Source of the DNA: Rhizobiaceae bacterium
GTDB lineage: Bacteria; Pseudomonadota; Alphaproteobacteria; Rhizobiales; Rhizobiaceae
Length of the DNA: 64,000 nucleotides
Reading direction: 5' to 3'
Assembly (NCBI GenBank): GCA_014238155.1
Contig: JABABQ010000063.1
Coordinates: 62,001-126,000, forward strand
Under the pieces are notes generated by a model. It was not told where the DNA came from, did no database searches, and saw only the letters and a program-made list of their open reading frames with translations. Positions 1 to 64,000 of this stretch are shown here, piece after piece; positions within the stretch are counted from its first letter, which is position 1, and each line of letters opens with the position of its first letter. The position numbers and the translations under genes were made by a program.

Positions 1-2
1 CC

Positions 3-95
3 GCACTGGCCGCTGGCATCATTAAATCAGCAGCACTGTGCCATACCGGCATGGCCACATTTGCCGAGGCCGCGGTGAGTGGTAAGGATGGATAG
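3..95 (+). CDS. C-terminal tail of an unidentified protein (cut by window start)
   Basis: The frame beginning at base 3 is open from the window edge and ends at TAG 93-95. It gives 30 residues that are mostly Ala, Gly and Ile, then a hydrophilic end (SGKDG). The other two plus frames stop within the same stretch. The composition looks coding, but the piece is too short to assign a family. No terminator is visible after it. Confidence 0.4.
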   Translation, partial: ALAAGIIKSAALCHTGMATFAEAAVSGKDG

Positions 96-214
96 GACCA
101 AGCGTTCAACTGTCCACACAGTTTGGTGAGACTGAGCTCAAAACCAACGACGCCTTGCTGAAAAAGACTTAAACTTACCATTCCATTCCATTGCACTTGC
201 AGGAGATTGTTGAG

Positions 215-286
215 ATGCAGCAGGTATCATCGATCAATTGGGGAAACCTGATGAGTATTGCATCAAACAACGGTAAAGGAACGTAG
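215..286 (+). CDS. possible 23-residue leader ORF before the ASCH gene
   Basis: ATG at 215 follows an AGGAG ribosome-binding sequence at 201-205. The frame runs 23 codons to TAG 284-286, two bases before the TTG start of the ASCH-domain gene. The ribosome-binding site is better than the one before the downstream TTG. This suggests a leader peptide that could feed ribosomes to the next gene by translational coupling. It could also be chance, because short frames are common. I recognise no homology. Confidence 0.3.
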   Translation: MQQVSSINWGNLMSIASNNGKGT

Positions 287-288
287 AA

Positions 289-615
289 TTGCAATCACTC
301 AGGGTTCTAGGCCGGTTGTATCCAGATGTTCTTTCGGGAGCAAAAACATCAACAATTCGATGGAGTGAATCACGAATGAACATAGGCCCGATGCTTTTCA
401 TCCATCACGAAGATCCAGACCATCAAGTTGTCGTCAATGTAACGAAATGTACTGATTTGCGCTTATCGGACGCGGCTGCGTTGATTGGCCGTGAAGAGGA
501 ATGGCCGGATGCAGTTATGCTCAAGGGTATGAGAGCCATCTATCCCGAAATCCAACTTGATAGTATCGTTCAAGTTATTGAGTTCGACGCTCCTGATAGC
601 GGAGTAGGCGCATAA
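289..615 (+). CDS. ASCH-domain protein
   Basis: The product is a 108-residue protein that looks like a stand-alone ASCH domain. The family signature GxKxxTxR is present as G17, K19, T22 and R24, after a short N-terminal strand (LRVLGRLYPDVLSG). ASCH domains resemble PUA folds and are thought to bind RNA or nucleotides; the specific substrate here is unknown. The start is TTG at 289, with a purine-rich stretch (AAAGGAA) just upstream. A 23-codon ORF ends two bases before it, and the following cytochrome gene begins two bases after its stop, so the two genes may be cotranscribed. Confidence 0.7.
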   Translation: MQSLRVLGRLYPDVLSGAKTSTIRWSESRMNIGPMLFIHHEDPDHQVVVNVTKCTDLRLSDAAALIGREEEWPDAVMLKGMRAIYPEIQLDSIVQVIEFDAPDSGVGA

Positions 616-617
616 TC

Positions 618-1310
618 GTGGAACAGATAAGTGATAATCAGAAAATGTCCTTATGGCATCTAAGTCTTAGAAATTGTGTGGTGTGGGAACCCGTTACACT
701 ATCGATGATATGCAAGACTCTTTGTCTGGGTCTGTTTTTATCTCTGGCGACTCACCCTTCGCTTGCGCAAGAGGATGCGGAGACTGCGCATATTGCCGTC
801 AAAAATCCGGCAGACTTATCGCACCAGGAAGCCAACAAAATTTATGACGCGCTCAAAGCCACGCTTGATGAGCGATATTCCGTTTCGAACATGGAGTTGA
901 TTGCCGGATATCAAGATTGGAAACGATACAATTCTGCACCCTATCTGTCGGCCACCCACGGACAACGTTTCGTCAATAATTATGCCAATGATCTGGGGCA
1001 CGACTACGGCAAGCTGAAAAATGGACAGGTGTATCCACCGGGCACTGTTTTCGCCAAGGACACCATCACCGTGACTTCAGAAGGCAAAACGTTTCCCGGT
1101 GCCATGTTTGTGATGAAAAAGCTGGCCCCCGGGACAAATCCTGATACCGCTGACTGGCGCTATGTCATGGTCATCCCTGACGGCACCGTTTTTGGAGATA
1201 CGACCGGCGATGAACCTGAGCTTGTAGATTATTGCCACGCCTGCCACATCAGCCGTGCCAATCGCGATTATGTTTTCTATATCCCGAAAGATTATCGACT
1301 AGCGCAATAG
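618..1310 (+). CDS. cytochrome P460-family c-type heme protein
   Basis: This is a periplasmic protein with a single heme-attachment motif CxxCH near its C-terminus (C206, C209, H210 counted from GTG 618). The preceding region (KNGQVYPPGTVFAKDT, then FPGAMFVMKK and DWRYVMVIPDG) fits the cytochrome P460 / P460-like domain. Family members include enzymes that oxidise hydroxylamine, and others of unknown role. The first 29 residues are not needed: the ATG at 705 begins a good signal peptide ending near SLA-Q at residues 48-51, and is the likelier start. Without that choice the signal sequence would be internal. It faces the histidine kinase tail-to-tail. Confidence 0.75.
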   Translation: MEQISDNQKMSLWHLSLRNCVVWEPVTLSMICKTLCLGLFLSLATHPSLAQEDAETAHIAVKNPADLSHQEANKIYDALKATLDERYSVSNMELIAGYQDWKRYNSAPYLSATHGQRFVNNYANDLGHDYGKLKNGQVYPPGTVFAKDTITVTSEGKTFPGAMFVMKKLAPGTNPDTADWRYVMVIPDGTVFGDTTGDEPELVDYCHACHISRANRDYVFYIPKDYRLAQ

Positions 1311-1334
1311 CGATCACAGTGATTGCAGAGACGC

Positions 1335-2915
1335 TCAATCGCCCATCTGTGGGGCCTGGACCTTGCGACGGACGTTGGAGAAACTGTTGATCCGGCTTTG
1401 CTTTTGACCTTCTACCGGGATGACCGGAAGCTTTTCCATAACCCTACTTTTTGGGAATGTCGCGATGACTTCCGTGCCTTCACGCAATTTGCTTTTCAGA
1501 TCAAAGCTGCCTTCGTGCATGTGAACCAGGGCCTGAACTATTGGCAGGCCCAGTCCGGTACCCTGTTCGGCAGACTTTATGGCAATCGATCCCTGACCAA
1601 AGGATGATAGGACGATTGGAATTTCATCTTCGGGAATGCCCGGGCCTGTGTCTTTCACCGATACGTACTGGCCTCCACCAGCGGTCCATCCGACTTTCAG
1701 CCAGATCGTACCACCAGATGGTGTAAATTTCAGCGCGTTGGACAACAGGTTCAGGATCACCTGACGAACTGACCGTGCATCGGCCCAGAGTTGCGGCAGT
1801 TCCGGCTGGATTTGCGTAACAATCGTCACTCTTTTTTCGGCCGCCTTCAGCTTCATCATCTGCTGCGATTCATCTGCCGCATGAGCCAGGCTCGTCGCTT
1901 CTTCATTGAGTTCGTAACGGCCAGCTTCAACTCGCGAAAGATCCAGGATTTCGTTGATCAGCTTGAGAAGGTGGCTGCCTGAGCGATGGATATCTCCCAG
2001 ATATTCCTTGTAGTGATCGTTATCGATGGGTCCCATGACTTCGTTGGTCATCACTTCCGAAAATCCCAGAATCGCGTTCAGTGGCGTTCTGAGTTCGTGG
2101 CTCATGGTTGCCAGAAAGCGAGACTTGGCAAGATTGGATTCTTCTGCCCGCCTTCGGGCTTCATCGGAAATACTGTGTGAGGCTTCCAGTTCCATAACCA
2201 ATTGATCGCGTTCCGCACGAGCTGTGAGATAGTCGATATAAGCATTGCGCATGGTGTTGGCGATAAAGTGAAAAAACAACAATACCGCAAATCCCAATGC
2301 GGCAACCGCAAGATGTTGCGTCGAAAAGCTCGAAAACAGCAACACTGATGGTGCCAGGACCGAAGGGGCAGATTCAATGATCACGCCATAAGTCAGAAAG
2401 CGGGACTGGAGAAGTGACATGCCGCAAACCAGCATTACCATCGCCAAAGTGATGGTCGGTGCACTCCCAGGTGTCCCATGCGCAGACAACATAACCACCA
2501 GCCCCGCCCAGACGAACCCAGTCAGAAAACGCATCAGCACAAATCGGTTTTCCCATTTGCTGGCGATCCGTTCTTTCGGTTCGGCTTTGAGATAGGATGT
2601 CGCAAGATGATAACCAATTGTGGTCAACGCAAAACCAATACAAAGCCAGATGCCTATGGTTGTTTTTGGCAGATAGTATTGTCCAGTCAAAGCTGTCAGA
2701 GCAAAGACAATTAGTTGCACCAGTACGGTCGACTTTTGGTGCTTGGCATGGCGTGTCAGGATATCAATTTCGAAACCGGTGGAATTTCTTGCACCACCAC
2801 GAGACCCCATTCCTGCGCGCAAGTGTTTTACAGCCTGCCTGGACTTTGATCCAGCATGAGCAACTCTGCGTTCAACAATGGTCTTGTCGTGATTTTTCTG
2901 GGCCTGCACGGACAT
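1335..2915 (-). CDS. membrane-bound sensor histidine kinase (PleC/DivJ-like)
   Basis: The product is a 526-residue orphan histidine kinase. A basic N-terminus of about 60 residues precedes roughly five or six hydrophobic segments (residues 62-220). A short coiled stretch then leads to the HisKA domain with H-box SHELRTP and phosphoacceptor H273. The ATPase domain follows, with N-box (NLLSNALKF), G1 (DTGPGIP) and G2 (GTGLGL). The sequence around the H-box (NAILGFSEVM, LINEILDLSRVEAGRY) is typical of alphaproteobacterial kinases that feed DivK/CtrA-type pathways, but the partner is not shown. No response regulator lies next to it. It is divergent from the nuclease gene, with a palindrome between them. 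Confidence 0.85.
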   Translation of the reverse strand: MSVQAQKNHDKTIVERRVAHAGSKSRQAVKHLRAGMGSRGGARNSTGFEIDILTRHAKHQKSTVLVQLIVFALTALTGQYYLPKTTIGIWLCIGFALTTIGYHLATSYLKAEPKERIASKWENRFVLMRFLTGFVWAGLVVMLSAHGTPGSAPTITLAMVMLVCGMSLLQSRFLTYGVIIESAPSVLAPSVLLFSSFSTQHLAVAALGFAVLLFFHFIANTMRNAYIDYLTARAERDQLVMELEASHSISDEARRRAEESNLAKSRFLATMSHELRTPLNAILGFSEVMTNEVMGPIDNDHYKEYLGDIHRSGSHLLKLINEILDLSRVEAGRYELNEEATSLAHAADESQQMMKLKAAEKRVTIVTQIQPELPQLWADARSVRQVILNLLSNALKFTPSGGTIWLKVGWTAGGGQYVSVKDTGPGIPEDEIPIVLSSFGQGSIAIKSAEQGTGLGLPIVQALVHMHEGSFDLKSKLREGTEVIATFPKSRVMEKLPVIPVEGQKQSRINSFSNVRRKVQAPQMGD

Positions 2916-2995
2916 GATACTTAATCGGCAAGTGGGTAAAAACTGATGACTGAGCCCATTGTCCTACGAGGATGGAAAATTTTGCGTTAACGTGA

Positions 2996-3010
2996 CGTGA
3001 AAATTTCACG
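2996..3010. promoter_or_regulatory. 15-bp palindrome between divergent kinase and nuclease genes
   Basis: CGTGAAA and TTTCACG flank a central A, making a perfect 7+1+7 palindrome. It lies 20 bases before the nuclease ATG and about 80 bases before the kinase start. Position and symmetry suit a dimeric repressor site, but no regulator is identified. Confidence 0.35.
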
Positions 3011-3030
3011 ATTTATGGATTGAGGTGTTT

Positions 3031-3642
3031 ATGGCCGCACAAACCGCACAACACCGCAGCCGTGGCCGCCCTCGCCGCCGCCCTCGCCGTAATGGCTGGG
3101 GAGGGCCGGGGATCACGTTGGTGGGATTTGCTGCACTGACGGCGATTATTGTGTGGTTGGATGGCACCGGCGGCGGCAGTACGGCACTGTCTGGCCCGGC
3201 CAAAGTGGTTGACGGCGACAGTCTGGAAATTCGCGGCAACCGGGTTCGTCTGTTGGGCATAGATGCACCGGAACTGACGCAATTATGCCAACGCGATGCT
3301 ACAAGTTGGCCGTGCGGACGGGACTCGCGTTCTGCGTTGCGACAACTTGTTGGTAATTTCGAAGTTCAGTGCCAATCCCATGGTCAGGACCGATATCAAC
3401 GCCTGCTGGCTACCTGTGTTGTCAATGGTGTTGAAATCAACGCTCGTCTGGTCGAATTGGGATGGGCGACAGATTTTGGTGGCTATTCAAGTGAAGAAGG
3501 GCTGGCGCGTCGCAACAGGGTCGGAATATGGGCCGGTCAATTTGAAGCGCCCGAGGAATGGCGCAGGGCCAATCGGTCGCAATCAGACGCGACACCTGTT
3601 ATCGTCCATAGTTGGTGGAAGCGTCTGTGGGCCAGGTTTTAG
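3031..3642 (+). CDS. membrane-anchored thermonuclease (SNase-like) family protein
   Basis: The protein carries an N-terminal basic tract rich in Arg (about 20 residues), one transmembrane segment (ITLVGFAALTAIIVWL) and then a staphylococcal-nuclease-like domain. Recognisable elements are the VVDGDSL start, RLLGIDAPE with its acidic metal-site residues, and a C-terminal block (INARLVELGWA) that matches the usual SNase helix. The domain would sit outside the cytoplasm. ATG at 3031 was chosen over GTG 3025 because GAGGTG at 3022-3027 serves as its ribosome-binding site. It is a phosphodiesterase by family; the substrate is not known. Confidence 0.8.
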   Translation: MAAQTAQHRSRGRPRRRPRRNGWGGPGITLVGFAALTAIIVWLDGTGGGSTALSGPAKVVDGDSLEIRGNRVRLLGIDAPELTQLCQRDATSWPCGRDSRSALRQLVGNFEVQCQSHGQDRYQRLLATCVVNGVEINARLVELGWATDFGGYSSEEGLARRNRVGIWAGQFEAPEEWRRANRSQSDATPVIVHSWWKRLWARF

Positions 3643-3663
3643 ATTGCAGGAGGTAAATCACTT

Positions 3664-4275
3664 ATGAAGCTACTGGATGGCGGCAGGGCACCCAATCCGC
3701 GCAGGGTTCGTGTGTTTATGGCCGAAAAAGGCATCAAAGTTCCAATAGAGTCCATCGACATGTCCGCAATGGAGCACAAAAGCGAAACCGTCACGGAACA
3801 CAATAGACTTCAGAGATTGCCGGTTCTGATTTTGGATGATGGAACCGCACTGACGGAGAGCGTAGCTATTTGTCGCTATTTTGAAGAGATACACCCTCAG
3901 CCGCCGCTGATGGGTATCGATGCCGTGGACAAGGCCCGCGTTGAAATGTGGCAGAGACGCATGGAAATGCATTTGCTGTTGCTTGTCGCCAATGTGTTTC
4001 GCCACGCCCATCCGGCAATGGCGACATGGGAAGTGCCGCAAATCAAGGAGTTCAGTGATGCCAACAGACCCAAGGTTCTCGCTTCTTTGGTTTGGCTCAA
4101 TGATGAATTGGAGCATCGCCCCTTTATTGCCGGAGAGCGATACACAATCGCCGACATTACAGCGATGATTGCCCTGGATTTTATGAAACCGGCGAGGCTG
4201 GAAATTCCTGTGGAACTGACCCATCTGCTTGACTGGTACAAACGCGTAAAAGCACGCCCTTCTTCCAATGCATAA
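3664..4275 (+). CDS. glutathione S-transferase family protein
   Basis: This 203-residue protein has the two-domain GST layout. The N-terminal thioredoxin-like half contains the cis-Pro region (LQRLPVLILDDG) and the glutathione-binding TESVAICRYFEE. The helical C-terminal half contains FIAGERYTIADITAMIALDF, the conserved N-capping box of the family. A strong AGGAGGT precedes the ATG. GSTs conjugate or reduce electrophiles with glutathione; substrate class cannot be told. It follows the nuclease by 21 bases and may share its transcript. Confidence 0.88.
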   Translation: MKLLDGGRAPNPRRVRVFMAEKGIKVPIESIDMSAMEHKSETVTEHNRLQRLPVLILDDGTALTESVAICRYFEEIHPQPPLMGIDAVDKARVEMWQRRMEMHLLLLVANVFRHAHPAMATWEVPQIKEFSDANRPKVLASLVWLNDELEHRPFIAGERYTIADITAMIALDFMKPARLEIPVELTHLLDWYKRVKARPSSNA

Positions 4276-4322
4276 TAGTTATAAATCAATAGATTATTAA
4301 AGTTTTTTAAAGTAAAATATTA

Positions 4323-4955
4323 ATGAAAAACGACACGGCGCCTGCACTCAGGAAATTGGCTGGGGAAATTGATCGGTGCACAATCTGCGTCGATCATCCT
4401 CTCGGAACACCTTTGCCTCACATACCTCGGCCGGTTGTTCGCTTGTCGGCCACTGCGCGGTTGTGCATTGCCGGTCAGGCGCCAGGATTGCGGGTCCATG
4501 AGAGCGGAAAGCCGTTCACGGACCCGTCGGGGGACCGCCTTCGAGACTGGATGCAGGTATCAGATGAAGAATTCTATGATTCAAATCGCCTGGCGATTGT
4601 GCCAATGGGTTTCTGTTTTCCAGGCTATGATGCAAAGAAAAGCGACCTGCCCCCCCGTAGGGAATGCGTTCAGGCTTGGCATGGGCGGATATTTGAATTG
4701 ATGCCGCAACTGGAGCTGATTCTGGTCATTGGTCAATATGCACAGGCCTATCATATGGGTGACGCGCGGCGCAAAACTCTGACCGAAACGGTGGCAAACT
4801 GGCAGGAAACCTTCAACGAGGACAGACACCCCAAAGTACTGCCGCTACCACATCCTTCCTGGCGCAATACCGGGTGGTTGAAGAAGAATTTATGGTTTGA
4901 TGACCAGGTTCTGCCGATCCTTAGGCGGGAAGTAGACCGACTCATCAGAGAATAA
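4323..4955 (+). CDS. uracil-DNA glycosylase superfamily protein
   Basis: The 210-residue product fits the UDG superfamily. An N-terminal pair of cysteines (CTICVDHP) recalls part of the iron-sulfur ligand set of family 4/5 enzymes. GQAPG stands where the catalytic-loop GEAPG motif usually is. The C-terminal LPLPHPSWRN corresponds to the DNA-intercalating HPS loop. The expected role is removal of uracil or related bases in base-excision repair. The Gln in GQAPG and the absence of an obvious full four-cysteine set make this a divergent member, so activity is inferred only. The region before the ATG is very AT-rich with no clear ribosome-binding site. Confidence 0.7.
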   Translation: MKNDTAPALRKLAGEIDRCTICVDHPLGTPLPHIPRPVVRLSATARLCIAGQAPGLRVHESGKPFTDPSGDRLRDWMQVSDEEFYDSNRLAIVPMGFCFPGYDAKKSDLPPRRECVQAWHGRIFELMPQLELILVIGQYAQAYHMGDARRKTLTETVANWQETFNEDRHPKVLPLPHPSWRNTGWLKKNLWFDDQVLPILRREVDRLIRE

Positions 4956-5062
4956 TATTGCGCGAGTCGGGGGGAACTTGCGCCGAACGAGAAATGATCC
5001 TATTTGAAATGCTTGAATTGTGGAATACAAATCCGCAAGCGCTTGATATGAGGCCTTAACTA

Positions 5063-5530
5063 ATGGATCGCATCGATAAACGCATACTCACGTTGCTGCA
5101 ACAAGACGCTACCACGCCAGTTGCAGAGCTTGGCAAAAAGGTTGGTCTGTCGACCACTCCCTGCTGGCGACGTATCCAAAAGCTTGAGGAGGATGGCGTA
5201 ATTACCAAACGGGTGGCGGTTCTTGATCCGGCGTCGGTTAATGCCAAGGTGACGGTATTCGTTTCAATCCGCACCAATAGCCACAACGCGGAATGGCTGA
5301 AGCGGTTTTCGGAAGTTACCAGCGATTTTCCGGAAGTGGTGGAAATGTATCGTATGAGCGGTGAAGTGGATTATCTGCTGAGGGTCGTCGTGCCGGATAT
5401 TCATGCTTACGATGCATTTTATCAGCGACTTATCAGCAAGGTGGATATCTCCGATGTGAGTTCTTCCTTTGCCATGGAACAGCTGAAATATACGACTCAG
5501 CTCCCACTGGACTATTTACTGGATAACTAG
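5063..5530 (+). CDS. Lrp/AsnC-family transcriptional regulator
   Basis: The 155-residue protein has the classic layout: an N-terminal winged helix-turn-helix (residues 2-60, with ILTLLQQDATTPVAELGKKVGLS), a hinge, and a C-terminal RAM ligand-binding domain (FPEVVEMYRMSGEVDYLLRVVVPD). Family members bind amino acids and form octamers. The target is unknown, but it lies tail-to-tail (10 bases) with the phosphagen kinase gene. That makes an amino-acid-responsive link possible but unproven. The 107-base gap upstream has no clear terminator; Lrp proteins often regulate themselves from such a gap. Confidence 0.9.
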   Translation: MDRIDKRILTLLQQDATTPVAELGKKVGLSTTPCWRRIQKLEEDGVITKRVAVLDPASVNAKVTVFVSIRTNSHNAEWLKRFSEVTSDFPEVVEMYRMSGEVDYLLRVVVPDIHAYDAFYQRLISKVDISDVSSSFAMEQLKYTTQLPLDYLLDN

Positions 5531-5540
5531 AACGCCCTCC

Positions 5541-6641
5541 CTAATCCGAAGCCAAACGCCTCTCAGCTTCAATCAACTGGCCAATTCCCTCATAGAGGCG
5601 AGAGACAATCTCGCCTTCGGTGATGCACAGACGCGCCCGCGGAGATACATCCACTGTACCATCCGCACCAATCGGCGTGTGTTCACCACCCATTCCCCGA
5701 ATTCCAAGGCCAAGGGGCGCAGCGATTTCCTTGACCCGGTCGACCGAACCACCAGCTGTAAGATGGGGCAGGTTCAGGTGTATTGAGGCGCGCATGCCGG
5801 TGCCCAGATTTGTCGGGCAGGTGGTGACTGTGCCGAAATCGTTGGATCGAGCGAACGGACTGTCTGCGCTGCGTTCTATGATCTGCAGCGCTGAATGAAG
5901 CTGATCGAGCACCAGTTTGAGTTTAGTGCCCTTCTTCATACACATAATTCGCAGGTGGTCCTCTTCGCCAACCCAGACTATAAAAGAGTGATCGCGGGTA
6001 AAATAGCAACCGCGTCCATGGGGCCAGTCGCCGGCGATACCGGCAGAAATCAAATAGGGGTCAGCATCCATAGCCTTGAAGATCACGTGGTCGGCGACTA
6101 GCTTTTCATACTCTGGTTTGGTGAGCTGATTTGGATGACCCGGTGTGAGAGATACATAGGTCCCGGCCAACTCAGGATTTGATTGAAGTCGTTCAAAAAC
6201 AGCAGCCATGCGCGTTTCCAGACTTGTGCGATCTTGCAGCGTCATTGCCGAGGTCAGAGGTAAATCAGCAAAATTGCGCCCTACACGAATTCGAAGGGAA
6301 AGCGCCGGCAGACCAAATTTCGTGATATCCAGCATATCCCCTTGGGGAACTGTCCAGTCACTGACATGATGACTTTGGTCATCAATTCCGTGATATCTAG
6401 ATATCGCTTTAGCAAAGAACGGTCGCAATACTTCATAGTCGTCGACCAGACAGGCATAACAGCCCATTTCGCTGTCAGGATTGTCGAGACCGGACCGCAT
6501 GCAGTCCAGCAACCGTTGCTGAAGGCCAGAATCCAGGGAGCCAAAATATTCTGGATCGAAACATTGCACTGCAATATTGGCAGGGTGGCTGGTTTTCAAA
6601 AGGGCAATTTTTTCAACTATCGGGTTCAACTGGTCACGCAA
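5541..6641 (-). CDS. phosphagen (arginine-type) kinase
   Basis: The 366-residue protein is a complete ATP:guanido phosphotransferase, the family of arginine and creatine kinases. The N-terminal helical domain keeps SGLDNPDSEMGCYA and ends in YHG. The catalytic domain keeps SLRIRVGR (nucleotide-binding arginines R117, R119), GEEDHLRI (E226/E227, R231), the reactive-cysteine loop TTCPTNLGTGMR (C275, R284) and IRGMGGEHT (R315, E320). The Glu in GGEHT is the arginine-kinase form; creatine kinases have Val there. The likely reaction is reversible phosphorylation of arginine or another guanidino compound as an ATP buffer. Full length separates it from the shorter protein-arginine kinase McsB. The family is scattered in bacteria, so horizontal origin is likely. 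Confidence 0.9.
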   Translation of the reverse strand: MRDQLNPIVEKIALLKTSHPANIAVQCFDPEYFGSLDSGLQQRLLDCMRSGLDNPDSEMGCYACLVDDYEVLRPFFAKAISRYHGIDDQSHHVSDWTVPQGDMLDITKFGLPALSLRIRVGRNFADLPLTSAMTLQDRTSLETRMAAVFERLQSNPELAGTYVSLTPGHPNQLTKPEYEKLVADHVIFKAMDADPYLISAGIAGDWPHGRGCYFTRDHSFIVWVGEEDHLRIMCMKKGTKLKLVLDQLHSALQIIERSADSPFARSNDFGTVTTCPTNLGTGMRASIHLNLPHLTAGGSVDRVKEIAAPLGLGIRGMGGEHTPIGADGTVDVSPRARLCITEGEIVSRLYEGIGQLIEAERRLASD

Positions 6642-6706
6642 TCAATGGAGAAGTCGTCACACCAGCCTAAACCATTCCTTCAATAGGCGAAACCAGCCCA
6701 CAAATG

Positions 6707-6734
6707 AAAAGGCCGGATCCTGGGACCCGGCCTT
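6707..6734 (-). terminator. Rho-independent terminator of the repeat-protein gene
   Basis: Read on the minus strand, AAGGCCGG and CCGGCCTT form an 8-bp GC-rich stem around a 10-base loop, followed directly by a run of T (TTTT). It lies 27 bases beyond the stop codon of the ten-repeat protein gene, in the right orientation. Confidence 0.75.
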
Positions 6735-6760
6735 GATATCTTGTCTTGATGGGCGTGAGC

Positions 6761-7672
6761 TTAACAGCCGCCTGCAGGTGCGCTGACGCGGATCCAGTCA
6801 GTTCTTCCGTGATTCACCAACACCTTCTCCTTAACCCACTTGTATTTTGCCGGGCTGCGATGAACAATCTTTTGAGCGTGCTGGATCAGAACCTTTTCCT
6901 TGACCCATTTGAAGCGGGCCGGGTGCACAACCTTCTTGCGGCTGCCATGGCGGACCAGAACTGTTTCTTCAACGTGCTTGTATTTTGCCGGGTGCACAAC
7001 CTTGCGGGTCTTGGCTGCGCGCCACAGAACCTTTTCATCAACATAGCTGTATTGGGCTGGAATCTTGCTATAGGACGTCCGTGCATGTCGCACCAGTTTG
7101 CGATGAGCAACGTTCTTGTAAGTGGCAGGATATTTTACCTTGCAGTGAACCGGCTTGCCCCATTTGTCATGTTTGACCGTCCAACCGATACGTTCGGGCG
7201 ATACCATAACCGTTTTGTGGACAGTTTTGTATTTTGCCGGAGTGGTATGAGCAATGCGCTGGCCCTTTGACACCAAAACCTTGCGGGTACGAATTTTATA
7301 TTTTGCCGGTGTTTCATGATAACTCACCTGTTGTGGATGAACCAGGACACGCCGCACACGGGTTTTGTATTTCGCTGGAGTCTCATGATACGACACCCGT
7401 TGCGGGCGTATCTGAACTTTACGTTTTTGAACCGAATAACGGGCAGGAATGTGCTCGACCTGTTTTGACGCATGGTGGACGAGTACCTTGCGTTTAACCC
7501 ACTTGTATTGTGCTGGCTGGTGAACCTTTCTGTAGCACGCAACGGGCTTAGCAGGGCTGTGATAGCTTTTTTGGGTTTCCCAAGCCTGCGCTGAACCAGC
7601 AGCGAGTGTGGCGAGCGCCATCATAGCCGCGCCACCAAAGATAATTCTGTGTAACTTTGTCATTTTGTCCAA
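6761..7672 (-). CDS. secreted basic protein with ten 23-residue repeats
   Basis: The 303-residue product starts with a signal peptide (residues 1-30, ending SAQA) and then consists almost wholly of repeats starting Pro-Ala-x-Tyr/Phe. The prolines fall at 53, 76, 99, 122, 145, 182, 205, 228, 251 and 274. This is exact 23-residue spacing except for one 14-residue insertion after residue 145. A typical unit is PA(K)Y(K)xVxxKVLVxHxxxxVxH. The protein ends PAGGC. It is very rich in Lys, Arg and His and has only three Cys, all after the signal sequence. Similar Tyr-Lys-Thr-Val repeats occur in some bacterial OmpA-type envelope proteins, but no OmpA domain is present here. The function is unknown; a beta-rich periplasmic or surface protein that binds polyanions is a guess. 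A terminator follows. Confidence 0.85.
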   Translation of the reverse strand: MDKMTKLHRIIFGGAAMMALATLAAGSAQAWETQKSYHSPAKPVACYRKVHQPAQYKWVKRKVLVHHASKQVEHIPARYSVQKRKVQIRPQRVSYHETPAKYKTRVRRVLVHPQQVSYHETPAKYKIRTRKVLVSKGQRIAHTTPAKYKTVHKTVMVSPERIGWTVKHDKWGKPVHCKVKYPATYKNVAHRKLVRHARTSYSKIPAQYSYVDEKVLWRAAKTRKVVHPAKYKHVEETVLVRHGSRKKVVHPARFKWVKEKVLIQHAQKIVHRSPAKYKWVKEKVLVNHGRTDWIRVSAPAGGC

Positions 7673-7724
7673 CCTAAAAGCGAAAAAATTCGTTTCTCGG
7701 CAAACAATTTCACATCATGAACAA

Positions 7725-7764
7725 AAGCTTAATGGTTAAGACCCAACGATCTTGAGTTAAGCTT
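7725..7764. promoter_or_regulatory. inverted repeat with CtrA-like 8-mer upstream of the repeat-protein gene
   Basis: AAGCTTAA (7725-7732) and TTAAGCTT (7757-7764) are perfect inverted repeats. An inner TTAAG/CTTGA pair would extend the stem. On the minus strand the left part contains TTAACCAT, the 8-mer form of the alphaproteobacterial CtrA site. It lies 53-92 bases upstream of the repeat-protein start, in a divergent intergenic region, so it may be an operator for that gene. Confidence 0.35.
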
Positions 7765-7891
7765 ACCGACTAACTATAAGCCGCGCCACGAGGGGCTGGA
7801 CTTGCCGACTGAATCAGATCAAAAGGGGAGCGAAGGATCCTTTGACCCGTTATGGTCAGCTTGGACCGGCTACTGGATTGCAGGTGTATAT

Positions 7892-8269
7892 ATGAAAAAC
7901 CTTCTATTGCAGATATTCACCTGGTGGAATGGTCAGACACTCGGCACACGGTTTTACACCTGGCGCAATGGAGAACGGGTCGGGGAAGATGAATATGGCA
8001 ATATCTATTATCGCAGCAAAGAAGATCGGCGCTGGGTGATCTATGCCGATCAAGCCGAACCCAGCCAGATACCATCCGGTTGGCATGGCTGGATGCACGG
8101 TCGCGTGGATGTCGCGCCCTCCGAGGAAGAATATACGGCCCGCGAGTGGCAAATGCCGCATCAGGAAAACCTGACGGGTACCGCCAACGCCTATCGTCCC
8201 AAAGGGTCGGTCGCCAGTCAGGAAAAACGGCCTGATGTCACTGGTGACTATGAGGCATGGAGCCCATAA
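7892..8269 (+). CDS. NADH:ubiquinone oxidoreductase NDUFA12-family accessory subunit
   Basis: The 125-residue protein matches the NDUFA12 (B17.2) family, a peripheral complex I subunit shared by mitochondria and alphaproteobacteria. Diagnostic parts are FTWWNGQTLGTRFYTWRNG, VGEDEYGNIYYRSK and RRWVIYAD, followed by SGWHGWMHG. The ATG at 7892 is preferred over the ATG-less extension from 7802 because AGGTG lies at 7882-7886 and the family begins here. The tail is a short polar extension. The next methyltransferase gene overlaps its 3-prime end. Confidence 0.88.
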   Translation: MKNLLLQIFTWWNGQTLGTRFYTWRNGERVGEDEYGNIYYRSKEDRRWVIYADQAEPSQIPSGWHGWMHGRVDVAPSEEEYTAREWQMPHQENLTGTANAYRPKGSVASQEKRPDVTGDYEAWSP

Positions 8270-9023
8270 ATTGAGCGATTTGCAGCGTTGGGAATCCGAA
8301 TCCTACCAACGTGATACCGGTTTTGTTTCTGATTATGGGGCTGACGTGTTGTCCTGGCTGGAGCCGTTGGCAGGTGAACGGATACTGGATCTGGGATGCG
8401 GTGATGGGGTTTTAACACACAAAATCGCGAAGTCTGGTGCAGATGTGGTTGGGGCTGATTCCAGCTCGAGCTTTATCAAGACTGCCAAAGCAAGCGGTTT
8501 GGATGCGCGGGTGCTGGACGCTCAAAACCTGCCGTTTCACAGAGAATTTGATGCGGTATTTTCAAATGCCGCACTGCATTGGATGATTCACGCAGAGGAA
8601 GTCATCCGCTCCGTAAAACGCGCCCTGAAACCAAACGGTCGATTTGTTGGGGAATTTGGCGGTTTCGGAAATGTTGCGGCCATCATAACTGCAATGCGGG
8701 CGGTGGGCGAAGAACTCGGCGGCGATCCGAACCGAATAGGACCGTGGTTTTTTCCAACTGTCGATCAATATTCAGCCATGCTGGAGCAACAGGGGTTTGA
8801 GGTCGAGAACATCGTGACCTTTTATCGTCCAACTCCGTTGCCTACCGGCATGCGAGCCTGGCTGAAAGTCATGAGCGGCGCTTTTTTTGATCAGTATGGA
8901 GATCGGGCAGACGTCGCTCTGGATAAAGTTGAGGCAGTGTTGAAAGGATCGCTCTGTGATCACAGTGGCCAATGGTTCGCCGACTACGTTCGGTTGCGAT
9001 TTCGTGCTCGTCTGGATGATTAG
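8235..9023 (+). CDS. class I SAM-dependent methyltransferase
   Basis: The 262-residue protein has a Rossmann-type SAM-binding motif I (ILDLGCGDGVLT, residues 50-61), an acidic residue at the end of strand 2 (GADSS) and the post-II region FDAVFSNAALHW. It resembles the BioC/UbiE-like methyltransferases that act on small molecules; the substrate cannot be inferred. The start is uncertain: ATG 8235 overlaps the NDUFA12 gene by 35 bases, while ATG 8250 and TTG 8271 are alternatives that keep the whole domain. Overlap suggests cotranscription with the upstream gene. Confidence 0.82.
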   Translation: MSLVTMRHGAHKLSDLQRWESESYQRDTGFVSDYGADVLSWLEPLAGERILDLGCGDGVLTHKIAKSGADVVGADSSSSFIKTAKASGLDARVLDAQNLPFHREFDAVFSNAALHWMIHAEEVIRSVKRALKPNGRFVGEFGGFGNVAAIITAMRAVGEELGGDPNRIGPWFFPTVDQYSAMLEQQGFEVENIVTFYRPTPLPTGMRAWLKVMSGAFFDQYGDRADVALDKVEAVLKGSLCDHSGQWFADYVRLRFRARLDD

Positions 9024-9098
9024 GTGTCGGGCAATATAAAACAATTGCGCAACGGTCGTTTCAGACAGGCGTCTAGGGTGACATAAAAGATTTGCGGC

Positions 9099-9926
9099 TT
9101 GATAGTGGGAAGCAATTTGGAAGTCGATATTTCAGATACCGGGACCGGACCGGCACTGTTGTTTTTACCGGGGTCATTCAGTACCAAAGAAGCATGGGGC
9201 AGGGTGCTGGCAGCGCTTGATGGGCAATATCGGCTTATATCGGTCAGCCTGCCGGGTTATGGGAAAACCCCCGAAATTCGTCCCGACGCTGTAACTGACA
9301 TGAAAATGATGCAGAATTTCGTAGCCCGGATCGTCCAACAGATCGGAGAGCCGGTTCACCTGGTCGGGCATTCATATGGAGGACTGAACACCTTTGCTGC
9401 GACTTTGAGTGGTGCCGTTGCTCCGCTTAGCCTGATCACGTTTGAGGCCAATCCGATTTATTCGCTGCCTGATGCTGGAAGCTTCGAGTGGCTGGATCGC
9501 GCGGTGTCGTTGGTGCAGCGGTTTGAGCGGGCCTATGCAAGCGGTGATACAGATGCCGCTGCATTGATCATCGACTTCTGGGGAACGCCTGGGTTTTTTG
9601 AGTCGATGCCAGAAGTCGTGCGGGACTATTGTCGCCATACAACTTACACCAATGTCCTTGACTGGCGCACTGCGGCAGGTTTCACACCAAAAATCGCCGA
9701 CTATGCATCTATCAATATTCCCGCTTCGCTAGTGCGCGGAGATTTGGCCAATCAGGCGATTGTTGAAATCACCGCTCTGCTGTCGCAGGTAATGCCGCAG
9801 GCAAGCCAGCAGGTTGTTCCAGGGGCTGGGCATTTTTTGATATCCACCCATCCTGAACAATGTGCAAAAATTATAGATCGACACATGATTAGTTTTTATC
9901 ATGGCGCACAACAACAAATGCTCTGA
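9099..9926 (+). CDS. alpha/beta-fold hydrolase
   Basis: The product of about 275 residues has the alpha/beta hydrolase pattern. LFLPGSFSTKEAWGRV gives the oxyanion-hole region, LVGHSYGG holds the nucleophile elbow (Ser92), and a C-terminal GAGHFLI carries the catalytic His. The start is uncertain; TTG 9099 and GTG 9105 are both possible and neither has a strong ribosome-binding site. The substrate is unknown. It lies alone between the methyltransferase and the DUF2155 gene, on the same strand. Confidence 0.82.
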   Translation: MIVGSNLEVDISDTGTGPALLFLPGSFSTKEAWGRVLAALDGQYRLISVSLPGYGKTPEIRPDAVTDMKMMQNFVARIVQQIGEPVHLVGHSYGGLNTFAATLSGAVAPLSLITFEANPIYSLPDAGSFEWLDRAVSLVQRFERAYASGDTDAAALIIDFWGTPGFFESMPEVVRDYCRHTTYTNVLDWRTAAGFTPKIADYASINIPASLVRGDLANQAIVEITALLSQVMPQASQQVVPGAGHFLISTHPEQCAKIIDRHMISFYHGAQQQML

Positions 9927-9992
9927 CATTTCGCTACATTTGCCACAATTTTGGTGTATGAGGACTACAGATCCAGTCGAATCTGAATTAAG

Positions 9993-10442
9993 ATGATCAG
10001 ACCCATATTTGCCAAATCACTCACCAGCGTAATCTCCATCGCCGCAATTGCGTCGGGTGTCGGATTTGGTTGGTCAGAAGGGCAGCATGCCCATGCAGCA
10101 CGGATAGAAAATCGCGTTGCAGTGTTTTCCGGGATCGACAAAATAACTGGCGAGAGGCACACATTTGACGTCTATGTCGATGAGACTGTCAAATTTGGCC
10201 AGTTGGAAATCACACCGCGGGTTTGTTACTCACGTCCGGCAACGGAAGAACCCAAAACCACGTCATTTCTGGAAGTTGATGAAATAACTCTGGACCGGCG
10301 CATCCGACGCATCTTTACAGGCTGGATGTTTGCCGAAAGTCCCGGTCTCAACGCAATTGAACATCCGGTTAATGATGTCTGGCTGGTGACCTGCAAACAA
10401 ACGTCTGACGTGCCACCACCGGCTTCGCTGACCAGCAATTAG
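9993..10442 (+). CDS. DUF2155-domain secreted protein
   Basis: This is a 149-residue exported protein with an N-terminal hydrophobic signal (about residues 5-36). The DUF2155 core follows: VAVFSGIDKITGERHTFDVYVDETVKFGQLEITPRVCYSRP, then IFTGWMFAESPGLNAIEHPVNDVWLVTC. Two cysteines in the core could form a disulfide. The function of the family is unknown. In alphaproteobacteria it commonly sits near NDUFA12 and aat, as it does here; it converges with aat with only 5 bases between. Confidence 0.85.
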   Translation: MIRPIFAKSLTSVISIAAIASGVGFGWSEGQHAHAARIENRVAVFSGIDKITGERHTFDVYVDETVKFGQLEITPRVCYSRPATEEPKTTSFLEVDEITLDRRIRRIFTGWMFAESPGLNAIEHPVNDVWLVTCKQTSDVPPPASLTSN

Positions 10443-10447
10443 CGGAA

Positions 10448-11077
10448 CTATGCAGCGTCAATAGCGTAAAAATCGGCATCAATCGTCAAGGCATCGATCA
10501 GCAGTTGTTCATAGCTTTCCTTGGGAATTTCGATGGCTCCAAATTGGCTCAGATGGGCCGTGTTGAACTGCGTATCCAGCAAGTGAAATCCTCCTACCTT
10601 CAGTCGGTCCACCAGATGGACCAGCGCAATTTTTGAAGCGTCGCGGGTGCGTGAAAACATGCTTTCCCCAAAAAAAGCCCCGCCGAGCCTGACCCCATAA
10701 AGCCCGCCAACCAGGGTCTCTCTCTGCCAGCATTCGACACTATGACAATGCCCCATTGCATGTAGGTCATTGTAAAGTTGGGCTATTCTTCCATTGATCC
10801 AGGTTTGCGGCCGATCTGGAGTGTCTTCGGCACACAATCGCAACACGTCACCAAAGGCTGTGTCGACGCTGAGCCTGTATGGCTTCTGGCGAATTGTGCG
10901 GGCCAGCCTACGTGGCACATGAAAGGCATCAAGTGGGATTATGCCGCGCATTTTCGGCTCGACCCAGAACAAGCCCGGATCGACTGCAGTCTCCGCCATA
11001 GGAAAAATGCCGCAGGCATAAGCTTTCAGCAATACCTGAGGTGTGATCTCCATCATCAGGTCATCGACACCTGACAT
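10448..11077 (-). CDS. aat: leucyl/phenylalanyl-tRNA--protein transferase
   Basis: The 209-residue protein is the L/F-transferase of the N-degron pathway. It moves Leu or Phe from tRNA onto N-terminal Arg or Lys so that ClpS/ClpAP can degrade the protein. Family blocks are clear: [10 protein letters not shown] near the N-terminus, [28 protein letters not shown]-like [31 protein letters not shown] and [16 protein letters not shown]. It begins 5 bases after accC and is the last gene of an aroQ-accB-accC-aat run. Confidence 0.95.
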
Positions 11078-11082
11078 GCATC

Positions 11083-12426
11083 CTATCCTGTTTGCGCCAG
11101 ATAATTTTCCAGCCAGTGAATATCATAGTCGCCGGCAATAACATCGTCGTTGCGTACCAGATCCTGAAACAGTGGCAGGGTGGTTTGAATTCCACCAACA
11201 ACAAACTCGTCAAGCGACCGCCGCAAACGGTTGAGGCATTCAGCGCGATTGCGCCCTACAACAATAAGCTTGCCAATCAAACTGTCATAATACGGGGGAA
11301 CCTTGTAACCGGTGAAAACGCCGGAATCGACACGTACGCCAAGCCCGCCGGGCGGATGGTAGTACGTAATTTCGCCTGGTGAAGGCACAAAGGTGCGAGC
11401 GTTCTCGGCGTTGATACGACACTCAATGGCATGGCCCTGGAACCGAACATCTTGCTGGTTGAATGACATTTCCTGTCCGCTGGCGACCCGCAATTGCTCG
11501 TTGACCAGATCAATGCGCGTGATCATTTCGGTAACCGGATGTTCCACCTGCAGCCGGGTATTCATTTCGATGAAATAGAATTCGCCGTCTTCATATAGAA
11601 ATTCCACGGTGCCAGCGCCGGAATATCCCAGGTCGCCCACCGCGTTGGCGCAGATCATGCCAATCTTTTCGCGTTGCTCGGGTGTCAGGGCAGGAGAGTT
11701 GGCTTCTTCGAGAACTTTCTGGTGGCGGCGCTGCAACGAGCAGTCACGTTCGCCCAGATGTACACCCTTGCCTTTGCCATCTCCCATCACCTGAACTTCA
11801 ATATGGCGAGGCTTGCCGAGATATTTTTCAATATAGACCGCATCATCGCCGAAAGCCGCAGCCGCTTCAGTACGTGTGGTCTGAAGCGCAAATTCCATTT
11901 CGTGCTCGGAATTGACAACCCGCATACCACGGCCACCGCCACCCGAAGCGGCTTTGATGATTACCGGATAGCCAATGTCGGCAGCGATCCGTCTGGCTTC
12001 GCCGTCTTCGGTAACAGCACCATCTGATCCCGGTACTACGGGAATACCAAGACGTTGTGCTGTTTGTTTGGCCATGATCTTGTCGCCCATGGTCTTGATG
12101 TGTTCTGAAGTCGGGCCAATAAATGTAATTCCGTGAGCCTCAAGGATTTCCGCAAATTTGGCGTTTTCCGACAAAAAACCATAGCCGGGGTGAATCGCAT
12201 CAGCACCGGTAATCTCGCACGCTGCAACGATCTCATGCATGTTAAGATAAGAATCCCGTGACGCAGGCGGGCCAATGCATACGCTCTGGTCGGCCAACCG
12301 TACATGCATGGCATCAGCGTCGGCGGTCGAATGTGCGGCTACGGTTTCAATGCCCATTTCCTTGCAGGCACGCAAGATTCGAAGGGCAATTTCGCCACGG
12401 TTGGCGATAAGTACTTTGTTGAACAT
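11083..12426 (-). CDS. accC: acetyl-CoA carboxylase, biotin carboxylase subunit
   Basis: The 447-residue protein is the ATP-grasp enzyme that carboxylates biotin on AccB in the first step of fatty acid synthesis. Visible features are the N-terminal [18 protein letters not shown], the glycine-rich ATP loop [11 protein letters not shown], the metal/ATP region [26 protein letters not shown] and the C-terminal biotin carboxylase domain with [12 protein letters not shown]. Length is normal. It starts 12 bases after accB and is followed by aat, a common alphaproteobacterial order. Confidence 0.97.
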
Positions 12427-12438
12427 CCGTTCAGCCGC

Positions 12439-12909
12439 CTATTTCAGGGTGATCAGGGTTTCACCAAATTCGACCGGTTGCCCATCTTCCACGTCAATCG
12501 ACGCAACAACTCCGTCCTGCGTAGCTGGGATTTGGTTCATGGTTTTCATAGCTTCCACAATCATGATTGTTTGGCCGGTTTTGACCGTATCACCCGCCTT
12601 GACGAATGCATCCGCATCAGGTGATGGCGACAGATAGGCAGTACCAACCATAGGTGACGATATCGGTGTACCGGTTGCCGTAACTGTTTCAGCAACGGCT
12701 GGTGTGGCTGCCGCCGCCGGCGCTGCGACTGGTACCGGCGCAACGCTGGCATGTGTCATCATCGGTGCGGAAACAACTGATCCGGCCCGTGACAGTTTCA
12801 ACCGCATTTCGCCTTCTTCCAGCTCAATTTCATGCAGGTCCGTTTCATTGAGCAAATTCGCCAGTTCGCGGATAAATTTTGTATCAATGGATGGTTTCTT
12901 AGCTGCCAT
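12439..12909 (-). CDS. accB: acetyl-CoA carboxylase biotin carboxyl carrier protein
   Basis: The 156-residue protein has an N-terminal helical region (IRELANLLNETDLHEIELEEGEMRLKLSR), a long Ala/Pro/Val-rich linker and a C-terminal biotinyl domain with the EAMKTMNQ motif whose Lys is biotinylated. It carries the carboxyl group from AccC to the transferase. ATG at 12909 is chosen because AAGGGG lies 10 bases upstream and MAAKK begins a normal AccB; a TTG 30 bases further up would only add a non-conserved extension. Confidence 0.95.
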   Translation of the reverse strand: MAAKKPSIDTKFIRELANLLNETDLHEIELEEGEMRLKLSRAGSVVSAPMMTHASVAPVPVAAPAAAATPAVAETVTATGTPISSPMVGTAYLSPSPDADAFVKAGDTVKTGQTIMIVEAMKTMNQIPATQDGVVASIDVEDGQPVEFGETLITLK

Positions 12910-12953
12910 TTTGGGCTTGCCCCTTATTGTGACCTGCAAAGCAGGTTTTCAGT

Positions 12954-13412
12954 TTATGTCGTGCTGTCTAAATGGTCAGCCAGCGCCTGCAACGCAAGTG
13001 TATAGCTATTTGTTCCAAATCCACAAATTTGCCCCAGACAAGCCGAAGCAATTATCGATTGGTGTCTGAAACTCTCTCGTGCATGAATGTTTGAAATGTG
13101 AACTTCAACGACCGGCACGTCGACCCCTTTGATTGCGTCATACAAAGCCACTGAAGTATGCGTGTAAGCCCCTGCATTCATCGCCACGGCGCTGCCCTCG
13201 TTTCCGGCTTCGTGGATCCAACTGACCAGATCACCTTCATGATTGCTTTGGTGGCAGATTATCTCGAAGCTATTTTGGGCAGCAAAGGATCGACATTCAC
13301 CTTCAACGTCGGCCAAAGACTTTGCCCCATAAACACCTGGTTGCCGTTGACCCAGCAAGTTCAGATTGGGGCCGCTAAGCACATAAATTGGTTTTGTAAT
13401 ACCAGAAGCCAT
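12954..13412 (-). CDS. aroQ: type II 3-dehydroquinate dehydratase
   Basis: The 152-residue protein is the small, dodecameric type II dehydroquinase of the shikimate pathway. It keeps the N-terminal VLSGPNLNLLGQRQPGVYG with the catalytic Tyr, QSNHEGDLVSWIHEA, the AMNAGAYTHTSVALYDAI stretch and EVHISNIHARESFRHQS with the catalytic His. It precedes accB by 44 bases on the same strand and appears to head the aroQ-accB-accC-aat run. Confidence 0.95.
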   Translation of the reverse strand: MASGITKPIYVLSGPNLNLLGQRQPGVYGAKSLADVEGECRSFAAQNSFEIICHQSNHEGDLVSWIHEAGNEGSAVAMNAGAYTHTSVALYDAIKGVDVPVVEVHISNIHARESFRHQSIIASACLGQICGFGTNSYTLALQALADHLDSTT

Positions 13413-13509
13413 GATACCGGACTAAATAATGGGACGAGCAAAAATCGCTCACACAGGCTGTCATTGCCACATCAATGACACGCGGTCGATAAAAATTCGA
13501 TGATTAGCG

Positions 13510-14280
13510 TTAAATACACACGGTTTTGCCGCATTTACGCACGTTACCAATCTTTTCGCGCAATACGTCCTGACCCAGGGCACCAAATACAACTTCGTTG
13601 CCGATCACATAAGATGGCGTGCCGTTAATGCCCAAACTGTTTGCCAGTTCGTTGGCCTCGCGAAAGGCTCCCAATATATCGTTCTTTTGTGCTTCGGTGT
13701 TGATGGCATCGACATCCAATTTCATCGTTTGGGCTACGCGCAGGGCTCTGTTGCCATCCTTTTGCCCCGGACCGCCGAGCAAGGCGTTGTGAAATTCGGC
13801 ATATTTTTCTGGAAACAGGCGATAAATTGCAGTTGAGATGCGGCTGGCTTCAACCGAGCCTTCACTCAGAATTGGCAATTCTTTCATGACAAATTTCAGA
13901 TTTTTATCACCGGCCAACAGCGCATTCATGTCGTTCATGGCCCGTTGGCAGAAGCCACAATTGTAGTCGAAGAATTCGACGACAGTAACATCGCCCTTGG
14001 CGTTGCCGATGATGCCCTGATGTGGAGAGTTGAAGATCGTATCAGAATTCTGGGCGAGCGCTTCGGCGGCGCGTCGTGCAGCTTCTTCGCGCTGTTGAAC
14101 TTCAAGCGCCTGCTGGACTTCCAGCATCAGTTGAGGGTTGGCAAGAAGGTATTCACGAATGATCTTTTCAATCTCCGGGCGGTCTGCGGGATCGAAGGCC
14201 TGACCGGATGTCACTGGAAACAGCATAAATGCACCCAGCAGTGCAGCCGCCGCAGTTTTGAGGAATTTCCTACTAGTCAT
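13510..14280 (-). CDS. DsbA-family periplasmic thiol-disulfide protein
   Basis: The 256-residue protein has a signal peptide (residues 1-28), a helical segment rich in Gln and Ala (residues 45-80) and a DsbA-like thioredoxin domain with active-site C108-G-F-C111. A cis-Pro loop (GINGTPSYVIG) follows. A second cysteine pair near the C-terminus (KCGKTVC) is unusual and could form a structural disulfide. It probably oxidises or isomerises exported proteins; the CGFC active site and N-terminal helix recall ScsC/BdbD-type relatives. It is 97 bases upstream of aroQ and 42 bases downstream of the M48 gene, all on the minus strand. Confidence 0.85.
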   Translation of the reverse strand: MTSRKFLKTAAAALLGAFMLFPVTSGQAFDPADRPEIEKIIREYLLANPQLMLEVQQALEVQQREEAARRAAEALAQNSDTIFNSPHQGIIGNAKGDVTVVEFFDYNCGFCQRAMNDMNALLAGDKNLKFVMKELPILSEGSVEASRISTAIYRLFPEKYAEFHNALLGGPGQKDGNRALRVAQTMKLDVDAINTEAQKNDILGAFREANELANSLGINGTPSYVIGNEVVFGALGQDVLREKIGNVRKCGKTVCI

Positions 14281-14322
14281 TTTAGATGTCCGATCTTCGA
14301 TTCGATTTCTGAGGGTAAAGTC

Positions 14323-15702
14323 TCATTTAAAGGTTATTATATCCTGTGCGCGAAGCCAGCCCGGTGACCCGCGTTTGAATTTCAACTGCGCGCGCTGTGC
14401 ATATTCTTTGGCCTGATCGCGTTTGCCGGTTCGCAGCGCATAGTCTGCGGAAGCCAACAGCGCTTTTGAAGTCTCGCCTTTGCGACCATAGGCAATTGCC
14501 AGGTACTGATAACCGGCAATGGCGGTACGGTCACGTGCCAAGCCCTTATTCAACTGGATGATTGCTTCATCGAGGTTTTTGCGATTGCCCGATTCCACCA
14601 ACGCATGCCCAAGTTCAATGCGAATAAAGCCGGACTTGGTCCGATCATATTTGAGAGCCTTGCGAAAGGCATTTGCAGCGAGACTGGCTTTGCCTGATCG
14701 CAACATTATTTCCCCCATCATTTCATGAATATAGGCGTTTTTAGCGTTGGTTTTCAGCAGCTTGATAATTAATGGGATGGCTTTTTTCGGGGAACCATAA
14801 AGATGCGCCAGGATGGCGCGACCATAGAGCCGGGCATCAGGATGCAGATTTTTGTCCGCAAGCACGGCCCTGGCATAGCGTGAGCCGCCAATATAGGCGG
14901 CGATTTTCGCGCGCACCATGTCTTGGCGTTTGCGTAGGCTGTTGCTGGATTGGCGGTTGAAATATGGGCTGGATTGAACAATCGAACGCAGATTTGTTAT
15001 GCGTTGATTGGGTGTTGGATGGCTGCGCAAATAGGGGTCTATGCGACCGCTCAGCACATTGGTATTTCTGGCTAGGCGTTTAAATGTATTGAGCATTCCC
15101 TTGCCGGATTGCTTGGTTGCTTTGAGAAGCTTGACAGCAACTCGATCTGCCGAAGTTTCTTCGTTTCGCTGGTACCGCAGAACATCGCGCATGGCAAAAT
15201 TGCCGCTGCTTGCAGCGATCCCGAAACCTGCGCTGCCGACCTGACTGTTTCCCGAGGCAGCACCCGCTGCCCCCAGGCCAATACCCAGGAGTGTGGTCCA
15301 ACGGGCGATACGTGAAGCGTTATCAATGCGCTCACGCAGACGTACCTGATGCCCACCGATTATGTGGCCAAGTTCGTGAGCAATCACACCAATCACTTCA
15401 TTTGGGTCTTCGGCCTGCAGCAGCAAGCCTGTGTTCATATACAAGCCCCGTCCGCTGACAAAAGCGTTGAAGCCGCCATCATTGACGATCTGAAATCGAA
15501 CCGAACCTTCGCGTAAACCAGCGGCTTTCATCAACGGACGGGCGTAATCCCGGACCAGCGCTTCAATTTCTGCATCGCGTATAAGCGAAATTCCGCGACG
15601 CTGAGCTTGCGCTGTTTGAGGCAACAGGCTCGGCACCACCACGGCCACTGCAAGGACAACCGCTAAATGGAATTTGCATCGCTGAAAATCTGACGTTTTC
15701 AA
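14323..15702 (-). CDS. periplasmic M48 metalloprotease with TPR repeats (BepA-like)
   Basis: The 459-residue protein starts with a signal peptide ending near AQAQ (residues 31-34). The M48 domain has the zinc motif H109-E110-LG-H113 and the downstream EETSAD that supplies the third ligand. The C-terminal half (from about residue 280) is made of TPR-like helical hairpins (IHEMMGEIMLRSGKASLAANAFRKALKYD and the next units). This arrangement is that of BepA/YfgC, which monitors outer-membrane protein assembly. It is transcribed away from the aminotransferase gene. Confidence 0.88.
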   Translation of the reverse strand: MKTSDFQRCKFHLAVVLAVAVVVPSLLPQTAQAQRRGISLIRDAEIEALVRDYARPLMKAAGLREGSVRFQIVNDGGFNAFVSGRGLYMNTGLLLQAEDPNEVIGVIAHELGHIIGGHQVRLRERIDNASRIARWTTLLGIGLGAAGAASGNSQVGSAGFGIAASSGNFAMRDVLRYQRNEETSADRVAVKLLKATKQSGKGMLNTFKRLARNTNVLSGRIDPYLRSHPTPNQRITNLRSIVQSSPYFNRQSSNSLRKRQDMVRAKIAAYIGGSRYARAVLADKNLHPDARLYGRAILAHLYGSPKKAIPLIIKLLKTNAKNAYIHEMMGEIMLRSGKASLAANAFRKALKYDRTKSGFIRIELGHALVESGNRKNLDEAIIQLNKGLARDRTAIAGYQYLAIAYGRKGETSKALLASADYALRTGKRDQAKEYAQRAQLKFKRGSPGWLRAQDIITFK

Positions 15703-15808
15703 GTCTAACTCGTTTCATCTGTCACATGCCGGGACTTGCCAGCGGCATTTTTGGTGTTTAGCGCTTCTGCGCAGCACTGTCACACCTAACATGTAATGAG
15801 GCGTTTCG

Positions 15809-16993
15809 ATGATCGAAAATCCGAATGCAAATCACTTTTTGTCTATCAGGTCTCAAGTGGAGCCTTTCCATGCCATGGACGTCCTTGCGGCCGCCAATCA
15901 AATGCAAAAGGATGGTGTTGAAATAGACTTCCTTTGTGTCGGTCAACCTGCCGCTCAGGCGCCCATGGCGGCCCGCCGTGCAGTAGCCGATTTGATGGAA
16001 CGTGGGGTTATTGGCTACACCGATGCAGCAGGACGCCGCGATCTGCGAGAGCGTCTGTCTGTGCACATGCTGGACACCTACAATGTTACCGTGGATGCCG
16101 CGCGGATATTTATCACAACAGGTTCGTCAGCAGGTTTCACGCTGGCATTTTTGTCGATGTTCGACGTGGGCGATCGGGTGGCCATCGCGGCGCCTGGATA
16201 TCCTGCTTATCGCAACATTCTTAAGGCGCTGGGCCTGGAAGTGATTGAAGTCGAAACCCGTGAAGAAGATCGCTGGGCGGTAACGCCGCATCAGGTGGAG
16301 CAGATCCATCGCGAAAAACCTCTTGCCGGAATTTTGATTGCCAGTCCCGCCAACCCAACCGGCACGATGATGACGCCGCAGGCTTTGCATCAACTGATTG
16401 ATTGTTGCGATGATCTTGGTGTGCGTTTCATTTCAGATGAAATCTATCACGGTCTGACCTACGCAGAAGTGACAGGCGTAGAAGAAGTCACAGCGCTGCA
16501 ATACAGCGACAAGGTGATCGTTATCAATTCGTTTTCCAAATATTACTGTATGACCGGATGGCGCGTCGGATGGATGATCCTGCCACAGCATTGTGTCAGA
16601 TCAGTCGAAAGACTGTCGCAAAGCCTCTATATTTCCGCTCCGGAAATGTCCCAGGTTGCTGCGATGCATGCCCTTGATTGTCGTCAGGAATTGGAACAGG
16701 TGCGTTTGTCTTATCAGGTAAATCGTCAACTATTGCTGGAAAAACTGCCCCAACTCGGGTTTGAAAGAATACTCCCGATTGATGGGGCATTTTACGCATA
16801 TGCCGACGCCACACGTCACACCAATGACACGATGGAATTTGCCAGACAAATGTTGAACCAAGCGCATGTTGCGGTAACACCGGGTCTGGACTTCGATCAG
16901 GGCAGAGGGCATCGTTACTTGCGGTTTTCATTCGCAGGCGACACCAGGACAATGGAATCAGCACTGCAGCGGATGGAGGACTGGCTGGCCTGA
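15809..16993 (+). CDS. PLP-dependent class I/II aminotransferase
   Basis: The 394-residue protein has the fold-type I aminotransferase pattern: IGYTDAAGRRDLRERL, TTGSSAGFTLAF for phosphate binding, SPANPTGT with the carboxylate-site region, ISDEIYHGL with the pyridine-binding Asp, and SFSKYYCMTGWRVGW with the Schiff-base Lys at 244. The closing RYLRFSFA carries the substrate carboxylate-binding Arg. It belongs with the aspartate/aromatic aminotransferases, but the substrate is not assignable. Confidence 0.9.
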   Translation: MIENPNANHFLSIRSQVEPFHAMDVLAAANQMQKDGVEIDFLCVGQPAAQAPMAARRAVADLMERGVIGYTDAAGRRDLRERLSVHMLDTYNVTVDAARIFITTGSSAGFTLAFLSMFDVGDRVAIAAPGYPAYRNILKALGLEVIEVETREEDRWAVTPHQVEQIHREKPLAGILIASPANPTGTMMTPQALHQLIDCCDDLGVRFISDEIYHGLTYAEVTGVEEVTALQYSDKVIVINSFSKYYCMTGWRVGWMILPQHCVRSVERLSQSLYISAPEMSQVAAMHALDCRQELEQVRLSYQVNRQLLLEKLPQLGFERILPIDGAFYAYADATRHTNDTMEFARQMLNQAHVAVTPGLDFDQGRGHRYLRFSFAGDTRTMESALQRMEDWLA

Positions 16994-17044
16994 CATGAGA
17001 ATTGGCAGGATAGGTGGAATTCCCGCAACGAGGTATATGACACT

Positions 17045-17401
17045 ATGGACAAGGAGTTTTTGCGTGAACTTTTCGCCCCGTTTGGCAACGTGACTATTCG
17101 CAAAATGTTTGGTGGTGTTGGTATATTTTACCGTGGCTTGAACTTTGCCGGCATCATGGATGGCCAATTGCGCCTGAAGGCAGACGAACAGACCATTGCC
17201 GATTTCGCCGCAGAAGGCATGACGCCCTGGGAATATAAGAGAAGTAACGGAAAACTTGTCACCATGAGTTACTGGTCGGTGCCGGAGCGACTATTCGATG
17301 ACCCGGAGGAATTTGGACAATGGGCACAAAATGCCTTTGAGGCAGCCAGCAGGGCAGATCAGGCCAAACCACCCAAGCAGCGCAAGTTAAAGGAGTTCTG
17401 A
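17045..17401 (+). CDS. TfoX N-terminal-domain protein
   Basis: The 118-residue protein contains only the TfoX/Sxy N-terminal domain (FGNVTIRKMFGGVGIFYRG, then FAGIMDGQLRLKAD and MSYWSVPERLFDDPEEF). It ends in a basic Lys/Gln/Pro-rich tail instead of the C-terminal domain found in the competence regulator Sxy. Such single-domain forms are widespread outside naturally competent bacteria and their function is not settled. It follows the aminotransferase by 51 bases on the same strand. Confidence 0.85.
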   Translation: MDKEFLRELFAPFGNVTIRKMFGGVGIFYRGLNFAGIMDGQLRLKADEQTIADFAAEGMTPWEYKRSNGKLVTMSYWSVPERLFDDPEEFGQWAQNAFEAASRADQAKPPKQRKLKEF

Positions 17402-17610
17402 GGTTATCCGATTCATCAGTCGATGAGGTGACGCATGTGCTGGTTGTGTCACCATTTACAAATCTGTTGACTAACTCGCTTCCGAAAGAACGTAGAAATC
17501 ACCATCAAGCAGATCAGGCATGTCTGTCAAAATGCTAGAGGCTCCGTTATTCAGCTAACGACGGACCCTGTCAGGGCAAGCCCTTTAGGTCGAAACTCTG
17601 ATCTTTAATT

Positions 17611-19107
17611 TCAGCCCAGGCCACGCGTTGACTGCAACAGGAATGCCGGAACGTGATCGCCAAGACCACGTGGTGTGGAATCATCATCATTGTCGGATTT
17701 TTTGTTGCGACGCGACTTATTCTTATCGTCGCTCTTTGGCGGAGAAGTCTTCGGTGAGGGGGACGACGTTGAGGACGGCGAGGTTGGCAATTTCGCGGCG
17801 CGTTCTTGGGCGGACATCACCGGCGCTGATTCTTCCTCAGTCTGCCTGGCCGCCCGAGGTCGCCGCGTATTTCTCGCAGCGGTTTCATTCGACTCGTTGG
17901 AAGTTTCTACCGCATCGGGCGCTTTCTTGGTGCGTCGACGGCTTGGCTTCTTGCGTTCTTCGGCAGCATCCCCAGACGAAGAACTTTCTGCGGCAGTCCA
18001 TTCAATATGGTCCCCGGTCAGGTCGGTAATTGCTTTGACATATTTATCATCAGCGTTGGTTGCCATGGTGAAAGCCCAGCCTTCGCGCCCGGCGCGACCG
18101 CAGCGGCCTATGCGGTGTACATAATCTTCAGCATGGGTCGGAACGTCATAATTAAAAACGTGGGAAACGTCGGGAATATCCAATCCTCGGGCCGCAACAT
18201 CACTGGCAACCAGCAGTTTGATGTCACCGTCGCGAAAACCAGTCAGTGTTTTGGTGCGTGAGGTCTGGTCCATGTCGCCGTGCAAAGAACCTACAGAATA
18301 GTCGCGCTTTTGGAGCGAATTATACAACGTCGCCACATCCCGCTTGCGATTACAGAAAATTATCCCGTTGTTGAGATTATCAGCGCCATCGATAAGCCCA
18401 CGCAATACTGCGCGTTTCTCGAAGTCTTTACGTGGAACACGTACCAGTTTTTGCTCAATAGTTTCAGATGTAGAAGCTGCTGCTGCAACCGCGACCTGCA
18501 CGGGGTTTTGCAAAAACTGGTCGGCCAGCTTTTCAATAATTGGCGGCATGGTAGCAGAGAAGAACAATGTCTGGCGGGTGAATGGTACCATTTTAACGAT
18601 GCGCTCAATGTCGGGAATGAATCCCATATCCAGCATTCTGTCGGCTTCGTCGATGACCAGAATCTCAACGCCATTCATTAAAATGCGTCCGCGCTCGAAC
18701 AAATCAAGTAACCGCCCCGGCGTCGCGATCAATACGTCCGCTCCCCGGTCCAGTTTACGCATCTGGTCTTCAAACGACACACCACCAATTAGCAAGGCCA
18801 CGTTCAACTTATGATTGATGCTGTATTTAATGAAATTCTCTTCAACCTGGGCGGCGAGTTCCCGCGTTGGCTCAAGTATCAATGTGCGCGGCATGCGCGC
18901 GCGGGCGCGTCCCTTTTCCGACATCGATATCATCGGCAGAACAAAAGCTGCTGTTTTGCCGGTACCTGTCTGGGCAATGCCCATGACGTCACGGCGTTGC
19001 AATACGTGCGGAATCGCCTGTTCCTGGATGGGAGTAGGCGAGCTATAGCCAGCAGCGTCCACCGCTGCGAGCACTTTCGGACTAAGTCCTAATTCAGTAA
19101 ATGTCAT
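17611..19107 (-). CDS. DEAD-box ATP-dependent RNA helicase (RhlE-like)
   Basis: The 498-residue protein has all DEAD-box motifs in order: the Q motif (SPTPIQEQAIP), AQTGTGKT (Walker A), PTRELA, TPGR, DEAD, SAT, then ARGLD and HRIGRCGRAGREG in the second RecA lobe. After about residue 370 comes a charged, low-complexity tail rich in Lys, Arg, Ser and Asp, which probably gives RNA binding. This layout is that of RhlE/CsdA relatives involved in ribosome assembly and RNA decay. An unusually long upstream gap (230 bases) may carry a cold-shock style leader. Confidence 0.92.
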   Translation of the reverse strand: MTFTELGLSPKVLAAVDAAGYSSPTPIQEQAIPHVLQRRDVMGIAQTGTGKTAAFVLPMISMSEKGRARARMPRTLILEPTRELAAQVEENFIKYSINHKLNVALLIGGVSFEDQMRKLDRGADVLIATPGRLLDLFERGRILMNGVEILVIDEADRMLDMGFIPDIERIVKMVPFTRQTLFFSATMPPIIEKLADQFLQNPVQVAVAAAASTSETIEQKLVRVPRKDFEKRAVLRGLIDGADNLNNGIIFCNRKRDVATLYNSLQKRDYSVGSLHGDMDQTSRTKTLTGFRDGDIKLLVASDVAARGLDIPDVSHVFNYDVPTHAEDYVHRIGRCGRAGREGWAFTMATNADDKYVKAITDLTGDHIEWTAAESSSSGDAAEERKKPSRRRTKKAPDAVETSNESNETAARNTRRPRAARQTEEESAPVMSAQERAAKLPTSPSSTSSPSPKTSPPKSDDKNKSRRNKKSDNDDDSTPRGLGDHVPAFLLQSTRGLG

Positions 19108-19216
19108 ATAGTGTTTGTCTTTTCGACTGATTTGCGTTGAATGCGCGCGGAAATACCCAATGGTTTCCCGCTAGTGGCGCTCCCAAACTGCATCGCGCCA
19201 GACGGTCATGCAGGGG

Positions 19217-19245
19217 GCGATACGTAATAAGGCGCCCTTTGTCAA
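19217..19245 (-). promoter_or_regulatory. possible promoter of the DEAD-box helicase gene
   Basis: On the minus strand a perfect TTGACA (19245-19240) is followed after 17 bases by TATCGC, a weak -10. A start about 7 bases further would leave an untranslated leader of roughly 100 bases, as often seen for cold-induced helicase genes. The weak -10 keeps confidence low. The rest of the 230-base gap to parE shows no gene. Confidence 0.3.
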
Positions 19246-19337
19246 CAATTCGTCACTATAACACACCCAATCAAGGTTAAAGCTTCGTCTGCCGCACCAA
19301 TGCGACACCGACCAACACATTGTTAGTCATGGTTGCT

Positions 19338-21362
19338 TTAAAGGTCGATCAGTTCGTCGCTGGCGAACTGGGCATTTTCCTGAATAAATACGAAACGCTT
19401 TTCCGGCTTGGTTCCCATTAATTTGTCAATCGACTGTTTAGCAGCGTCAGGCTCGTCAATCTGAATGCGCAAAAGTGTGCGCTTGTCCGGATCCATCGTC
19501 GTCTCTTTCAGCTGTGCCGGCATCATTTCGCCCAACCCTTTAAACCGGCCAAGTTCAACCTTTTTGTTGCCGCTGAACTCTTCGCGCAGCAGCTGATCCT
19601 TGTGCCGGTCATCGCGGGCATAGAGCGTTTTGCCACCCTGTGACAGTTTATACAGGGGTGGCACCGCCAGATAGAGCGCTCCACCTTCGATAATGCCCGG
19701 CATTTCCTGATGAAAGAAAGTGATCAGCAATGAAGCAATATGTGCCCCGTCAACATCAGCATCTGTCATGATGATCACCCGATCGTATCGCAGATCATCA
19801 AACGAAAATTTGCTCCGCGTTCCACAACCCAGAGCTTGCGCCAGATCCTGGATTTGCTGGCTGTTGGCCGTTTTTTCACGGCTTGCTGAGGCAACATTCA
19901 AAATTTTACCGCGCAAGGGTAATATGGCCTGGCTCTTGCGATCCCGAGCCTGTTTGGCGGAACCACCGGCGGAATCTCCCTCGACGATGAATATCTCAGT
20001 GCCACCTTTGGCACTTTTGGAACAATCGGCAAGCTTGCCGGGAAGTCGCAATTTACGTGTGGCGTTCTTGCGGTTGACTTCCTTTTCCTGACGGCGACGC
20101 ATGCGTTCATCAGCCCGGTCAACAACCCATTCCAACAGCTTGGCTGACTGAGCGGGCGATGCCGCAAGCCAGTGATCAAATGAATCACGTATGGCATTTT
20201 CAACAATCCGGGTGGCTTCTACCGTCGCCAATTTGTCTTTAGTCTGTCCGACAAATTCTGGTTCGCGAATAAAGACGGATATCATTGCCGCCGCTGACGT
20301 CATCACGTCATCAGTGGTGATAATGGTGCCTTTTTTATTGCCAACCAGTTCGGCATAGGCTTTCAGACTGCGCGTCAGCGTCACTCTTAATCCAGCCTCA
20401 TGGGTACCACCTTCGTTGGTCGGCACCGTATTGCAGTAGGAATTGACAAAACCATCGTCACCAAACCAGGTGATTGCCCATTCGACAGCGCCATGACCTG
20501 ATTTCTTATCGGTAGAACCGGCAAATGGCTGGTCAGTGACCTGCATCTGCTTGCCAACCGTTGTCATCAGATATTCATTTAGCCCACCGGGGAAATGAAA
20601 CACGGCCTTGTCGGTCACTTCGTCCTTGCCGGACACAAGCGACGGGTCGCACGACCAGCGAATTTCTACTCCACCAAACAAATAGGCTTTTGAACGGGCC
20701 ATCTTGAACAAGGTGAGTGACGAAAATTTAGCACTTTTGCCAAAAATTTGGGGATCAGGATGAAACCGTACCCTGGTCCCACGCCGGTTGCTTATTTCGC
20801 CAACATTTTCAACAGCACCGAGCGCAATACCCCGTGAAAAACTCTGTCGGTACAATCTCCGGTTTCGGGCAACTTCAACAACACAGTCATCCGACAGCGC
20901 GTTGACCACTGAAATTCCTACCCCATGCAACCCGCCAGACGTTTCATAAGCCTTGCCGTCAAACTTGCCGCCTGCATGCAAGGTGGTCATGATAATTTCG
21001 AGCGCAGATTTGTTCTTGAATTTCGGATGGGGATCAATCGGAATTCCGCGGCCATTGTCGGTTATGGTCAGATAACCGTTTACATCCAGGTCAACTTCAA
21101 TCCAGGTGGCATGGCCGGCGACAGCTTCATCCATTGAATTGTCAATGACTTCTGCGAACAGGTGGTGCATCGCCTTGGAATCGGTGCCGCCAATATACAT
21201 TCCTGGTCGGCGACGAACCGGTTCCAGACCTTCCAGTACCTCAATATCTGAGGCGCTATATTCCTCACCACGAGGTTTGGGCTTGCCTGGCTTTGGTTTT
21301 ATTGCCGGCTTGGCCCGGGCAGGCGAGGCACTTGAATTGGTTGCAAATAGGTCAGCGGCCAT
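19338..21362 (-). CDS. parE: DNA topoisomerase IV subunit B
   Basis: The 674-residue protein is a type IIA topoisomerase ATPase subunit. It has a basic Lys/Pro-rich N-terminal extension (about residues 15-33), EGLEPVRRRPGMYIGGTD, the GHKL ATP-binding motifs (EVIDNSMDEA, DNGRGIP, GGLHGVG), and the TOPRIM domain with EGDSAGGSAKQARDR and DADVDGAHI. The short C-terminus and TD-SKAMHHL style N-terminus fit ParE rather than GyrB. With ParC it decatenates daughter chromosomes. A 1-base TAATG overlap with a doubtful upstream ORF is noted separately. Confidence 0.93.
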   Translation of the reverse strand: MAADLFATNSSASPARAKPAIKPKPGKPKPRGEEYSASDIEVLEGLEPVRRRPGMYIGGTDSKAMHHLFAEVIDNSMDEAVAGHATWIEVDLDVNGYLTITDNGRGIPIDPHPKFKNKSALEIIMTTLHAGGKFDGKAYETSGGLHGVGISVVNALSDDCVVEVARNRRLYRQSFSRGIALGAVENVGEISNRRGTRVRFHPDPQIFGKSAKFSSLTLFKMARSKAYLFGGVEIRWSCDPSLVSGKDEVTDKAVFHFPGGLNEYLMTTVGKQMQVTDQPFAGSTDKKSGHGAVEWAITWFGDDGFVNSYCNTVPTNEGGTHEAGLRVTLTRSLKAYAELVGNKKGTIITTDDVMTSAAAMISVFIREPEFVGQTKDKLATVEATRIVENAIRDSFDHWLAASPAQSAKLLEWVVDRADERMRRRQEKEVNRKNATRKLRLPGKLADCSKSAKGGTEIFIVEGDSAGGSAKQARDRKSQAILPLRGKILNVASASREKTANSQQIQDLAQALGCGTRSKFSFDDLRYDRVIIMTDADVDGAHIASLLITFFHQEMPGIIEGGALYLAVPPLYKLSQGGKTLYARDDRHKDQLLREEFSGNKKVELGRFKGLGEMMPAQLKETTMDPDKRTLLRIQIDEPDAAKQSIDKLMGTKPEKRFVFIQENAQFASDELIDL

Positions 21363-21667
21363 TAAGGATCCCGTGTATCGTTCTGGTTTGCAGGCGAATC
21401 ACCTTGTCTAAAACTGCCATAAAATGTGCCGCGATACGAGCGGTCTAGCAGGACATCAAGACCATATGTTCCCTTTGTGTTCACACCATGGCGTGTCAGC
21501 CTTCGCCCATCGGGCTCATCCAATCGTCGCAGATATTGGTTGAACTCGATAAAGCGGATCGAACTGGGTCCTAATGTATCGTCAATCCAAGCGGCATGCT
21601 GAAAAACAGGACACCACTGCTGACAAACTGTTGTCACCAGACGTCTGCTAAATCGCCGGTGCAGCAA
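21362..21667 (-). CDS. doubtful small ORF immediately upstream of parE
   Basis: A 101-codon frame begins at TTG 21667 without a visible ribosome-binding site and ends in a TAATG overlap with the parE start. Overlaps of this kind are common in true operons, and the residues (FIEFNQYLRRLDEPDGRRL, TKGTYGLDVLLDRSYRG) look protein-like. Against it are the weak start and no recognised family. It may be a degraded gene or chance. If it is not real, 21363-21707 is a 345-base stretch holding only the promoters of parE and of the small gene at 21708. Confidence 0.25.
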   Translation of the reverse strand: MLHRRFSRRLVTTVCQQWCPVFQHAAWIDDTLGPSSIRFIEFNQYLRRLDEPDGRRLTRHGVNTKGTYGLDVLLDRSYRGTFYGSFRQGDSPANQNDTRDP

Positions 21668-21707
21668 GAGGAAAATTTTTGCTGGAACCCCGAGTTAGGA
21701 GAATCTG

Positions 21708-21890
21708 ATGATCAAATATTACTACCCCGACGGGACGCATTGCTATCGCGCGCTCCATACTACCCATGCAGTTTATCATTCTGATGAAGGCAAGCTGATC
21801 GCACGAACAATGAAGCCTGACAATAGCGAACTCTACGAATTTGAGATCACCGGATTTGAGTTGCTCGAGCAAGGGAAACGCTATGACTGA
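21708..21890 (+). CDS. small uncharacterised protein, first of an overlapping pair
   Basis: The 60-residue product (MIKYYYPDGTHCYRALHTTH...) is polar, with many aromatic residues and one Cys and no signal or membrane segment. Translation is well supported: AGGAG lies at 21697-21701, 6 bases before the ATG. Its last codons overlap the ATG of the next small gene (ATGACTGA). I do not recognise a family. The frame is not a shadow of any neighbour, since no opposing gene covers it. Confidence 0.65.
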   Translation: MIKYYYPDGTHCYRALHTTHAVYHSDEGKLIARTMKPDNSELYEFEITGFELLEQGKRYD

Positions 21891-22140
21891 GACAAATGTA
21901 GTCAGCGAGGGATTTGATACCCGCTCCATCGAAATGCAGCCGGTGTGGCTGATCATGTTCAAGGCCCTGGTGAAGACGTTGACCGCATCACGCGTGATTG
22001 AGGCGATTTACGAAATCCATAGCTACTACGAACCGGTAACCACTTTGACGGACGTGTCGCTCAGCCCGTGCAAGGGGTTGGATGGTAAAAACAACCCGCA
22101 GCGCTGGTGGAATAAGAAAGAGGATTGGAAGAACAGCTGA
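21883..22140 (+). CDS. small uncharacterised protein, second of an overlapping pair
   Basis: The 85-residue product starts at ATG 21883 after AGGGAAA, overlapping the previous gene by 8 bases, so translational coupling is likely. It has a mildly hydrophobic central helix (VWLIMFKALVKTLTASRVIEAIYEIHSYYE) and a polar tail ending in NPQRWWNKKEDWKNS. There is no signal peptide and no recognised family. A longer frame from 21841 exists but lacks a ribosome-binding site. The 226 bases after it, up to prfB, show no convincing gene or RNA. Confidence 0.62.
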   Translation: MTETNVVSEGFDTRSIEMQPVWLIMFKALVKTLTASRVIEAIYEIHSYYEPVTTLTDVSLSPCKGLDGKNNPQRWWNKKEDWKNS

Positions 22141-22366
22141 TTCTGACGTTCCTTTGGCAAACACAGTCAAGGCCCGAAACAATTGCCAAACTTACTGTAG
22201 TGAAGGTAATCACGGTAATAAACCGGTTAGCTCTTGAACGTTTCGCTCAGTTGCGTTGCGAGAGGGTTATTCGGGAGTATATGACCGAATTCATGGAGCG
22301 TTACACCTTTACACATGCTTTCCGCATTCGTATTCCTCACCTTATTAGTCATTTGAAAGTTTCCCC

Positions 22367-23491
22367 ATGCGCGCAGAAATGCAGACTCTGGCCGACGAAA
22401 TCATTCAGGCCATCAGCCTGCTCCGGCGCCATCTGGATTGGGACAAGGCAAATATGCGTTTGGCGGAACTGAATGACGCTGCAGAAGATCCTAACTTGTG
22501 GAGTGATGCCGGGAAGGCTCAGGCCTTGATGAAGGAGCGCCAACAGCTTGAATCCGGTATCACTTCCATCAATTCCCTGGAAGGTGAACTTGGAGATGCG
22601 GCAGATTTGATCGAGCTTGCAGAAATTGAGGAAGATGAAGCCGTTCTGGAAGAAGCTGAAGAATCACTGCGCAAACTTCACTCCGATCTCGGTAAACGAC
22701 AAGTTCAAACCCTGTTGTCAGGCGAGGCAGACGGCAACGATGCCTATTTTGAAGTTCATTCAGGTGCTGGGGGTACCGAATCCAACGACTGGGCCAATAT
22801 GTTGTTGCGCATGTATATCCGTTGGGCAGAGCGGAATGGGTACACGGTGGAGGTGCAGGCAACATCGGCTGGTGACGAAGCGGGCATCAAGGCCGCGACG
22901 GTACTGGTTAAAGGCCAAAATGCCTATGGTTGGTTGAAAACCGAGAGCGGTGTTCATCGCCTGGTGCGTATTTCCCCCTATGATTCAAACGCCCGGCGCC
23001 ACACGTCGTTTTCTTCCCTGTGGGTATATCCGGTGATTGACGACAATATTGAGATTGAAATTCAGGACAAAGACATTCGTGTCGATACCTATCGGTCTTC
23101 CGGTGCGGGAGGCCAGCATGTGAACACAACTGACTCTGCTGTTAGAATTACCCATATGCCAACCGGAATTGTGGTGACTTCATCAGAAAAATCGCAACAT
23201 CAAAACCGGGCTAACGCCATGAAAGCTTTGCGTGCCCGATTATACGATATGGAACTGAAAAAACGTGAAGAGGCGAGCCAGTCGGCCCACGACAACAAGA
23301 CTGAAATTGGTTGGGGACATCAGATTCGGTCGTATGTTTTGCAACCCTACCAACTGGTCAAGGATTTGCGCACGGGTGTTGAGAGTACGAATCCTTCTGC
23401 GGTTCTCGATGGCGATCTCAACGCCTTTATGGAATCAGCCCTGGCGCATCAAGTCAGCGGTGAAGACAAGCAGATTGAAGATGTCGAGTGA
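22367..23491 (+). CDS. prfB: peptide chain release factor 2
   Basis: The 374-residue protein is RF2, which ends translation at UGA and UAA. The peptidyl-hydrolysis motif GGQ is at 248-250 (SGAGGQHVN). The stop-codon recognition tripeptide reads SPY at 203-205, where E. coli has SPF. The gene is open in a single frame from ATG 22367, so the autoregulatory +1 frameshift found in many bacteria is absent. The start is supported by conservation rather than by a strong ribosome-binding site. It converges with the M23 peptidase gene. Confidence 0.96.
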   Translation: MRAEMQTLADEIIQAISLLRRHLDWDKANMRLAELNDAAEDPNLWSDAGKAQALMKERQQLESGITSINSLEGELGDAADLIELAEIEEDEAVLEEAEESLRKLHSDLGKRQVQTLLSGEADGNDAYFEVHSGAGGTESNDWANMLLRMYIRWAERNGYTVEVQATSAGDEAGIKAATVLVKGQNAYGWLKTESGVHRLVRISPYDSNARRHTSFSSLWVYPVIDDNIEIEIQDKDIRVDTYRSSGAGGQHVNTTDSAVRITHMPTGIVVTSSEKSQHQNRANAMKALRARLYDMELKKREEASQSAHDNKTEIGWGHQIRSYVLQPYQLVKDLRTGVESTNPSAVLDGDLNAFMESALAHQVSGEDKQIEDVE

Positions 23492-23520
23492 GCAAACCCG
23501 TCTTGAGACACGTTGTTATA

Positions 23521-23536
23521 TTCAGCAATATTGCTG
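23521..23536. repeat. palindrome between convergent prfB and M23 peptidase genes
   Basis: CAGCAATATTGCTG (23523-23536) is a perfect 14-base palindrome, extended outward by TTCA/TGAA with one extra base. It lies in the 53-base gap between two convergent genes, where a bidirectional terminator would be expected, but it lacks a T run. Confidence 0.35.
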
Positions 23537-23544
23537 TTGAACGA

Positions 23545-24828
23545 TCAAAGATAGGGTTTCAGGCGTTTTGCCAGACGGACAAAATGCACCGGATTCAGTG
23601 TGCGCCCGCCACGACGGACTTCATAATGCAGATGAGGCCCGGTTGAACGTCCGGTGCTGCCGACATCGCCAATCCGGGTGCCTTTCTTAATTCGCTGACC
23701 CGGTTTCACCCGGATCTTGCTGAGATGAGCATATCGTGTGGTAATGCCATCGCCGTGGTCAACTTCCACTAATTTGCCGTAGCCTCCAAAGCGTTTTGCC
23801 TTGATGACCATCCCGCTGGCAGTAGCCAGCACCGGTGTGCCGCGACGAGCGCGGTAATCAAGACCACCATGTACCGCAGCACGCTTTGTGAAAGGGTCTT
23901 TACGTGTGCCATAGCGAGAAGAAATCCGTTTGCCCGGAGTAGGGCTGCCGTGAGGCAAGCTCTGCGCTGCAGTACGTAACTTTTGCAACATTCCCAAAGA
24001 ACTATCTAAGGCGTTGATGGAATCAACCAGTGCAGCTCCGGATTTAAGCTCGATCAAGGGGCCGCCGACACCGGTATCTGTAGATACTTTTTTGCCTTGG
24101 TTGCTCAGGATTGATGCAAGTTTCTTCAGTTTCTTGTCAGCCCGCTTTTTGAGAAGTTTGATCTCGGCAATCTGGACACGTTCGGTTTGAGCTAGAGAAT
24201 TTTCAACTGAATCCAGAATTTCAGATTCGTGGTGGGCAATAATTGTAGAACCATGCGCGCCCTGAGATTGAGAAAATGGATTGTTGGTCCCGACGAGTGA
24301 TCCCAGCTTCAGTCCCAGAACCACTTCATTTTTTTGTGGTTTTTTGGGTACGATAAATGCGTTTTTGGCTTCTGGTGATACCGGTCCCGATCGTTTGAAC
24401 AGTCGACTCACTTGTTCCTGAAGCGCCCCCAACTCGTTTTGACGCAGCAATAATCTGGTAACGCGATTCTCAACCACCTGTTGCTCCAGCATTTGACGGC
24501 TCGTTGCGAGATCGACCTGGGTGCGAAGTGAGGAAATCCGGTCTTCATATAGATGTTGCATCTTCGCCTGCCGCATTAAATTGGCTTGTGAAAGATCGTC
24601 GCGCAGATACAAATAGGAGGAAGAAGCCAACAGACCAATGACTAACAGTGTACCGGTGCAAAAGATCGCCGACGTGATGACGGGATTTACTTTGTAGATT
24701 CGCTCTTTACCACCGGTTCGAACAGTGACTGTGGGATGTTGGTTCTGCCAGCGATGGTGACGAGGCTTGGTGTGAGCAGAACGGAAAACCGGCTTAGATT
24801 TGAATTTCGGTGTCAAAGTCATAGGCAC
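23545..24828 (-). CDS. M23-family metallopeptidase (LytM domain), membrane anchored
   Basis: The 427-residue protein has a basic cytoplasmic head, one transmembrane segment (about residues 50-75), a long coiled-coil region (about 85-250) and a C-terminal LytM/M23 domain. Zinc ligands of the family are present (HGGLDY and HLHYEV). Such proteins cut peptidoglycan cross-links or activate amidases; the coiled-coil plus LytM layout recalls EnvC/MepM-type cell-wall factors. All ligands appear intact, so catalytic activity is possible. Confidence 0.88.
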   Translation of the reverse strand: MPMTLTPKFKSKPVFRSAHTKPRHHRWQNQHPTVTVRTGGKERIYKVNPVITSAIFCTGTLLVIGLLASSSYLYLRDDLSQANLMRQAKMQHLYEDRISSLRTQVDLATSRQMLEQQVVENRVTRLLLRQNELGALQEQVSRLFKRSGPVSPEAKNAFIVPKKPQKNEVVLGLKLGSLVGTNNPFSQSQGAHGSTIIAHHESEILDSVENSLAQTERVQIAEIKLLKKRADKKLKKLASILSNQGKKVSTDTGVGGPLIELKSGAALVDSINALDSSLGMLQKLRTAAQSLPHGSPTPGKRISSRYGTRKDPFTKRAAVHGGLDYRARRGTPVLATASGMVIKAKRFGGYGKLVEVDHGDGITTRYAHLSKIRVKPGQRIKKGTRIGDVGSTGRSTGPHLHYEVRRGGRTLNPVHFVRLAKRLKPYL

Positions 24829-24927
24829 ACTAAGTTGGATACTTATTGGTTCGACTATCCGCCATTATAGTTAACAGATGTTTGATTTTTGTGACGGGAA
24901 GAAGACTAACGCAGCTCTGTTCAATCG

Positions 24928-25878
24928 CTATCGACCAGCACTTGACAGGGCACGGTAAAACCCTGGCGTCAACCCCGCACGACACCTTGCGAAATCATTG
25001 AATGGAGGTTTTAGCGGACCGCGGAAGTATTTGCGAACCAGAGTTTGAAAACCTGCCGACGGTTCCAGTCCCTGTCGCAGACATAGATAGCGAAACCATT
25101 TAGCACCAACTGCCACATGCCCCATCTCGTCGCGATAGATAATGTGAAATATGGCAGCTGATTCGGGATCATCAACAGCCTCTATTTGACGCAACAATGA
25201 CGGGGTTATGTCGAGACCACGCGCCTCCAATATGAGCGGTACAATTGCCAATCTGGCGGTCAAATCATGGCCTGTAGCCTGAGCGGCTTCCCACAAGCCG
25301 TCATGTGCATCTAACGCACCATAGTGAGATCCCAGTTGCACAAGGCGTTGACGCAGCAATGAAAAATGTTTTGATTCTTCAAGTGCGACACGTACCCAAC
25401 CATCGAAAAAGGACCGTGGCATCCGATAATCAGTTTTTGTAACGGGATCTGCAAATCGTGCCACTATGTCCCATGCCAAATCAATTGCATTGAGTTCGAT
25501 ATGGGCGATTGCGTGTAGCAGAGCGATGCGTCCACGTTGCGACCTGATGGAACGTTTCTTCAGATTACGAGGCGGGACAAGTTTCGGTTTAGCTGGTCGG
25601 CCAGGTCGGTCGGGCGGGCGCGCACCCACAACACCACCAACGCCCAATACACCACTTCGCCACTGGAAGGCGATCTGCCTGGTGATTTCTATCTTTCGGT
25701 CCAGGTTTTCAGCCCGCAGAGCCGCAATCGCACCTTCTTTTAAAGATCCGACGGATTTTTTTTGCCCAATTGGCAATTGGCGCAAATGTTCGGGCCATTC
25801 TTCTGGCTTGAACAGCTGTTCCGCCGAAGCAAGAGCGGATTGTTTGGACTCACTTTGCGAAGTGATTCTTTGCTGCAT
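24928..25878 (-). CDS. DUF455-family ferritin-like protein
   Basis: The product of about 316 residues belongs to the DUF455 group. It has all-helical segments with ferritin-like metal-ligand patterns (LLHAIAHIELNAIDLAWD, ALEESKHFSLL and IIYRDEMGHVAVGAKWF), giving repeated Glu/His pairs that could bind a di-iron centre. The function is unknown. ATG at 25878 is chosen; a frame from 25908 would overlap bcp further. Even so the start lies 29 bases inside the end of bcp, so the two are probably cotranscribed and coupled. Confidence 0.82.
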   Translation of the reverse strand: MQQRITSQSESKQSALASAEQLFKPEEWPEHLRQLPIGQKKSVGSLKEGAIAALRAENLDRKIEITRQIAFQWRSGVLGVGGVVGARPPDRPGRPAKPKLVPPRNLKKRSIRSQRGRIALLHAIAHIELNAIDLAWDIVARFADPVTKTDYRMPRSFFDGWVRVALEESKHFSLLRQRLVQLGSHYGALDAHDGLWEAAQATGHDLTARLAIVPLILEARGLDITPSLLRQIEAVDDPESAAIFHIIYRDEMGHVAVGAKWFRYLCLRQGLEPSAGFQTLVRKYFRGPLKPPFNDFARCRAGLTPGFYRALSSAGR

Positions 25879-26314
25879 CAAAAACAGCCTCCACATGTCC
25901 TTTGACACGTACTTTGCGCCATGCTTCCAAAATTGTTCCGTCCGCTCCGATCAGAAAGGTCGAGCGTTCCACTCCCATATATGTGCGGCCATACATGCTT
26001 TTTTCCACCCAGACTGAATATGCCTCCAGCGCGTTGCGTTGTTCATCTGAGACAAGGTCAACGGACAGATCGTGTTTGGCGGCAAATTTTTGATGTTTTT
26101 TAACCGGGTCGGGTGACAAACCAACGACTTCTACGCCAAGAGCTGCAAAATTCATTTTAGCAGCACTGAATTCCTTCGCTTCAGTGGTACAACCGGGCGT
26201 ATCGTCCTTGGGATAAATAAACAGGACGGTCGGTTTGTCTCCAGGAATGGTCAAGTTGGTGTCGCTACTGATTGGCAGAGTAAACGACGGTGCTTGGTCA
26301 CCAATATTTATCAT
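25850..26314 (-). CDS. bcp: thioredoxin-dependent peroxiredoxin, Bcp type
   Basis: The 154-residue protein is a Bcp/PrxQ peroxiredoxin that reduces peroxides. The peroxidatic Cys is C42 in YPKDDTPGCTTEAKEF. The position five residues on, where E. coli Bcp has its resolving Cys, is Lys47. It must therefore work as a 1-Cys enzyme or use another partner thiol. ATG 26314 gives the standard family N-terminus (MINIGDQAPSFTLP); a start at 26341 would add nine non-conserved residues. Confidence 0.92.
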   Translation of the reverse strand: MINIGDQAPSFTLPISSDTNLTIPGDKPTVLFIYPKDDTPGCTTEAKEFSAAKMNFAALGVEVVGLSPDPVKKHQKFAAKHDLSVDLVSDEQRNALEAYSVWVEKSMYGRTYMGVERSTFLIGADGTILEAWRKVRVKGHVEAVFDAAKNHFAK

Positions 26315-26433
26315 GTGAGATATTTTCCAATTACAGGGCACCTGTCCGTAAATTCACCACACTTACCTGACAAGCATGACGACAGAAGGCAAGGTGTTGC
26401 AATGCCAAAATTTTGCTATGTTGGAACCAATAC

Positions 26434-26507
26434 CCTCCGGGTGGAGGTTCCCTTACGGGAGTTTGGAAACTAGAATGAATCTGCCCTGACGATGTTGGGC
26501 ATGATTC
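26434..26507 (+). other. structured leader candidate upstream of the AsmA-like gene
   Basis: Three hairpins can be drawn within 75 bases: CCTCC-GGGT-GGAGG (26434-26447), TCCC-TTAC-GGGA (26449-26460), and a 10-bp stem GAATCTGCCC with GGGCA-t-GATTC (26477-26507) broken by one bulged T. The last ends 30 bases before the ATG at 26538. The first stem contains GGAGG, a possible masked ribosome-binding sequence. It could be a regulatory leader or a small RNA. It resembles no riboswitch I know. Confidence 0.35.
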
Positions 26508-26537
26508 TGGGGCAAAAAGGGTTCAGGTCTTCCTGAA

Positions 26538-29500
26538 ATGAATACGACAACCAACAACCAAGACGAGCCAGGTGAAAGTCGGTCAAAGCCGACCGAACCG
26601 GATGTGGGCCCTGCCGTCACCGCGCCAAACTCGGAAGAAGACGCCGCTTTTGCCGCTTTGGCTGCTTCTGCCGCTGCTGCATATCAGTCGGGAGATCGCC
26701 ACCACAAGCCACGCCGTCGTGCTTCGATCTTACGGGTAACTCTGCAGTCCTGCTTTGCGGTGCTTGTCGTATGTGGTGTCGGAGCGGGAGTGATATTTTG
26801 GATCCTCTCGAATCATTCGGTATCCAACGAACAAATCAGGGCGCAGATTGAATCTCAACTCAACTCATTTCTTGGCTCTGGCCATTCGGCAGTTATCGGC
26901 GAAGCCAAAATTGCGCTTGGTGATGGTGGCCTGCTGTTAATTGAAGCCAGCAATGTCAAAATTCTCCGCGACAATGTCCTCAATCTGGGCGTCGCCAAAG
27001 AGGTCGGCGTAAAAGTTAAAACTTTGCCATTAGTCCGGGGCAGCCTTGTTGCTGAAAGCATTACAATGCGGGGTGCATCTATAGCGGTGGGTTCGCTATT
27101 GTCGCAGACCGCCGACAGGGATCTTCAACCGTCCTGGCCGCGATCGGTCAATCTCGCAAAAGCTCTAAGATCAATGGGCGATTTGATCGGCGAAATCTCT
27201 CAACAGGTGGAAAGCGCCGGATTGGAACGTCTGGCACTGGAAGACACCAATCTGGCGGGGTTTGACCAATTTGGTTTGCGGTCGAGCACAGCCAAACTGG
27301 ATAATCTCACCGTCGACGCCGTGAAGGGGGCGTCAGGCGGGAACGATCTCGAATTCAAAGCTCTGCTGATTACTCAATATAGCGATTGGAAGCTGCAGGG
27401 CCGTTGGATTCACACGGCCACTGGCGGTAAAACCCTTCAAATTAATGCCGAAGGCCTAAATGTTGATGATTTGGTCGGGCCCACCGCGAGCGACGCGTGG
27501 GCTGGTTCGCTAAATCACAGTATTTCATTGAGTTTTTCTGCTCCCTATCGAATTGATGGCACGCCCGATGCAGCTACCGCCACCGTCACAGTGGGATCAG
27601 GCTCCATCCCAGTCGGCAAGGGCCTGCAAGCAAAACTGCTGCAGGCTGAAATCAATCTGCGTCTGCAACCGCTGGGCAATGTGCTGAGTTTTGAACCCTC
27701 AACACTCAGCTTTGATGGATCAAATGTGAATTTTCATGGAGGTATCAGATACCCCTCAATCGAGAACGACCCAATTTCCTCTCAACCACTGTTCAAAATC
27801 GAAGTGGATGAATTCCAGGCATTTGGCCTTGTAACGGGTGACAATCCGCCAGTGGGTAAACTAACCTTGGAAGGTTTTCTTGATCCGTTGCGGCAAACCG
27901 TTGAAGCAGATCGCATCGAAATGCAGACACCGAATGGAAAAATGATCGGTGGTGCATCTGTCCGTCTGGATGGTGAAGAACCCCACGTGAAACTGGATCT
28001 GAAGATCGCTTCGATGCCGGTGGAAGAATTCAAGCAATTTTGGCCGGCGATATTGGCCCCAAAGGCTCGCAAGTGGATGAGTGAGAATATGACGGGTGGG
28101 CAGATGAACGAAGCTTGGGTCAAAGCAGATCTGCCTCCTGGCGTTATCGGCCGAGACATCAATTACCAACCGCAAAATCTGTCGGCACGCATTCCAATTG
28201 TCGAAACCGGGTTGAAAAACCCTGGCCAATTGCCGCCAATTGCCGACGCGACAGGGGTGCTGGAAGTGATCGGCAACAAAACCAACATCACGCTTGATAG
28301 CGGGGTCGCAAATTTTCCGGAATTTGGCACGTTGCGATTGGCCAAAAGCACAATGGTTATGGGAAATTACGCCATCCCTGATACGCCAGCCACGTTGAAT
28401 CTGAACTTCGCCGGACCGGCTGCTGCGATGATTAAGCTGGCCTCATTGAAACCATTGGGATTTGAAAACAGGTTGGATATCGAACCTAAACACGTGCGGG
28501 GTAAAGCGTCGGCTGAAATTGAAGCTCATTTCATGTTGAGCAAAAAAGTTTTGACGCTCGATCAGGACAAGCCGTGGAAAACCAAGATAAAAACCAATGG
28601 TGTCAGCTCCAGCAAGTTGATCAATGGTCGAAAAATGAACAAGGCGAACATGACCATCCTGGCTTCTCCTGCTGCTGCCAGAATCGAAGGAACGGCGGTG
28701 ATGGATGGGGTGCAAGTCAAACTTGCCTTGTTGGAGCCACTCGATGGGAGTGCTGCGTCACAGGGCAAAATCCATCTGACTCTTTCCGATGCAGATCGAA
28801 AAAATATGGGATTGAATACCGGCGATGTGGTGAAAGGTGCAATTAGTGCAACAATCACCAATTTGGCCAATGGCACACAACGCGTTGAGGCCGATCTGAA
28901 ACAGGCAAGATTGAATTTTCCCTGGGTTGGCTGGAGCAAGGGCAAGGGCATTGGCGCAACCGCCAGTTTCATATTACGCCAGTCTGGTGATACCAAAACC
29001 TTTCAGAAATTGAAGCTACGCGGCGAAGGATTTTCTGCCAACGGATCCTTCGTTGTCGACAAGGCCGGTCTCACTGAAGCAAAGATTACCGATGTAAATC
29101 TCAACAAATCTGATAATTTTGACATCGAGTTAAGGCGCAGCAAAAAGTCCTACAAGATTCAACTTAACGCGCGTTCCTATGATGGGCGCGCCCTGATCCG
29201 ATCGCTGTTAAATGCAAAGCTAAAGCCCGACAACAATGCCACTACGTCGATATCTGTAACCGGCCAGGTAGATCGGTTGATCGGCTTTGACGGGCAGGAA
29301 TTGAAAAACGTAAAATTGGATTTTTTGCAGCGCGGTAGTGCGGTGTCCCGCGTGATTGTAGACGCCATGGCTGCTAACAACGCACCTACAAAATTTGACT
29401 TTGGGCCAGTGCCTGGCGGCACAAAAACCGACATTACCACGTCCAATGCAGGCTCAGTGCTGCGTTTTTTGGACCTCTACACAAAGATCAGGGGCGGCAC

Positions 29501-30023
29501 CATCAGGGCCAATCTGATACGCGATGATTCACAGGTCTTTAGAGGCCGCATACTGGCAGAAGACTTCACCTTGCTTAACGAGCCCAGATTGGCGCAATTG
29601 CTGCAAAAACCAAAGGCTGCCGAAAACCTGGCGAACGGCGACGAAGTCGTACAAACACTGCGGCGTATCAAGACGGATCGCGCCCATGTTGACCGGCTCC
29701 AGGCAAGTATTGAGAAAGGTCCGGGGTTTTTTAACATTTCCAAGGGGCGTTTGACGGGTGGAGATGCAAGCGCCGCATTTGAGGGCAAAGTTTATGACCG
29801 CAAGAACAGGATGAGTATTAGTGGTACGTTCTTGCCGGGCCGAGCGATTAACCGAATGGTCTCCAAGATACCCATTATTGGGCTCGCGTTTGGTCGCGGC
29901 AAGGTAAATGGGTTGTTGGGAATCACCTTCCGGCTGAGCGGACGCTTTGACAATCCCAAATTGCAGGTCAATCCATTGTCGATAATCGCACCCGGTGTAT
30001 TTCGTCAGGTATTCAAGTTTTAA
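26538..30023 (+). CDS. AsmA-like / YhdP-type DUF3971 protein
   Basis: The 1161-residue protein has an Ala-rich, acidic cytoplasmic N-terminus, a single transmembrane segment (about residues 66-92) and a very long beta-rich region of repeated short amphipathic strands. It ends in an AsmA-type C-terminal block (VNGLLGITFRLSGRFDNPKLQVNPLSIIAPGVFRQVF). This is the pattern of the YhdP/TamB/AsmA group, which bridges the periplasm and is linked to phospholipid transport to the outer membrane. Length is near that of YhdP. It converges with tyrS, with 6 bases between the stops. Confidence 0.85.
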   Translation: MNTTTNNQDEPGESRSKPTEPDVGPAVTAPNSEEDAAFAALAASAAAAYQSGDRHHKPRRRASILRVTLQSCFAVLVVCGVGAGVIFWILSNHSVSNEQIRAQIESQLNSFLGSGHSAVIGEAKIALGDGGLLLIEASNVKILRDNVLNLGVAKEVGVKVKTLPLVRGSLVAESITMRGASIAVGSLLSQTADRDLQPSWPRSVNLAKALRSMGDLIGEISQQVESAGLERLALEDTNLAGFDQFGLRSSTAKLDNLTVDAVKGASGGNDLEFKALLITQYSDWKLQGRWIHTATGGKTLQINAEGLNVDDLVGPTASDAWAGSLNHSISLSFSAPYRIDGTPDAATATVTVGSGSIPVGKGLQAKLLQAEINLRLQPLGNVLSFEPSTLSFDGSNVNFHGGIRYPSIENDPISSQPLFKIEVDEFQAFGLVTGDNPPVGKLTLEGFLDPLRQTVEADRIEMQTPNGKMIGGASVRLDGEEPHVKLDLKIASMPVEEFKQFWPAILAPKARKWMSENMTGGQMNEAWVKADLPPGVIGRDINYQPQNLSARIPIVETGLKNPGQLPPIADATGVLEVIGNKTNITLDSGVANFPEFGTLRLAKSTMVMGNYAIPDTPATLNLNFAGPAAAMIKLASLKPLGFENRLDIEPKHVRGKASAEIEAHFMLSKKVLTLDQDKPWKTKIKTNGVSSSKLINGRKMNKANMTILASPAAARIEGTAVMDGVQVKLALLEPLDGSAASQGKIHLTLSDADRKNMGLNTGDVVKGAISATITNLANGTQRVEADLKQARLNFPWVGWSKGKGIGATASFILRQSGDTKTFQKLKLRGEGFSANGSFVVDKAGLTEAKITDVNLNKSDNFDIELRRSKKSYKIQLNARSYDGRALIRSLLNAKLKPDNNATTSISVTGQVDRLIGFDGQELKNVKLDFLQRGSAVSRVIVDAMAANNAPTKFDFGPVPGGTKTDITTSNAGSVLRFLDLYTKIRGGTIRANLIRDDSQVFRGRILAEDFTLLNEPRLAQLLQKPKAAENLANGDEVVQTLRRIKTDRAHVDRLQASIEKGPGFFNISKGRLTGGDASAAFEGKVYDRKNRMSISGTFLPGRAINRMVSKIPIIGLAFGRGKVNGLLGITFRLSGRFDNPKLQVNPLSIIAPGVFRQVFKF

Positions 30024-30029
30024 TCAAAC

Positions 30030-31283
30030 CTATTCGGGTTTTAACAGAATGTGACGCTTTTTACCGAACGACAATTTGATGGCACCATCGCTATCGAGAT
30101 AGCTGGAATCGACATTCAATGCTTGATCAGATACCGGTCTGTCATTTAGCTTGATCGCACCGCCTTTGACATGTCGACGGGCTTCACCATTTGAATTCGC
30201 CAAACCAGCTGTGACGATCAGGTTCAGCAATCCTGTGCCGTTTTCTATATCCGAGGCACTGACGGTAACGCTTGGCAGGTCTGCAGCGACGGCTCCTTCC
30301 TCAAAAGTTTTGCGAGCTGTTTCAGCGGCCTGCTCCGCCAACTGGCGTCCATGAACGAGAGCCGTAGCTTCCGTCGCCAATATCTTTTTTGCCTCGTTTA
30401 ATTCGACACCCTCAAGAATTTCCAGCCGAGCAATTTCGTCCAACGGCATTTCCGTAAACAGTTTCAGGAAACGACCAACATCCGCATCTTCGGCATTGCG
30501 CCAGAATTGCCAAAAATCGAAGACTGGCAACATGTCGGGATTGAGCCAGACAGCACCGGATGCCGTCTTGCCCATTTTCGCTCCAGAAGAAGTGGCCAGC
30601 AGCGGAGATGTGAGCGCAAACAACTGATCACAGCCAGAACGGCGCCCCAGATCAACTCCAGAGACAATATTGCCCCATTGATCTGAGCCACCCATTTGCA
30701 ATCGGCAATCGTAGCGGCGGTTCAGCTCAACGAAATCATAGGCCTGCAGACACATATAGTTGAATTCGAGAAACGATAGATGCTGTTCGCGGTCCAGGCG
30801 GGTCTTGACGGAATCGCGCGCCAGCATGGCGTTAACTGAAAGGTGGCGGCCGTAATCGCGAAGGAACTCGACATAGTTGAGATCAAGTAGCCAATCTGCA
30901 TTGTCAGCCATAATGGCATCAGTCGGACCTTCCCCGAAATTCAACATTGAAGAAAAGCTCTGCTTGATGAGCAGCTTGTTTTCTTCGATGTCCGACACAG
31001 TAAGTAATTTTCTTGTTTCGTCCTTGCCTGACGGGTCCCCAACCATCGTCGTTCCACCACCCATCAGGGCAATGGGGCGGTGGCCGGTTTTCTGAAACCA
31101 GTGCAATATCATGATACCTGTCATGTGGCCGACATGAAGACTTGGCCCGGTTGGGTCAAAACCGATATAGGAAGTGACCGTTTCCTTTGACAACAGATCA
31201 TCCAGACCGGTTTGATCTGAAATCTGGTGGATGAAGCCGCGTTGGGACAGCGTCTGAAGGAATTCTGATTTAAAAGTGGCCAT
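30030..31283 (-). CDS. tyrS: tyrosyl-tRNA synthetase
   Basis: The 417-residue class I aminoacyl-tRNA synthetase attaches tyrosine to its tRNA. It has SLHVGHM for the HIGH motif, the tyrosine-binding region ([25 protein letters not shown]) and KMGKT for KMSKS. The C-terminal S4 RNA-binding domain includes [16 protein letters not shown]. The length and motif forms are those of bacterial TyrS. It is divergent from anmK, with 96 bases between. Confidence 0.97.
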
Positions 31284-31379
31284 GGTATTTTGCAGATAAG
31301 AGTGCGAATTTCGTGGGTGTTACACCATGCTTGAACTAATATCACGCCCCAAATGGGCGAATATTGAAGGGTAATCATC

Positions 31380-32504
31380 TTGAAAACAGCCATTGGCCTG
31401 ATGAGTGGCACTTCAATGGACGGCATCGACGTTGCGCTGGTGCGAACCGATGGCAAGTCTCGGGTAGAATTCGGCCCGACTATGGCGGTAGAATATCCAG
31501 CAGATTTTCGGCGGTGTATCGAGGCAGGGTTACAACAAGTAACCAGCATTTCAAAGCGTCATCAACGACCCGAAAATACTGCCAAGCTGGAGCAGGAACT
31601 GACTGACAGGCACGCTGCTGCAGTGACAATCTTTTTAGCAACCCACGCTTTGAAAGCCGAAAACATTGATCTTTTGGGATTTCACGGACAAACCGTGCTG
31701 CACCGTCCCGATGACGGGCTGACTGTCCAACTTGGAGATGGTGCGTTTCTGGCGAAGGCAACGGGCATTGACGTAATTTACGATTTTCGGGCTGCCGATA
31801 TGACCGCTGGCGGGCAGGGTGCTCCGCTGGTGCCAGTGTTTCATCAGGCGATTTCCAAGGCTTCGACGCTGAAAGAGCCGGTTTGTTTTGTAAATATTGG
31901 CGGGATTTCCAACATCACCTATGTTGACGGCGATGATCTCATCGCTTTCGACAGTGGTCCGGGCAATGCTCTGATCGACCAATGGGTTCAGACCAAGGGC
32001 GGCATACCGTTTGATCAAGGCGGACGAATCGCTTCTGAAGGCGGGGTTCTGCCTTCCGTGGTGGAGCAATATCTGAGCGTGCCTTATTTTGAAAAACCGG
32101 GACCCAAATCGCTCGATCGCGGTAATTTTGAGCCGCTCGATCCGGCCCTCGCTGAACTGTCAGACGGCGCCCGAACGCTGGCTCATGTGACTGCCGCGGC
32201 CATCTACCGGTCAGTGGAACATCTGCCAAAACCACCCGCCAACTGGGTATTGTGCGGCGGCGGGCGGTTGAATCAGGCAATCGTTGCTGATCTGACACAA
32301 TTTACCAGTCCGGGCGGCGCAAAGGTTATCCTGTCGGAAGAGGCCGGGTTTGAAGGTGATATGCTGGAGGCCCAAGCCTTTGGATACCTGGCAATACGCA
32401 GCCAATTGGGCCTGTCGCTTACTTACCCAACGACTACTGGCTGCAGCAAAGCTTCCAGTGGTGGTGTGCTGGCGTTGGCCGCCAGCAACGCACCGTCCGA
32501 TTAG
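31380..32504 (+). CDS. anmK: anhydro-N-acetylmuramic acid kinase
   Basis: The 374-residue protein is AnmK, which hydrolyses and phosphorylates 1,6-anhydro-MurNAc during cell-wall recycling. GLMSGTSMDGIDVAL at the N-terminus, GFHGQTVLHRP, FDSGPGNALID and the late VLCGGGRLN are its family blocks. The start is TTG 31380, preceded by AAGGG. In many alphaproteobacteria it is divergent from tyrS, as here. The stop overlaps the convergent hydrolase gene by 4 bases. Confidence 0.95.
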   Translation: MKTAIGLMSGTSMDGIDVALVRTDGKSRVEFGPTMAVEYPADFRRCIEAGLQQVTSISKRHQRPENTAKLEQELTDRHAAAVTIFLATHALKAENIDLLGFHGQTVLHRPDDGLTVQLGDGAFLAKATGIDVIYDFRAADMTAGGQGAPLVPVFHQAISKASTLKEPVCFVNIGGISNITYVDGDDLIAFDSGPGNALIDQWVQTKGGIPFDQGGRIASEGGVLPSVVEQYLSVPYFEKPGPKSLDRGNFEPLDPALAELSDGARTLAHVTAAAIYRSVEHLPKPPANWVLCGGGRLNQAIVADLTQFTSPGGAKVILSEEAGFEGDMLEAQAFGYLAIRSQLGLSLTYPTTTGCSKASSGGVLALAASNAPSD

Positions 32505-33184
32505 CGCAGCAGCATGGTTTCTTCAATGCCGCCTTCAATCAGACCCAAACGCTTATCGAGATAGATCTGGCATTCGTCCAGCAACTCTTCCTGATGCTCG
32601 CTGAAAAAATGATTTGCACCGGAAACGGTGATCTGAGTCGTCGTGATGCCTTTTTGGGCTCGCAATTTATCGATCAGCGTCTGAACATGCTCAGGATTCG
32701 ATACCTGATCGTCTTCACCATGAATAATCAGGCCAGAAGATGGGCAGGGGGCCAGGAAAGCGAAATCATAGATATTCGGCTGCGGTGCAATCGACATATA
32801 GCCCTCAATCTCAGGGCGGCGCATCAGCAATTGCATACCGATCCAGGACCCGAATGAGAAGCCGGCAACCCAGCATCCGGTCGAATCAGGATGCAAGGTT
32901 TGAATCCAGTCCAGCGCGGCAGCGGCATCCGACAATTCACCAGCACCGTGGTCAAAATCTCCCTGACTGCGTCCAACACCGCGGAAATTGAAACGAAGTG
33001 TCGTAAAGCCGCGCTCCTGAAACATATAAAAAAGCTTGTAGACAATCGGGTTGTTCATCGTACCGCCAAACGACGGGTGCGGATGAGGGTGCAGGATAAT
33101 TGCGATCGGGGCGTTTTTGTCTTCAGAAGGCTGGTAACGGCCTTCGAGGCGGCCAGCGGGACCGGTGAAGATGACTTCGGGCAT
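32501..33184 (-). CDS. alpha/beta hydrolase (COG2945 type)
   Basis: The 227-residue protein has LHPHPHPSFGGTMNN and RFNFRGVGRSQG near the N-terminus, the nucleophile elbow GFSFGSW, GEDDQVSNPEH with the acidic residue, and GANHFF with the catalytic His. These features mark the short hydrolases annotated COG2945. The substrate is unknown. ATG 33184 is chosen because GGAG lies 7 bases upstream; an earlier ATG adds six residues. It converges on anmK and is divergent from the suf operon. Confidence 0.85.
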   Translation of the reverse strand: MPEVIFTGPAGRLEGRYQPSEDKNAPIAIILHPHPHPSFGGTMNNPIVYKLFYMFQERGFTTLRFNFRGVGRSQGDFDHGAGELSDAAAALDWIQTLHPDSTGCWVAGFSFGSWIGMQLLMRRPEIEGYMSIAPQPNIYDFAFLAPCPSSGLIIHGEDDQVSNPEHVQTLIDKLRAQKGITTTQITVSGANHFFSEHQEELLDECQIYLDKRLGLIEGGIEETMLLR

Positions 33185-33267
33185 GCAATACTCCATTTGC
33201 AACCGGGTGAGATGTGCTCAAGCAACAATTTGCTCGCCATCCACCCGCTAATATCTCGCCATTTGGC

Positions 33268-33296
33268 TTGACGAACGGGCGGGCACTTTCTAACCT
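33268..33296 (+). promoter_or_regulatory. sigma70-type promoter of the suf operon
   Basis: TTGACG (33268-33273) and TAACCT (33291-33296) are separated by exactly 17 bases. The -35 matches 5 of 6 consensus bases and the -10 matches 3. The predicted start near 33303 falls inside the Irr-box-like element, giving a leader of roughly 105 bases before the first desulfurase gene. Confidence 0.5.
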
Positions 33297-33298
33297 AG

Positions 33299-33315
33299 TT
33301 TAGAACAGTTCAAAT
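33299..33315 (+). promoter_or_regulatory. Irr-box-like element at the suf promoter
   Basis: TTTAGAA-CAG-TTCAAAT is an imperfect palindrome. From memory, the Hyphomicrobiales Irr/ICE consensus is close to TTTAGAA-N3-TTCTAAA. The left arm matches fully and the right arm in 5 of 7 positions. Its place directly after the -10 would let a bound regulator block transcription. Control of suf by the heme/iron regulator Irr is known in this order; the site here is inferred. Confidence 0.45.
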
Positions 33316-33407
33316 CTACAAGACATTCCGAAACTGGCTCGGCTTTGCCCTGCGAAAGCCGTACATAGGCCATTCAGCCTCAAGATTTCAAGGAAAATAG
33401 GGTGTCC

Positions 33408-34640
33408 ATGCCGATGGAGCCCCATAAATGGTGCCTAAGCTATATGTCGATCCGTCGTTCTTACCTTGATTATAACGCCAGCGCGCCCCTGCGACCCCAG
33501 GTTTTGGCGGCAATGCAGGACGCCTTCACCCATCCTGGAAATGCCTCATCCATTCACGGGGAAGGCCGTCATCACCGCAAGCTGATTGAAGCCGCCCGCA
33601 AACAGGTAGCTGAATTGGTTGGCGCAGACACAGATGGCGTAACATTTACCAGCAGCGCGACCGAGGCTGCTAACCTTGCGCTGACACCGGATTTAACCAG
33701 CGATGGCCGCCCCCGCGGTGCCGACGTCCTGTTTGTTGTGGAGACAGAGCATCCCTGTATTCTCAGCGGAGGGCGATTTGAGGAACGTCAAATTGTCACA
33801 GTTCCGGTGCATCCAAATGGGCAGATCGATCTGCCGGCATTTGAATCTTTGCTGACCCAGCACGCCGGCAAAGTTCCCTATTTGGCCATTCAGTTGGTAA
33901 ATTCTGAAACCGGCATTGTTCAACCTGTGGCGGAAGCGGCCAAAATTGTGCGGCTTCGAGGTGGTTATGTGCTGTGTGATGCGGTGCAGGCCGCCGGGCG
34001 TCTCCCCATAAATATTGGCGAGCTTGGAGTCGATTTCATGATCTTGTCAGCCCATAAACTGGGCGGCCCGCAAGGCGTTGGCGCATATATCAATGCGCAT
34101 TCTATTCTGTCGGTCCCGCCAGCAATTCGAGGTGGCGGTCAGGAGTTGAACCGGCGGGCAGGTACAGAAAATACGGCCGCGATCAGCGGATTTGGCGTGG
34201 CTGCGAAACTCGCCGCATTCGATGACAAAAAATACATGGACACAGTGGCGTTACGGGACTCGATTGAATCAAGTTTGCACCCTATATGTGCCGAGAATGG
34301 TCTGGCTGATCAGCTGACGATTTTTGGAGGCAATACCCAACGGGTTGGAAATACCTGCTTGTTCAGCGTTGAAGGATTGAAGGCTGAAACCGCTTTGATC
34401 GCTTTCGATCTGGACGGCATTGCGGTTTCCAGCGGATCTGCATGTTCGTCGGGTAAAGTTGGTGCCAGTCATGTGCTTGATGCAATGGGTGTTAAACCGG
34501 AAGTCGCCAGAGGAGCCATTCGCGTGAGCCTTGGCTGGGACTCAAAACAGGAAGATGTGGAACATTTTGCAAGATCCTTCCAACGGATCATCAGGAGACT
34601 GGGCGAAATGACCCAAAACGCAATTGCAGGTGCCGCTTAG
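33408..34640 (+). CDS. cysteine desulfurase, IscS/NifS-like (group I)
   Basis: The product of about 410 residues is a PLP enzyme that takes sulfur from cysteine. [18 protein letters not shown] begins the domain, [13 protein letters not shown] carries the PLP Lys, and [17 protein letters not shown] is the long active-site Cys loop of the IscS/NifS group. ATG 33408 follows AGGG; ATG 33444 is an equally good start at the domain edge. It heads the suf operon and its 3-prime end lies 31 bases before the chosen sufB start. A second, different desulfurase (SufS) lies further down. Confidence 0.9.
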
Positions 34641-34671
34641 CGGACGCCTGAGGCAAGGAAGCGAGAACAAA

Positions 34672-36201
34672 ATGGTCGCGGTTCAAGAAACCATCGATAC
34701 GGTCAAAACGCTGGATATCGACCAGTATAAATACGGTTTTTCGACTGATATTGAGTCCGAAAAAGCTCCAAAAGGGCTCGACGAGGATACGATTCGTTTC
34801 ATCTCGGCCAAAAAGGGCGAGCCTGAATGGATGTTAAAATGGCGTCTGGAAGCCTTTGCCCGCTGGAAAACTATGACCGAGCCGGACTGGGCACGCGTTG
34901 CCTATGACAAGATCGATTATCAGGACATTTACTATTACGCCGCACCAAAAAACTTTGAGGATGGACCGATATCACTCGATGAAGTCGATCCTGAACTGCT
35001 GCGCACTTATGAAAAGCTCGGTATTCCATTACGCGAGCAGGAAATTCTTGCGGGCGTAGTCAAACCAGCGACCGAAGACGCGGCCAGAGAAGAAGATCTT
35101 GGCGACAACATCTACAAATCTGGTCGGGTCGCGGTTGACGCGGTTTTCGATTCGGTTTCTGTGGTGACCACATTTCGCGAAGAGTTGGCCAAGGCCGGCG
35201 TGATATTCTGCTCCATCACCGAGGCCATCAAGGATTATCCCGAACTGGTTCAGAAGTATCTGGCGACTGTTGTGCCGGTTACCGACAATTTCTTCGCCAC
35301 ACTCAATTGTGCGGTCTTCACCGATGGTACTTTCGTCTACATCCCGGAAGGCGTGCGCTGTCCGATGGAGTTGTCGACCTATTTCCGCATCAACGAACAA
35401 AACACCGGTCAGTTTGAACGCACTTTGATCATCGCAGAAAAAGGCTCCTATGTCTCTTATCTGGAAGGTTGCACTGCGCCTCAGCGTGATGAAAATCAGT
35501 TGCATGCCGCTGTTGTTGAACTGGTCGCGATGGATGACGCAGAAATCAAATATTCAACCGTCCAAAACTGGTATCCCGGCGACGAAAACGGCAAGGGTGG
35601 CATTTTTAACTTTGTGACCAAACGCGGTGATTGTCGCGGCAAAAACTCCAAAATTTCATGGACCCAGGTGGAAACCGGTTCTGCTGTGACCTGGAAATAT
35701 CCAAGCTGCATTCTGCGCGGCGACGGATCACGCGGCGAGTTCTATTCAATCGCCGTATCAAACGGTATGCAGCAAGTCGACAGCGGCACCAAAATGCTGC
35801 ATCTGGGCAAGAACACCACCAGCCGTATCATCTCAAAGGGCATTAGTGCTGGTCGGTCCTCCAACACTTACAGGGGGCAGGTGAGCGTTGGACGGCGGGC
35901 CGATTCAGCACGTAATTTTACCCAGTGTGACAGCCTGTTGATCGGTGACCAATGCGGCGCTCATACGGTTCCGTATATAGAAGCCAAAAACAAAGAAGCC
36001 CAACTGGAACATGAGGCGACCACATCGAAAATCTCCGATGATCAACTGTTCTATTGTTTGCAGCGTGGCATTCCTGAAGAAGAGGCGATTGCGCTGATCG
36101 TCAACGGTTTCGTCAAGGAAGTTATTCAGGAACTGCCGATGGAATTTGCCGTTGAAGCCCAAAAGCTGATCGGCATCAGTTTAGAAGGGTCCGTAGGTTA
36201 G
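34672..36201 (+). CDS. sufB: Fe-S cluster assembly scaffold subunit SufB
   Basis: The 509-residue protein is SufB of the SufBC2D scaffold. Typical blocks are [69 protein letters not shown] (with the Cys implicated in cluster assembly), [17 protein letters not shown], and QCDSLLIG near the C-terminus. ATG 34672 was chosen over 34624 because GGAAG lies about 10 bases upstream and the earlier frame lies inside the desulfurase gene. Confidence 0.97.
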
Positions 36202-36470
36202 TGGACAAGTCTCGTCTGTTTTCGTCCATCTGGATGCGAATACTCGTGTTTATTTGGATGATCTTATTCCCGTTAGTTTTCGTAGCCATTCCGGCGCTGG
36301 ATATGGCGATGGGGGAAAGAGCATTAGGTCTGGCCCCGGCTTGGGGGTTTGGTGTTTGGGTTTTGGGGCCACTCGTGGTGTCCATTGTGTTGAAATATAT
36401 CGGCAATAGCGGCGATAGCGGCGATAGCGACGGCGGCGACGGCGGCAAAGCTAACGATCCGTCCGGCTGA
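36201..36470 (+). CDS. small two-helix membrane protein inside the suf operon
   Basis: The 89-residue product starts at GTG 36201, sharing one base with the sufB stop. It has two hydrophobic helices (about residues 12-35 and 45-66) and a Gly/Asp/Ser tail encoded by tandem 9-base units. No family is recognised. Position between sufB and sufC with a 1-base overlap implies translation coupled to sufB, so a role near Fe-S assembly or at the membrane is plausible but unproven. Confidence 0.7.
   Translation: MDKSRLFSSIWMRILVFIWMILFPLVFVAIPALDMAMGERALGLAPAWGFGVWVLGPLVVSIVLKYIGNSGDSGDSDGGDGGKANDPSG
36402..36446 (+). repeat. tandem 9-bp repeats coding for a Gly/Asp/Ser tail
   Basis: Three copies of GGCRATAGC (36402-36428) are followed by two copies of GACGGCGGC (36429-36446). 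All are in frame and encode GNS, GDS, GDS, DGG, DGG at the end of the small membrane protein. Copy-number change would add or remove three residues without a frameshift. Confidence 0.8.
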
Positions 36471-36527
36471 ACAGGAATTACGCCCGCAAGGGCAGGAAAG
36501 TGGCCCAAAGGGCAAGAGAGAAGAGAA

Positions 36528-37283
36528 ATGCTTGAGATAAAAGACCTTCACGTGCGCATCGCTGAAGATGAAACAGAGATCATTCGCGGCCTGAATCTTT
36601 CAGTCGCCGCCGGTGAGGTGGCCGCCATTATGGGACCCAACGGATCGGGTAAATCGACCTTGTCCTATGTCCTGTCGGGCAAGGAAGATTATGAAATCAC
36701 TCAGGGGTCGATTACATATAATGGCGAGAACCTGCTGGATCTGGATGTTTCTGAACGCGCTGCAGCGGGTTTGTTTTTGGCATTTCAATACCCGGTTGAA
36801 ATTCCAGGGGTGCCGACCATGACATTCCTAAAAGAGGCCATGAATGCACAGCGCAAACAGCGTGGTGAAAACGAACTGACAACGCCAGAATTTATCAAGC
36901 GCGTGCGCGCTGCGGCCGCTGCTCTGAAGATCGATTTCAACATGCTCAAGCGCCCGGTCAATGTGGGTTTCTCCGGTGGTGAGAAGAAACGTGCAGAAAT
37001 TCTGCAAATGTCTTTGCTTGAGCCAAAACTTTGTATTCTCGACGAAACAGATTCCGGTTTGGACATCGATGCCCTGAAAGTTGTGTCCGACGGTGTGAAC
37101 ATGCTGCGCGATCCCGACCGAGCAGTGATTGTTATCACCCATTACCAGCGGTTGCTCGACCATATCGTTCCTGACACGGTGCACGTGCTGTCAAAAGGTC
37201 AGATCGTAAAGTCTGGTGACAAATCACTGGCGCTCGAGCTTGAGGAAAAAGGCTATGCAGATATTATTTCTGCTGCGGCATAG
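36528..37283 (+). CDS. sufC: Fe-S cluster assembly ATPase SufC
   Basis: The 251-residue ABC-type ATPase drives the SufBCD scaffold. It has Walker A GPNGSGKST, the Q-loop FLAFQYPVEIPGVP typical of SufC, the signature FSGGEKKR, Walker B LCILDETDSGLD and the switch His (VITHYQRLLDH). Length and motifs are normal. It is 7 bases upstream of sufD. Confidence 0.97.
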   Translation: MLEIKDLHVRIAEDETEIIRGLNLSVAAGEVAAIMGPNGSGKSTLSYVLSGKEDYEITQGSITYNGENLLDLDVSERAAAGLFLAFQYPVEIPGVPTMTFLKEAMNAQRKQRGENELTTPEFIKRVRAAAAALKIDFNMLKRPVNVGFSGGEKKRAEILQMSLLEPKLCILDETDSGLDIDALKVVSDGVNMLRDPDRAVIVITHYQRLLDHIVPDTVHVLSKGQIVKSGDKSLALELEEKGYADIISAAA

Positions 37284-37289
37284 GACGAC

Positions 37290-38558
37290 ATGACAATGAC
37301 AGCTCACACTCCTCGCATTTTGACCGACGGTGAAACGGCGCTGATGGCTGCCTATGACAATGCCCAGCCCACCGGTCACACAAAAGCTCGAACCGCAGCG
37401 ATAAACGCTTTGCGAGAGCTGGGATTGCCAACAAGACGCATTGAGGCGTTTCACTATACTGATTTGCGTGCGCTGCTGCGTGGCCAGTACCAGATAGCTG
37501 AACGGCCTTCTCAGGAGGACGCCCGTGCAATTGGAACCGGATTCCCTCGTCTCGTGGACGATGCCAGCGTTTTGCATTTCCGCGACGGTCACTATTTTGA
37601 TTGGGGCGATGAATTGCCCAAGGGGATCCTGGTGGATGCCCAACTGCCGGTTCCCACTGGTGCAGATGATGCCGTGGCTCAGATAAATACAGCATTTGCC
37701 TCCAGTGGTGCCTCGATCACCATTCAAGCCAATGCAGAGGTGGAAAAGATACTTGGCATCGCTCACGCCCATACAGGTGCTGCGAATACCATCGCCGCCA
37801 TGCGCACCAGCATCGTGGCAGAATCGGGATCTTCATGCCGGTTGATTGATCGCGCCGTTGGTAAAAACGACGTGTTTTATCTGCATTCCTCAGTGGTTGA
37901 TCTCGACATTAAAGACCATGCGACCGTCAATTACGTGCTGTCGATTGAAGAAGGTGATGCTGCGCAGCGGCTTGCCCAGTTCAACGTCAAGATGGGTAAA
38001 CAGACCACTCTTAATCTTTTCATCCTCAACGCCGGCGGTAAGCTGGTGCGTCAGGAAATTAATTTCGATGTTTTGGGCGAGGGGGCAAATCTCAATATTT
38101 CAGGTGTCAATCTTGTTGGTGGTGAAGCACATATCGACGTGACGTCGCGTATTACCCACCATGCCCCAAACACCAATTCACAAGAAACATTCCGCAATGT
38201 AACCACGGGCCGCGGCCGGGGAGTATTTCAGGGACAAATTAATGTTCGCCAGGCGGCTCAGCTGACTGACGCCCGCATGGCTTGCAACACGTTGCTGTTG
38301 TCTGACGATTGCGACTTTTCCGCCAAACCCGAACTGGAAATCTTTGCTGACAACGTGCAATGCGCTCATGGTGCTACTGTTACCGACATTGAAGAAAGTT
38401 ACATGTTTTACCTGATGGCACGGGGTATTTCCGAGACCCGGGCACGACGCATGCTGATCAAGGCATTTGTTGCTGAAATCGTTGATGAGCTGGAAGAAGA
38501 GCCGCTTATCGAGGCTCTGGAGCGGCGCATCGATATCTGGATGGAGCAACATGTCTAA
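37290..38558 (+). CDS. sufD: Fe-S cluster assembly protein SufD
   Basis: The 422-residue protein is the SufB paralogue of the scaffold complex. It has the N-terminal helical part (GLPTRRIEAFHYTDLRAL), and the beta-helix core with VNLVGGEAHIDVTSRITHHAPNTNSQETFRNV, VFQGQINVRQAAQLTDA and CNTLLLSDDCDFSAKPELEIFADNVQCAHGATV (containing the functional His). Its stop overlaps the ATG of the VOC gene. Confidence 0.95.
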   Translation: MTMTAHTPRILTDGETALMAAYDNAQPTGHTKARTAAINALRELGLPTRRIEAFHYTDLRALLRGQYQIAERPSQEDARAIGTGFPRLVDDASVLHFRDGHYFDWGDELPKGILVDAQLPVPTGADDAVAQINTAFASSGASITIQANAEVEKILGIAHAHTGAANTIAAMRTSIVAESGSSCRLIDRAVGKNDVFYLHSSVVDLDIKDHATVNYVLSIEEGDAAQRLAQFNVKMGKQTTLNLFILNAGGKLVRQEINFDVLGEGANLNISGVNLVGGEAHIDVTSRITHHAPNTNSQETFRNVTTGRGRGVFQGQINVRQAAQLTDARMACNTLLLSDDCDFSAKPELEIFADNVQCAHGATVTDIEESYMFYLMARGISETRARRMLIKAFVAEIVDELEEEPLIEALERRIDIWMEQHV

Positions 38559-38940
38559 CCTGCCTGTTAGTTTCGACCATTGCGTCATTCATGTCTCCAA
38601 CTGGGAAATCGCGAAGGATTTTTATACACGAGTCCTTGGTGCCGAAGCCGTACAAAGTGATCACGGCTACAGATTCCGCTGGGGCAATCAACAATTGAAT
38701 TGCCACGGTCCTGGACTATTTGCCGAGCCAAAGGCACGTGTTCCGGTCGAATCTGGCAATAGTGATTTGTGCTTTTGCTGGAATGGTCCAATTGCCGGTG
38801 CTGCTGATCATTTGGAGGAACAGGGAGTGGCGTTGGAAATGGGCCCGGTTGAGCGGTTTGGTGGCCAAGGTCAGGGCACCAGCATTTATTTTCGTGATCC
38901 TGACGGTTCATTGATGGAGTTTATCTCTTATGCCCAGTGA
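38551..38940 (+). CDS. VOC-fold protein inserted in the suf operon
   Basis: The 129-residue protein has the vicinal-oxygen-chelate (glyoxalase/bleomycin-resistance) fold: FDHCVIHVSNWEIAKDFYTRVLG, a middle strand with NSDLCFCW, and the closing SIYFRDPDGSLMEFI. Candidate metal ligands are His14 in the first strand and the Glu in LMEF. ATG 38551 overlaps the sufD stop, and its own stop overlaps the sufS start, so it is translationally locked into the operon. The substrate is unknown; it is not part of the standard Suf set. Confidence 0.85.
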   Translation: MSNLPVSFDHCVIHVSNWEIAKDFYTRVLGAEAVQSDHGYRFRWGNQQLNCHGPGLFAEPKARVPVESGNSDLCFCWNGPIAGAADHLEEQGVALEMGPVERFGGQGQGTSIYFRDPDGSLMEFISYAQ

Positions 38941-40159
38941 TCAGTATGACATTGACGCCATCCGAGCTGACTTTCCGATCCTGCATCGCGAGGTGCACGG
39001 CAAACCTCTGGTCTATCTCGACAACGGAGCGTCGGCTCAAAAGCCGCAACAAGTAATAGATGCCGTCAGTCACGCCTATGCCAACGAATATGCCAATGTG
39101 CATCGGGGCCTGCATTTTCTATCCAATGCGGCAACTGATGCCTATGAAGCTGCGCGCACAAAAGTGCGTCACTTCCTCAATGCGCCGAGCGACGACAACA
39201 TCGTCTTTACCAGCGGCACTACCGAGGCAATCAATTTGGTGGCCTATGGATATGCCATGCCGATCGTTGGCGATGGTGATGAAATCGTCATTTCGATTCT
39301 GGAGCATCACTCCAACATCGTTCCCTGGCATTTTTTGCGCGAGCGTCAGGGAGCCCGCCTGGTCTGGGTTGACTGCCTGGACGATGGCGGAGTTTCTCTG
39401 GAGGCCGTCGAAGCGGCCTGCACCGAACGGACCAAGCTGATTGCAATCACCCATATGTCGAATGTCACTGGCAGCGTTTTACCGGTCAAAGAGATTTGTG
39501 CCATGGCCCATGCCCGCGGCATCAAGGTGATGGTGGACGGTTCCCAAAGCGCGGTGCACATGCCCGTCGATGTACAGGACCTGGACTGCGATTTTTACTG
39601 CATTACCGGCCACAAACTCTATGGCCCATCGGGAATTGGCGCTCTTTACGGCAAGAGCGAAGCGTTGGAGGCCATGCAACCATTTCAGGGTGGTGGTGAG
39701 ATGATCCTTGATGTCACGCTCGACAATGTGACTTACAACGATCCTCCGCACCGTTTTGAAGCCGGCACACCACCTATTGTCCAGGCAATTGGTCTTGGTG
39801 CAGCACTGGACTATATGGAAGGGATCGGACGCGAAAATATTGCCGATCACGAAGCAGATTTGCGCGACTATGCGCGACAGCGGTTGCGGGAAATCAATGC
39901 GTTGCGGGTGTTTGGAGATACACCTGACAAGGGTGCGATTTTCTCGTTTGAACTGGAAGGAATCCATGCCCATGACGTGTCGATGGTGATTGACCGGGCA
40001 GGCGTTGCGGTGCGGGCCGGTACCCATTGTGCACAACCACTGTTGAAACGCTTTGGTACAACCTCTACTTGCAGGGCAAGCTTCGGTCTGTACAATACCC
40101 GCAACGAAGTGGATGTGCTGGTAGAAGCGCTTGAAAAGGCAAGAAAGTTTTTCTCATGA
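38930..40159 (+). CDS. sufS: cysteine desulfurase SufS (group II)
   Basis: The 409-residue PLP enzyme supplies sulfur to the SufBCD scaffold. Key parts are the N-terminal DFPILHREVHGKPLVYLDNGASAQKPQ, ITGHKLYGPSGIGALYG with the PLP Lys, and RAGTHCAQPLLKRFG, the short Cys loop that defines the SufS group. The start overlaps the VOC gene by 11 bases and its stop overlaps sufT (ATGA). Confidence 0.96.
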   Translation: MPSDQYDIDAIRADFPILHREVHGKPLVYLDNGASAQKPQQVIDAVSHAYANEYANVHRGLHFLSNAATDAYEAARTKVRHFLNAPSDDNIVFTSGTTEAINLVAYGYAMPIVGDGDEIVISILEHHSNIVPWHFLRERQGARLVWVDCLDDGGVSLEAVEAACTERTKLIAITHMSNVTGSVLPVKEICAMAHARGIKVMVDGSQSAVHMPVDVQDLDCDFYCITGHKLYGPSGIGALYGKSEALEAMQPFQGGGEMILDVTLDNVTYNDPPHRFEAGTPPIVQAIGLGAALDYMEGIGRENIADHEADLRDYARQRLREINALRVFGDTPDKGAIFSFELEGIHAHDVSMVIDRAGVAVRAGTHCAQPLLKRFGTTSTCRASFGLYNTRNEVDVLVEALEKARKFFS

Positions 40160-40560
40160 CCGAGCAGACATTAACCGCCGCTGATATGGAAACCGGCCCA
40201 AACGCGGCCGCCATCGGCGAAAATACACCAAGTTCCATTGCACCAGAAGAACTGGATCGACTGACGACTGATATAATTGCCGCTTTGAAAACGGTCTACG
40301 ATCCAGAAATTCCGTCAGATATTTACGAAATCGGGCTAATCTACCGTATCGACATGGATGATAATCGGTTGGTGGATATCGATATGACGTTAACTGCGCC
40401 TGGATGTCCGGTAGCTGGTGAAATGCCGATCTGGGTCGAAAATGCCGTGAGTTCAGTTGAGGGCGTCTCGGGTGTTACAGTAAATATGGTGTTTGATCCG
40501 CCCTGGACACCGGAACGGTTGAGTGAAGAGGCGCAGATTGCGCTGGGCTGGTATGTTTAG
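40156..40560 (+). CDS. sufT: SUF system assembly protein SufT (DUF59)
   Basis: The 134-residue protein has a variable N-terminal tail of about 35 residues and a DUF59/MIP18 domain: LKTVYDPEIPSDIYEIGLIY, DIDMTLTAPGCPVAGEMP with the conserved Cys, and VNMVFDPPWTPERLSEEAQIALG. SufT helps mature Fe-S proteins when demand is high. Its ATGA overlaps the sufS stop, so the two are coupled. Confidence 0.92.
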   Translation: MTEQTLTAADMETGPNAAAIGENTPSSIAPEELDRLTTDIIAALKTVYDPEIPSDIYEIGLIYRIDMDDNRLVDIDMTLTAPGCPVAGEMPIWVENAVSSVEGVSGVTVNMVFDPPWTPERLSEEAQIALGWYV

Positions 40561-40631
40561 AGCGCATGAGCGCCTGATTGTATTCCCAAGCCGCTGCGCT
40601 TATATTTAGACTAGGAGATTTGGAGCCGACC

Positions 40632-41003
40632 ATGAGCAGATTTGCAGTCATTACATTGACCGATGCCGCCATCGACAGGGTGACAGAGATCGTAGACGCC
40701 GCTGAAAACGGTGCTCTGGGTATTCGTGTCGGAGTCAAAAATGGCGGTTGTGCTGGTATGGAATACACCGTTGATCTGGTTACCGAAGTCAAGGTGAAGG
40801 ACGACAAGGTGGATGCCGGTGAAAGCGCGGTGTTTATTGCCCCGGAAGCCGTACTGTTCCTGCTGGGAACGCAAATGGATTACGAAGTGACCAAACTGCG
40901 CTCCGGGTTTGTCTTTAACAATCCCAATCAGACGTCAGCATGCGGTTGCGGCGAGAGCGTCACCTTGATGCCTGCGTCACCGGCCGCGCTTGAAAACGCT
41001 TAG
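40632..41003 (+). CDS. sufA: A-type Fe-S carrier SufA
   Basis: The 123-residue protein is an A-type carrier that passes clusters to apoproteins. The three cysteines of the family are present in GGCAGMEY and in ACGCGES near the C-terminus. ATG 40632 is preferred because GGAG lies 7 bases before it; an earlier frame from 40578 is not conserved. It is the last gene of the suf operon. Confidence 0.93.
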   Translation: MSRFAVITLTDAAIDRVTEIVDAAENGALGIRVGVKNGGCAGMEYTVDLVTEVKVKDDKVDAGESAVFIAPEAVLFLLGTQMDYEVTKLRSGFVFNNPNQTSACGCGESVTLMPASPAALENA

Positions 41004-41056
41004 TTTGCAACGGCCAGCCGCAATACTACAGATGAATTTACAGGAATAGACTAAAT

Positions 41057-42016
41057 ATGGTCACGCTGCTGGATACACTAAAAGATACGCGTCCCCGCCA
41101 TCCCGAAAAGCAACATCGTCCCGATCAGCCGGTTTTGAAAAAACCTGATTGGATTAGAGTGCGTGCCTCAACGTCTGCGGTATTTACCGAGACAAAAAAC
41201 ATCGTCAAGGAAAACAACCTCGTCACTGTATGCGAAGAGGCTGGTTGTCCGAATATCGGTGAATGTTGGTCGAAAAAACACGCCACCATGATGATCATGG
41301 GTGACACCTGCACCCGTGCTTGCGCTTTTTGTAACGTGCGGACCGGTAAGCCCGATGCACTTGACCCCGACGAACCGGAAAATGTAGCCAAAGCCGTGGC
41401 CAAGCTTGCGCTGAAACATGTGGTCATAACATCAGTCGACCGCGATGATCTTGACGACGGCGGAGCGCAGCATATTGCCGACACAATATTGGCAATACGA
41501 GCCACATCTCCGGAAACAACTATCGAAGTTCTAACACCTGATTTTCTTCGTAAAAACGGTGCATTAGAGATAGTTGTTAAAGCAAAACCAGATGTATTTA
41601 ATCACAACATTGAAACTGTGCCGGGTCACTACCTTACCGTCCGCCCCGGCGCCCGGTATTACCATTCCATCCGTCTGCTTGAGCGGGTAAAGGAACTTGA
41701 CCCGACCATGTTTACCAAGTCCGGGTTGATGGTTGGATTTGGCGAAACACGTAATGAGGTGTTGCAGCTTATGGATGACCTGCGCTCGGCTGGTGTTGAT
41801 TTTCTGACCATCGGCCAGTATTTGCAGCCAACAAAAAAACACCACAAGATTGACCGCTTTATCACCCCTGACGAATTCAAGTCGTTTGAAACGGCGGCCT
41901 ATTCAAAAGGTTTTTTGCTGGTTTCATCGAGCCCGCTGACGCGCTCTTCCTACCACGCGGATGAAGACTTCGCCCGGTTGCGACTGGCCCGTGAAAAGCA
42001 GATAGCGGTCAACTGA
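41057..42016 (+). CDS. lipA: lipoyl synthase
   Basis: The 319-residue radical-SAM enzyme inserts sulfur into octanoyl chains to make lipoate. It has the auxiliary-cluster cysteines ([14 protein letters not shown]), the radical-SAM motif CTRACAFC, and the closing Ser-rich RSSYHADE. It uses two 4Fe-4S clusters, so its place just after the suf operon (53-base gap) makes functional sense. Confidence 0.97.
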
Positions 42017-42028
42017 GCGCCCGCTTCC

Positions 42029-42484
42029 GTGCCGCATTTTGAAAAATCCCACCCGGTCAATCATCCAGCATCAGACATGTTTGATCTGGTTGCTGATATC
42101 GAGCGCTATCCGGAATTCGTACCGCTTTGTCAGGCGCTGACTACCCGCTCGATCCGACAAAAGGCCGAACGGGAAATTCGTCTTGCCGATATGACCGTGG
42201 GTTACAAGTCAATCCGGGAAACTTTCACCTGCCAGGTATTGCTGCATCCTGAAGTCGCACAGATACAGGCCAGTTATATTGATGGCCCGTTCAAATTCCT
42301 TGAAAACCAGTGGAGTTTTGAATCGACCGGGGAACACAGTTGCAAAGTCCATTTTGTTCTTGATTACGAATTCAAGAGCCGAGCCCTGGCGCTGTTGATG
42401 GGGTCGATGTTCGACCGGGCATTCGCCCGTTTTACCCAGGCCTTCGAAGACCGCGCCGACGAGATTTACGGCAAATCTGGCTAA
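42029..42484 (+). CDS. COQ10/RatA-like START-domain protein
   Basis: The 151-residue protein matches the polyketide-cyclase/START family of COQ10 and RatA (VADIERYPEFVPLCQALTTRSI, then KSIRETFTCQVLLHPE and FKFLENQWSFES). Alphaproteobacterial members next to lipA are usually regarded as coenzyme Q-binding helpers. The RatA toxin label from E. coli is an alternative; sequence alone cannot separate them. GTG 42029 is 12 bases after lipA, and its end overlaps the convergent pncC gene by 4 bases. Confidence 0.85.
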   Translation: MPHFEKSHPVNHPASDMFDLVADIERYPEFVPLCQALTTRSIRQKAEREIRLADMTVGYKSIRETFTCQVLLHPEVAQIQASYIDGPFKFLENQWSFESTGEHSCKVHFVLDYEFKSRALALLMGSMFDRAFARFTQAFEDRADEIYGKSG

Positions 42485-42969
42485 CCGAGTTCGTCGAGCA
42501 GCATTTCCAGCGCTGTGAGCACCGTCATTTCGCGAACCTGACTACGTGTGATCGCTCCCTCATCGGAAAATTGGCATTCTTTGACATTCGCCAGACCATC
42601 TAGGGACTGGACTGCGACATAAACCAGACCGACAGGTTTTGTCTCAGTTCCGCCACCGGGGCCGGCAATACCCGTGACAGCAACCGCAAGCTGGGCTCTT
42701 GAATTGGCCAATGCTCCGGCTACCATGGCCCGGGCAACAGTGGCCGAAACAGCGCCTTTGTCGGCAATAACTTCCAGCGGCACATTGAGTAATTCGTTTT
42801 TTGCCTCGTTGGAATAGGTGACAAAGCCACGATCCACCACCGCGGAAGAGCCGGCAATCTCAGTCAAAGCGCCAGCAATCAATCCGCCAGTGCAGGATTC
42901 TGCCGTCGCCACGTGGATATTCAGTTCGGTGCCCCGATCTATGATGCGTTGAGATAGGTCCGCTATCAT
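42481..42969 (-). CDS. pncC: CinA-family nicotinamide-nucleotide amidase
   Basis: The 162-residue protein is a stand-alone CinA C-terminal domain, which deamidates nicotinamide mononucleotide for NAD recycling. VATAESCTGGLIAGALTEIAGSS near the N-terminus holds the active-site Ser/Cys region, followed by FVTYSNEAK and AVTGIAGPGGGTETKPVG. It overlaps the ispDF stop by 4 bases and so is probably translated after it. Confidence 0.9.
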   Translation of the reverse strand: MIADLSQRIIDRGTELNIHVATAESCTGGLIAGALTEIAGSSAVVDRGFVTYSNEAKNELLNVPLEVIADKGAVSATVARAMVAGALANSRAQLAVAVTGIAGPGGGTETKPVGLVYVAVQSLDGLANVKECQFSDEGAITRSQVREMTVLTALEMLLDELG

Positions 42970-44165
42970 TCAATACTCTCCATCACGACGGTCGCAGTAG
43001 CCATGGCGACCATGCCCTCATTGCGTCCAACAAACCCAATGCTTTCGTTGGTCGTAGCTTTGACCGAAATGCGGCCGGGTTCAATCCCACTGATTTGTGA
43101 GATGCTGTTGCGCATTTTATCCCGATGGGGTCCGATTTTAGGAGCCTCGCAAATTAGTGTCACATCCACATGAGTAATTCGTCCACCTGCCGCCGTCACA
43201 CGTGACACTGCGTGCTTCAAAAACTGATCTGAGCTGGCGCCGGCCCATTTCGGATCGCTTGGTGGGAAGTGAGACCCAATGTCACCATCCGCGATGGTCG
43301 CCAACAGGGCGTCTGTTAGAGCATGCAAGCCAACATCTGCATCAGAATGTCCACTGAGGGATTGGGTATGTGGCAGATTAATTCCACATAACCAAATGCC
43401 ACTACCATCGACAAATTGATGGGTATCATAGCCGTGGCCCACTCGAATATCAGGCACTTTCATGTTAAAATTCTCCTGTGCCATGATCATATCTTCTGCT
43501 GTCGTGATTTTTGTGTTGCGGGCGTTGCCTTCAACCACCACCACGTCGACCCCAGCCCATTCAGCCATCCCCGTATCGTCGCTGAAATCATGTCGATTTG
43601 CCGCAGCTGCGTCACGATGGATTTTCAGGATGGACGCATATTCAAACCCCTGAGGGGTTTGCGCTGCCACCAGATGCTGACGCGATAAAGTTTCAATGAT
43701 CTGTCCATAATCATCACGCCGTTTCAGGGTGTCGGCAACGGATATGGTGGGCACCACGGCTGGAAAACTGTCCAGCTTGGCGATTACTCGCGAAATGGTT
43801 TCTGGCGAAACAAAAGGGCGGGCAGCGTCATGAACAAGTACGCGTTTTGGATGCAGGTCAGTCAGCGCTTCCAGGCCCGCTGCAACCGATTGCTGGCGTG
43901 TCATCCCGCCCACAACGAATGCTTGAAGTTTATCACTCGCCACCGACGCGGAATGATACAGCTTTTCATCATCGGGGTGGATGACAACCACAATCGAATG
44001 AACCTGGGGATGGTTTGCAAAAACGCGCAATGTTCTAGTCAGAACTGAACTGCCGCCCAGGTCCTGATACTGTTTAGGTCCGTTCGACTGACCGGCGCGT
44101 GATCCACGACCCGCTGCAACGATAATTGCAGCCGTCCCGGATGCACATTGTTTTTGCTTTTCCAT
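42966..44165 (-). CDS. ispDF: bifunctional IspD/IspF isoprenoid enzyme
   Basis: The product of about 399 residues is a fusion. The N-terminal half is IspD (AIIVAAGRGSRAGQSNGPKQYQ; VHDAARPFVSP), which makes CDP-ME. The C-terminal half, from about residue 240, is IspF (IRVGHGYDTHQF, GHSDADVGLHALTDALL, KATTNESIGFVGRNEG), which forms the cyclic diphosphate. The fusion is usual in alphaproteobacteria. ATG 44165 fits the IspD N-terminus; the frame extends to 44192 without conserved residues. It is divergent from dusB. Confidence 0.94.
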   Translation of the reverse strand: MEKQKQCASGTAAIIVAAGRGSRAGQSNGPKQYQDLGGSSVLTRTLRVFANHPQVHSIVVVIHPDDEKLYHSASVASDKLQAFVVGGMTRQQSVAAGLEALTDLHPKRVLVHDAARPFVSPETISRVIAKLDSFPAVVPTISVADTLKRRDDYGQIIETLSRQHLVAAQTPQGFEYASILKIHRDAAAANRHDFSDDTGMAEWAGVDVVVVEGNARNTKITTAEDMIMAQENFNMKVPDIRVGHGYDTHQFVDGSGIWLCGINLPHTQSLSGHSDADVGLHALTDALLATIADGDIGSHFPPSDPKWAGASSDQFLKHAVSRVTAAGGRITHVDVTLICEAPKIGPHRDKMRNSISQISGIEPGRISVKATTNESIGFVGRNEGMVAMATATVVMESIE

Positions 44166-44244
44166 TGTTTGGCTTTGGCATGGCAGCATCAATGTCGCAA
44201 TAGTACGTCTTGCATCCCATTGCAGATATGCTTAGAAAAACGCC

Positions 44245-45270
44245 ATGTTTAGAAATTGCTCAAAAAATGCGCAACCGGCGTTAAACATTGGTGATCTGTC
44301 GGTGCGCAATCGTGCATTTCTGGCCCCCATGTCAGGTGTGAGCGATGTACCTTTTCGCCAGTTGGCGTGGGAGTTTGGCGCTGGAATGGTGGTGTCCGAA
44401 ATGGTCGCCAGCGAGGCATTGACGTCGGGGCAGCAAGAAATGCGTCTGAAGGCAGAGGCGGCTGGTTTGCCAGTGCATATTGTGCAACTGGCTGGCCGTC
44501 AGCCCAAATGGATGGCGCAAGCCACACGGATGGCCGAACAGGCCGGTGCCCATGCCATCGATATCAATATGGGTTGCCCGTCAAAACGGGTAACCAACGG
44601 ATATTCCGGCTCCGCACTCATGCGAGACCTGGACCACGCCATGACGCTGATCGATGCGGTCATGGCAGCGACCGACTTACCGGTCACATTGAAAATGCGT
44701 CTGGGTTGGGATGACCAGTCGATCAATGCACCCGAACTGGCCGCGCGAGCGGTGGCGGGAGGGGTAAAAATGATCACAGTTCATGCCCGAACCAGGAACC
44801 AATTTTACAAGGGGCAGGCGGACTGGACCAAGGTTGGGCCAGTGCGTGAACGCATCAATGTACCTTTGATCATCAATGGTGATATCGATTCCGTTTTGTC
44901 GGCTCGCAAGGCCATGGACATTTCTGGAGCAGACGGCGTTATGATCGGTCGTGCCAGCTATGGTGCTCCATGGCTTCCGGGTCAAATTGGAAGTGCTCTG
45001 GAGGGACAAGCGACGAAGGTAGCACCTACGGGTCCTGAACTGGCTGATATCGTGACACGTCATTACGAGGCAATTTTGTCGTTTTACGGTGTTGAACTGG
45101 GCATGAGGAACGCGCGAAAGCATCTCGACTGGTATAGCAACGGTTTGCGTGGTGTTGAGGACTACGGAGTGCTGCGCGCGCAGTTAATGACCAGCCGCGA
45201 CAAACATCAAGTACTTGGAGCAATCGGCAGATTGTTTGTTCAAGAAATCGCGCCAAAAGTGGCTGCCTGA
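44245..45270 (+). CDS. dusB: tRNA-dihydrouridine synthase (NifR3/DusB)
   Basis: The 341-residue flavoenzyme reduces uridines in tRNA. Visible blocks are [36 protein letters not shown] with the catalytic Cys, [16 protein letters not shown], and the FMN-phosphate region [13 protein letters not shown]. In Hyphomicrobiales dusB (nifR3) usually precedes ntrB, as here. Its stop overlaps the ntrB start. Confidence 0.95.
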
Positions 45271-46376
45271 TGATCGATCTGCATTCAGCAAATCAGTTGG
45301 GATTGCCGGTCGACGTGCTCAATGCATTGCCGCATCCGGTGTTCATGGTGTCGAAGGACGGGCATTTTGAATTCGTCAACGCGGCAGCTGAATCGTTCTT
45401 TCAGTCGAGTTTTACGGTCCTGAAGAACCGCACTTTCAGCTGGTTCTTGCCGGACGGGAGTCCGATGCGGACTTTGATAGAGCAGGTTCAGCAATCGCGT
45501 TCACCGATAAGTGAATATAAAGTAGATGTGTCATCACCACGGCTGGGACCGGAAAGGTTTGTTGATGTTTATGTGGCCCCGGTTGTTGAACATGCTGACA
45601 GTGTGGTGGTGCTGTTACAGGTGCGTTCCATGGCCGATACGCTGGACAGGCAACTTACCCACCGGGGGGCAGCACGAACCGTAACCGGTTTGGCTTCAAT
45701 GCTGGCTCATGAAATCAAAAATCCGCTGTCTGGCATTCGAGGTGCTGCACAGTTGCTGGAGGCCCACAGTGATGAGGATGACCGGGCGCTGACACGGTTG
45801 ATTACCGATGAGACCGACCGCATTGTTCGTTTGGTGGATCGTATGGAGGTGTTCTCCGATGAACGGCCCATCGAGCGGGATCCGGTCAATGTTCATTCGG
45901 TGCTGGAACATGTGAAAAAACTGGCCCGGTCGGGATTTGCGACCAATATTTCAATTGTCGAGCGCTATGATCCGTCACTGCCTCCTGTTCTGGGGAACCG
46001 GGACCAGCTGATCCAGGTATTTCTAAATCTCGTAAAAAACGCCAGCGAGGCCATGCTGGGTGTTCAAAATCCGCAAATAACACTGACAACAGCATTCCGG
46101 CCGGGGATGAGTGTTGCTGCTCCGGGAAGCCGGGAACGGATATCATTGCCCATTTCAATGACCGTTACGGATAACGGTCCGGGAGTGCCAGAGGACATGG
46201 TCGCTTATATGTTTGATCCATTCGTCTCCAGCAAGCCCAACGGGTCTGGCCTGGGGCTGGCTCTGGTGGCCAAAATTATCGGTGATCATGGCGGGATAAT
46301 TTCCTGTGACGGCAAGCCCGGCGGGACAAATTTTCAGGTCCTGATGCCGATGTGGTCTGAAGAACGGAGAATTTGA
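45270..46376 (+). CDS. ntrB: nitrogen regulation sensor kinase NtrB
   Basis: The 368-residue soluble kinase/phosphatase of NtrC has an N-terminal PAS domain (residues 15-120), H-box [20 protein letters not shown] with H147, the N-box LVKNASEAM and ATP-lid motifs ([15 protein letters not shown]). It senses nitrogen status through PII proteins. It follows dusB with a 1-base overlap and precedes ntrC by 7 bases. Confidence 0.96.
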
Positions 46377-46383
46377 TAATCCC

Positions 46384-47829
46384 ATGCCAGAAATTTTGAT
46401 TGCCGATGATGATGCTGCCATTCGCACCGTGCTATCCCAGGCTCTGTCTCGAGAAGGCTATGATGTTCGCGTGACGTCAAACGCCAATACACTGTGGCGT
46501 TGGACTGCGGCAGGTGATGGAGATCTGGTTGTCACAGATGTCATCATGCCGGATGAGAATGTGTTTGATCTGCTGCCGCGAATGAAACGGGTAAGGCCAG
46601 AACTGCCAGTTATTGTGATGAGCGCCCAAAATACTTTCATGACCGCGATAACGGCAACGGAGAAGGGGGCATATGACTATCTCCCAAAACCGTTTGATTT
46701 AAAAGAACTGATTGGCACGGTTGAGAGGGCTCTGGCCCAGCCAGCAGAAAACGACAAGTCCAGCGATGGACCGGCGGCGGCCGAAGCAGCGATGCCGCTG
46801 GTTGGACGATCTCCGGCAATGCAGGATATTTATCGGCTTATTGCCCGCATGACCCAGACCGACCTGACGGTCATGATAAATGGCGAATCCGGCACGGGCA
46901 AAGAACTCGTGGCCCAAGCACTGCATCAGTTTGGCAGGCGAAAATCAGGACCTTTCGTTGCAATCAATATGGCCGCTATTCCCAGCGAATTGATCGAGTC
47001 GGAACTGTTTGGCCACGAAAAAGGCGCATTTACCGGCGCCAACAGCAGATCGGCCGGTCGATTTGAACAGGCAAATGGGGGAACCCTGTTTCTCGACGAG
47101 ATCGGCGATATGCCAATGGAAGCTCAGACCCGGCTTTTGCGGGTGCTGCAGGAGGGTGAATATACAACGGTTGGCGGCCGCACCCCCATTTCTACCGATG
47201 TGCGCATCGTTGCTGCGACCCATCAGGATCTCGGTGGGCTCATTGATCGGGGTCAGTTCAGGGAAGATTTGTACTACCGTTTGAATGTTGTCCCTTTGCG
47301 CTTGCCACCTCTACGCGAACGAGGACAGGACGTACCGGATCTGGCCCGGCATTTTCTTGAACAGGCAGAATTGCGCGGACTACCGCGCAAAGTGCTTGAC
47401 AAGTCTGCTCTCGATCTTCTGAAGCAACACCACTGGCCCGGCAATGTTCGGGAATTGGAAAATCTCGTGCAGCGACTTGCTGCGTTGTATCCCCAGGAAA
47501 AGATCTCTGCAGAACTGGTCGAAAACGAACTTTCAGCAGCTCGCCCATCGGCCAGCGTCGGTCAACTGGGCGCAATCAGCGAACAGCAGCTTCAGGCATC
47601 GGTTTCTGCATTTACGGCACAATTGCTTGAGTCGAGCGATGAAGAACAACCGCTCAACAATCTTTACGCAACTGTATTGCGGGAGATTGAAGAACCACTG
47701 ATCGATATGACCCTGCGGGCCACACGCGGAAATCAGATCAAGGCCGCAAAAGTGCTTGGTTTGAATCGAAATACCCTGCGCAAAAAAATCAAGGATCTCG
47801 ATATGCAGGTAATGCGCGGTATTAATTAG
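46384..47829 (+). CDS. ntrC: nitrogen regulator NtrC
   Basis: The 481-residue sigma54 activator has a receiver domain with acceptor Asp52, an AAA+ domain with Walker A GESGTGKE and an intact GAFTGA loop ([11 protein letters not shown]), and a Fis-type DNA-binding end ([29 protein letters not shown]). All motifs needed for sigma54 activation are present. It switches on nitrogen-scavenging genes when NtrB phosphorylates it. Confidence 0.97.
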
Positions 47830-47843
47830 TGATCGCCAATTCT

Positions 47844-47880
47844 GTTGCGCCTGCGCAACATTTTGTTGCATAATAGCAAC
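47844..47880 (+). promoter_or_regulatory. phased array of four GTTGC/GCAAC half-sites before ntrY
   Basis: Half-sites run GTTGC (47844-47848), GCAAC (47855-47859), GTTGC (47865-47869), GCAAC (47876-47880). Centre spacings are 11, 10 and 11 bases, about one helical turn, so all lie on one face of the DNA. The array covers a possible promoter (TTGCGC 45-50, CATAAT 69-74, 18 bases apart, in the 478xx numbering). It is the only intergenic region between ntrC and ntrY and probably controls ntrYX. Confidence 0.55.
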
Positions 47881-47914
47881 GTCGCTCCCGGTTAGTTTGG
47901 AATTTCATAGGTAG

Positions 47915-50179
47915 ATGACAGCGTCAGAAGCTAAATCTGTCGAATCCATTACCGAACCGGTGACATCACGCGGTTCGAGCCTCGGCTATGCGCGCCGATA
48001 TGGAGCGGCGTTTGTTGTGCTGGTCCTCTGTTTCGGGGCTGCATCTTTTTTGGTGTTGCTTGGGTTGACCGCGATAGACCCTACTGAAAACGTCATTTTG
48101 ACTGTTTTGGCGATCAACGCGGTGTTGGTAACAACGATGCTGTTTCTTGTGGGGCGTGAGGTAAGGATATTGCTGCTGGCGCGTCGACGCGGTCGCGCGG
48201 CTGCTCGAATGCATATTCGCATTGTCGGTTTGTTTGCAGTTGTATCTGCATTTCCCGCAATTATCGTCGCTGTGGTAGCCGGTATCACCCTCGACCTGGG
48301 GCTTGATCGTATATTCGATACGCGAACCCGCACAATCGTTTCCAATTCGGTCAGTGTGGCTGAATCCTATGTCGCTGAAACTGCATCCACATTAAATTCC
48401 AACACGATCAATATGGGTTTCCTGTTGTCGCGCAATCGCAGCGCGTTCGTTCTGGATCAGAGTGCATTTATTCAGTTTATGCGTGGACAAAGTCGCGCTC
48501 GGGGCCTTTTGAATGCCTCTCTTATCCGTGCCGATGGAAGCGTTGTTGTTACCATTGATCAAGCAGCCAGCCAGCGCCTGCCACAGGTTCCGCCCAGTCT
48601 GATGGATCTGGCAAAATCTGAAAAACCTGCCTGTGGTGGCCCAAAAATTCGGAATTTGGCCGGGTGCGTTTTGAAGGTAAAGGGTCTCGGAGACGACGTG
48701 TATTTGTACACATTGCGCTCCGTCGACCCCGGCGTGCTGAATTCAATTCAGTTAATGGAAGAAATAACCGAGGAATATAAACTGCTCGAAAGTGGGCGGC
48801 TGCCGCTGCAAATCGCCTTCGCGCTGCTTTATGTGGGCATTTGTCTAACGATACTGCTGGCCGCAATCTGGATGGGCATCGCGGTGGCCGAACGTCTGGT
48901 TGAACCCATTCGACGGTTGATATCAGCGGCCGACAAGGTTGCCTCGGGTGATCTTGAAGTCAGCGTTCCGATTACTCGCTCAGAAGGTGAGTTACGTTCG
49001 CTTGCAGACACATTCAACTCGATGACCAGCGAATTGCGAACCCAGCGTGACGAAATTTTGGACAATCAGGAACAGATCGACAGCCGCCGCCGTTTCACCG
49101 AAGCCGTGTTAGCGGGAGTAACTGCCGGTGTCATAGGTGTTTCCGGGGAGGGACGATTGGCAATTGCCAATTCGTCGGCAAGCAGGTTGTTAGGCAAAGA
49201 TGCCGATTCACTTGTTGGTGCGCCGTTGAACGAGATAAGTCGGGAACTTTCTTCAGTATTGGAAAACGCCGAGCGGAGTGGCAAGAGCTCCTATCTGGAG
49301 CAGATTTCAGTAGCGACCGGCGGCAGGGACAGGACATTGAACGTTCAAGTTTCGGTGGACCTGGGAAGCGATGGTGTTAATTCCCACGTCATTACCATTG
49401 ATGACATTACTGATCTCGTTTCGGCGCAAAGAACGTCAGCGTGGGCGGATGTGGCGCGCAGAATTGCCCATGAGATCAAGAACCCGCTGACCCCAATCCA
49501 GTTATCGGCTGAGAGAATTCGTCGCCGTTACGGCAAAGTCATCACCGAAGATCGAGAAGTATTTGATCAATGTACCGACACAATTATCCGCCAGGTAGCG
49601 GATATCGGGCGTATGGTGGATGAGTTTTCTTCTTTCGCCAGAATGCCAAAACCAACATTGGTGCTAGGTGATTTGCGAGAGCCAATTCGTGAAGCTGTGT
49701 TCCTTTTGAGAGTATCTCAACCGGAGATTGATTTTCAGGTGGAATTAGATGAACAGGAAATTATCGCGCGTTTTGACAGCCGATTGCTTGGTCAGGCCTT
49801 CGGCAATCTGGTCAAAAATGCCAGCGAAGCCATGGAAGGTGTGCAGTTTGCAGAAGATGAGCGCCCCTTTATCCAGATATTGCACTGCCAGACCGGCGAC
49901 ATGCATCAAATAGACATTATCGATAACGGAAAAGGCTTGCCCTCAGAAAACCGGCAAAGGCTGCTGGAGCCGTATATGACCACCCGGGAGAAGGGAACCG
50001 GTCTGGGTCTGGCGATCGTTGGCAAAATCCTCGAAGAACATGGAGGACGTATCGAATTGATGGACGCACCGCAGGTGGCGGATGGAGGACATGGCGCGCT
50101 CATGCGGTTGTATCTGCCGATCCACGTAAACAACACAGATGGGGACGAAACTCAAAAAGGAGCAACTGGTGGCATCTGA
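47915..50179 (+). CDS. ntrY: membrane sensor kinase NtrY
   Basis: The 754-residue kinase has three N-terminal transmembrane segments (about 30-52, 60-80, 102-128), an extracytoplasmic domain, a fourth segment (about 298-322) followed by HAMP, a PAS domain, H-box [21 protein letters not shown] with H519, and the ATPase domain ([18 protein letters not shown]). It pairs with NtrX, which is reported to act in nitrogen, redox and envelope signalling. Its 3-prime end overlaps ntrX. Confidence 0.96.
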   Translation: MTASEAKSVESITEPVTSRGSSLGYARRYGAAFVVLVLCFGAASFLVLLGLTAIDPTENVILTVLAINAVLVTTMLFLVGREVRILLLARRRGRAAARMHIRIVGLFAVVSAFPAIIVAVVAGITLDLGLDRIFDTRTRTIVSNSVSVAESYVAETASTLNSNTINMGFLLSRNRSAFVLDQSAFIQFMRGQSRARGLLNASLIRADGSVVVTIDQAASQRLPQVPPSLMDLAKSEKPACGGPKIRNLAGCVLKVKGLGDDVYLYTLRSVDPGVLNSIQLMEEITEEYKLLESGRLPLQIAFALLYVGICLTILLAAIWMGIAVAERLVEPIRRLISAADKVASGDLEVSVPITRSEGELRSLADTFNSMTSELRTQRDEILDNQEQIDSRRRFTEAVLAGVTAGVIGVSGEGRLAIANSSASRLLGKDADSLVGAPLNEISRELSSVLENAERSGKSSYLEQISVATGGRDRTLNVQVSVDLGSDGVNSHVITIDDITDLVSAQRTSAWADVARRIAHEIKNPLTPIQLSAERIRRRYGKVITEDREVFDQCTDTIIRQVADIGRMVDEFSSFARMPKPTLVLGDLREPIREAVFLLRVSQPEIDFQVELDEQEIIARFDSRLLGQAFGNLVKNASEAMEGVQFAEDERPFIQILHCQTGDMHQIDIIDNGKGLPSENRQRLLEPYMTTREKGTGLGLAIVGKILEEHGGRIELMDAPQVADGGHGALMRLYLPIHVNNTDGDETQKGATGGI

Positions 50180-51530
50180 CATATTGGTCGTCGACGATGA
50201 AGCCGACATTCGAAATCTGGTCTCCGGCCTGCTGGAAGACGAGGGCCATGGAACGCGTCAGGCATCTGACAGCGATAGCGCCCTGGCAGCGGTTTCTGAT
50301 CGTCGTCCATCAATGATTTTCCTCGACATCTGGCTGCAAGGCAGCAAATTGGATGGACTGGCTCTGCTGGACGTTATTCAGGAACAGCATCCGGACCTGC
50401 CGGTGGTGGTGATCTCAGGTCACGGCAATATTGAAACTGCCGTCTCTGCGATCAAACGGGGTGCCTATGACTATATCGAAAAGCCATTTAAGGCGGACCG
50501 GCTGGTATTAATCGCCGAACGTGCGCTGGAAACTGCTGGTTTGCGCAAACAGGTTAAGGAACTCGAACGGCGCACCCCAGATATGCCTGAGATGATTGGG
50601 TCATCCATTGCAATGAACCAATTGCGCTCCAACATTGAAAAAGTAGCTCAGACCAACTCGCGGGTAATGATTATCGGCCCTTCTGGTGCCGGAAAGGAAA
50701 TGGTTGCCCGCGCCATTCACAAGCATTCATCGCGATCTGACGGACCATTTGTGGTGTTGAACGCAGCTGCAATTACGCCGGAAAACATGGAAACGGAATT
50801 GTTTGGTGTCGATGCCACAGACGGCAAGCAATCGAAGGTGGGCGCGCTGGAAGAGGCCCATCTGGGCACGTTGTTTCTCGATGAAGTTGGCGAAATGCCC
50901 CGCGAAACTCAAAACAAGATTTTGCGGGTTCTGGTCGAACAGAAATTCGAACGTGTCGGCGGTTCTAAAAAAGTGGCCGTTGACGTGCGGGTTTTATCAT
51001 CCACCTCAATTGATCTGGAAGAACGGATTACGCAGGGGCTGTTTCGCGAAGATCTGTTTCATCGGCTGGCAGTAGTGCCAATACAAGTACCGCCTTTGGC
51101 GGACCGTCGTGAGGATATTGGCGAACTCATAGACGCCTTCATGGAGCAGATTGAGGCGCAGTCCGGCATCAAGAGCTGCAATATCGGCGAAGATGCCATG
51201 GCCGTCCTGCACGCCCATTCCTGGCCGGGAAATCTGCGTCAGTTACGCAATAATGTCGAACGGTTGATGATTCTGTCTCGAGGTGACGATGGCGAAGAAG
51301 TCCGTGCTGAACATTTACCTGGTGAAATCAGTGACATGCTACCAAAAACGCCTGGAACCAGCGACGATCACATTATGTCCATGCCTTTACGGGAAGCCCG
51401 AGAAATATTTGAACGAGACTATTTGCTGGCTCAAATTACCCGATTTGGTGGAAATATCTCGCGCACAGCGTCTTTCGTTGGTATGGAACGCTCCGCATTG
51501 CATCGCAAATTGAAGTCGCTTGGCATATAG
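50169..51530 (+). CDS. ntrX: response regulator NtrX
   Basis: The 453-residue protein has a receiver domain (acceptor D53 from the GTG start), an AAA+ domain and a Fis-like end (ITRFGGNISRTASFVGMERSALHRKLKSLGI). Walker A is GPSGAGKE. Where NtrC has GAFTGA, NtrX reads ELFGVDATDGKQSKVGAL, so the sigma54-contact loop is lost. It probably regulates sigma70 promoters. GTG 50169 follows GGAG and overlaps ntrY by 11 bases; an ATG at 50139 would overlap by 41 and lacks a ribosome-binding site. Confidence 0.95.
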   Translation: MASDILVVDDEADIRNLVSGLLEDEGHGTRQASDSDSALAAVSDRRPSMIFLDIWLQGSKLDGLALLDVIQEQHPDLPVVVISGHGNIETAVSAIKRGAYDYIEKPFKADRLVLIAERALETAGLRKQVKELERRTPDMPEMIGSSIAMNQLRSNIEKVAQTNSRVMIIGPSGAGKEMVARAIHKHSSRSDGPFVVLNAAAITPENMETELFGVDATDGKQSKVGALEEAHLGTLFLDEVGEMPRETQNKILRVLVEQKFERVGGSKKVAVDVRVLSSTSIDLEERITQGLFREDLFHRLAVVPIQVPPLADRREDIGELIDAFMEQIEAQSGIKSCNIGEDAMAVLHAHSWPGNLRQLRNNVERLMILSRGDDGEEVRAEHLPGEISDMLPKTPGTSDDHIMSMPLREAREIFERDYLLAQITRFGGNISRTASFVGMERSALHRKLKSLGI

Positions 51531-51579
51531 TGCAACCCGGGCTGCTGCAATTTATGCTGAGATGAGAAGCTGAGACGAC

Positions 51580-52956
51580 ATGAAGGTTATTATTTGTGGC
51601 GCAGGCCAGGTTGGATACGGCATTGCTGAACGGCTTGCCACCGAAGGCAATGATGTTTCGGTGATCGACAGCTCCGCTTCGTTGGTACAGGTCATTCGCG
51701 ACCAACTCGACGTACGTGGATTTGTCGGCCATGGCTCACAGCCAGATATCTTGCAGGCAGCCGGGGCTGAAGATGCCGACATGATCATCGGCGTAACGCT
51801 GTACGATGAAGTTAATATGGTTGCCTGTCAGGTTGCGCACTCGCTGTTTAATGTTCCCACCAAAGTAGCTCGGATCAGGGCCCAAAATTACCTGCAACCG
51901 ATCTATCGAGACTTGTTTTCGCGCGACAACATGCCGATTGACGTGATCATCTCCCCGGAAATTGAAGTCGGCGAAATGGTACTGCGGCGTATAGCCCTTC
52001 CCGGTGCGACAGATGCGGTACAATTTGCCGACGGTGAAGTGGCTATGGTTGCAATAGAATGTCTCGACGATTGCCCCGTGATCGACACCCCGCTGGGGCA
52101 ACTCAGCGAGCTATTCCCAGACCTTTCAGCGGTTGTCACCGGCATCTGGCGCGCCGGCAATCTCTTTGTCCCCCATGCCAGTGATGCAATGATGGCCGGA
52201 GACCTGGCATACGTGGTGGTGAAACGTGACAGGGTTCGGCGAACCTTGAATATATTTGGCCATGAAGAACCAACCGCCAGTCGAATTGTCATTATCGGCG
52301 GTGGCAATATTGGCCTTTACGTCGCACAGGCCATCGAAAACCGACAATCTCAGGCACGTGTCAAAATTGTTGAAAATTCGCGTGAACGAGCCATCGCGAT
52401 TGCCGATCAGCTGGACCGCAGCGTTGTCCTGCACGGCAGCGCTTTAGACCAGCAGATATTGCTGGAAGCCGATATCGAGCATGCCGATCTAATGGTCGCA
52501 CTGACAAATGATGATCAAGTCAATATCCTTTCCAGCGTCATGGCCAAGCGGCTTGGCTGCGAAGCCAATCTCGCGCTGCTCAACAATACCGGCTATTATG
52601 AGTTCACCAAGACGCTGGGTATCGACGCCCATCTAAACCCGCGTTCAGTGACAATCTCAAAGATTTTACAGCATGTTCGTCGCGGTCGCATTCGGGGTGT
52701 CCACTCCGTGCAAAACGGAGCTGCGGAGGTCATTGAAGCCGACGCATTGGAAACCTCACCGTTGGTTGGATCACCGTTACGAGACCTGGCTCTACCTGCA
52801 GGTGTGCGCATTGGTGCGATCTATCGCGCCAATGAGGTCATCGTACCCGATGGTGACACCACAATCAAAGCTGGCGATCGGGTGATCATCTTTGCCACCG
52901 CAGATCGGGTTAAGCAGGTTGAGCACATGTTCCGGGTCAGCCTGGAATTTTTCTGA
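51580..52956 (+). CDS. trkA: Trk potassium uptake regulatory subunit TrkA
   Basis: The 458-residue cytoplasmic protein has two RCK-N domains with NAD-binding glycine patterns (GAGQVGYGIAERL and GGGNIGLYVAQAI) and two RCK-C domains, as in E. coli TrkA. It gates the TrkH channel. It shares one base with the trkH start (TGATG). Confidence 0.96.
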   Translation: MKVIICGAGQVGYGIAERLATEGNDVSVIDSSASLVQVIRDQLDVRGFVGHGSQPDILQAAGAEDADMIIGVTLYDEVNMVACQVAHSLFNVPTKVARIRAQNYLQPIYRDLFSRDNMPIDVIISPEIEVGEMVLRRIALPGATDAVQFADGEVAMVAIECLDDCPVIDTPLGQLSELFPDLSAVVTGIWRAGNLFVPHASDAMMAGDLAYVVVKRDRVRRTLNIFGHEEPTASRIVIIGGGNIGLYVAQAIENRQSQARVKIVENSRERAIAIADQLDRSVVLHGSALDQQILLEADIEHADLMVALTNDDQVNILSSVMAKRLGCEANLALLNNTGYYEFTKTLGIDAHLNPRSVTISKILQHVRRGRIRGVHSVQNGAAEVIEADALETSPLVGSPLRDLALPAGVRIGAIYRANEVIVPDGDTTIKAGDRVIIFATADRVKQVEHMFRVSLEFF

Positions 52957-54425
52957 TGCTTGCCGTTCTTTTCTATCTGGCATGTGTGGGACTGTTTTTT
53001 ACAGTCTCGTTGCTAGGGCCTGTCATGGTAGCCTTGTTGGCCAAGGAGAATGCAGAAGCCCTGCGCTTTGGGTTTTATATACTTGTGGGTGGATTTATTT
53101 TCGGTACGCCGATGTTGGCGATGCTCGGCCGGCTGCGCCGCATACCGCAAATTGGACGCCTGATGTTGATGTTCCTAGTATGGACGATATTACCAGTTAT
53201 TGCGGCGCTGCCGTTTTATCAGATGACCGACATGCAATTGGTTGATGCACTGTTTGAAAGTTTTTCTTCATTCACCACATCCGGGAGTTCGACAGCAAAG
53301 TCATTGTCTCAATGGCCCCGGTCAATCCTGTTCTGGCGGGTACAACTACAATGGCTGGGAGGTTACCTGACTTTACTGACAATAATTTTGATACTGGCAC
53401 CTCTTGGAGTTGGTGGGTTGAGTAGCCGAAAATCATCGTTGTCGGTAGGCGCGGATTTGCGGGCAAGTCAGGATCGAATATTGATCTTTGCGATCAATCT
53501 GGGTCTGCTTTACGCCACCACTACAGCGCTTTGTTCTTTAGGTTTTTTTCTCACCGGCACCCGCGCATTTTATTCGGTCTCGTTGGCAATGGCAGCGGTC
53601 TCCACCGGCGGGTTTTTGCCATTTGATACCAGTCTTGACCAAACAATCGGAATCGGCGGGCAGGCAATATTTGCGCTGTTTTTGATAATTGGTGCAACCA
53701 GCATATTCTGGCATCGCATGCTTTTAAGAGGCCAATGGGGGGCTGTGCTGCAGCATCGGGAAAGTTATTCGGTTATCCTGATCATCATGATCGTTGGTGT
53801 CGTTTTTACAGCTACCCAGATCATCGTATCGGGGGCGCAATCTGAGGCCCCAATTGAATCATTGGTTCAGGGCATATTAAACGCTGCATCGCTGGTGGCC
53901 ACCAGTGGGGTACAGAGCCAGCCTGGCTATTTCACCCTGATGCCGCTTGTTGTGGTTCTGTTCATCGTTCTGGCGGGTGGCAGTGCCTTTTCCACTTCCG
54001 GAGGTCTTAAGCACTATCGTCTCGGAGGCATGCTGGTGCAATCCTGGAATGAACTGGACAGACTGGTCTATCCAAATGCCGTACAGTCGTCGCATTTTGG
54101 CTCCGAACAATTCGACTTGGAACTAATGAAATCAATCTGGAGTTATTTCGTCGCGGCAATTTTGATATTGGCTTTGGGTACGATTTTCCTGGCCACTACC
54201 GGCATTCCATTTGAAGGTGCATTAACAGCGGCAATTGCAGCTTTCACCACTGCAGGTCCGGTATACAATACCGGTTGGTCGGTCGCCGTTGGGCAAAATT
54301 GGCCATTGCTTTCCGATTTTACGGATTCAGCCAAAGCTGCGCTGATTTTCCTGATGGTAATGGGACGTCTTGAAGTTATCGCCATTGTTGGTCTTTTCAG
54401 CAGGCAGTACTGGCGTAGCCGATAG
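52956..54425 (+). CDS. trkH: Trk/Ktr potassium channel subunit TrkH
   Basis: The 489-residue integral membrane protein has about ten hydrophobic helices and repeated pore-loop signatures with Gly at the filter (SFTTSGSS, AVSTGGF, VATSGVQ, AFTTAGPV). These define the four M1-P-M2 units of the Trk/Ktr/HKT superfamily. With TrkA it imports potassium. The 1-base overlap with trkA indicates coupled translation. Confidence 0.95.
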   Translation: MLAVLFYLACVGLFFTVSLLGPVMVALLAKENAEALRFGFYILVGGFIFGTPMLAMLGRLRRIPQIGRLMLMFLVWTILPVIAALPFYQMTDMQLVDALFESFSSFTTSGSSTAKSLSQWPRSILFWRVQLQWLGGYLTLLTIILILAPLGVGGLSSRKSSLSVGADLRASQDRILIFAINLGLLYATTTALCSLGFFLTGTRAFYSVSLAMAAVSTGGFLPFDTSLDQTIGIGGQAIFALFLIIGATSIFWHRMLLRGQWGAVLQHRESYSVILIIMIVGVVFTATQIIVSGAQSEAPIESLVQGILNAASLVATSGVQSQPGYFTLMPLVVVLFIVLAGGSAFSTSGGLKHYRLGGMLVQSWNELDRLVYPNAVQSSHFGSEQFDLELMKSIWSYFVAAILILALGTIFLATTGIPFEGALTAAIAAFTTAGPVYNTGWSVAVGQNWPLLSDFTDSAKAALIFLMVMGRLEVIAIVGLFSRQYWRSR

Positions 54426-54497
54426 AGTAGCGGGGGGCTGCCGACCCGCCAACGATTGCCGGTAGGCCAATCTAAACAAGATTGTCGACGATTTGTA

Positions 54498-54525
54498 TTG
54501 CGGTATGCCCCGCGGCACATATACT
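54498..54525 (+). promoter_or_regulatory. candidate promoter for hfq
   Basis: TTGCGG (54498-54503) and TATACT (54520-54525) are spaced by 16 bases. The -10 matches 5 of 6 consensus bases. A start near 54532 would give a 27-base leader before hfq, so hfq-hflX may be transcribed separately from trkH. Confidence 0.45.
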
Positions 54526-54558
54526 GGCCTTTGCGGAATAAAGGGAGGTCGGGTTAAC

Positions 54559-54822
54559 ATGGCCGAAAAACAACAAAATTTGCAGGATGCGTTTCTCAAC
54601 AACGTTCGCAAGAACAAAATTTCATTGACGATATTTCTGGTCAATGGGGTGAAGCTGACAGGAATTGTTACCTGGTTTGACAATTTTTGCCTGCTGTTGC
54701 GCCGTGACGGTCATTCCCAACTTGTCTACAAACATGCGATTTCGACAATTATGCCAAGCGAACCGCTGAACATGTTTGATGGCAGTGATCAGGAAACCAC
54801 AGACTCCGATACAAGCGAGTAG
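54559..54822 (+). CDS. hfq: RNA chaperone Hfq
   Basis: The 87-residue Sm-like protein has both Sm motifs: [28 protein letters not shown] with the distal/lateral surface residues, and the YKHAISTI motif 2. It forms hexamers that pair small RNAs with mRNAs. The start at ATG 54559 follows GGGAGG. It overlaps no stop, and the following hflX is usual in this order of bacteria. Confidence 0.97.
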
Positions 54823-54829
54823 AATAGCA

Positions 54830-56176
54830 TTGAGCGACATTGAAAAGGCTGGAAAAGCCCGGTTTCAGATAGACTCGTCCAAGCAACGATCTACTGAAAA
54901 AGCCGTCGTTATTGTACCGGTGCTGCGCCAGCGCACGGACCATACATCTGGATTGAGCCAACGCACCGATGCTTCGCGTCTTGAAGAAGCAATTGGTCTT
55001 GCGCGTGCTATCGACCTGGAAATTGTTCATTCGGGTATTGTGCCCGTCGCCAAACCAAAACCCGGGACGTTGCTGGGAACCGGCAAAGTTGACGAATTTG
55101 CCGGACTGATAGCCGCCCTTGATGCCGGGCTCGTGATTGTCGATCACCCACTGACTCCGGTACAGCAGCGCAATCTTGAAAAGGCCTGGAAAGCCAAAGT
55201 ACTGGATCGAACCGGGCTCATTCTAGAAATTTTTGGCGCACGGGCGCAAACCAAAGAAGGGCGCTTGCAGGTCGAACTGGCGCATTTGAACTATCAAAGA
55301 GGCCGGCTGGTTCGTTCCTGGACCCATCTGGAGCGTCAGCGCGGTGGATCCGGATTTTTGGGTGGGCCGGGTGAAACCCAGATTGAATCTGATCGACGCC
55401 AGTTGCAGGAACGGATTAATAAGCTGGAAAAGGAGCTGGAAAAGGTCCGCCGAACCCGCACCTTGCACCGATCCCAGCGCCGCAAAATCCCTCATCCTGT
55501 TGTTGCCCTCGTAGGCTACACCAATGCCGGCAAATCTACCCTGTTCAATCATTTGACCGGGTCGGCTGTGATGGCCAAGGACATGTTGTTTGCAACGCTT
55601 GATCCAACACTGCGTCAGTTGAACCTGCCGCAGGGCACCCGCGCTATTCTATCTGATACAGTCGGATTCGTCTCCGATTTGCCGACCCATCTGATCGCCG
55701 CCTTTCGAGCTACGTTAGAGGAAGTGATCGAGGCAGAGTTGATTATTCACGTGCGCGATATTGCCGACCCGGACACACAGGCGCAAGCCGAGGATGTCTA
55801 TGCCATCCTGGCGCAACTTGGCATCGACAAGCAGGGCCGCGACAGGGTCGTGGAGGTCTGGAACAAGATCGACCTTCTGAGTGAGGAAGCGCTGGCATCC
55901 ATTCGTGCAACAAGAAGTGGTGAAGATGCAGCCCTGCTGATATCGGCTCACTTAGGGCAGGGCACAGACGAATTGCTGGAACTGATCGAGGCGCGCATAG
56001 CTGGTTCTGACAATGTGATGGAGTTCGAACTGCCGCTTTCGGCAATGGGACAATTGACATGGATTTATGACAATACCCATGTCATCGAGCGCTCAGATGA
56101 AGAAGATGGTTCGCTGCGGATGAAAGTGCGCGCCAGTCCCGAGATCAAAACTGCCCTGAAGGCCAGACTGATCTGA
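54830..56176 (+). CDS. hflX: ribosome-associated GTPase HflX
   Basis: The product of about 448 residues is the HflX GTPase, which rescues and splits stalled ribosomes. It has an N-terminal HflX domain (GTLLGTGKVDEFAGLI; VDHPLTPVQQRNLEKAWKAKVLDRTGLILEIFGARAQTKEG), a central helical linker, and the G domain with G1 GYTNAGKST, DTVGF and NKID. The start is uncertain: TTG 54830 lies just after hfq, and ATG 54779 would overlap hfq by 44 bases. Confidence 0.93.
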   Translation: MSDIEKAGKARFQIDSSKQRSTEKAVVIVPVLRQRTDHTSGLSQRTDASRLEEAIGLARAIDLEIVHSGIVPVAKPKPGTLLGTGKVDEFAGLIAALDAGLVIVDHPLTPVQQRNLEKAWKAKVLDRTGLILEIFGARAQTKEGRLQVELAHLNYQRGRLVRSWTHLERQRGGSGFLGGPGETQIESDRRQLQERINKLEKELEKVRRTRTLHRSQRRKIPHPVVALVGYTNAGKSTLFNHLTGSAVMAKDMLFATLDPTLRQLNLPQGTRAILSDTVGFVSDLPTHLIAAFRATLEEVIEAELIIHVRDIADPDTQAQAEDVYAILAQLGIDKQGRDRVVEVWNKIDLLSEEALASIRATRSGEDAALLISAHLGQGTDELLELIEARIAGSDNVMEFELPLSAMGQLTWIYDNTHVIERSDEEDGSLRMKVRASPEIKTALKARLI

Positions 56177-56178
56177 AC

Positions 56179-57009
56179 CTATTTTTGCGTCAATGATTTG
56201 GCTTCCACCCATAATTTTTCCATGAGGTCCAAATCAGCGCTCTGAAGCGTTTGATTATGATCACCCACTGTTTGCTCGATGTGGGCAAACCGCTGCCGAA
56301 ACTTTCCGTTGCAGCGCCGAAGTGCATTTCCAGGGTCTATATCCTGATGTCGCGCCAGATTGATAGCTGCAAACAAAACGTCGCCGATTTCATCTTCAAG
56401 ACTGGCCTGATTGCCGTCCACAATCTCGCTTTCCACCTCTTCGAGCTCTTCGCGAATTTTGGCCAACACGCTGTGGGGATTGTTCCAGTCAAATCCAACT
56501 TTCGATGCCTTTTGTTGCAATTTCAACGCTTCAAGCATCGGTTCTGTCGCCGCCGGCACATCGTCCAGCAGGCTGGTTTTTTCCGTGGCTGTTTCCAACC
56601 CCATATCTCTGCGGCGATGAGCTCGTTCCTGCTTTTCCACCGCCTTAATCCGTTCCCAGGCACCTTTGGCCATACCCGCATTGCGGGCTGTTTCATCACC
56701 AAAGACATGGGGATGCCGCCGGATCATCTTGGTGGTGACAGTTTCAACCACATCTCCAAAATCAAACGCCGCTTCCTCCTGCGCCATCTGTGAGTGATAG
56801 ACGACCTGCAGCAGAAGGTCGCCGAGTTCTTCGCGCAAATTTTCCATGTCGTTGCGCTCGATAGCATCAACAACTTCGTAAACCTCTTCGATTGTGTAGG
56901 GAGTTATAGACCGGAAATCTTGCTCCAGGTCCCAAGGACAACCTGTCACCGGTGTACGCAGTGCCGTCATGATTTCTACCAGACGAGATACATCGCGCGA
57001 GGGTTTCAT
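56179..57009 (-). CDS. mazG: nucleoside triphosphate pyrophosphohydrolase MazG
   Basis: The 276-residue protein has two MazG helical domains. The first holds EEVYEVVDAIE and EELGDLLLQVVYHSQMA; the second has the matching EELEEVESEI and EDEIGDVLFAAINLARH. The acidic residues bind magnesium. It hydrolyses NTPs, including abnormal ones. It opposes hflX, with 2 bases between the stops, and its start overlaps the upstream gene by 4 bases. Confidence 0.95.
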   Translation of the reverse strand: MKPSRDVSRLVEIMTALRTPVTGCPWDLEQDFRSITPYTIEEVYEVVDAIERNDMENLREELGDLLLQVVYHSQMAQEEAAFDFGDVVETVTTKMIRRHPHVFGDETARNAGMAKGAWERIKAVEKQERAHRRRDMGLETATEKTSLLDDVPAATEPMLEALKLQQKASKVGFDWNNPHSVLAKIREELEEVESEIVDGNQASLEDEIGDVLFAAINLARHQDIDPGNALRRCNGKFRQRFAHIEQTVGDHNQTLQSADLDLMEKLWVEAKSLTQK

Positions 57010-57623
57010 TTTGACTCTCCAAAATCCACCAGTTTGTTCTGGTTGAACTCGCCATCATAGGAGGCGTCAACTGAAAAACTGCGCAGAGCAAACGTGCCAC
57101 TTGAAAACCGCCAGACGGCTGATGTGGATGCATCGCCCAGTCCGCGGCTTTTGTGATATTCCGAAATTTCTAGGGTCTTTGGGTCAAAATCACTGAATCC
57201 CACGGTCATTCGAGCCAGATAGCCTGTCACTTTGATGGACTCAACTTTTTCATCAGACCCCGGGTCGACATATTTGACGGTATAGTCCGGCACGGCAAAT
57301 GCAACCAGTGAGGCCCCGCCATACGAATCAAACAAGACAAATGCGTCCCCCTGGTTGTAAGCGGCCAGCCAGCAGGGTATCCGAACAAGCTGATAGCTGC
57401 GCGCTTCGTCATCATATGTATCTTTATGCTTGAATTCGTATAGTTGCGGCGCAAAGGAATCGCCCTGACGATCCTGGTGCAGCAACATGCATTGGTCTTC
57501 GCCAAGTCCTTTGGCCAATGCCACAGCGGAATCAATTGCGCGCTGATCCTTTGCCAATGGTTGGCTGACAAAATTAAACAACAGGACCATACCGGCAGTC
57601 AGTACTAAACAGATGCGTTTCAC
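57006..57623 (-). CDS. secreted DUF1176-like protein
   Basis: The 205-residue protein has a signal peptide (residues 1-24, ending PLAK) and a body with two cysteines, C45 and the one in RIPCWLAAYNQGDAFVLFD. This region and the ending resemble the DUF1176 family of exported proteins, though the match is only partial. The function is unknown. It overlaps mazG by 4 bases and follows the carboxypeptidase gene by 41 bases. Confidence 0.65.
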   Translation of the reverse strand: MKRICLVLTAGMVLLFNFVSQPLAKDQRAIDSAVALAKGLGEDQCMLLHQDRQGDSFAPQLYEFKHKDTYDDEARSYQLVRIPCWLAAYNQGDAFVLFDSYGGASLVAFAVPDYTVKYVDPGSDEKVESIKVTGYLARMTVGFSDFDPKTLEISEYHKSRGLGDASTSAVWRFSSGTFALRSFSVDASYDGEFNQNKLVDFGESK

Positions 57624-57664
57624 TGGATAGTCCTTTGCGGATTGGAGCCGTTAGCGCCTTCCGC

Positions 57665-58534
57665 CTAATTGGGAGTGACAGCTGTGACAGAGACGCTCTT
57701 TTGACCGTATTTCTTAATCAGCTGAATCATATGCCTGTCGCGAACTTTAGAAGTGTTTTCCCCAAGGATCACACCAATCACCCGACCGCGCGGCGCTTTG
57801 GCTGAGGTTACGAGGTTAAAACCTGAGGCTCTGGTATAACCTGTTTTTATGCCATCTGCCCCCTTCATCTGCAGGAGAACCCGGTTGTGACCACGAATCT
57901 TCTTGCCGCGAAACGTCATCGAGTTTTTCTTGAAATAGTAGAAATATTGAGGAAATTGTTTGCGCAGAATGACCCCCAGTTTTGCCATGTCACGCGCCGT
58001 GGTGACCTGGCGTTTGTCGGGCAGGCCGGAAGCATTTCGAAAAGTCGTTGATGACAGGCCGAGGCCGCGCGCCTTTCTTGTCATTGCCTTGGCAAACTCG
58101 GGTTCACTGCCGCCCAGAAACTCTGCCATGGCGTAGGCCACGTCATTGGCTGATTTTACCGCCAGTGCAGATAATGCCTCGTCGACGCTGAGAGAATCCG
58201 CTGCTTTGAGATAAAGTTTTGACGCAGGCTGACGCGCGGCACGTTTGGAAATTGGCACCCGGCTTGCCTTGTTGATCTTACCAGATTGCAGAGCTTCAAA
58301 CGCCATATACATGGTCATCATTTTGGTCAGTGAGGCGGGAAATCGTATGGCATCTGCGCGCGCTTCATACAGCACCTCGCCGGAGCCTTCATCAATGATG
58401 ATCGCCGCAAATTTCCTGGAAGGGATATCAAAAGGAGTTTCACGCAATACTGAAGTCGTATTGCAGCTCGCCAGAGCCAGGCTCAGAAGCAATACTGCGA
58501 TATATTTGAACAATCTAATTGAATCGCCCGCCAA
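57665..58534 (-). CDS. D-alanyl-D-alanine carboxypeptidase (S11), predicted lipoprotein
   Basis: The 289-residue protein has the S11 active-site motifs: S68-LT-K71, the SAN triad (KSANDVAY) and KTG (GIKTGYT). It trims the terminal D-Ala from peptidoglycan stem peptides. The N-terminus ends LALASC24, a lipobox, so it is probably anchored by lipid. It stops soon after the catalytic domain and lacks the C-terminal anchor domain of PBP5-type enzymes. Family membership is clear; the lipid anchor is inferred. Confidence 0.9.
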   Translation of the reverse strand: MAGDSIRLFKYIAVLLLSLALASCNTTSVLRETPFDIPSRKFAAIIIDEGSGEVLYEARADAIRFPASLTKMMTMYMAFEALQSGKINKASRVPISKRAARQPASKLYLKAADSLSVDEALSALAVKSANDVAYAMAEFLGGSEPEFAKAMTRKARGLGLSSTTFRNASGLPDKRQVTTARDMAKLGVILRKQFPQYFYYFKKNSMTFRGKKIRGHNRVLLQMKGADGIKTGYTRASGFNLVTSAKAPRGRVIGVILGENTSKVRDRHMIQLIKKYGQKSVSVTAVTPN

Positions 58535-58760
58535 TCCGCTGCCCTCAAATCATTTACTTACCCGCTTCCACGTCTTTACGATGACAGCCGCAGTACAATC
58601 AATGCCTCATTGAGCAATCCATTCGTTTGACCACCGGATAATTGAGAGCACCCTGCTGGTTTTGCGATTACGAATGATCGACATTGCCAATATTCAGAAG
58701 CAAAATTGGTGCCGGATCACAACTCTCATTGGAGCATTATCAATAGGATGAAACGGCGCG

Positions 58761-59687
58761 CTAAGTGGCCAGCTTCTTAAGCTCCACAGCAATATCCGAC
58801 GCCAGCCGGGCGTTATTCAACACCAGCTCGATGTTGGTTTCGAGACTTTTGCCATCGCTGAGTTCCAACATTCGTGACAATAAATAGGGCGTGACCTCCT
58901 TGCCGGATACGCCCAACTTATCTGCATCGTTCAAAGCCTGTTCAATGATTGAAGCGATGACAGAACCGGGAATTTCAAACTCGCGCGGCACCGGGTTGGC
59001 AATCAATGTCCCTCCATCAATCCCCAGTTGTTGCCGTGTGGCTGCATGACGGGCGATCTCCAGTGCGCTGTTCATCCGTATCGGGACGTTGATTGAACTG
59101 CTTCTGGTCCAGAAAGCGGGAAGTGTATCGGATTGATACCCAATCACAGGAATACCATTAGTTTCAAGCACCTCCAACGTTTTATTCAAGTCAAGTATAG
59201 CCTTGGGACCAGCGCAAACCACAATCACATTTGTACGCGCGAACTCTGACAAATCTGCCGAAATATCAAAACTCTCTTCCGCACCCATATGAACCCCGCC
59301 GATGCCTCCGGTTGCGAAAACAGAAATGCCTACCATCTGCGCGGCCATCATCGTTGCTGCCACTGTGGTCGACCCGTTTTTGCCACAGGCAACAGCGTAG
59401 GCCAGATCAGCCCGCGACAGTTTCAAGACCTCTTTTGCAACAGCCAGAGATTCTAGTTCGTGTCGCTCCAGGCCAATGTGAATTTTTCCCTCAAGAATAG
59501 CGATTGTTGCTGGAATTGCGCCGCGGCTTACAATCTCAGCTTCTACTGCCAGCGCGGTTTCGAGATTCCGGGGATGTGGCATGCCGTGGGTGATGATGGT
59601 GGATTCCAGCGCCACCACAGGGTCTCCAGCATCCAGCGCGTGGGCAACTGCGGCTGAAATGACAAGGTGATTGTCCAGCGAATTCAT
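58761..59687 (-). CDS. psuG: pseudouridine-5'-phosphate glycosidase
   Basis: The 308-residue enzyme splits pseudouridine 5-phosphate into uracil and ribose 5-phosphate. Family blocks include VALESTIITHGMPHPRNLE, CGKNGSTTVAATMMAA, VFATGGIGGVH and GYQSDTLPAFWTRSS. It is downstream of psuK by 21 bases. The 226 bases between it and the carboxypeptidase gene show nothing convincing. Confidence 0.94.
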   Translation of the reverse strand: MNSLDNHLVISAAVAHALDAGDPVVALESTIITHGMPHPRNLETALAVEAEIVSRGAIPATIAILEGKIHIGLERHELESLAVAKEVLKLSRADLAYAVACGKNGSTTVAATMMAAQMVGISVFATGGIGGVHMGAEESFDISADLSEFARTNVIVVCAGPKAILDLNKTLEVLETNGIPVIGYQSDTLPAFWTRSSSINVPIRMNSALEIARHAATRQQLGIDGGTLIANPVPREFEIPGSVIASIIEQALNDADKLGVSGKEVTPYLLSRMLELSDGKSLETNIELVLNNARLASDIAVELKKLAT

Positions 59688-59708
59688 AATCGATACTTTC
59701 CGTTCATG

Positions 59709-60668
59709 TCACAGGCCGCGGCCCGTCAGCCCGATCAATCTGGCGAGGTCTGACCGCCATGCACCTTTTGACTGTATGGTGACTTGTGCAGCCTTTATGC
59801 CAATTTCAACAGACTTGACCAGAGGGACGCCACACATCAGTGAATATATAGACGCGCCAACAAGTGCATCCCCTGCGCCGGTAACGTCTGCCACATGTTT
59901 TACCGGCCTGACACTGAGCATATGGACTTTACCGTGTTCGATCACAGTTACATCATTTGTACCATCGGTGATGACCGCCGATGCAATGCCAATATCCGCC
60001 AATGCCTTTGAAAGTGTATCGTTATTTGCAGTGTTAATAATCTCATCGCTAATACCACAGAGCGAGCCCACCTCCACCCTATTGGTAAAAACCAAGTCCA
60101 ACTGATCGATAAATACTTTCAACCGGGGTGCCTTGGCTTTTGAAACAGTCAGGCCGATTTTTCTTGCCGCTCCACTTTTCCCAAGCAATTTTCTCAATTC
60201 CTGTGGAGGCAAATTTGTGTCCACACATATCCAGTCTTCTGCAGTAAGCGATTCGATCCGGCCAACCGCCGCTTGAGCCGAAAAGCCGTCGAATATGGCC
60301 ATATCCGCCAATCCGATCAACAGCGATCCATCCGGTTCAATCACGCATGTATATGTACCAGTATTGGCTCGGGTTGGTCCGTCAATTTGCGCGTCGACAC
60401 CCCGTGCCTTCAATTCAGCTCGCAACCCGTTTCCCGCGGCATCCTGGGCCACCAGGGATACCAGCTCTGGCTTTGCACCCAAGGTCGCGACAACGCTTGC
60501 AACATTGAGGGCAGTGCCACCAGGCGTTTCGTCAAACCACCCCGGATTTGAACACCCCATCGCCGATGGCGCAGCCAGCCAACCAGTTCTGTCAATGTTT
60601 GCGGCTCCGGAAATAACCAGTCTGCAGGTTGGAATATGCTTTAAAAACTTCTGGGGGATGACGCTCAT
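59709..60668 (-). CDS. psuK: PfkB-family kinase, pseudouridine kinase
   Basis: The 319-residue PfkB/ribokinase-type kinase has the first signature GGTALNVASVVATLGA and the second DVTGAGDALVGAS with the catalytic Asp. Paired with psuG it most likely phosphorylates pseudouridine. ATG 60668 starts at the conserved SGAANIDR-type N-terminus; the frame reaches back to 60779 without conserved residues. It is divergent from recA. Confidence 0.87.
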   Translation of the reverse strand: MSVIPQKFLKHIPTCRLVISGAANIDRTGWLAAPSAMGCSNPGWFDETPGGTALNVASVVATLGAKPELVSLVAQDAAGNGLRAELKARGVDAQIDGPTRANTGTYTCVIEPDGSLLIGLADMAIFDGFSAQAAVGRIESLTAEDWICVDTNLPPQELRKLLGKSGAARKIGLTVSKAKAPRLKVFIDQLDLVFTNRVEVGSLCGISDEIINTANNDTLSKALADIGIASAVITDGTNDVTVIEHGKVHMLSVRPVKHVADVTGAGDALVGASIYSLMCGVPLVKSVEIGIKAAQVTIQSKGAWRSDLARLIGLTGRGL

Positions 60669-60793
60669 ATGTCTATTGGTTTCCAGACGGTTTGCACAAT
60701 GAGGCACCATACAGCCGAATCGAAACAAAAGCATCGGTGGAATTACGCAATCCGGCAATAATTGCCACGGATTCTGCAATCAAAACGAGATGA

Positions 60794-60808
60794 GAACAAA
60801 AAGGGAAA
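60794..60808. promoter_or_regulatory. degenerate SOS-box candidate, upstream of recA
   Basis: GAAC (60794-60797), seven bases, then GAAA. The alphaproteobacterial LexA box is the direct repeat GAAC-N7-GAAC (or GTTC-N7-GTTC), so this matches 7 of 8 positions. It lies 116 bases before the recA start. Confidence 0.3.
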
Positions 60809-60861
60809 CTAGACAAATAAACACAATTTATTCAATCAGTAAGGCAGCTCTTTACAAAAGA

Positions 60862-60876
60862 GAACAAAATGTGTAC
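60862..60876. promoter_or_regulatory. SOS-box candidate nearer recA
   Basis: GAAC (60862-60865), seven bases, then GTAC (60873-60876), again 7 of 8 matches to GAAC-N7-GAAC. It lies 48 bases before the recA start, a usual distance for LexA control. Confidence 0.4.
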
Positions 60877-60923
60877 ATCTGAAGAAATTGCAACACCACC
60901 CGACCCGTGGAATAAGGAAAAAG

Positions 60924-62030
60924 ATGATGGCTGCACCCAAACTGAAAGTTGTTGAGGACAATAACGTGGACAAATCAAAAGCACTGGAAGCAGCTCTCGG
61001 GCAGATTGAACGGGCCTTTGGCAAGGGTTCAATCATGCGGCTTGGCGCTAATGAACAGGCGGTTGAAATTGAAACCATCCCGACAGGTTGTCTGGGGCTC
61101 GATATTGCTTTGGGTGTGGGTGGTTTGCCACGTGGTCGCATTGTCGAGATTTATGGCCCTGAATCTTCGGGTAAAACAACAATGGCACTGCACACGGTAG
61201 CAGAAGCTCAAAAGGCTGGCGGCATTTGTGCCTTTGTTGATGCCGAACATGCTTTGGACCCGGTCTATGCCAAAAAGCTAGGTGTTGATTTGGAAAACCT
61301 GTTGATCTCACAACCAGATACAGGCGAGCAGGCATTGGAGATTACCGATACTTTGGTGCGGTCCGGAGCCTGTGACATTCTGGTTGTGGATTCTGTGGCG
61401 GCACTGACCCCACGGGCTGAAATCGAAGGGGAAATGGGAGCGTCACTTCCCGGCTTGCAGGCCCGGTTGATGAGCCAGGCATTGCGCAAACTGACCGCAT
61501 CGATTTCCAAGTCCAATACGATGGTCATATTCATCAATCAGATCCGCATGAAGATTGGCGTGATGTTCGGTTCACCCGAAACCACAACTGGCGGTAATGC
61601 GTTGAAATTCTATTCCTCTGTTCGCCTCGACATCCGCCGTATCGGTGCCATCAAGGACAGAGACGAAGTGGTTGGCAACCAGACCCGTATCAAAGTTGTC
61701 AAAAACAAGCTGGCGCCTCCCTTCAAACAGGTTGAATTCGACATCATGTATGGCGAAGGCGTTTCCCGAACAGGTGAACTGATTGATTTGGGGGTCACCG
61801 CCGGGATAGTTGAAAAATCCGGAGCCTGGTTTTCCTATGACAGTGTCAGACTGGGGCAGGGGCGTGAAAATGCTAAAAATTTCCTAAGGGAAAATCCGGA
61901 AATCGCCCAGACAATTGAAACAACCATTCGTCAAAACGCCGGTTTGATTGGTGAAAAACTGTTGGATGAACCAGCTAGCACCGACGAGGATGAAGACGAC
62001 CCGGAGCTCGATAGCGGTCTGGCCGGGTAA
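60924..62030 (+). CDS. recA: recombinase RecA
   Basis: The 368-residue protein is RecA, which forms filaments on single-stranded DNA, pairs homologous strands and triggers LexA self-cleavage. It has [15 protein letters not shown], Walker A GPESSGKT, the L1/L2 loops ([31 protein letters not shown]) and an acidic C-terminal tail ([10 protein letters not shown]). ATG 60924 or 60927 follows AAGGAAAA; the longer frame from 60888 is not conserved. A terminator follows 92 bases after the stop. Confidence 0.98.
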
Positions 62031-62121
62031 TCGTTCGGCCGTCGGGGCCGTCCGCTTTGTTGGTGCCCGACCACTGATAATGGCGTTATGTGGCTCTGTT
62101 GTAATGTATACGCAAATAAAG

Positions 62122-62153
62122 AGACCTTTCAGAAATCTGAAGGGTCTTTTTTT
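62122..62153 (+). terminator. Rho-independent terminator after recA
   Basis: AGACCTTTCAGA (62122-62133) pairs with TCTGAAGGGTCT (62136-62147), all 12 positions with one G-T wobble, around a 2-base AA gap, followed by a run of seven T. It ends the recA transcript and separates it from alaS. Confidence 0.9.
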
Positions 62154-62294
62154 GCTGTTTATCGGAACAATGCTCCGCGATCTTTTCAACTGAACCTCAT
62201 TGCCTGTTGAATTTACCGACTGAAACTGGTCAAAGCCTACCCGCAGGACTGCAATATCTACAAACAGACGTAACAGACAAGGAACCAGCCAGCC

Positions 62295-64000
62295 ATGAGT
62301 GGTGTCAACGAAATCCGATCTACCTTCCTCTCCTATTTTGAGAAGAATGGTCACGCGGCGGTCGCATCCTCCCCACTGGTTCCGCGCAATGATCCAACAT
62401 TGATGTTTACTGCTGCCGGTATGGTTCAATTCAAAAACCTGTTCACCGGACTGGAAACCCGCGATTATACCCGCGCTGCGACGTCGCAAAAATGCGTGCG
62501 TGCCGGGGGCAAGCACAATGACCTGGACAATGTCGGATACACAGCACGTCACCACACATTCTTTGAGATGCTTGGCAATTTTTCCTTCGGTGATTATTTC
62601 AAGGAAACCGCCATTGAGCTGGCCTGGAATCTGTTGACCAAAGAGTATGGACTGGATGCCGCCAAGCTGATTGTGACGGTCTACCATACGGATGACGAAG
62701 CCTATGATCTTTGGAAGAAGATTGCCGGTCTGTCTGACGACAGGATCATCCGCATTGCTACCCACGACAATTTTTGGGCCATGGGCGATACCGGCCCTTG
62801 TGGCCCATGCTCTGAAATATTCTACGATCATGGTGACCACATATTTGGTGGCCCTCCCGGCAGTCCTGATGAAGACGGTGACCGGTTCGTTGAAATCTGG
62901 AACCTGGTATTCATGCAGTTTGAACAAGTCACGCTCGAAGAGCGCATCGACCTGCCTAAGCCGTCCATTGATACTGGCATGGGCCTGGAGCGCCTTGCTG
63001 CGGTTTTGCAGGGCACCCACGACAATTATGAGATCGACATGTTCCAGGCGCTCATTCGCGCCAGCGAAGAATTAATTGGCGTTGGATCAAACGATCAAAC
63101 CGGCGCCAGCCATCGGGTCATTGCAGATCATCTCAGAGCATCAGGTTTTTTGATCTCCGACGGCGTTTTACCGTCAAATGAGGGCAGAGGCTATGTACTG
63201 CGGCGCATTATGCGCCGCGCCATGCGTCATGCCAGCCTGCTTGGTGCGCAGGATCCGCTGTTGTGGAAACTCGTTCCCGCTCTGATCGGTCAAATGGGTG
63301 CTGCATATCCTGAACTGGGTCGTAACGAACCGCTGATCGTGGAAACACTGAAGCTGGAAGAAACCCGTTTCCGCAAAACCCTTTCGCGCGGGTTGGATCT
63401 GCTCGATACAGCGTCGAAAGACCTGACGGCTGGGGACAGTCTTGATGGCAAAACCGCATTCAAACTTTACGACACCTATGGTTTCCCGCTCGATCTGACC
63501 CAGGATGCGCTGCGCCGCCGTGATATCGATGTTGATCTGGAGAGCTACAATGCAGCAATGGAAGCTCAAAAAGAGGACGCCAGAGCTTCCTGGAAAGGCG
63601 CCGGTGGTTCGGCTGACGAAGCCATATGGTTTAAGCTGCGCGAACAGGTGGGTGCCACCGAGTTCCTGGGTTACGAAACAGAGCACGCGGAAGGTGCAAT
63701 TGTTGCACTCGTCCGTGATGGTAAGGAAATTCAGTCAGCAAAATCCGGCGATACCGTTTCAATAGTTATGAATCAGACGCCGTTTTATGGAGAATCTGGT
63801 GGCCAGATGGGCGATTCAGGTGAATTGCGCGCCGGAGACGCCGTCGTCGATATTTCAGACGTCCAGAAAAAGGGCGATGGCTTGTTTATTCACCACGGCA
63901 AAGTTCGCGAAGGCGAAATCGGGGTTGGAGATGGCGCGCAATTGATGATTGATCGGGAACGCCGCAACAATCTTCGCTCCAATCATTCAGCGACCCATCT
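62295..64000 (+). CDS. alaS: alanyl-tRNA synthetase (N-terminal two thirds, cut by window end)
   Basis: Translation from ATG 62295 stays open to the window edge (568 codons, of about 880 in full-length AlaRS). The class II catalytic core is clear: [27 protein letters not shown] and [12 protein letters not shown], then [11 protein letters not shown]. The editing-domain start RSNHSATH with its HxxxH metal ligands is just reached. The enzyme charges tRNA-Ala. The recA-alaS order is a standard pairing. The start has no strong ribosome-binding site. Confidence 0.96.

Follow-up and report, generated by a model that had tools for sequence, protein, structure and literature searches.

Energy storage in a phosphagen is usually presented as a trait of animals and some protists. 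The DNA analysed here, a stretch of 64,000 nucleotides from a Rhizobiaceae bacterium (the window), carries a gene for a phosphagen kinase of the arginine type. The questions that this locus raises are whether the gene encodes a working arginine kinase, to which branch of the superfamily the protein belongs, and how the gene has come to its present site. The features under discussion are collected in Table 1.

Table 1. Features of the kinase locus; coordinates are window positions, and those of the loop and the insertion were derived from the start at 6641 on the minus strand
Feature	Position	Strand	Basis and remarks
Lrp/AsnC-family regulator	5063..5530	+	Pfam; tail-to-tail neighbour of the kinase
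Phosphagen (arginine-type) kinase, 366 aa	5541..6641	-	PF00217 and PF02807, PDB relatives, catalytic residues
Residues 164-175 (SLTPGHPNQLTK) with five-residue insertion 167-171	6117..6152	-	Alignment
Guanidine-specificity loop, residues 51-64	6450..6491	-	Alignment; length as in Limulus arginine kinase
Terminator-like hairpin, 11 pairs	6709..6734	-	Between repeat-rich gene and kinase; T-containing tail
Repeat-rich protein, 303 aa	6761..7672	-	ORF list, genome searches; upstream of the kinase

The Gene and the Encoded Protein

The open frame of the kinase comprises 366 codons and a stop, while the opposite (plus) frame of the same interval is interrupted by stops. The product matches the C-terminal catalytic domain PF00217 with 184.2 bits (Pfam cut-off 22.4) and the N-terminal domain PF02807 with 34.8 bits (cut-off 25.7; profile positions 26-66 of 67), scores that lie far beyond chance. 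The first-pass annotation had described an alphaproteobacterial gene for a complete phosphagen kinase of the arginine type. This observation is confirmed by both Pfam domains, the full catalytic set and the length of the protein, and the landmarks named there are all in place: R117 and R119, EEDHLR (226-231), C275 in TCPTNLGTGMR and E320 in GGEHT. The start codon is the least certain point of the gene call. The TTG at 6641 is the first codon following a stop, and no clear Shine-Dalgarno sequence was seen ahead of it by eye; its position fits the N-termini of relatives in the alignment of 22 kinases. No second match to PF00217 is found in the assembly (4.8 Mb, 77 contigs, 97.75% complete). Contamination with eukaryotic DNA is a very unlikely source of the gene, because related genomes have the same arrangement.

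Active Site and Substrate Loop

In the alignment, the phosphate-binding arginine positions (R117, R119, R231, R284 and R315), the two catalytic glutamate positions (E227 and E320) and the cysteine position (C275) are all occupied as expected for an arginine kinase. The phosphate- and guanidine-binding roles of these residues are presumably those of Limulus arginine kinase; Limulus-type residue numbers C271 and E314 occur in PDB titles. Across the 22 aligned kinases, R117, R119, E226, C275, R284, R315 and E320 are invariant, and E227 and R231 each differ in one divergent row (L036 and L047, respectively). The stretch CPTNLGT at 275-281 agrees with what we take to be the reactive-cysteine pattern of phosphagen kinases, namely CP, S or T, N, an aliphatic residue, and GT.

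The guanidine-specificity loop of the window kinase, SGLDNPDSEMGCYA, is equal in length to that of Limulus arginine kinase, SGVENLDSGVGIYA, and the loop cores NPDSEMGCY and NLDSGVGIY have D, S, G and Y in common. Ser57 and Tyr62 are the equivalents of arginine kinase Ser63 and Tyr68, whereas Glu58 replaces the Limulus glycine (equivalent to Gly64). In the ciliate Paramecium tetraurelia, the arginine kinase AK3 has Gln at the Glu58 position and, in contrast to the window kinase and Limulus, Ser in place of Tyr. The loop of the Schistosoma taurocyamine kinase domain is unlike that of the window kinase in this alignment, which left out creatine, glycocyamine and lombricine kinases. Taken as sequence, the loop favours L-arginine as the substrate, short of proof.

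The substrate of a phosphagen kinase is only imperfectly predictable from sequence, and Glu58 at the place of the Limulus glycine leaves room for another guanidine (taurocyamine, glycocyamine, agmatine, or an environmental compound), in which case the store would not be phosphoarginine. The loop length, Ser57 and Tyr62 nevertheless agree with Limulus arginine kinase, the taurocyamine kinase loop differs, and the top single-stretch match in the PDB is an arginine kinase. We consider a substrate other than L-arginine unlikely.

Relation to McsB and to the Ciliate Enzyme

The highest PDB totals belong to duplicated arginine and taurocyamine kinases, each of which matches twice (348 and 311 bits). 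Among single-stretch matches by phmmer, 7ews ranks first (239 bits); its title names the arginine kinase AK3 of P. tetraurelia. Limulus arginine kinase follows with 188 bits. Solved McsB chains reach 74-77 bits over the C-terminal part. The five McsB models of NCBIfam give 113, 106.5 (NF053707), 81, 78 and 39.5 bits against cut-offs of 385, 500, 471, 679 and 381, respectively. End-to-end identity to the window kinase is 40.9% over 320 residues for Paramecium AK3, 38.4% over 307 residues for Limulus arginine kinase (1RL9) and 35.6% over 253 positions for B. subtilis McsB, so that the contrast with McsB is milder by plain identity than by scores.

A placement among McsB-type kinases had been named beforehand as contrary evidence. 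It was examined, and the kinase falls outside McsB by the models, by the PDB scores and in the tree. An McsB-type protein-arginine kinase, which would tag proteins for degradation, belongs to the same superfamily, and McsB has the PF00217 catalytic domain with aligned catalytic residues, partial model matches of up to 113 bits and the end-to-end identity given above. The window kinase, however, scores far under the cut-off of every model, is matched by solved McsB chains with a mere 74-77 bits over the C-terminal part, and has PF02807 and the substrate loop, while the McsB loop is different and shorter in the alignment. The B. subtilis mcsB gene is flanked by the genes of McsA, CtsR and ClpC; none of the three is present among the eight Pfam-scanned window neighbours of the kinase. 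An McsB-like function is therefore extremely improbable, and the arginine-kinase reading is retained below.

A tree with 30 rows unites 7ews and 21 bacterial kinases in a single group (support 97/97). These bacterial kinases comprise 19 from the order of the window and two from genomes of family f231, which belongs to another class of the same phylum. Outside the group stand the animal kinases, McsB and the divergent alphaproteobacterial kinases L036, L047 and that of Candidatus Bandiella. 7ews is placed inside the bacterial group in this tree (81/86) and at its base in a second tree, there with a long-branch warning; Limulus arginine kinase is outside the bacterial group in both. The insertion at residues 167-171 is common to the window kinase and Paramecium AK3. 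Five residues after S-[LI]-T are present in all 21 bacterial rows and 7ews, and are missing in the four animal domains compared, in L036, L047 and Candidatus Bandiella; Limulus arginine kinase, which resembles the window kinase in catalytic residues and loop length, is likewise without the insertion. A structure model of the kinase, made from three sequences, is poor and was used for fold and title matches alone; on it, 7ews ranks first by Foldseek and 16th by VIA-align, after Limulus and others with close Z values.

The protein had been likened at first to animal arginine kinase. The arginine type stands, but the enzyme is nearer to the ciliate one than to the animal ones compared, as judged by PDB score, insertion and tree. 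By its sequence, the kinase is a member of a bacterial branch with few, scattered representatives, to which the ciliate enzyme is the closest relative of solved structure.

Proteobacterial arginine kinases, among them those of PE36 and Sulfurovum, are listed in the review PMC6429109, where an ancient origin of bacterial arginine kinases and a transfer from eukaryotes are debated; Bragg 2012 and Suzuki 2013 are among its references. The table of that review names delta- and epsilonproteobacteria (PMC6429109), and the sequences of these kinases are outside both of our trees. Titles and abstract starts in the open literature yielded no paper on an alphaproteobacterial arginine kinase, which is weak evidence of absence, with most subscription papers outside this scope. 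The genus Ahrensia, of the same order, may figure in the literature on bacterial arginine kinases; the open literature gave nothing for Ahrensia together with "arginine kinase". Bacterial arginine kinases are thus already in print, and what is added here is the ciliate-like affiliation and the history of the site.

Distribution Among Bacteria

Carriers were counted as genomes with PF00217 above the cut-off, the window genome being included in the counts for genus, family, order, class and phylum. Within the genus, 5 of 15 genomes have the domain. The samples of higher rank gave 5 carriers among 297 genomes for the family, 11 among 397 for the order (in 9 of its 142 genera), 2 among 385 for the class, the second being of the divergent L047 type, and 4 among 398 for the phylum. 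All three genomes examined from one genus in another family of the order carry it, as do 2 of 74 genomes of f231. The kinase gene is scattered and, in these samples, commoner within the order than around it. The view that phosphagen kinases occur only sporadically in bacteria needs revision in so far as the carriers within the order are thinly spread and not single cases.

Carriage of the kinase by phages or plasmids was considered and rejected on searches of phage, plasmid and viral contig records. None of the nine matching phage records reaches 80% query coverage. Among 21 matching plasmid records, coverage of at least 80% is found in one alone (Candidatus Bandiella, 34.1% identity); of the remaining 20, 17 carry the annotation protein arginine kinase. 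The viral contig scan contained no kinase relative among its 94 pattern matches.

Several kinases of other kinds were also observed. Genome G654, which has a kinase of the insertion type, additionally encodes a second, divergent phosphagen kinase (L036:3384-4598, minus strand), in which the EED motif reads EGD; going by this motif, the protein may be inactive or altered in function. Another divergent kinase (L047:7980-9128, minus strand) is present in a small-genome alphaproteobacterium, G899 (1.3 Mb, 100% complete); in this protein the EEDHLR arginine is replaced by Thr, and the H185 position is occupied by Gly. A plasmid of Candidatus Bandiella woodruffii, which came from a culture of the ciliate Euplotes, encodes a phosphagen kinase without the insertion (L051:3827-4924, plus strand), which is annotated as a hypothetical protein and adjoined by transposase genes. 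Two short adjacent matches to the C-terminal kinase domain in G1118 (L026 and L027, C37:46028-46260; 30.6 and 21.9 bits) are perhaps the pieces of a broken second copy.

Genomic Context and Transcription

The tail-to-tail arrangement with an Lrp regulator, described in the first-pass annotation, is borne out, with 10 bases between the stop of the kinase and that of the Lrp gene. A functional link between the two was rejected: an Lrp orthologue (76-100% identity) is present in 13 of the 15 genomes of the genus, regardless of whether they carry the kinase, and the kinase is at the Lrp site in four. The flanking genes are ordinary bacterial ones by Pfam and encode a histidine kinase, a glutathione S-transferase-like protein, a protein of the uracil-DNA glycosylase family, one of the NDUFA12 family and a methyltransferase. 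Elsewhere in the window, the gene at 3025-3642 resembles a thermonuclease by eye, and 618-1310 (plus strand) encodes a Cytochrome P460-family protein (42.2 bits, cut-off 27).

The protein encoded upstream of the kinase contains many PAKYK-like repeats, has a signal-like N-terminus by eye, and matches no Pfam family above the cut-off. Within the genus, 10 of 15 genomes encode homologues (E up to 1e-10). The gene adjoins the kinase in G000, G002 and G003, so that the pairing is conserved among the nearest relatives, but lies ~0.54 Mb from it in G013; with this distance, and with hairpins between the two genes in the other three genomes, a functional link is unlikely.

A scan of the region found three hairpins, with 3.3 expected from shuffles. 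The hairpin listed in Table 1 has the longest stem of the three and lies in the intergenic gap. The corresponding gap of G002 contains an 11-pair hairpin nearly identical in sequence to that of the window, and the gap of G003 contains other hairpins. Since the count is not above that of shuffles, the argument from the hairpin depends on position and recurrence. The gap upstream of the kinase yielded no sigma-70-like site in the window, G002 or G003. The upstream terminator-like hairpin suggests that the kinase is probably transcribed alone. The earlier statement that the gene stands by itself, outside an arginine cluster, agrees with what was examined, namely the upstream hairpins of three genomes and the eight scanned window neighbours, among which there is no arginine-pathway gene. 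In 22 stretches compared, no gene recurs next to the kinase across different families. Farther from the kinase, a few individual homologues do reappear, and a 346-aa gene that adjoins the kinase in L040 has relatives 7-8 kb off in L042 and L045.

History at the Site and Selection

Most of the genus genomes examined share a conserved run of genes, which consists of the histidine kinase, the 3025-3642 gene, the glutathione S-transferase, the uracil-DNA glycosylase and Lrp. Four of the 15 genomes (G000, G002, G003 and G013) have the kinase beyond the 3' end of this Lrp gene. A beta-lactamase-family gene separates Lrp and the kinase in G003, where the kinase itself is divided by a contig end, its first part at the end of C145, the contig with the repeat gene, and the remainder at the beginning of C53. 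In G013, a transposase pair is present on the far side of the kinase. No remnant of the kinase was detected at nine kinase-free sites by tblastn with seven kinase queries (E up to 0.1; G011 has just 2.7 kb on the relevant side).

When a tree is built from four neighbouring proteins of 13 genomes, the four carriers group as a single clade (90/88; recovered in 92% of 200 bootstrap trees), and a single change suffices to explain the presence of the kinase at the Lrp site, although the change count cannot tell gain from loss. Identity to the window kinase is 86.9% in G002, 66.8% over 247 residues in G003 and 53.6% in G013, values that fall inside the ranges of the neighbouring proteins. On the kinase tree, the clade of four carriers is neither supported nor rejected (AU p 0.42). 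G001 carries a divergent kinase (43.8% identity) at a different place, so that the genus has seen at least one additional gain or relocation. For the kinases of G000 and G002, dN is 0.073 and dS 0.91 (dN/dS ~0.08), which indicates purifying selection in the one pair tested.

The patchy occurrence, with five carriers in the genus and in the family sample, and the absence of remnants at the nine kinase-free sites would also suit a recently captured or decaying gene that has no role in the bacterium. This is highly unlikely in view of the low dN/dS ratio, the intact open frame of G013 at the same site despite its ~53% identity, and the GC content of the gene (52.1%, as compared with 51.6% for the window). 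The simplest history, which we infer from the site, is that the kinase gene would have entered next to Lrp once, in the ancestor of the four sampled species, and would have been retained by selection after its entry.

Proposed Function and Significance

From the family, the catalytic set and the loop, we infer the activity, the substrate and the part played in ATP supply; a real L-arginine kinase that buffers ATP is most likely. Such an enzyme would transfer the terminal phosphate of ATP reversibly to free L-arginine, at its guanidino group, and the resulting phosphoarginine would serve as a reserve refilling ATP as demand rises. We hold with good confidence the reading as a whole, namely a working L-arginine kinase storing phosphoarginine, of a proteobacterial branch near the ciliate enzyme, that would have entered once in the ancestor of the four species and been kept by selection.

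Rather more speculative is a wider proposal: the kinases of the order, those of the two f231 genomes and the ciliate enzyme might constitute one old phosphagen lineage, apart from the insertion-free kinases of Candidatus Bandiella and G899. The gene might have been exchanged between bacteria and ciliates, in either direction, and phosphoarginine might be a standing energy store in scattered Hyphomicrobiales.

A kinase retained at one site by several species of a genus related to rhizobia provides a workable system for studying what part a phosphagen plays in a bacterium, and its branch with the ciliate enzyme lets one ask whether ciliates and bacteria have exchanged the kinase gene.
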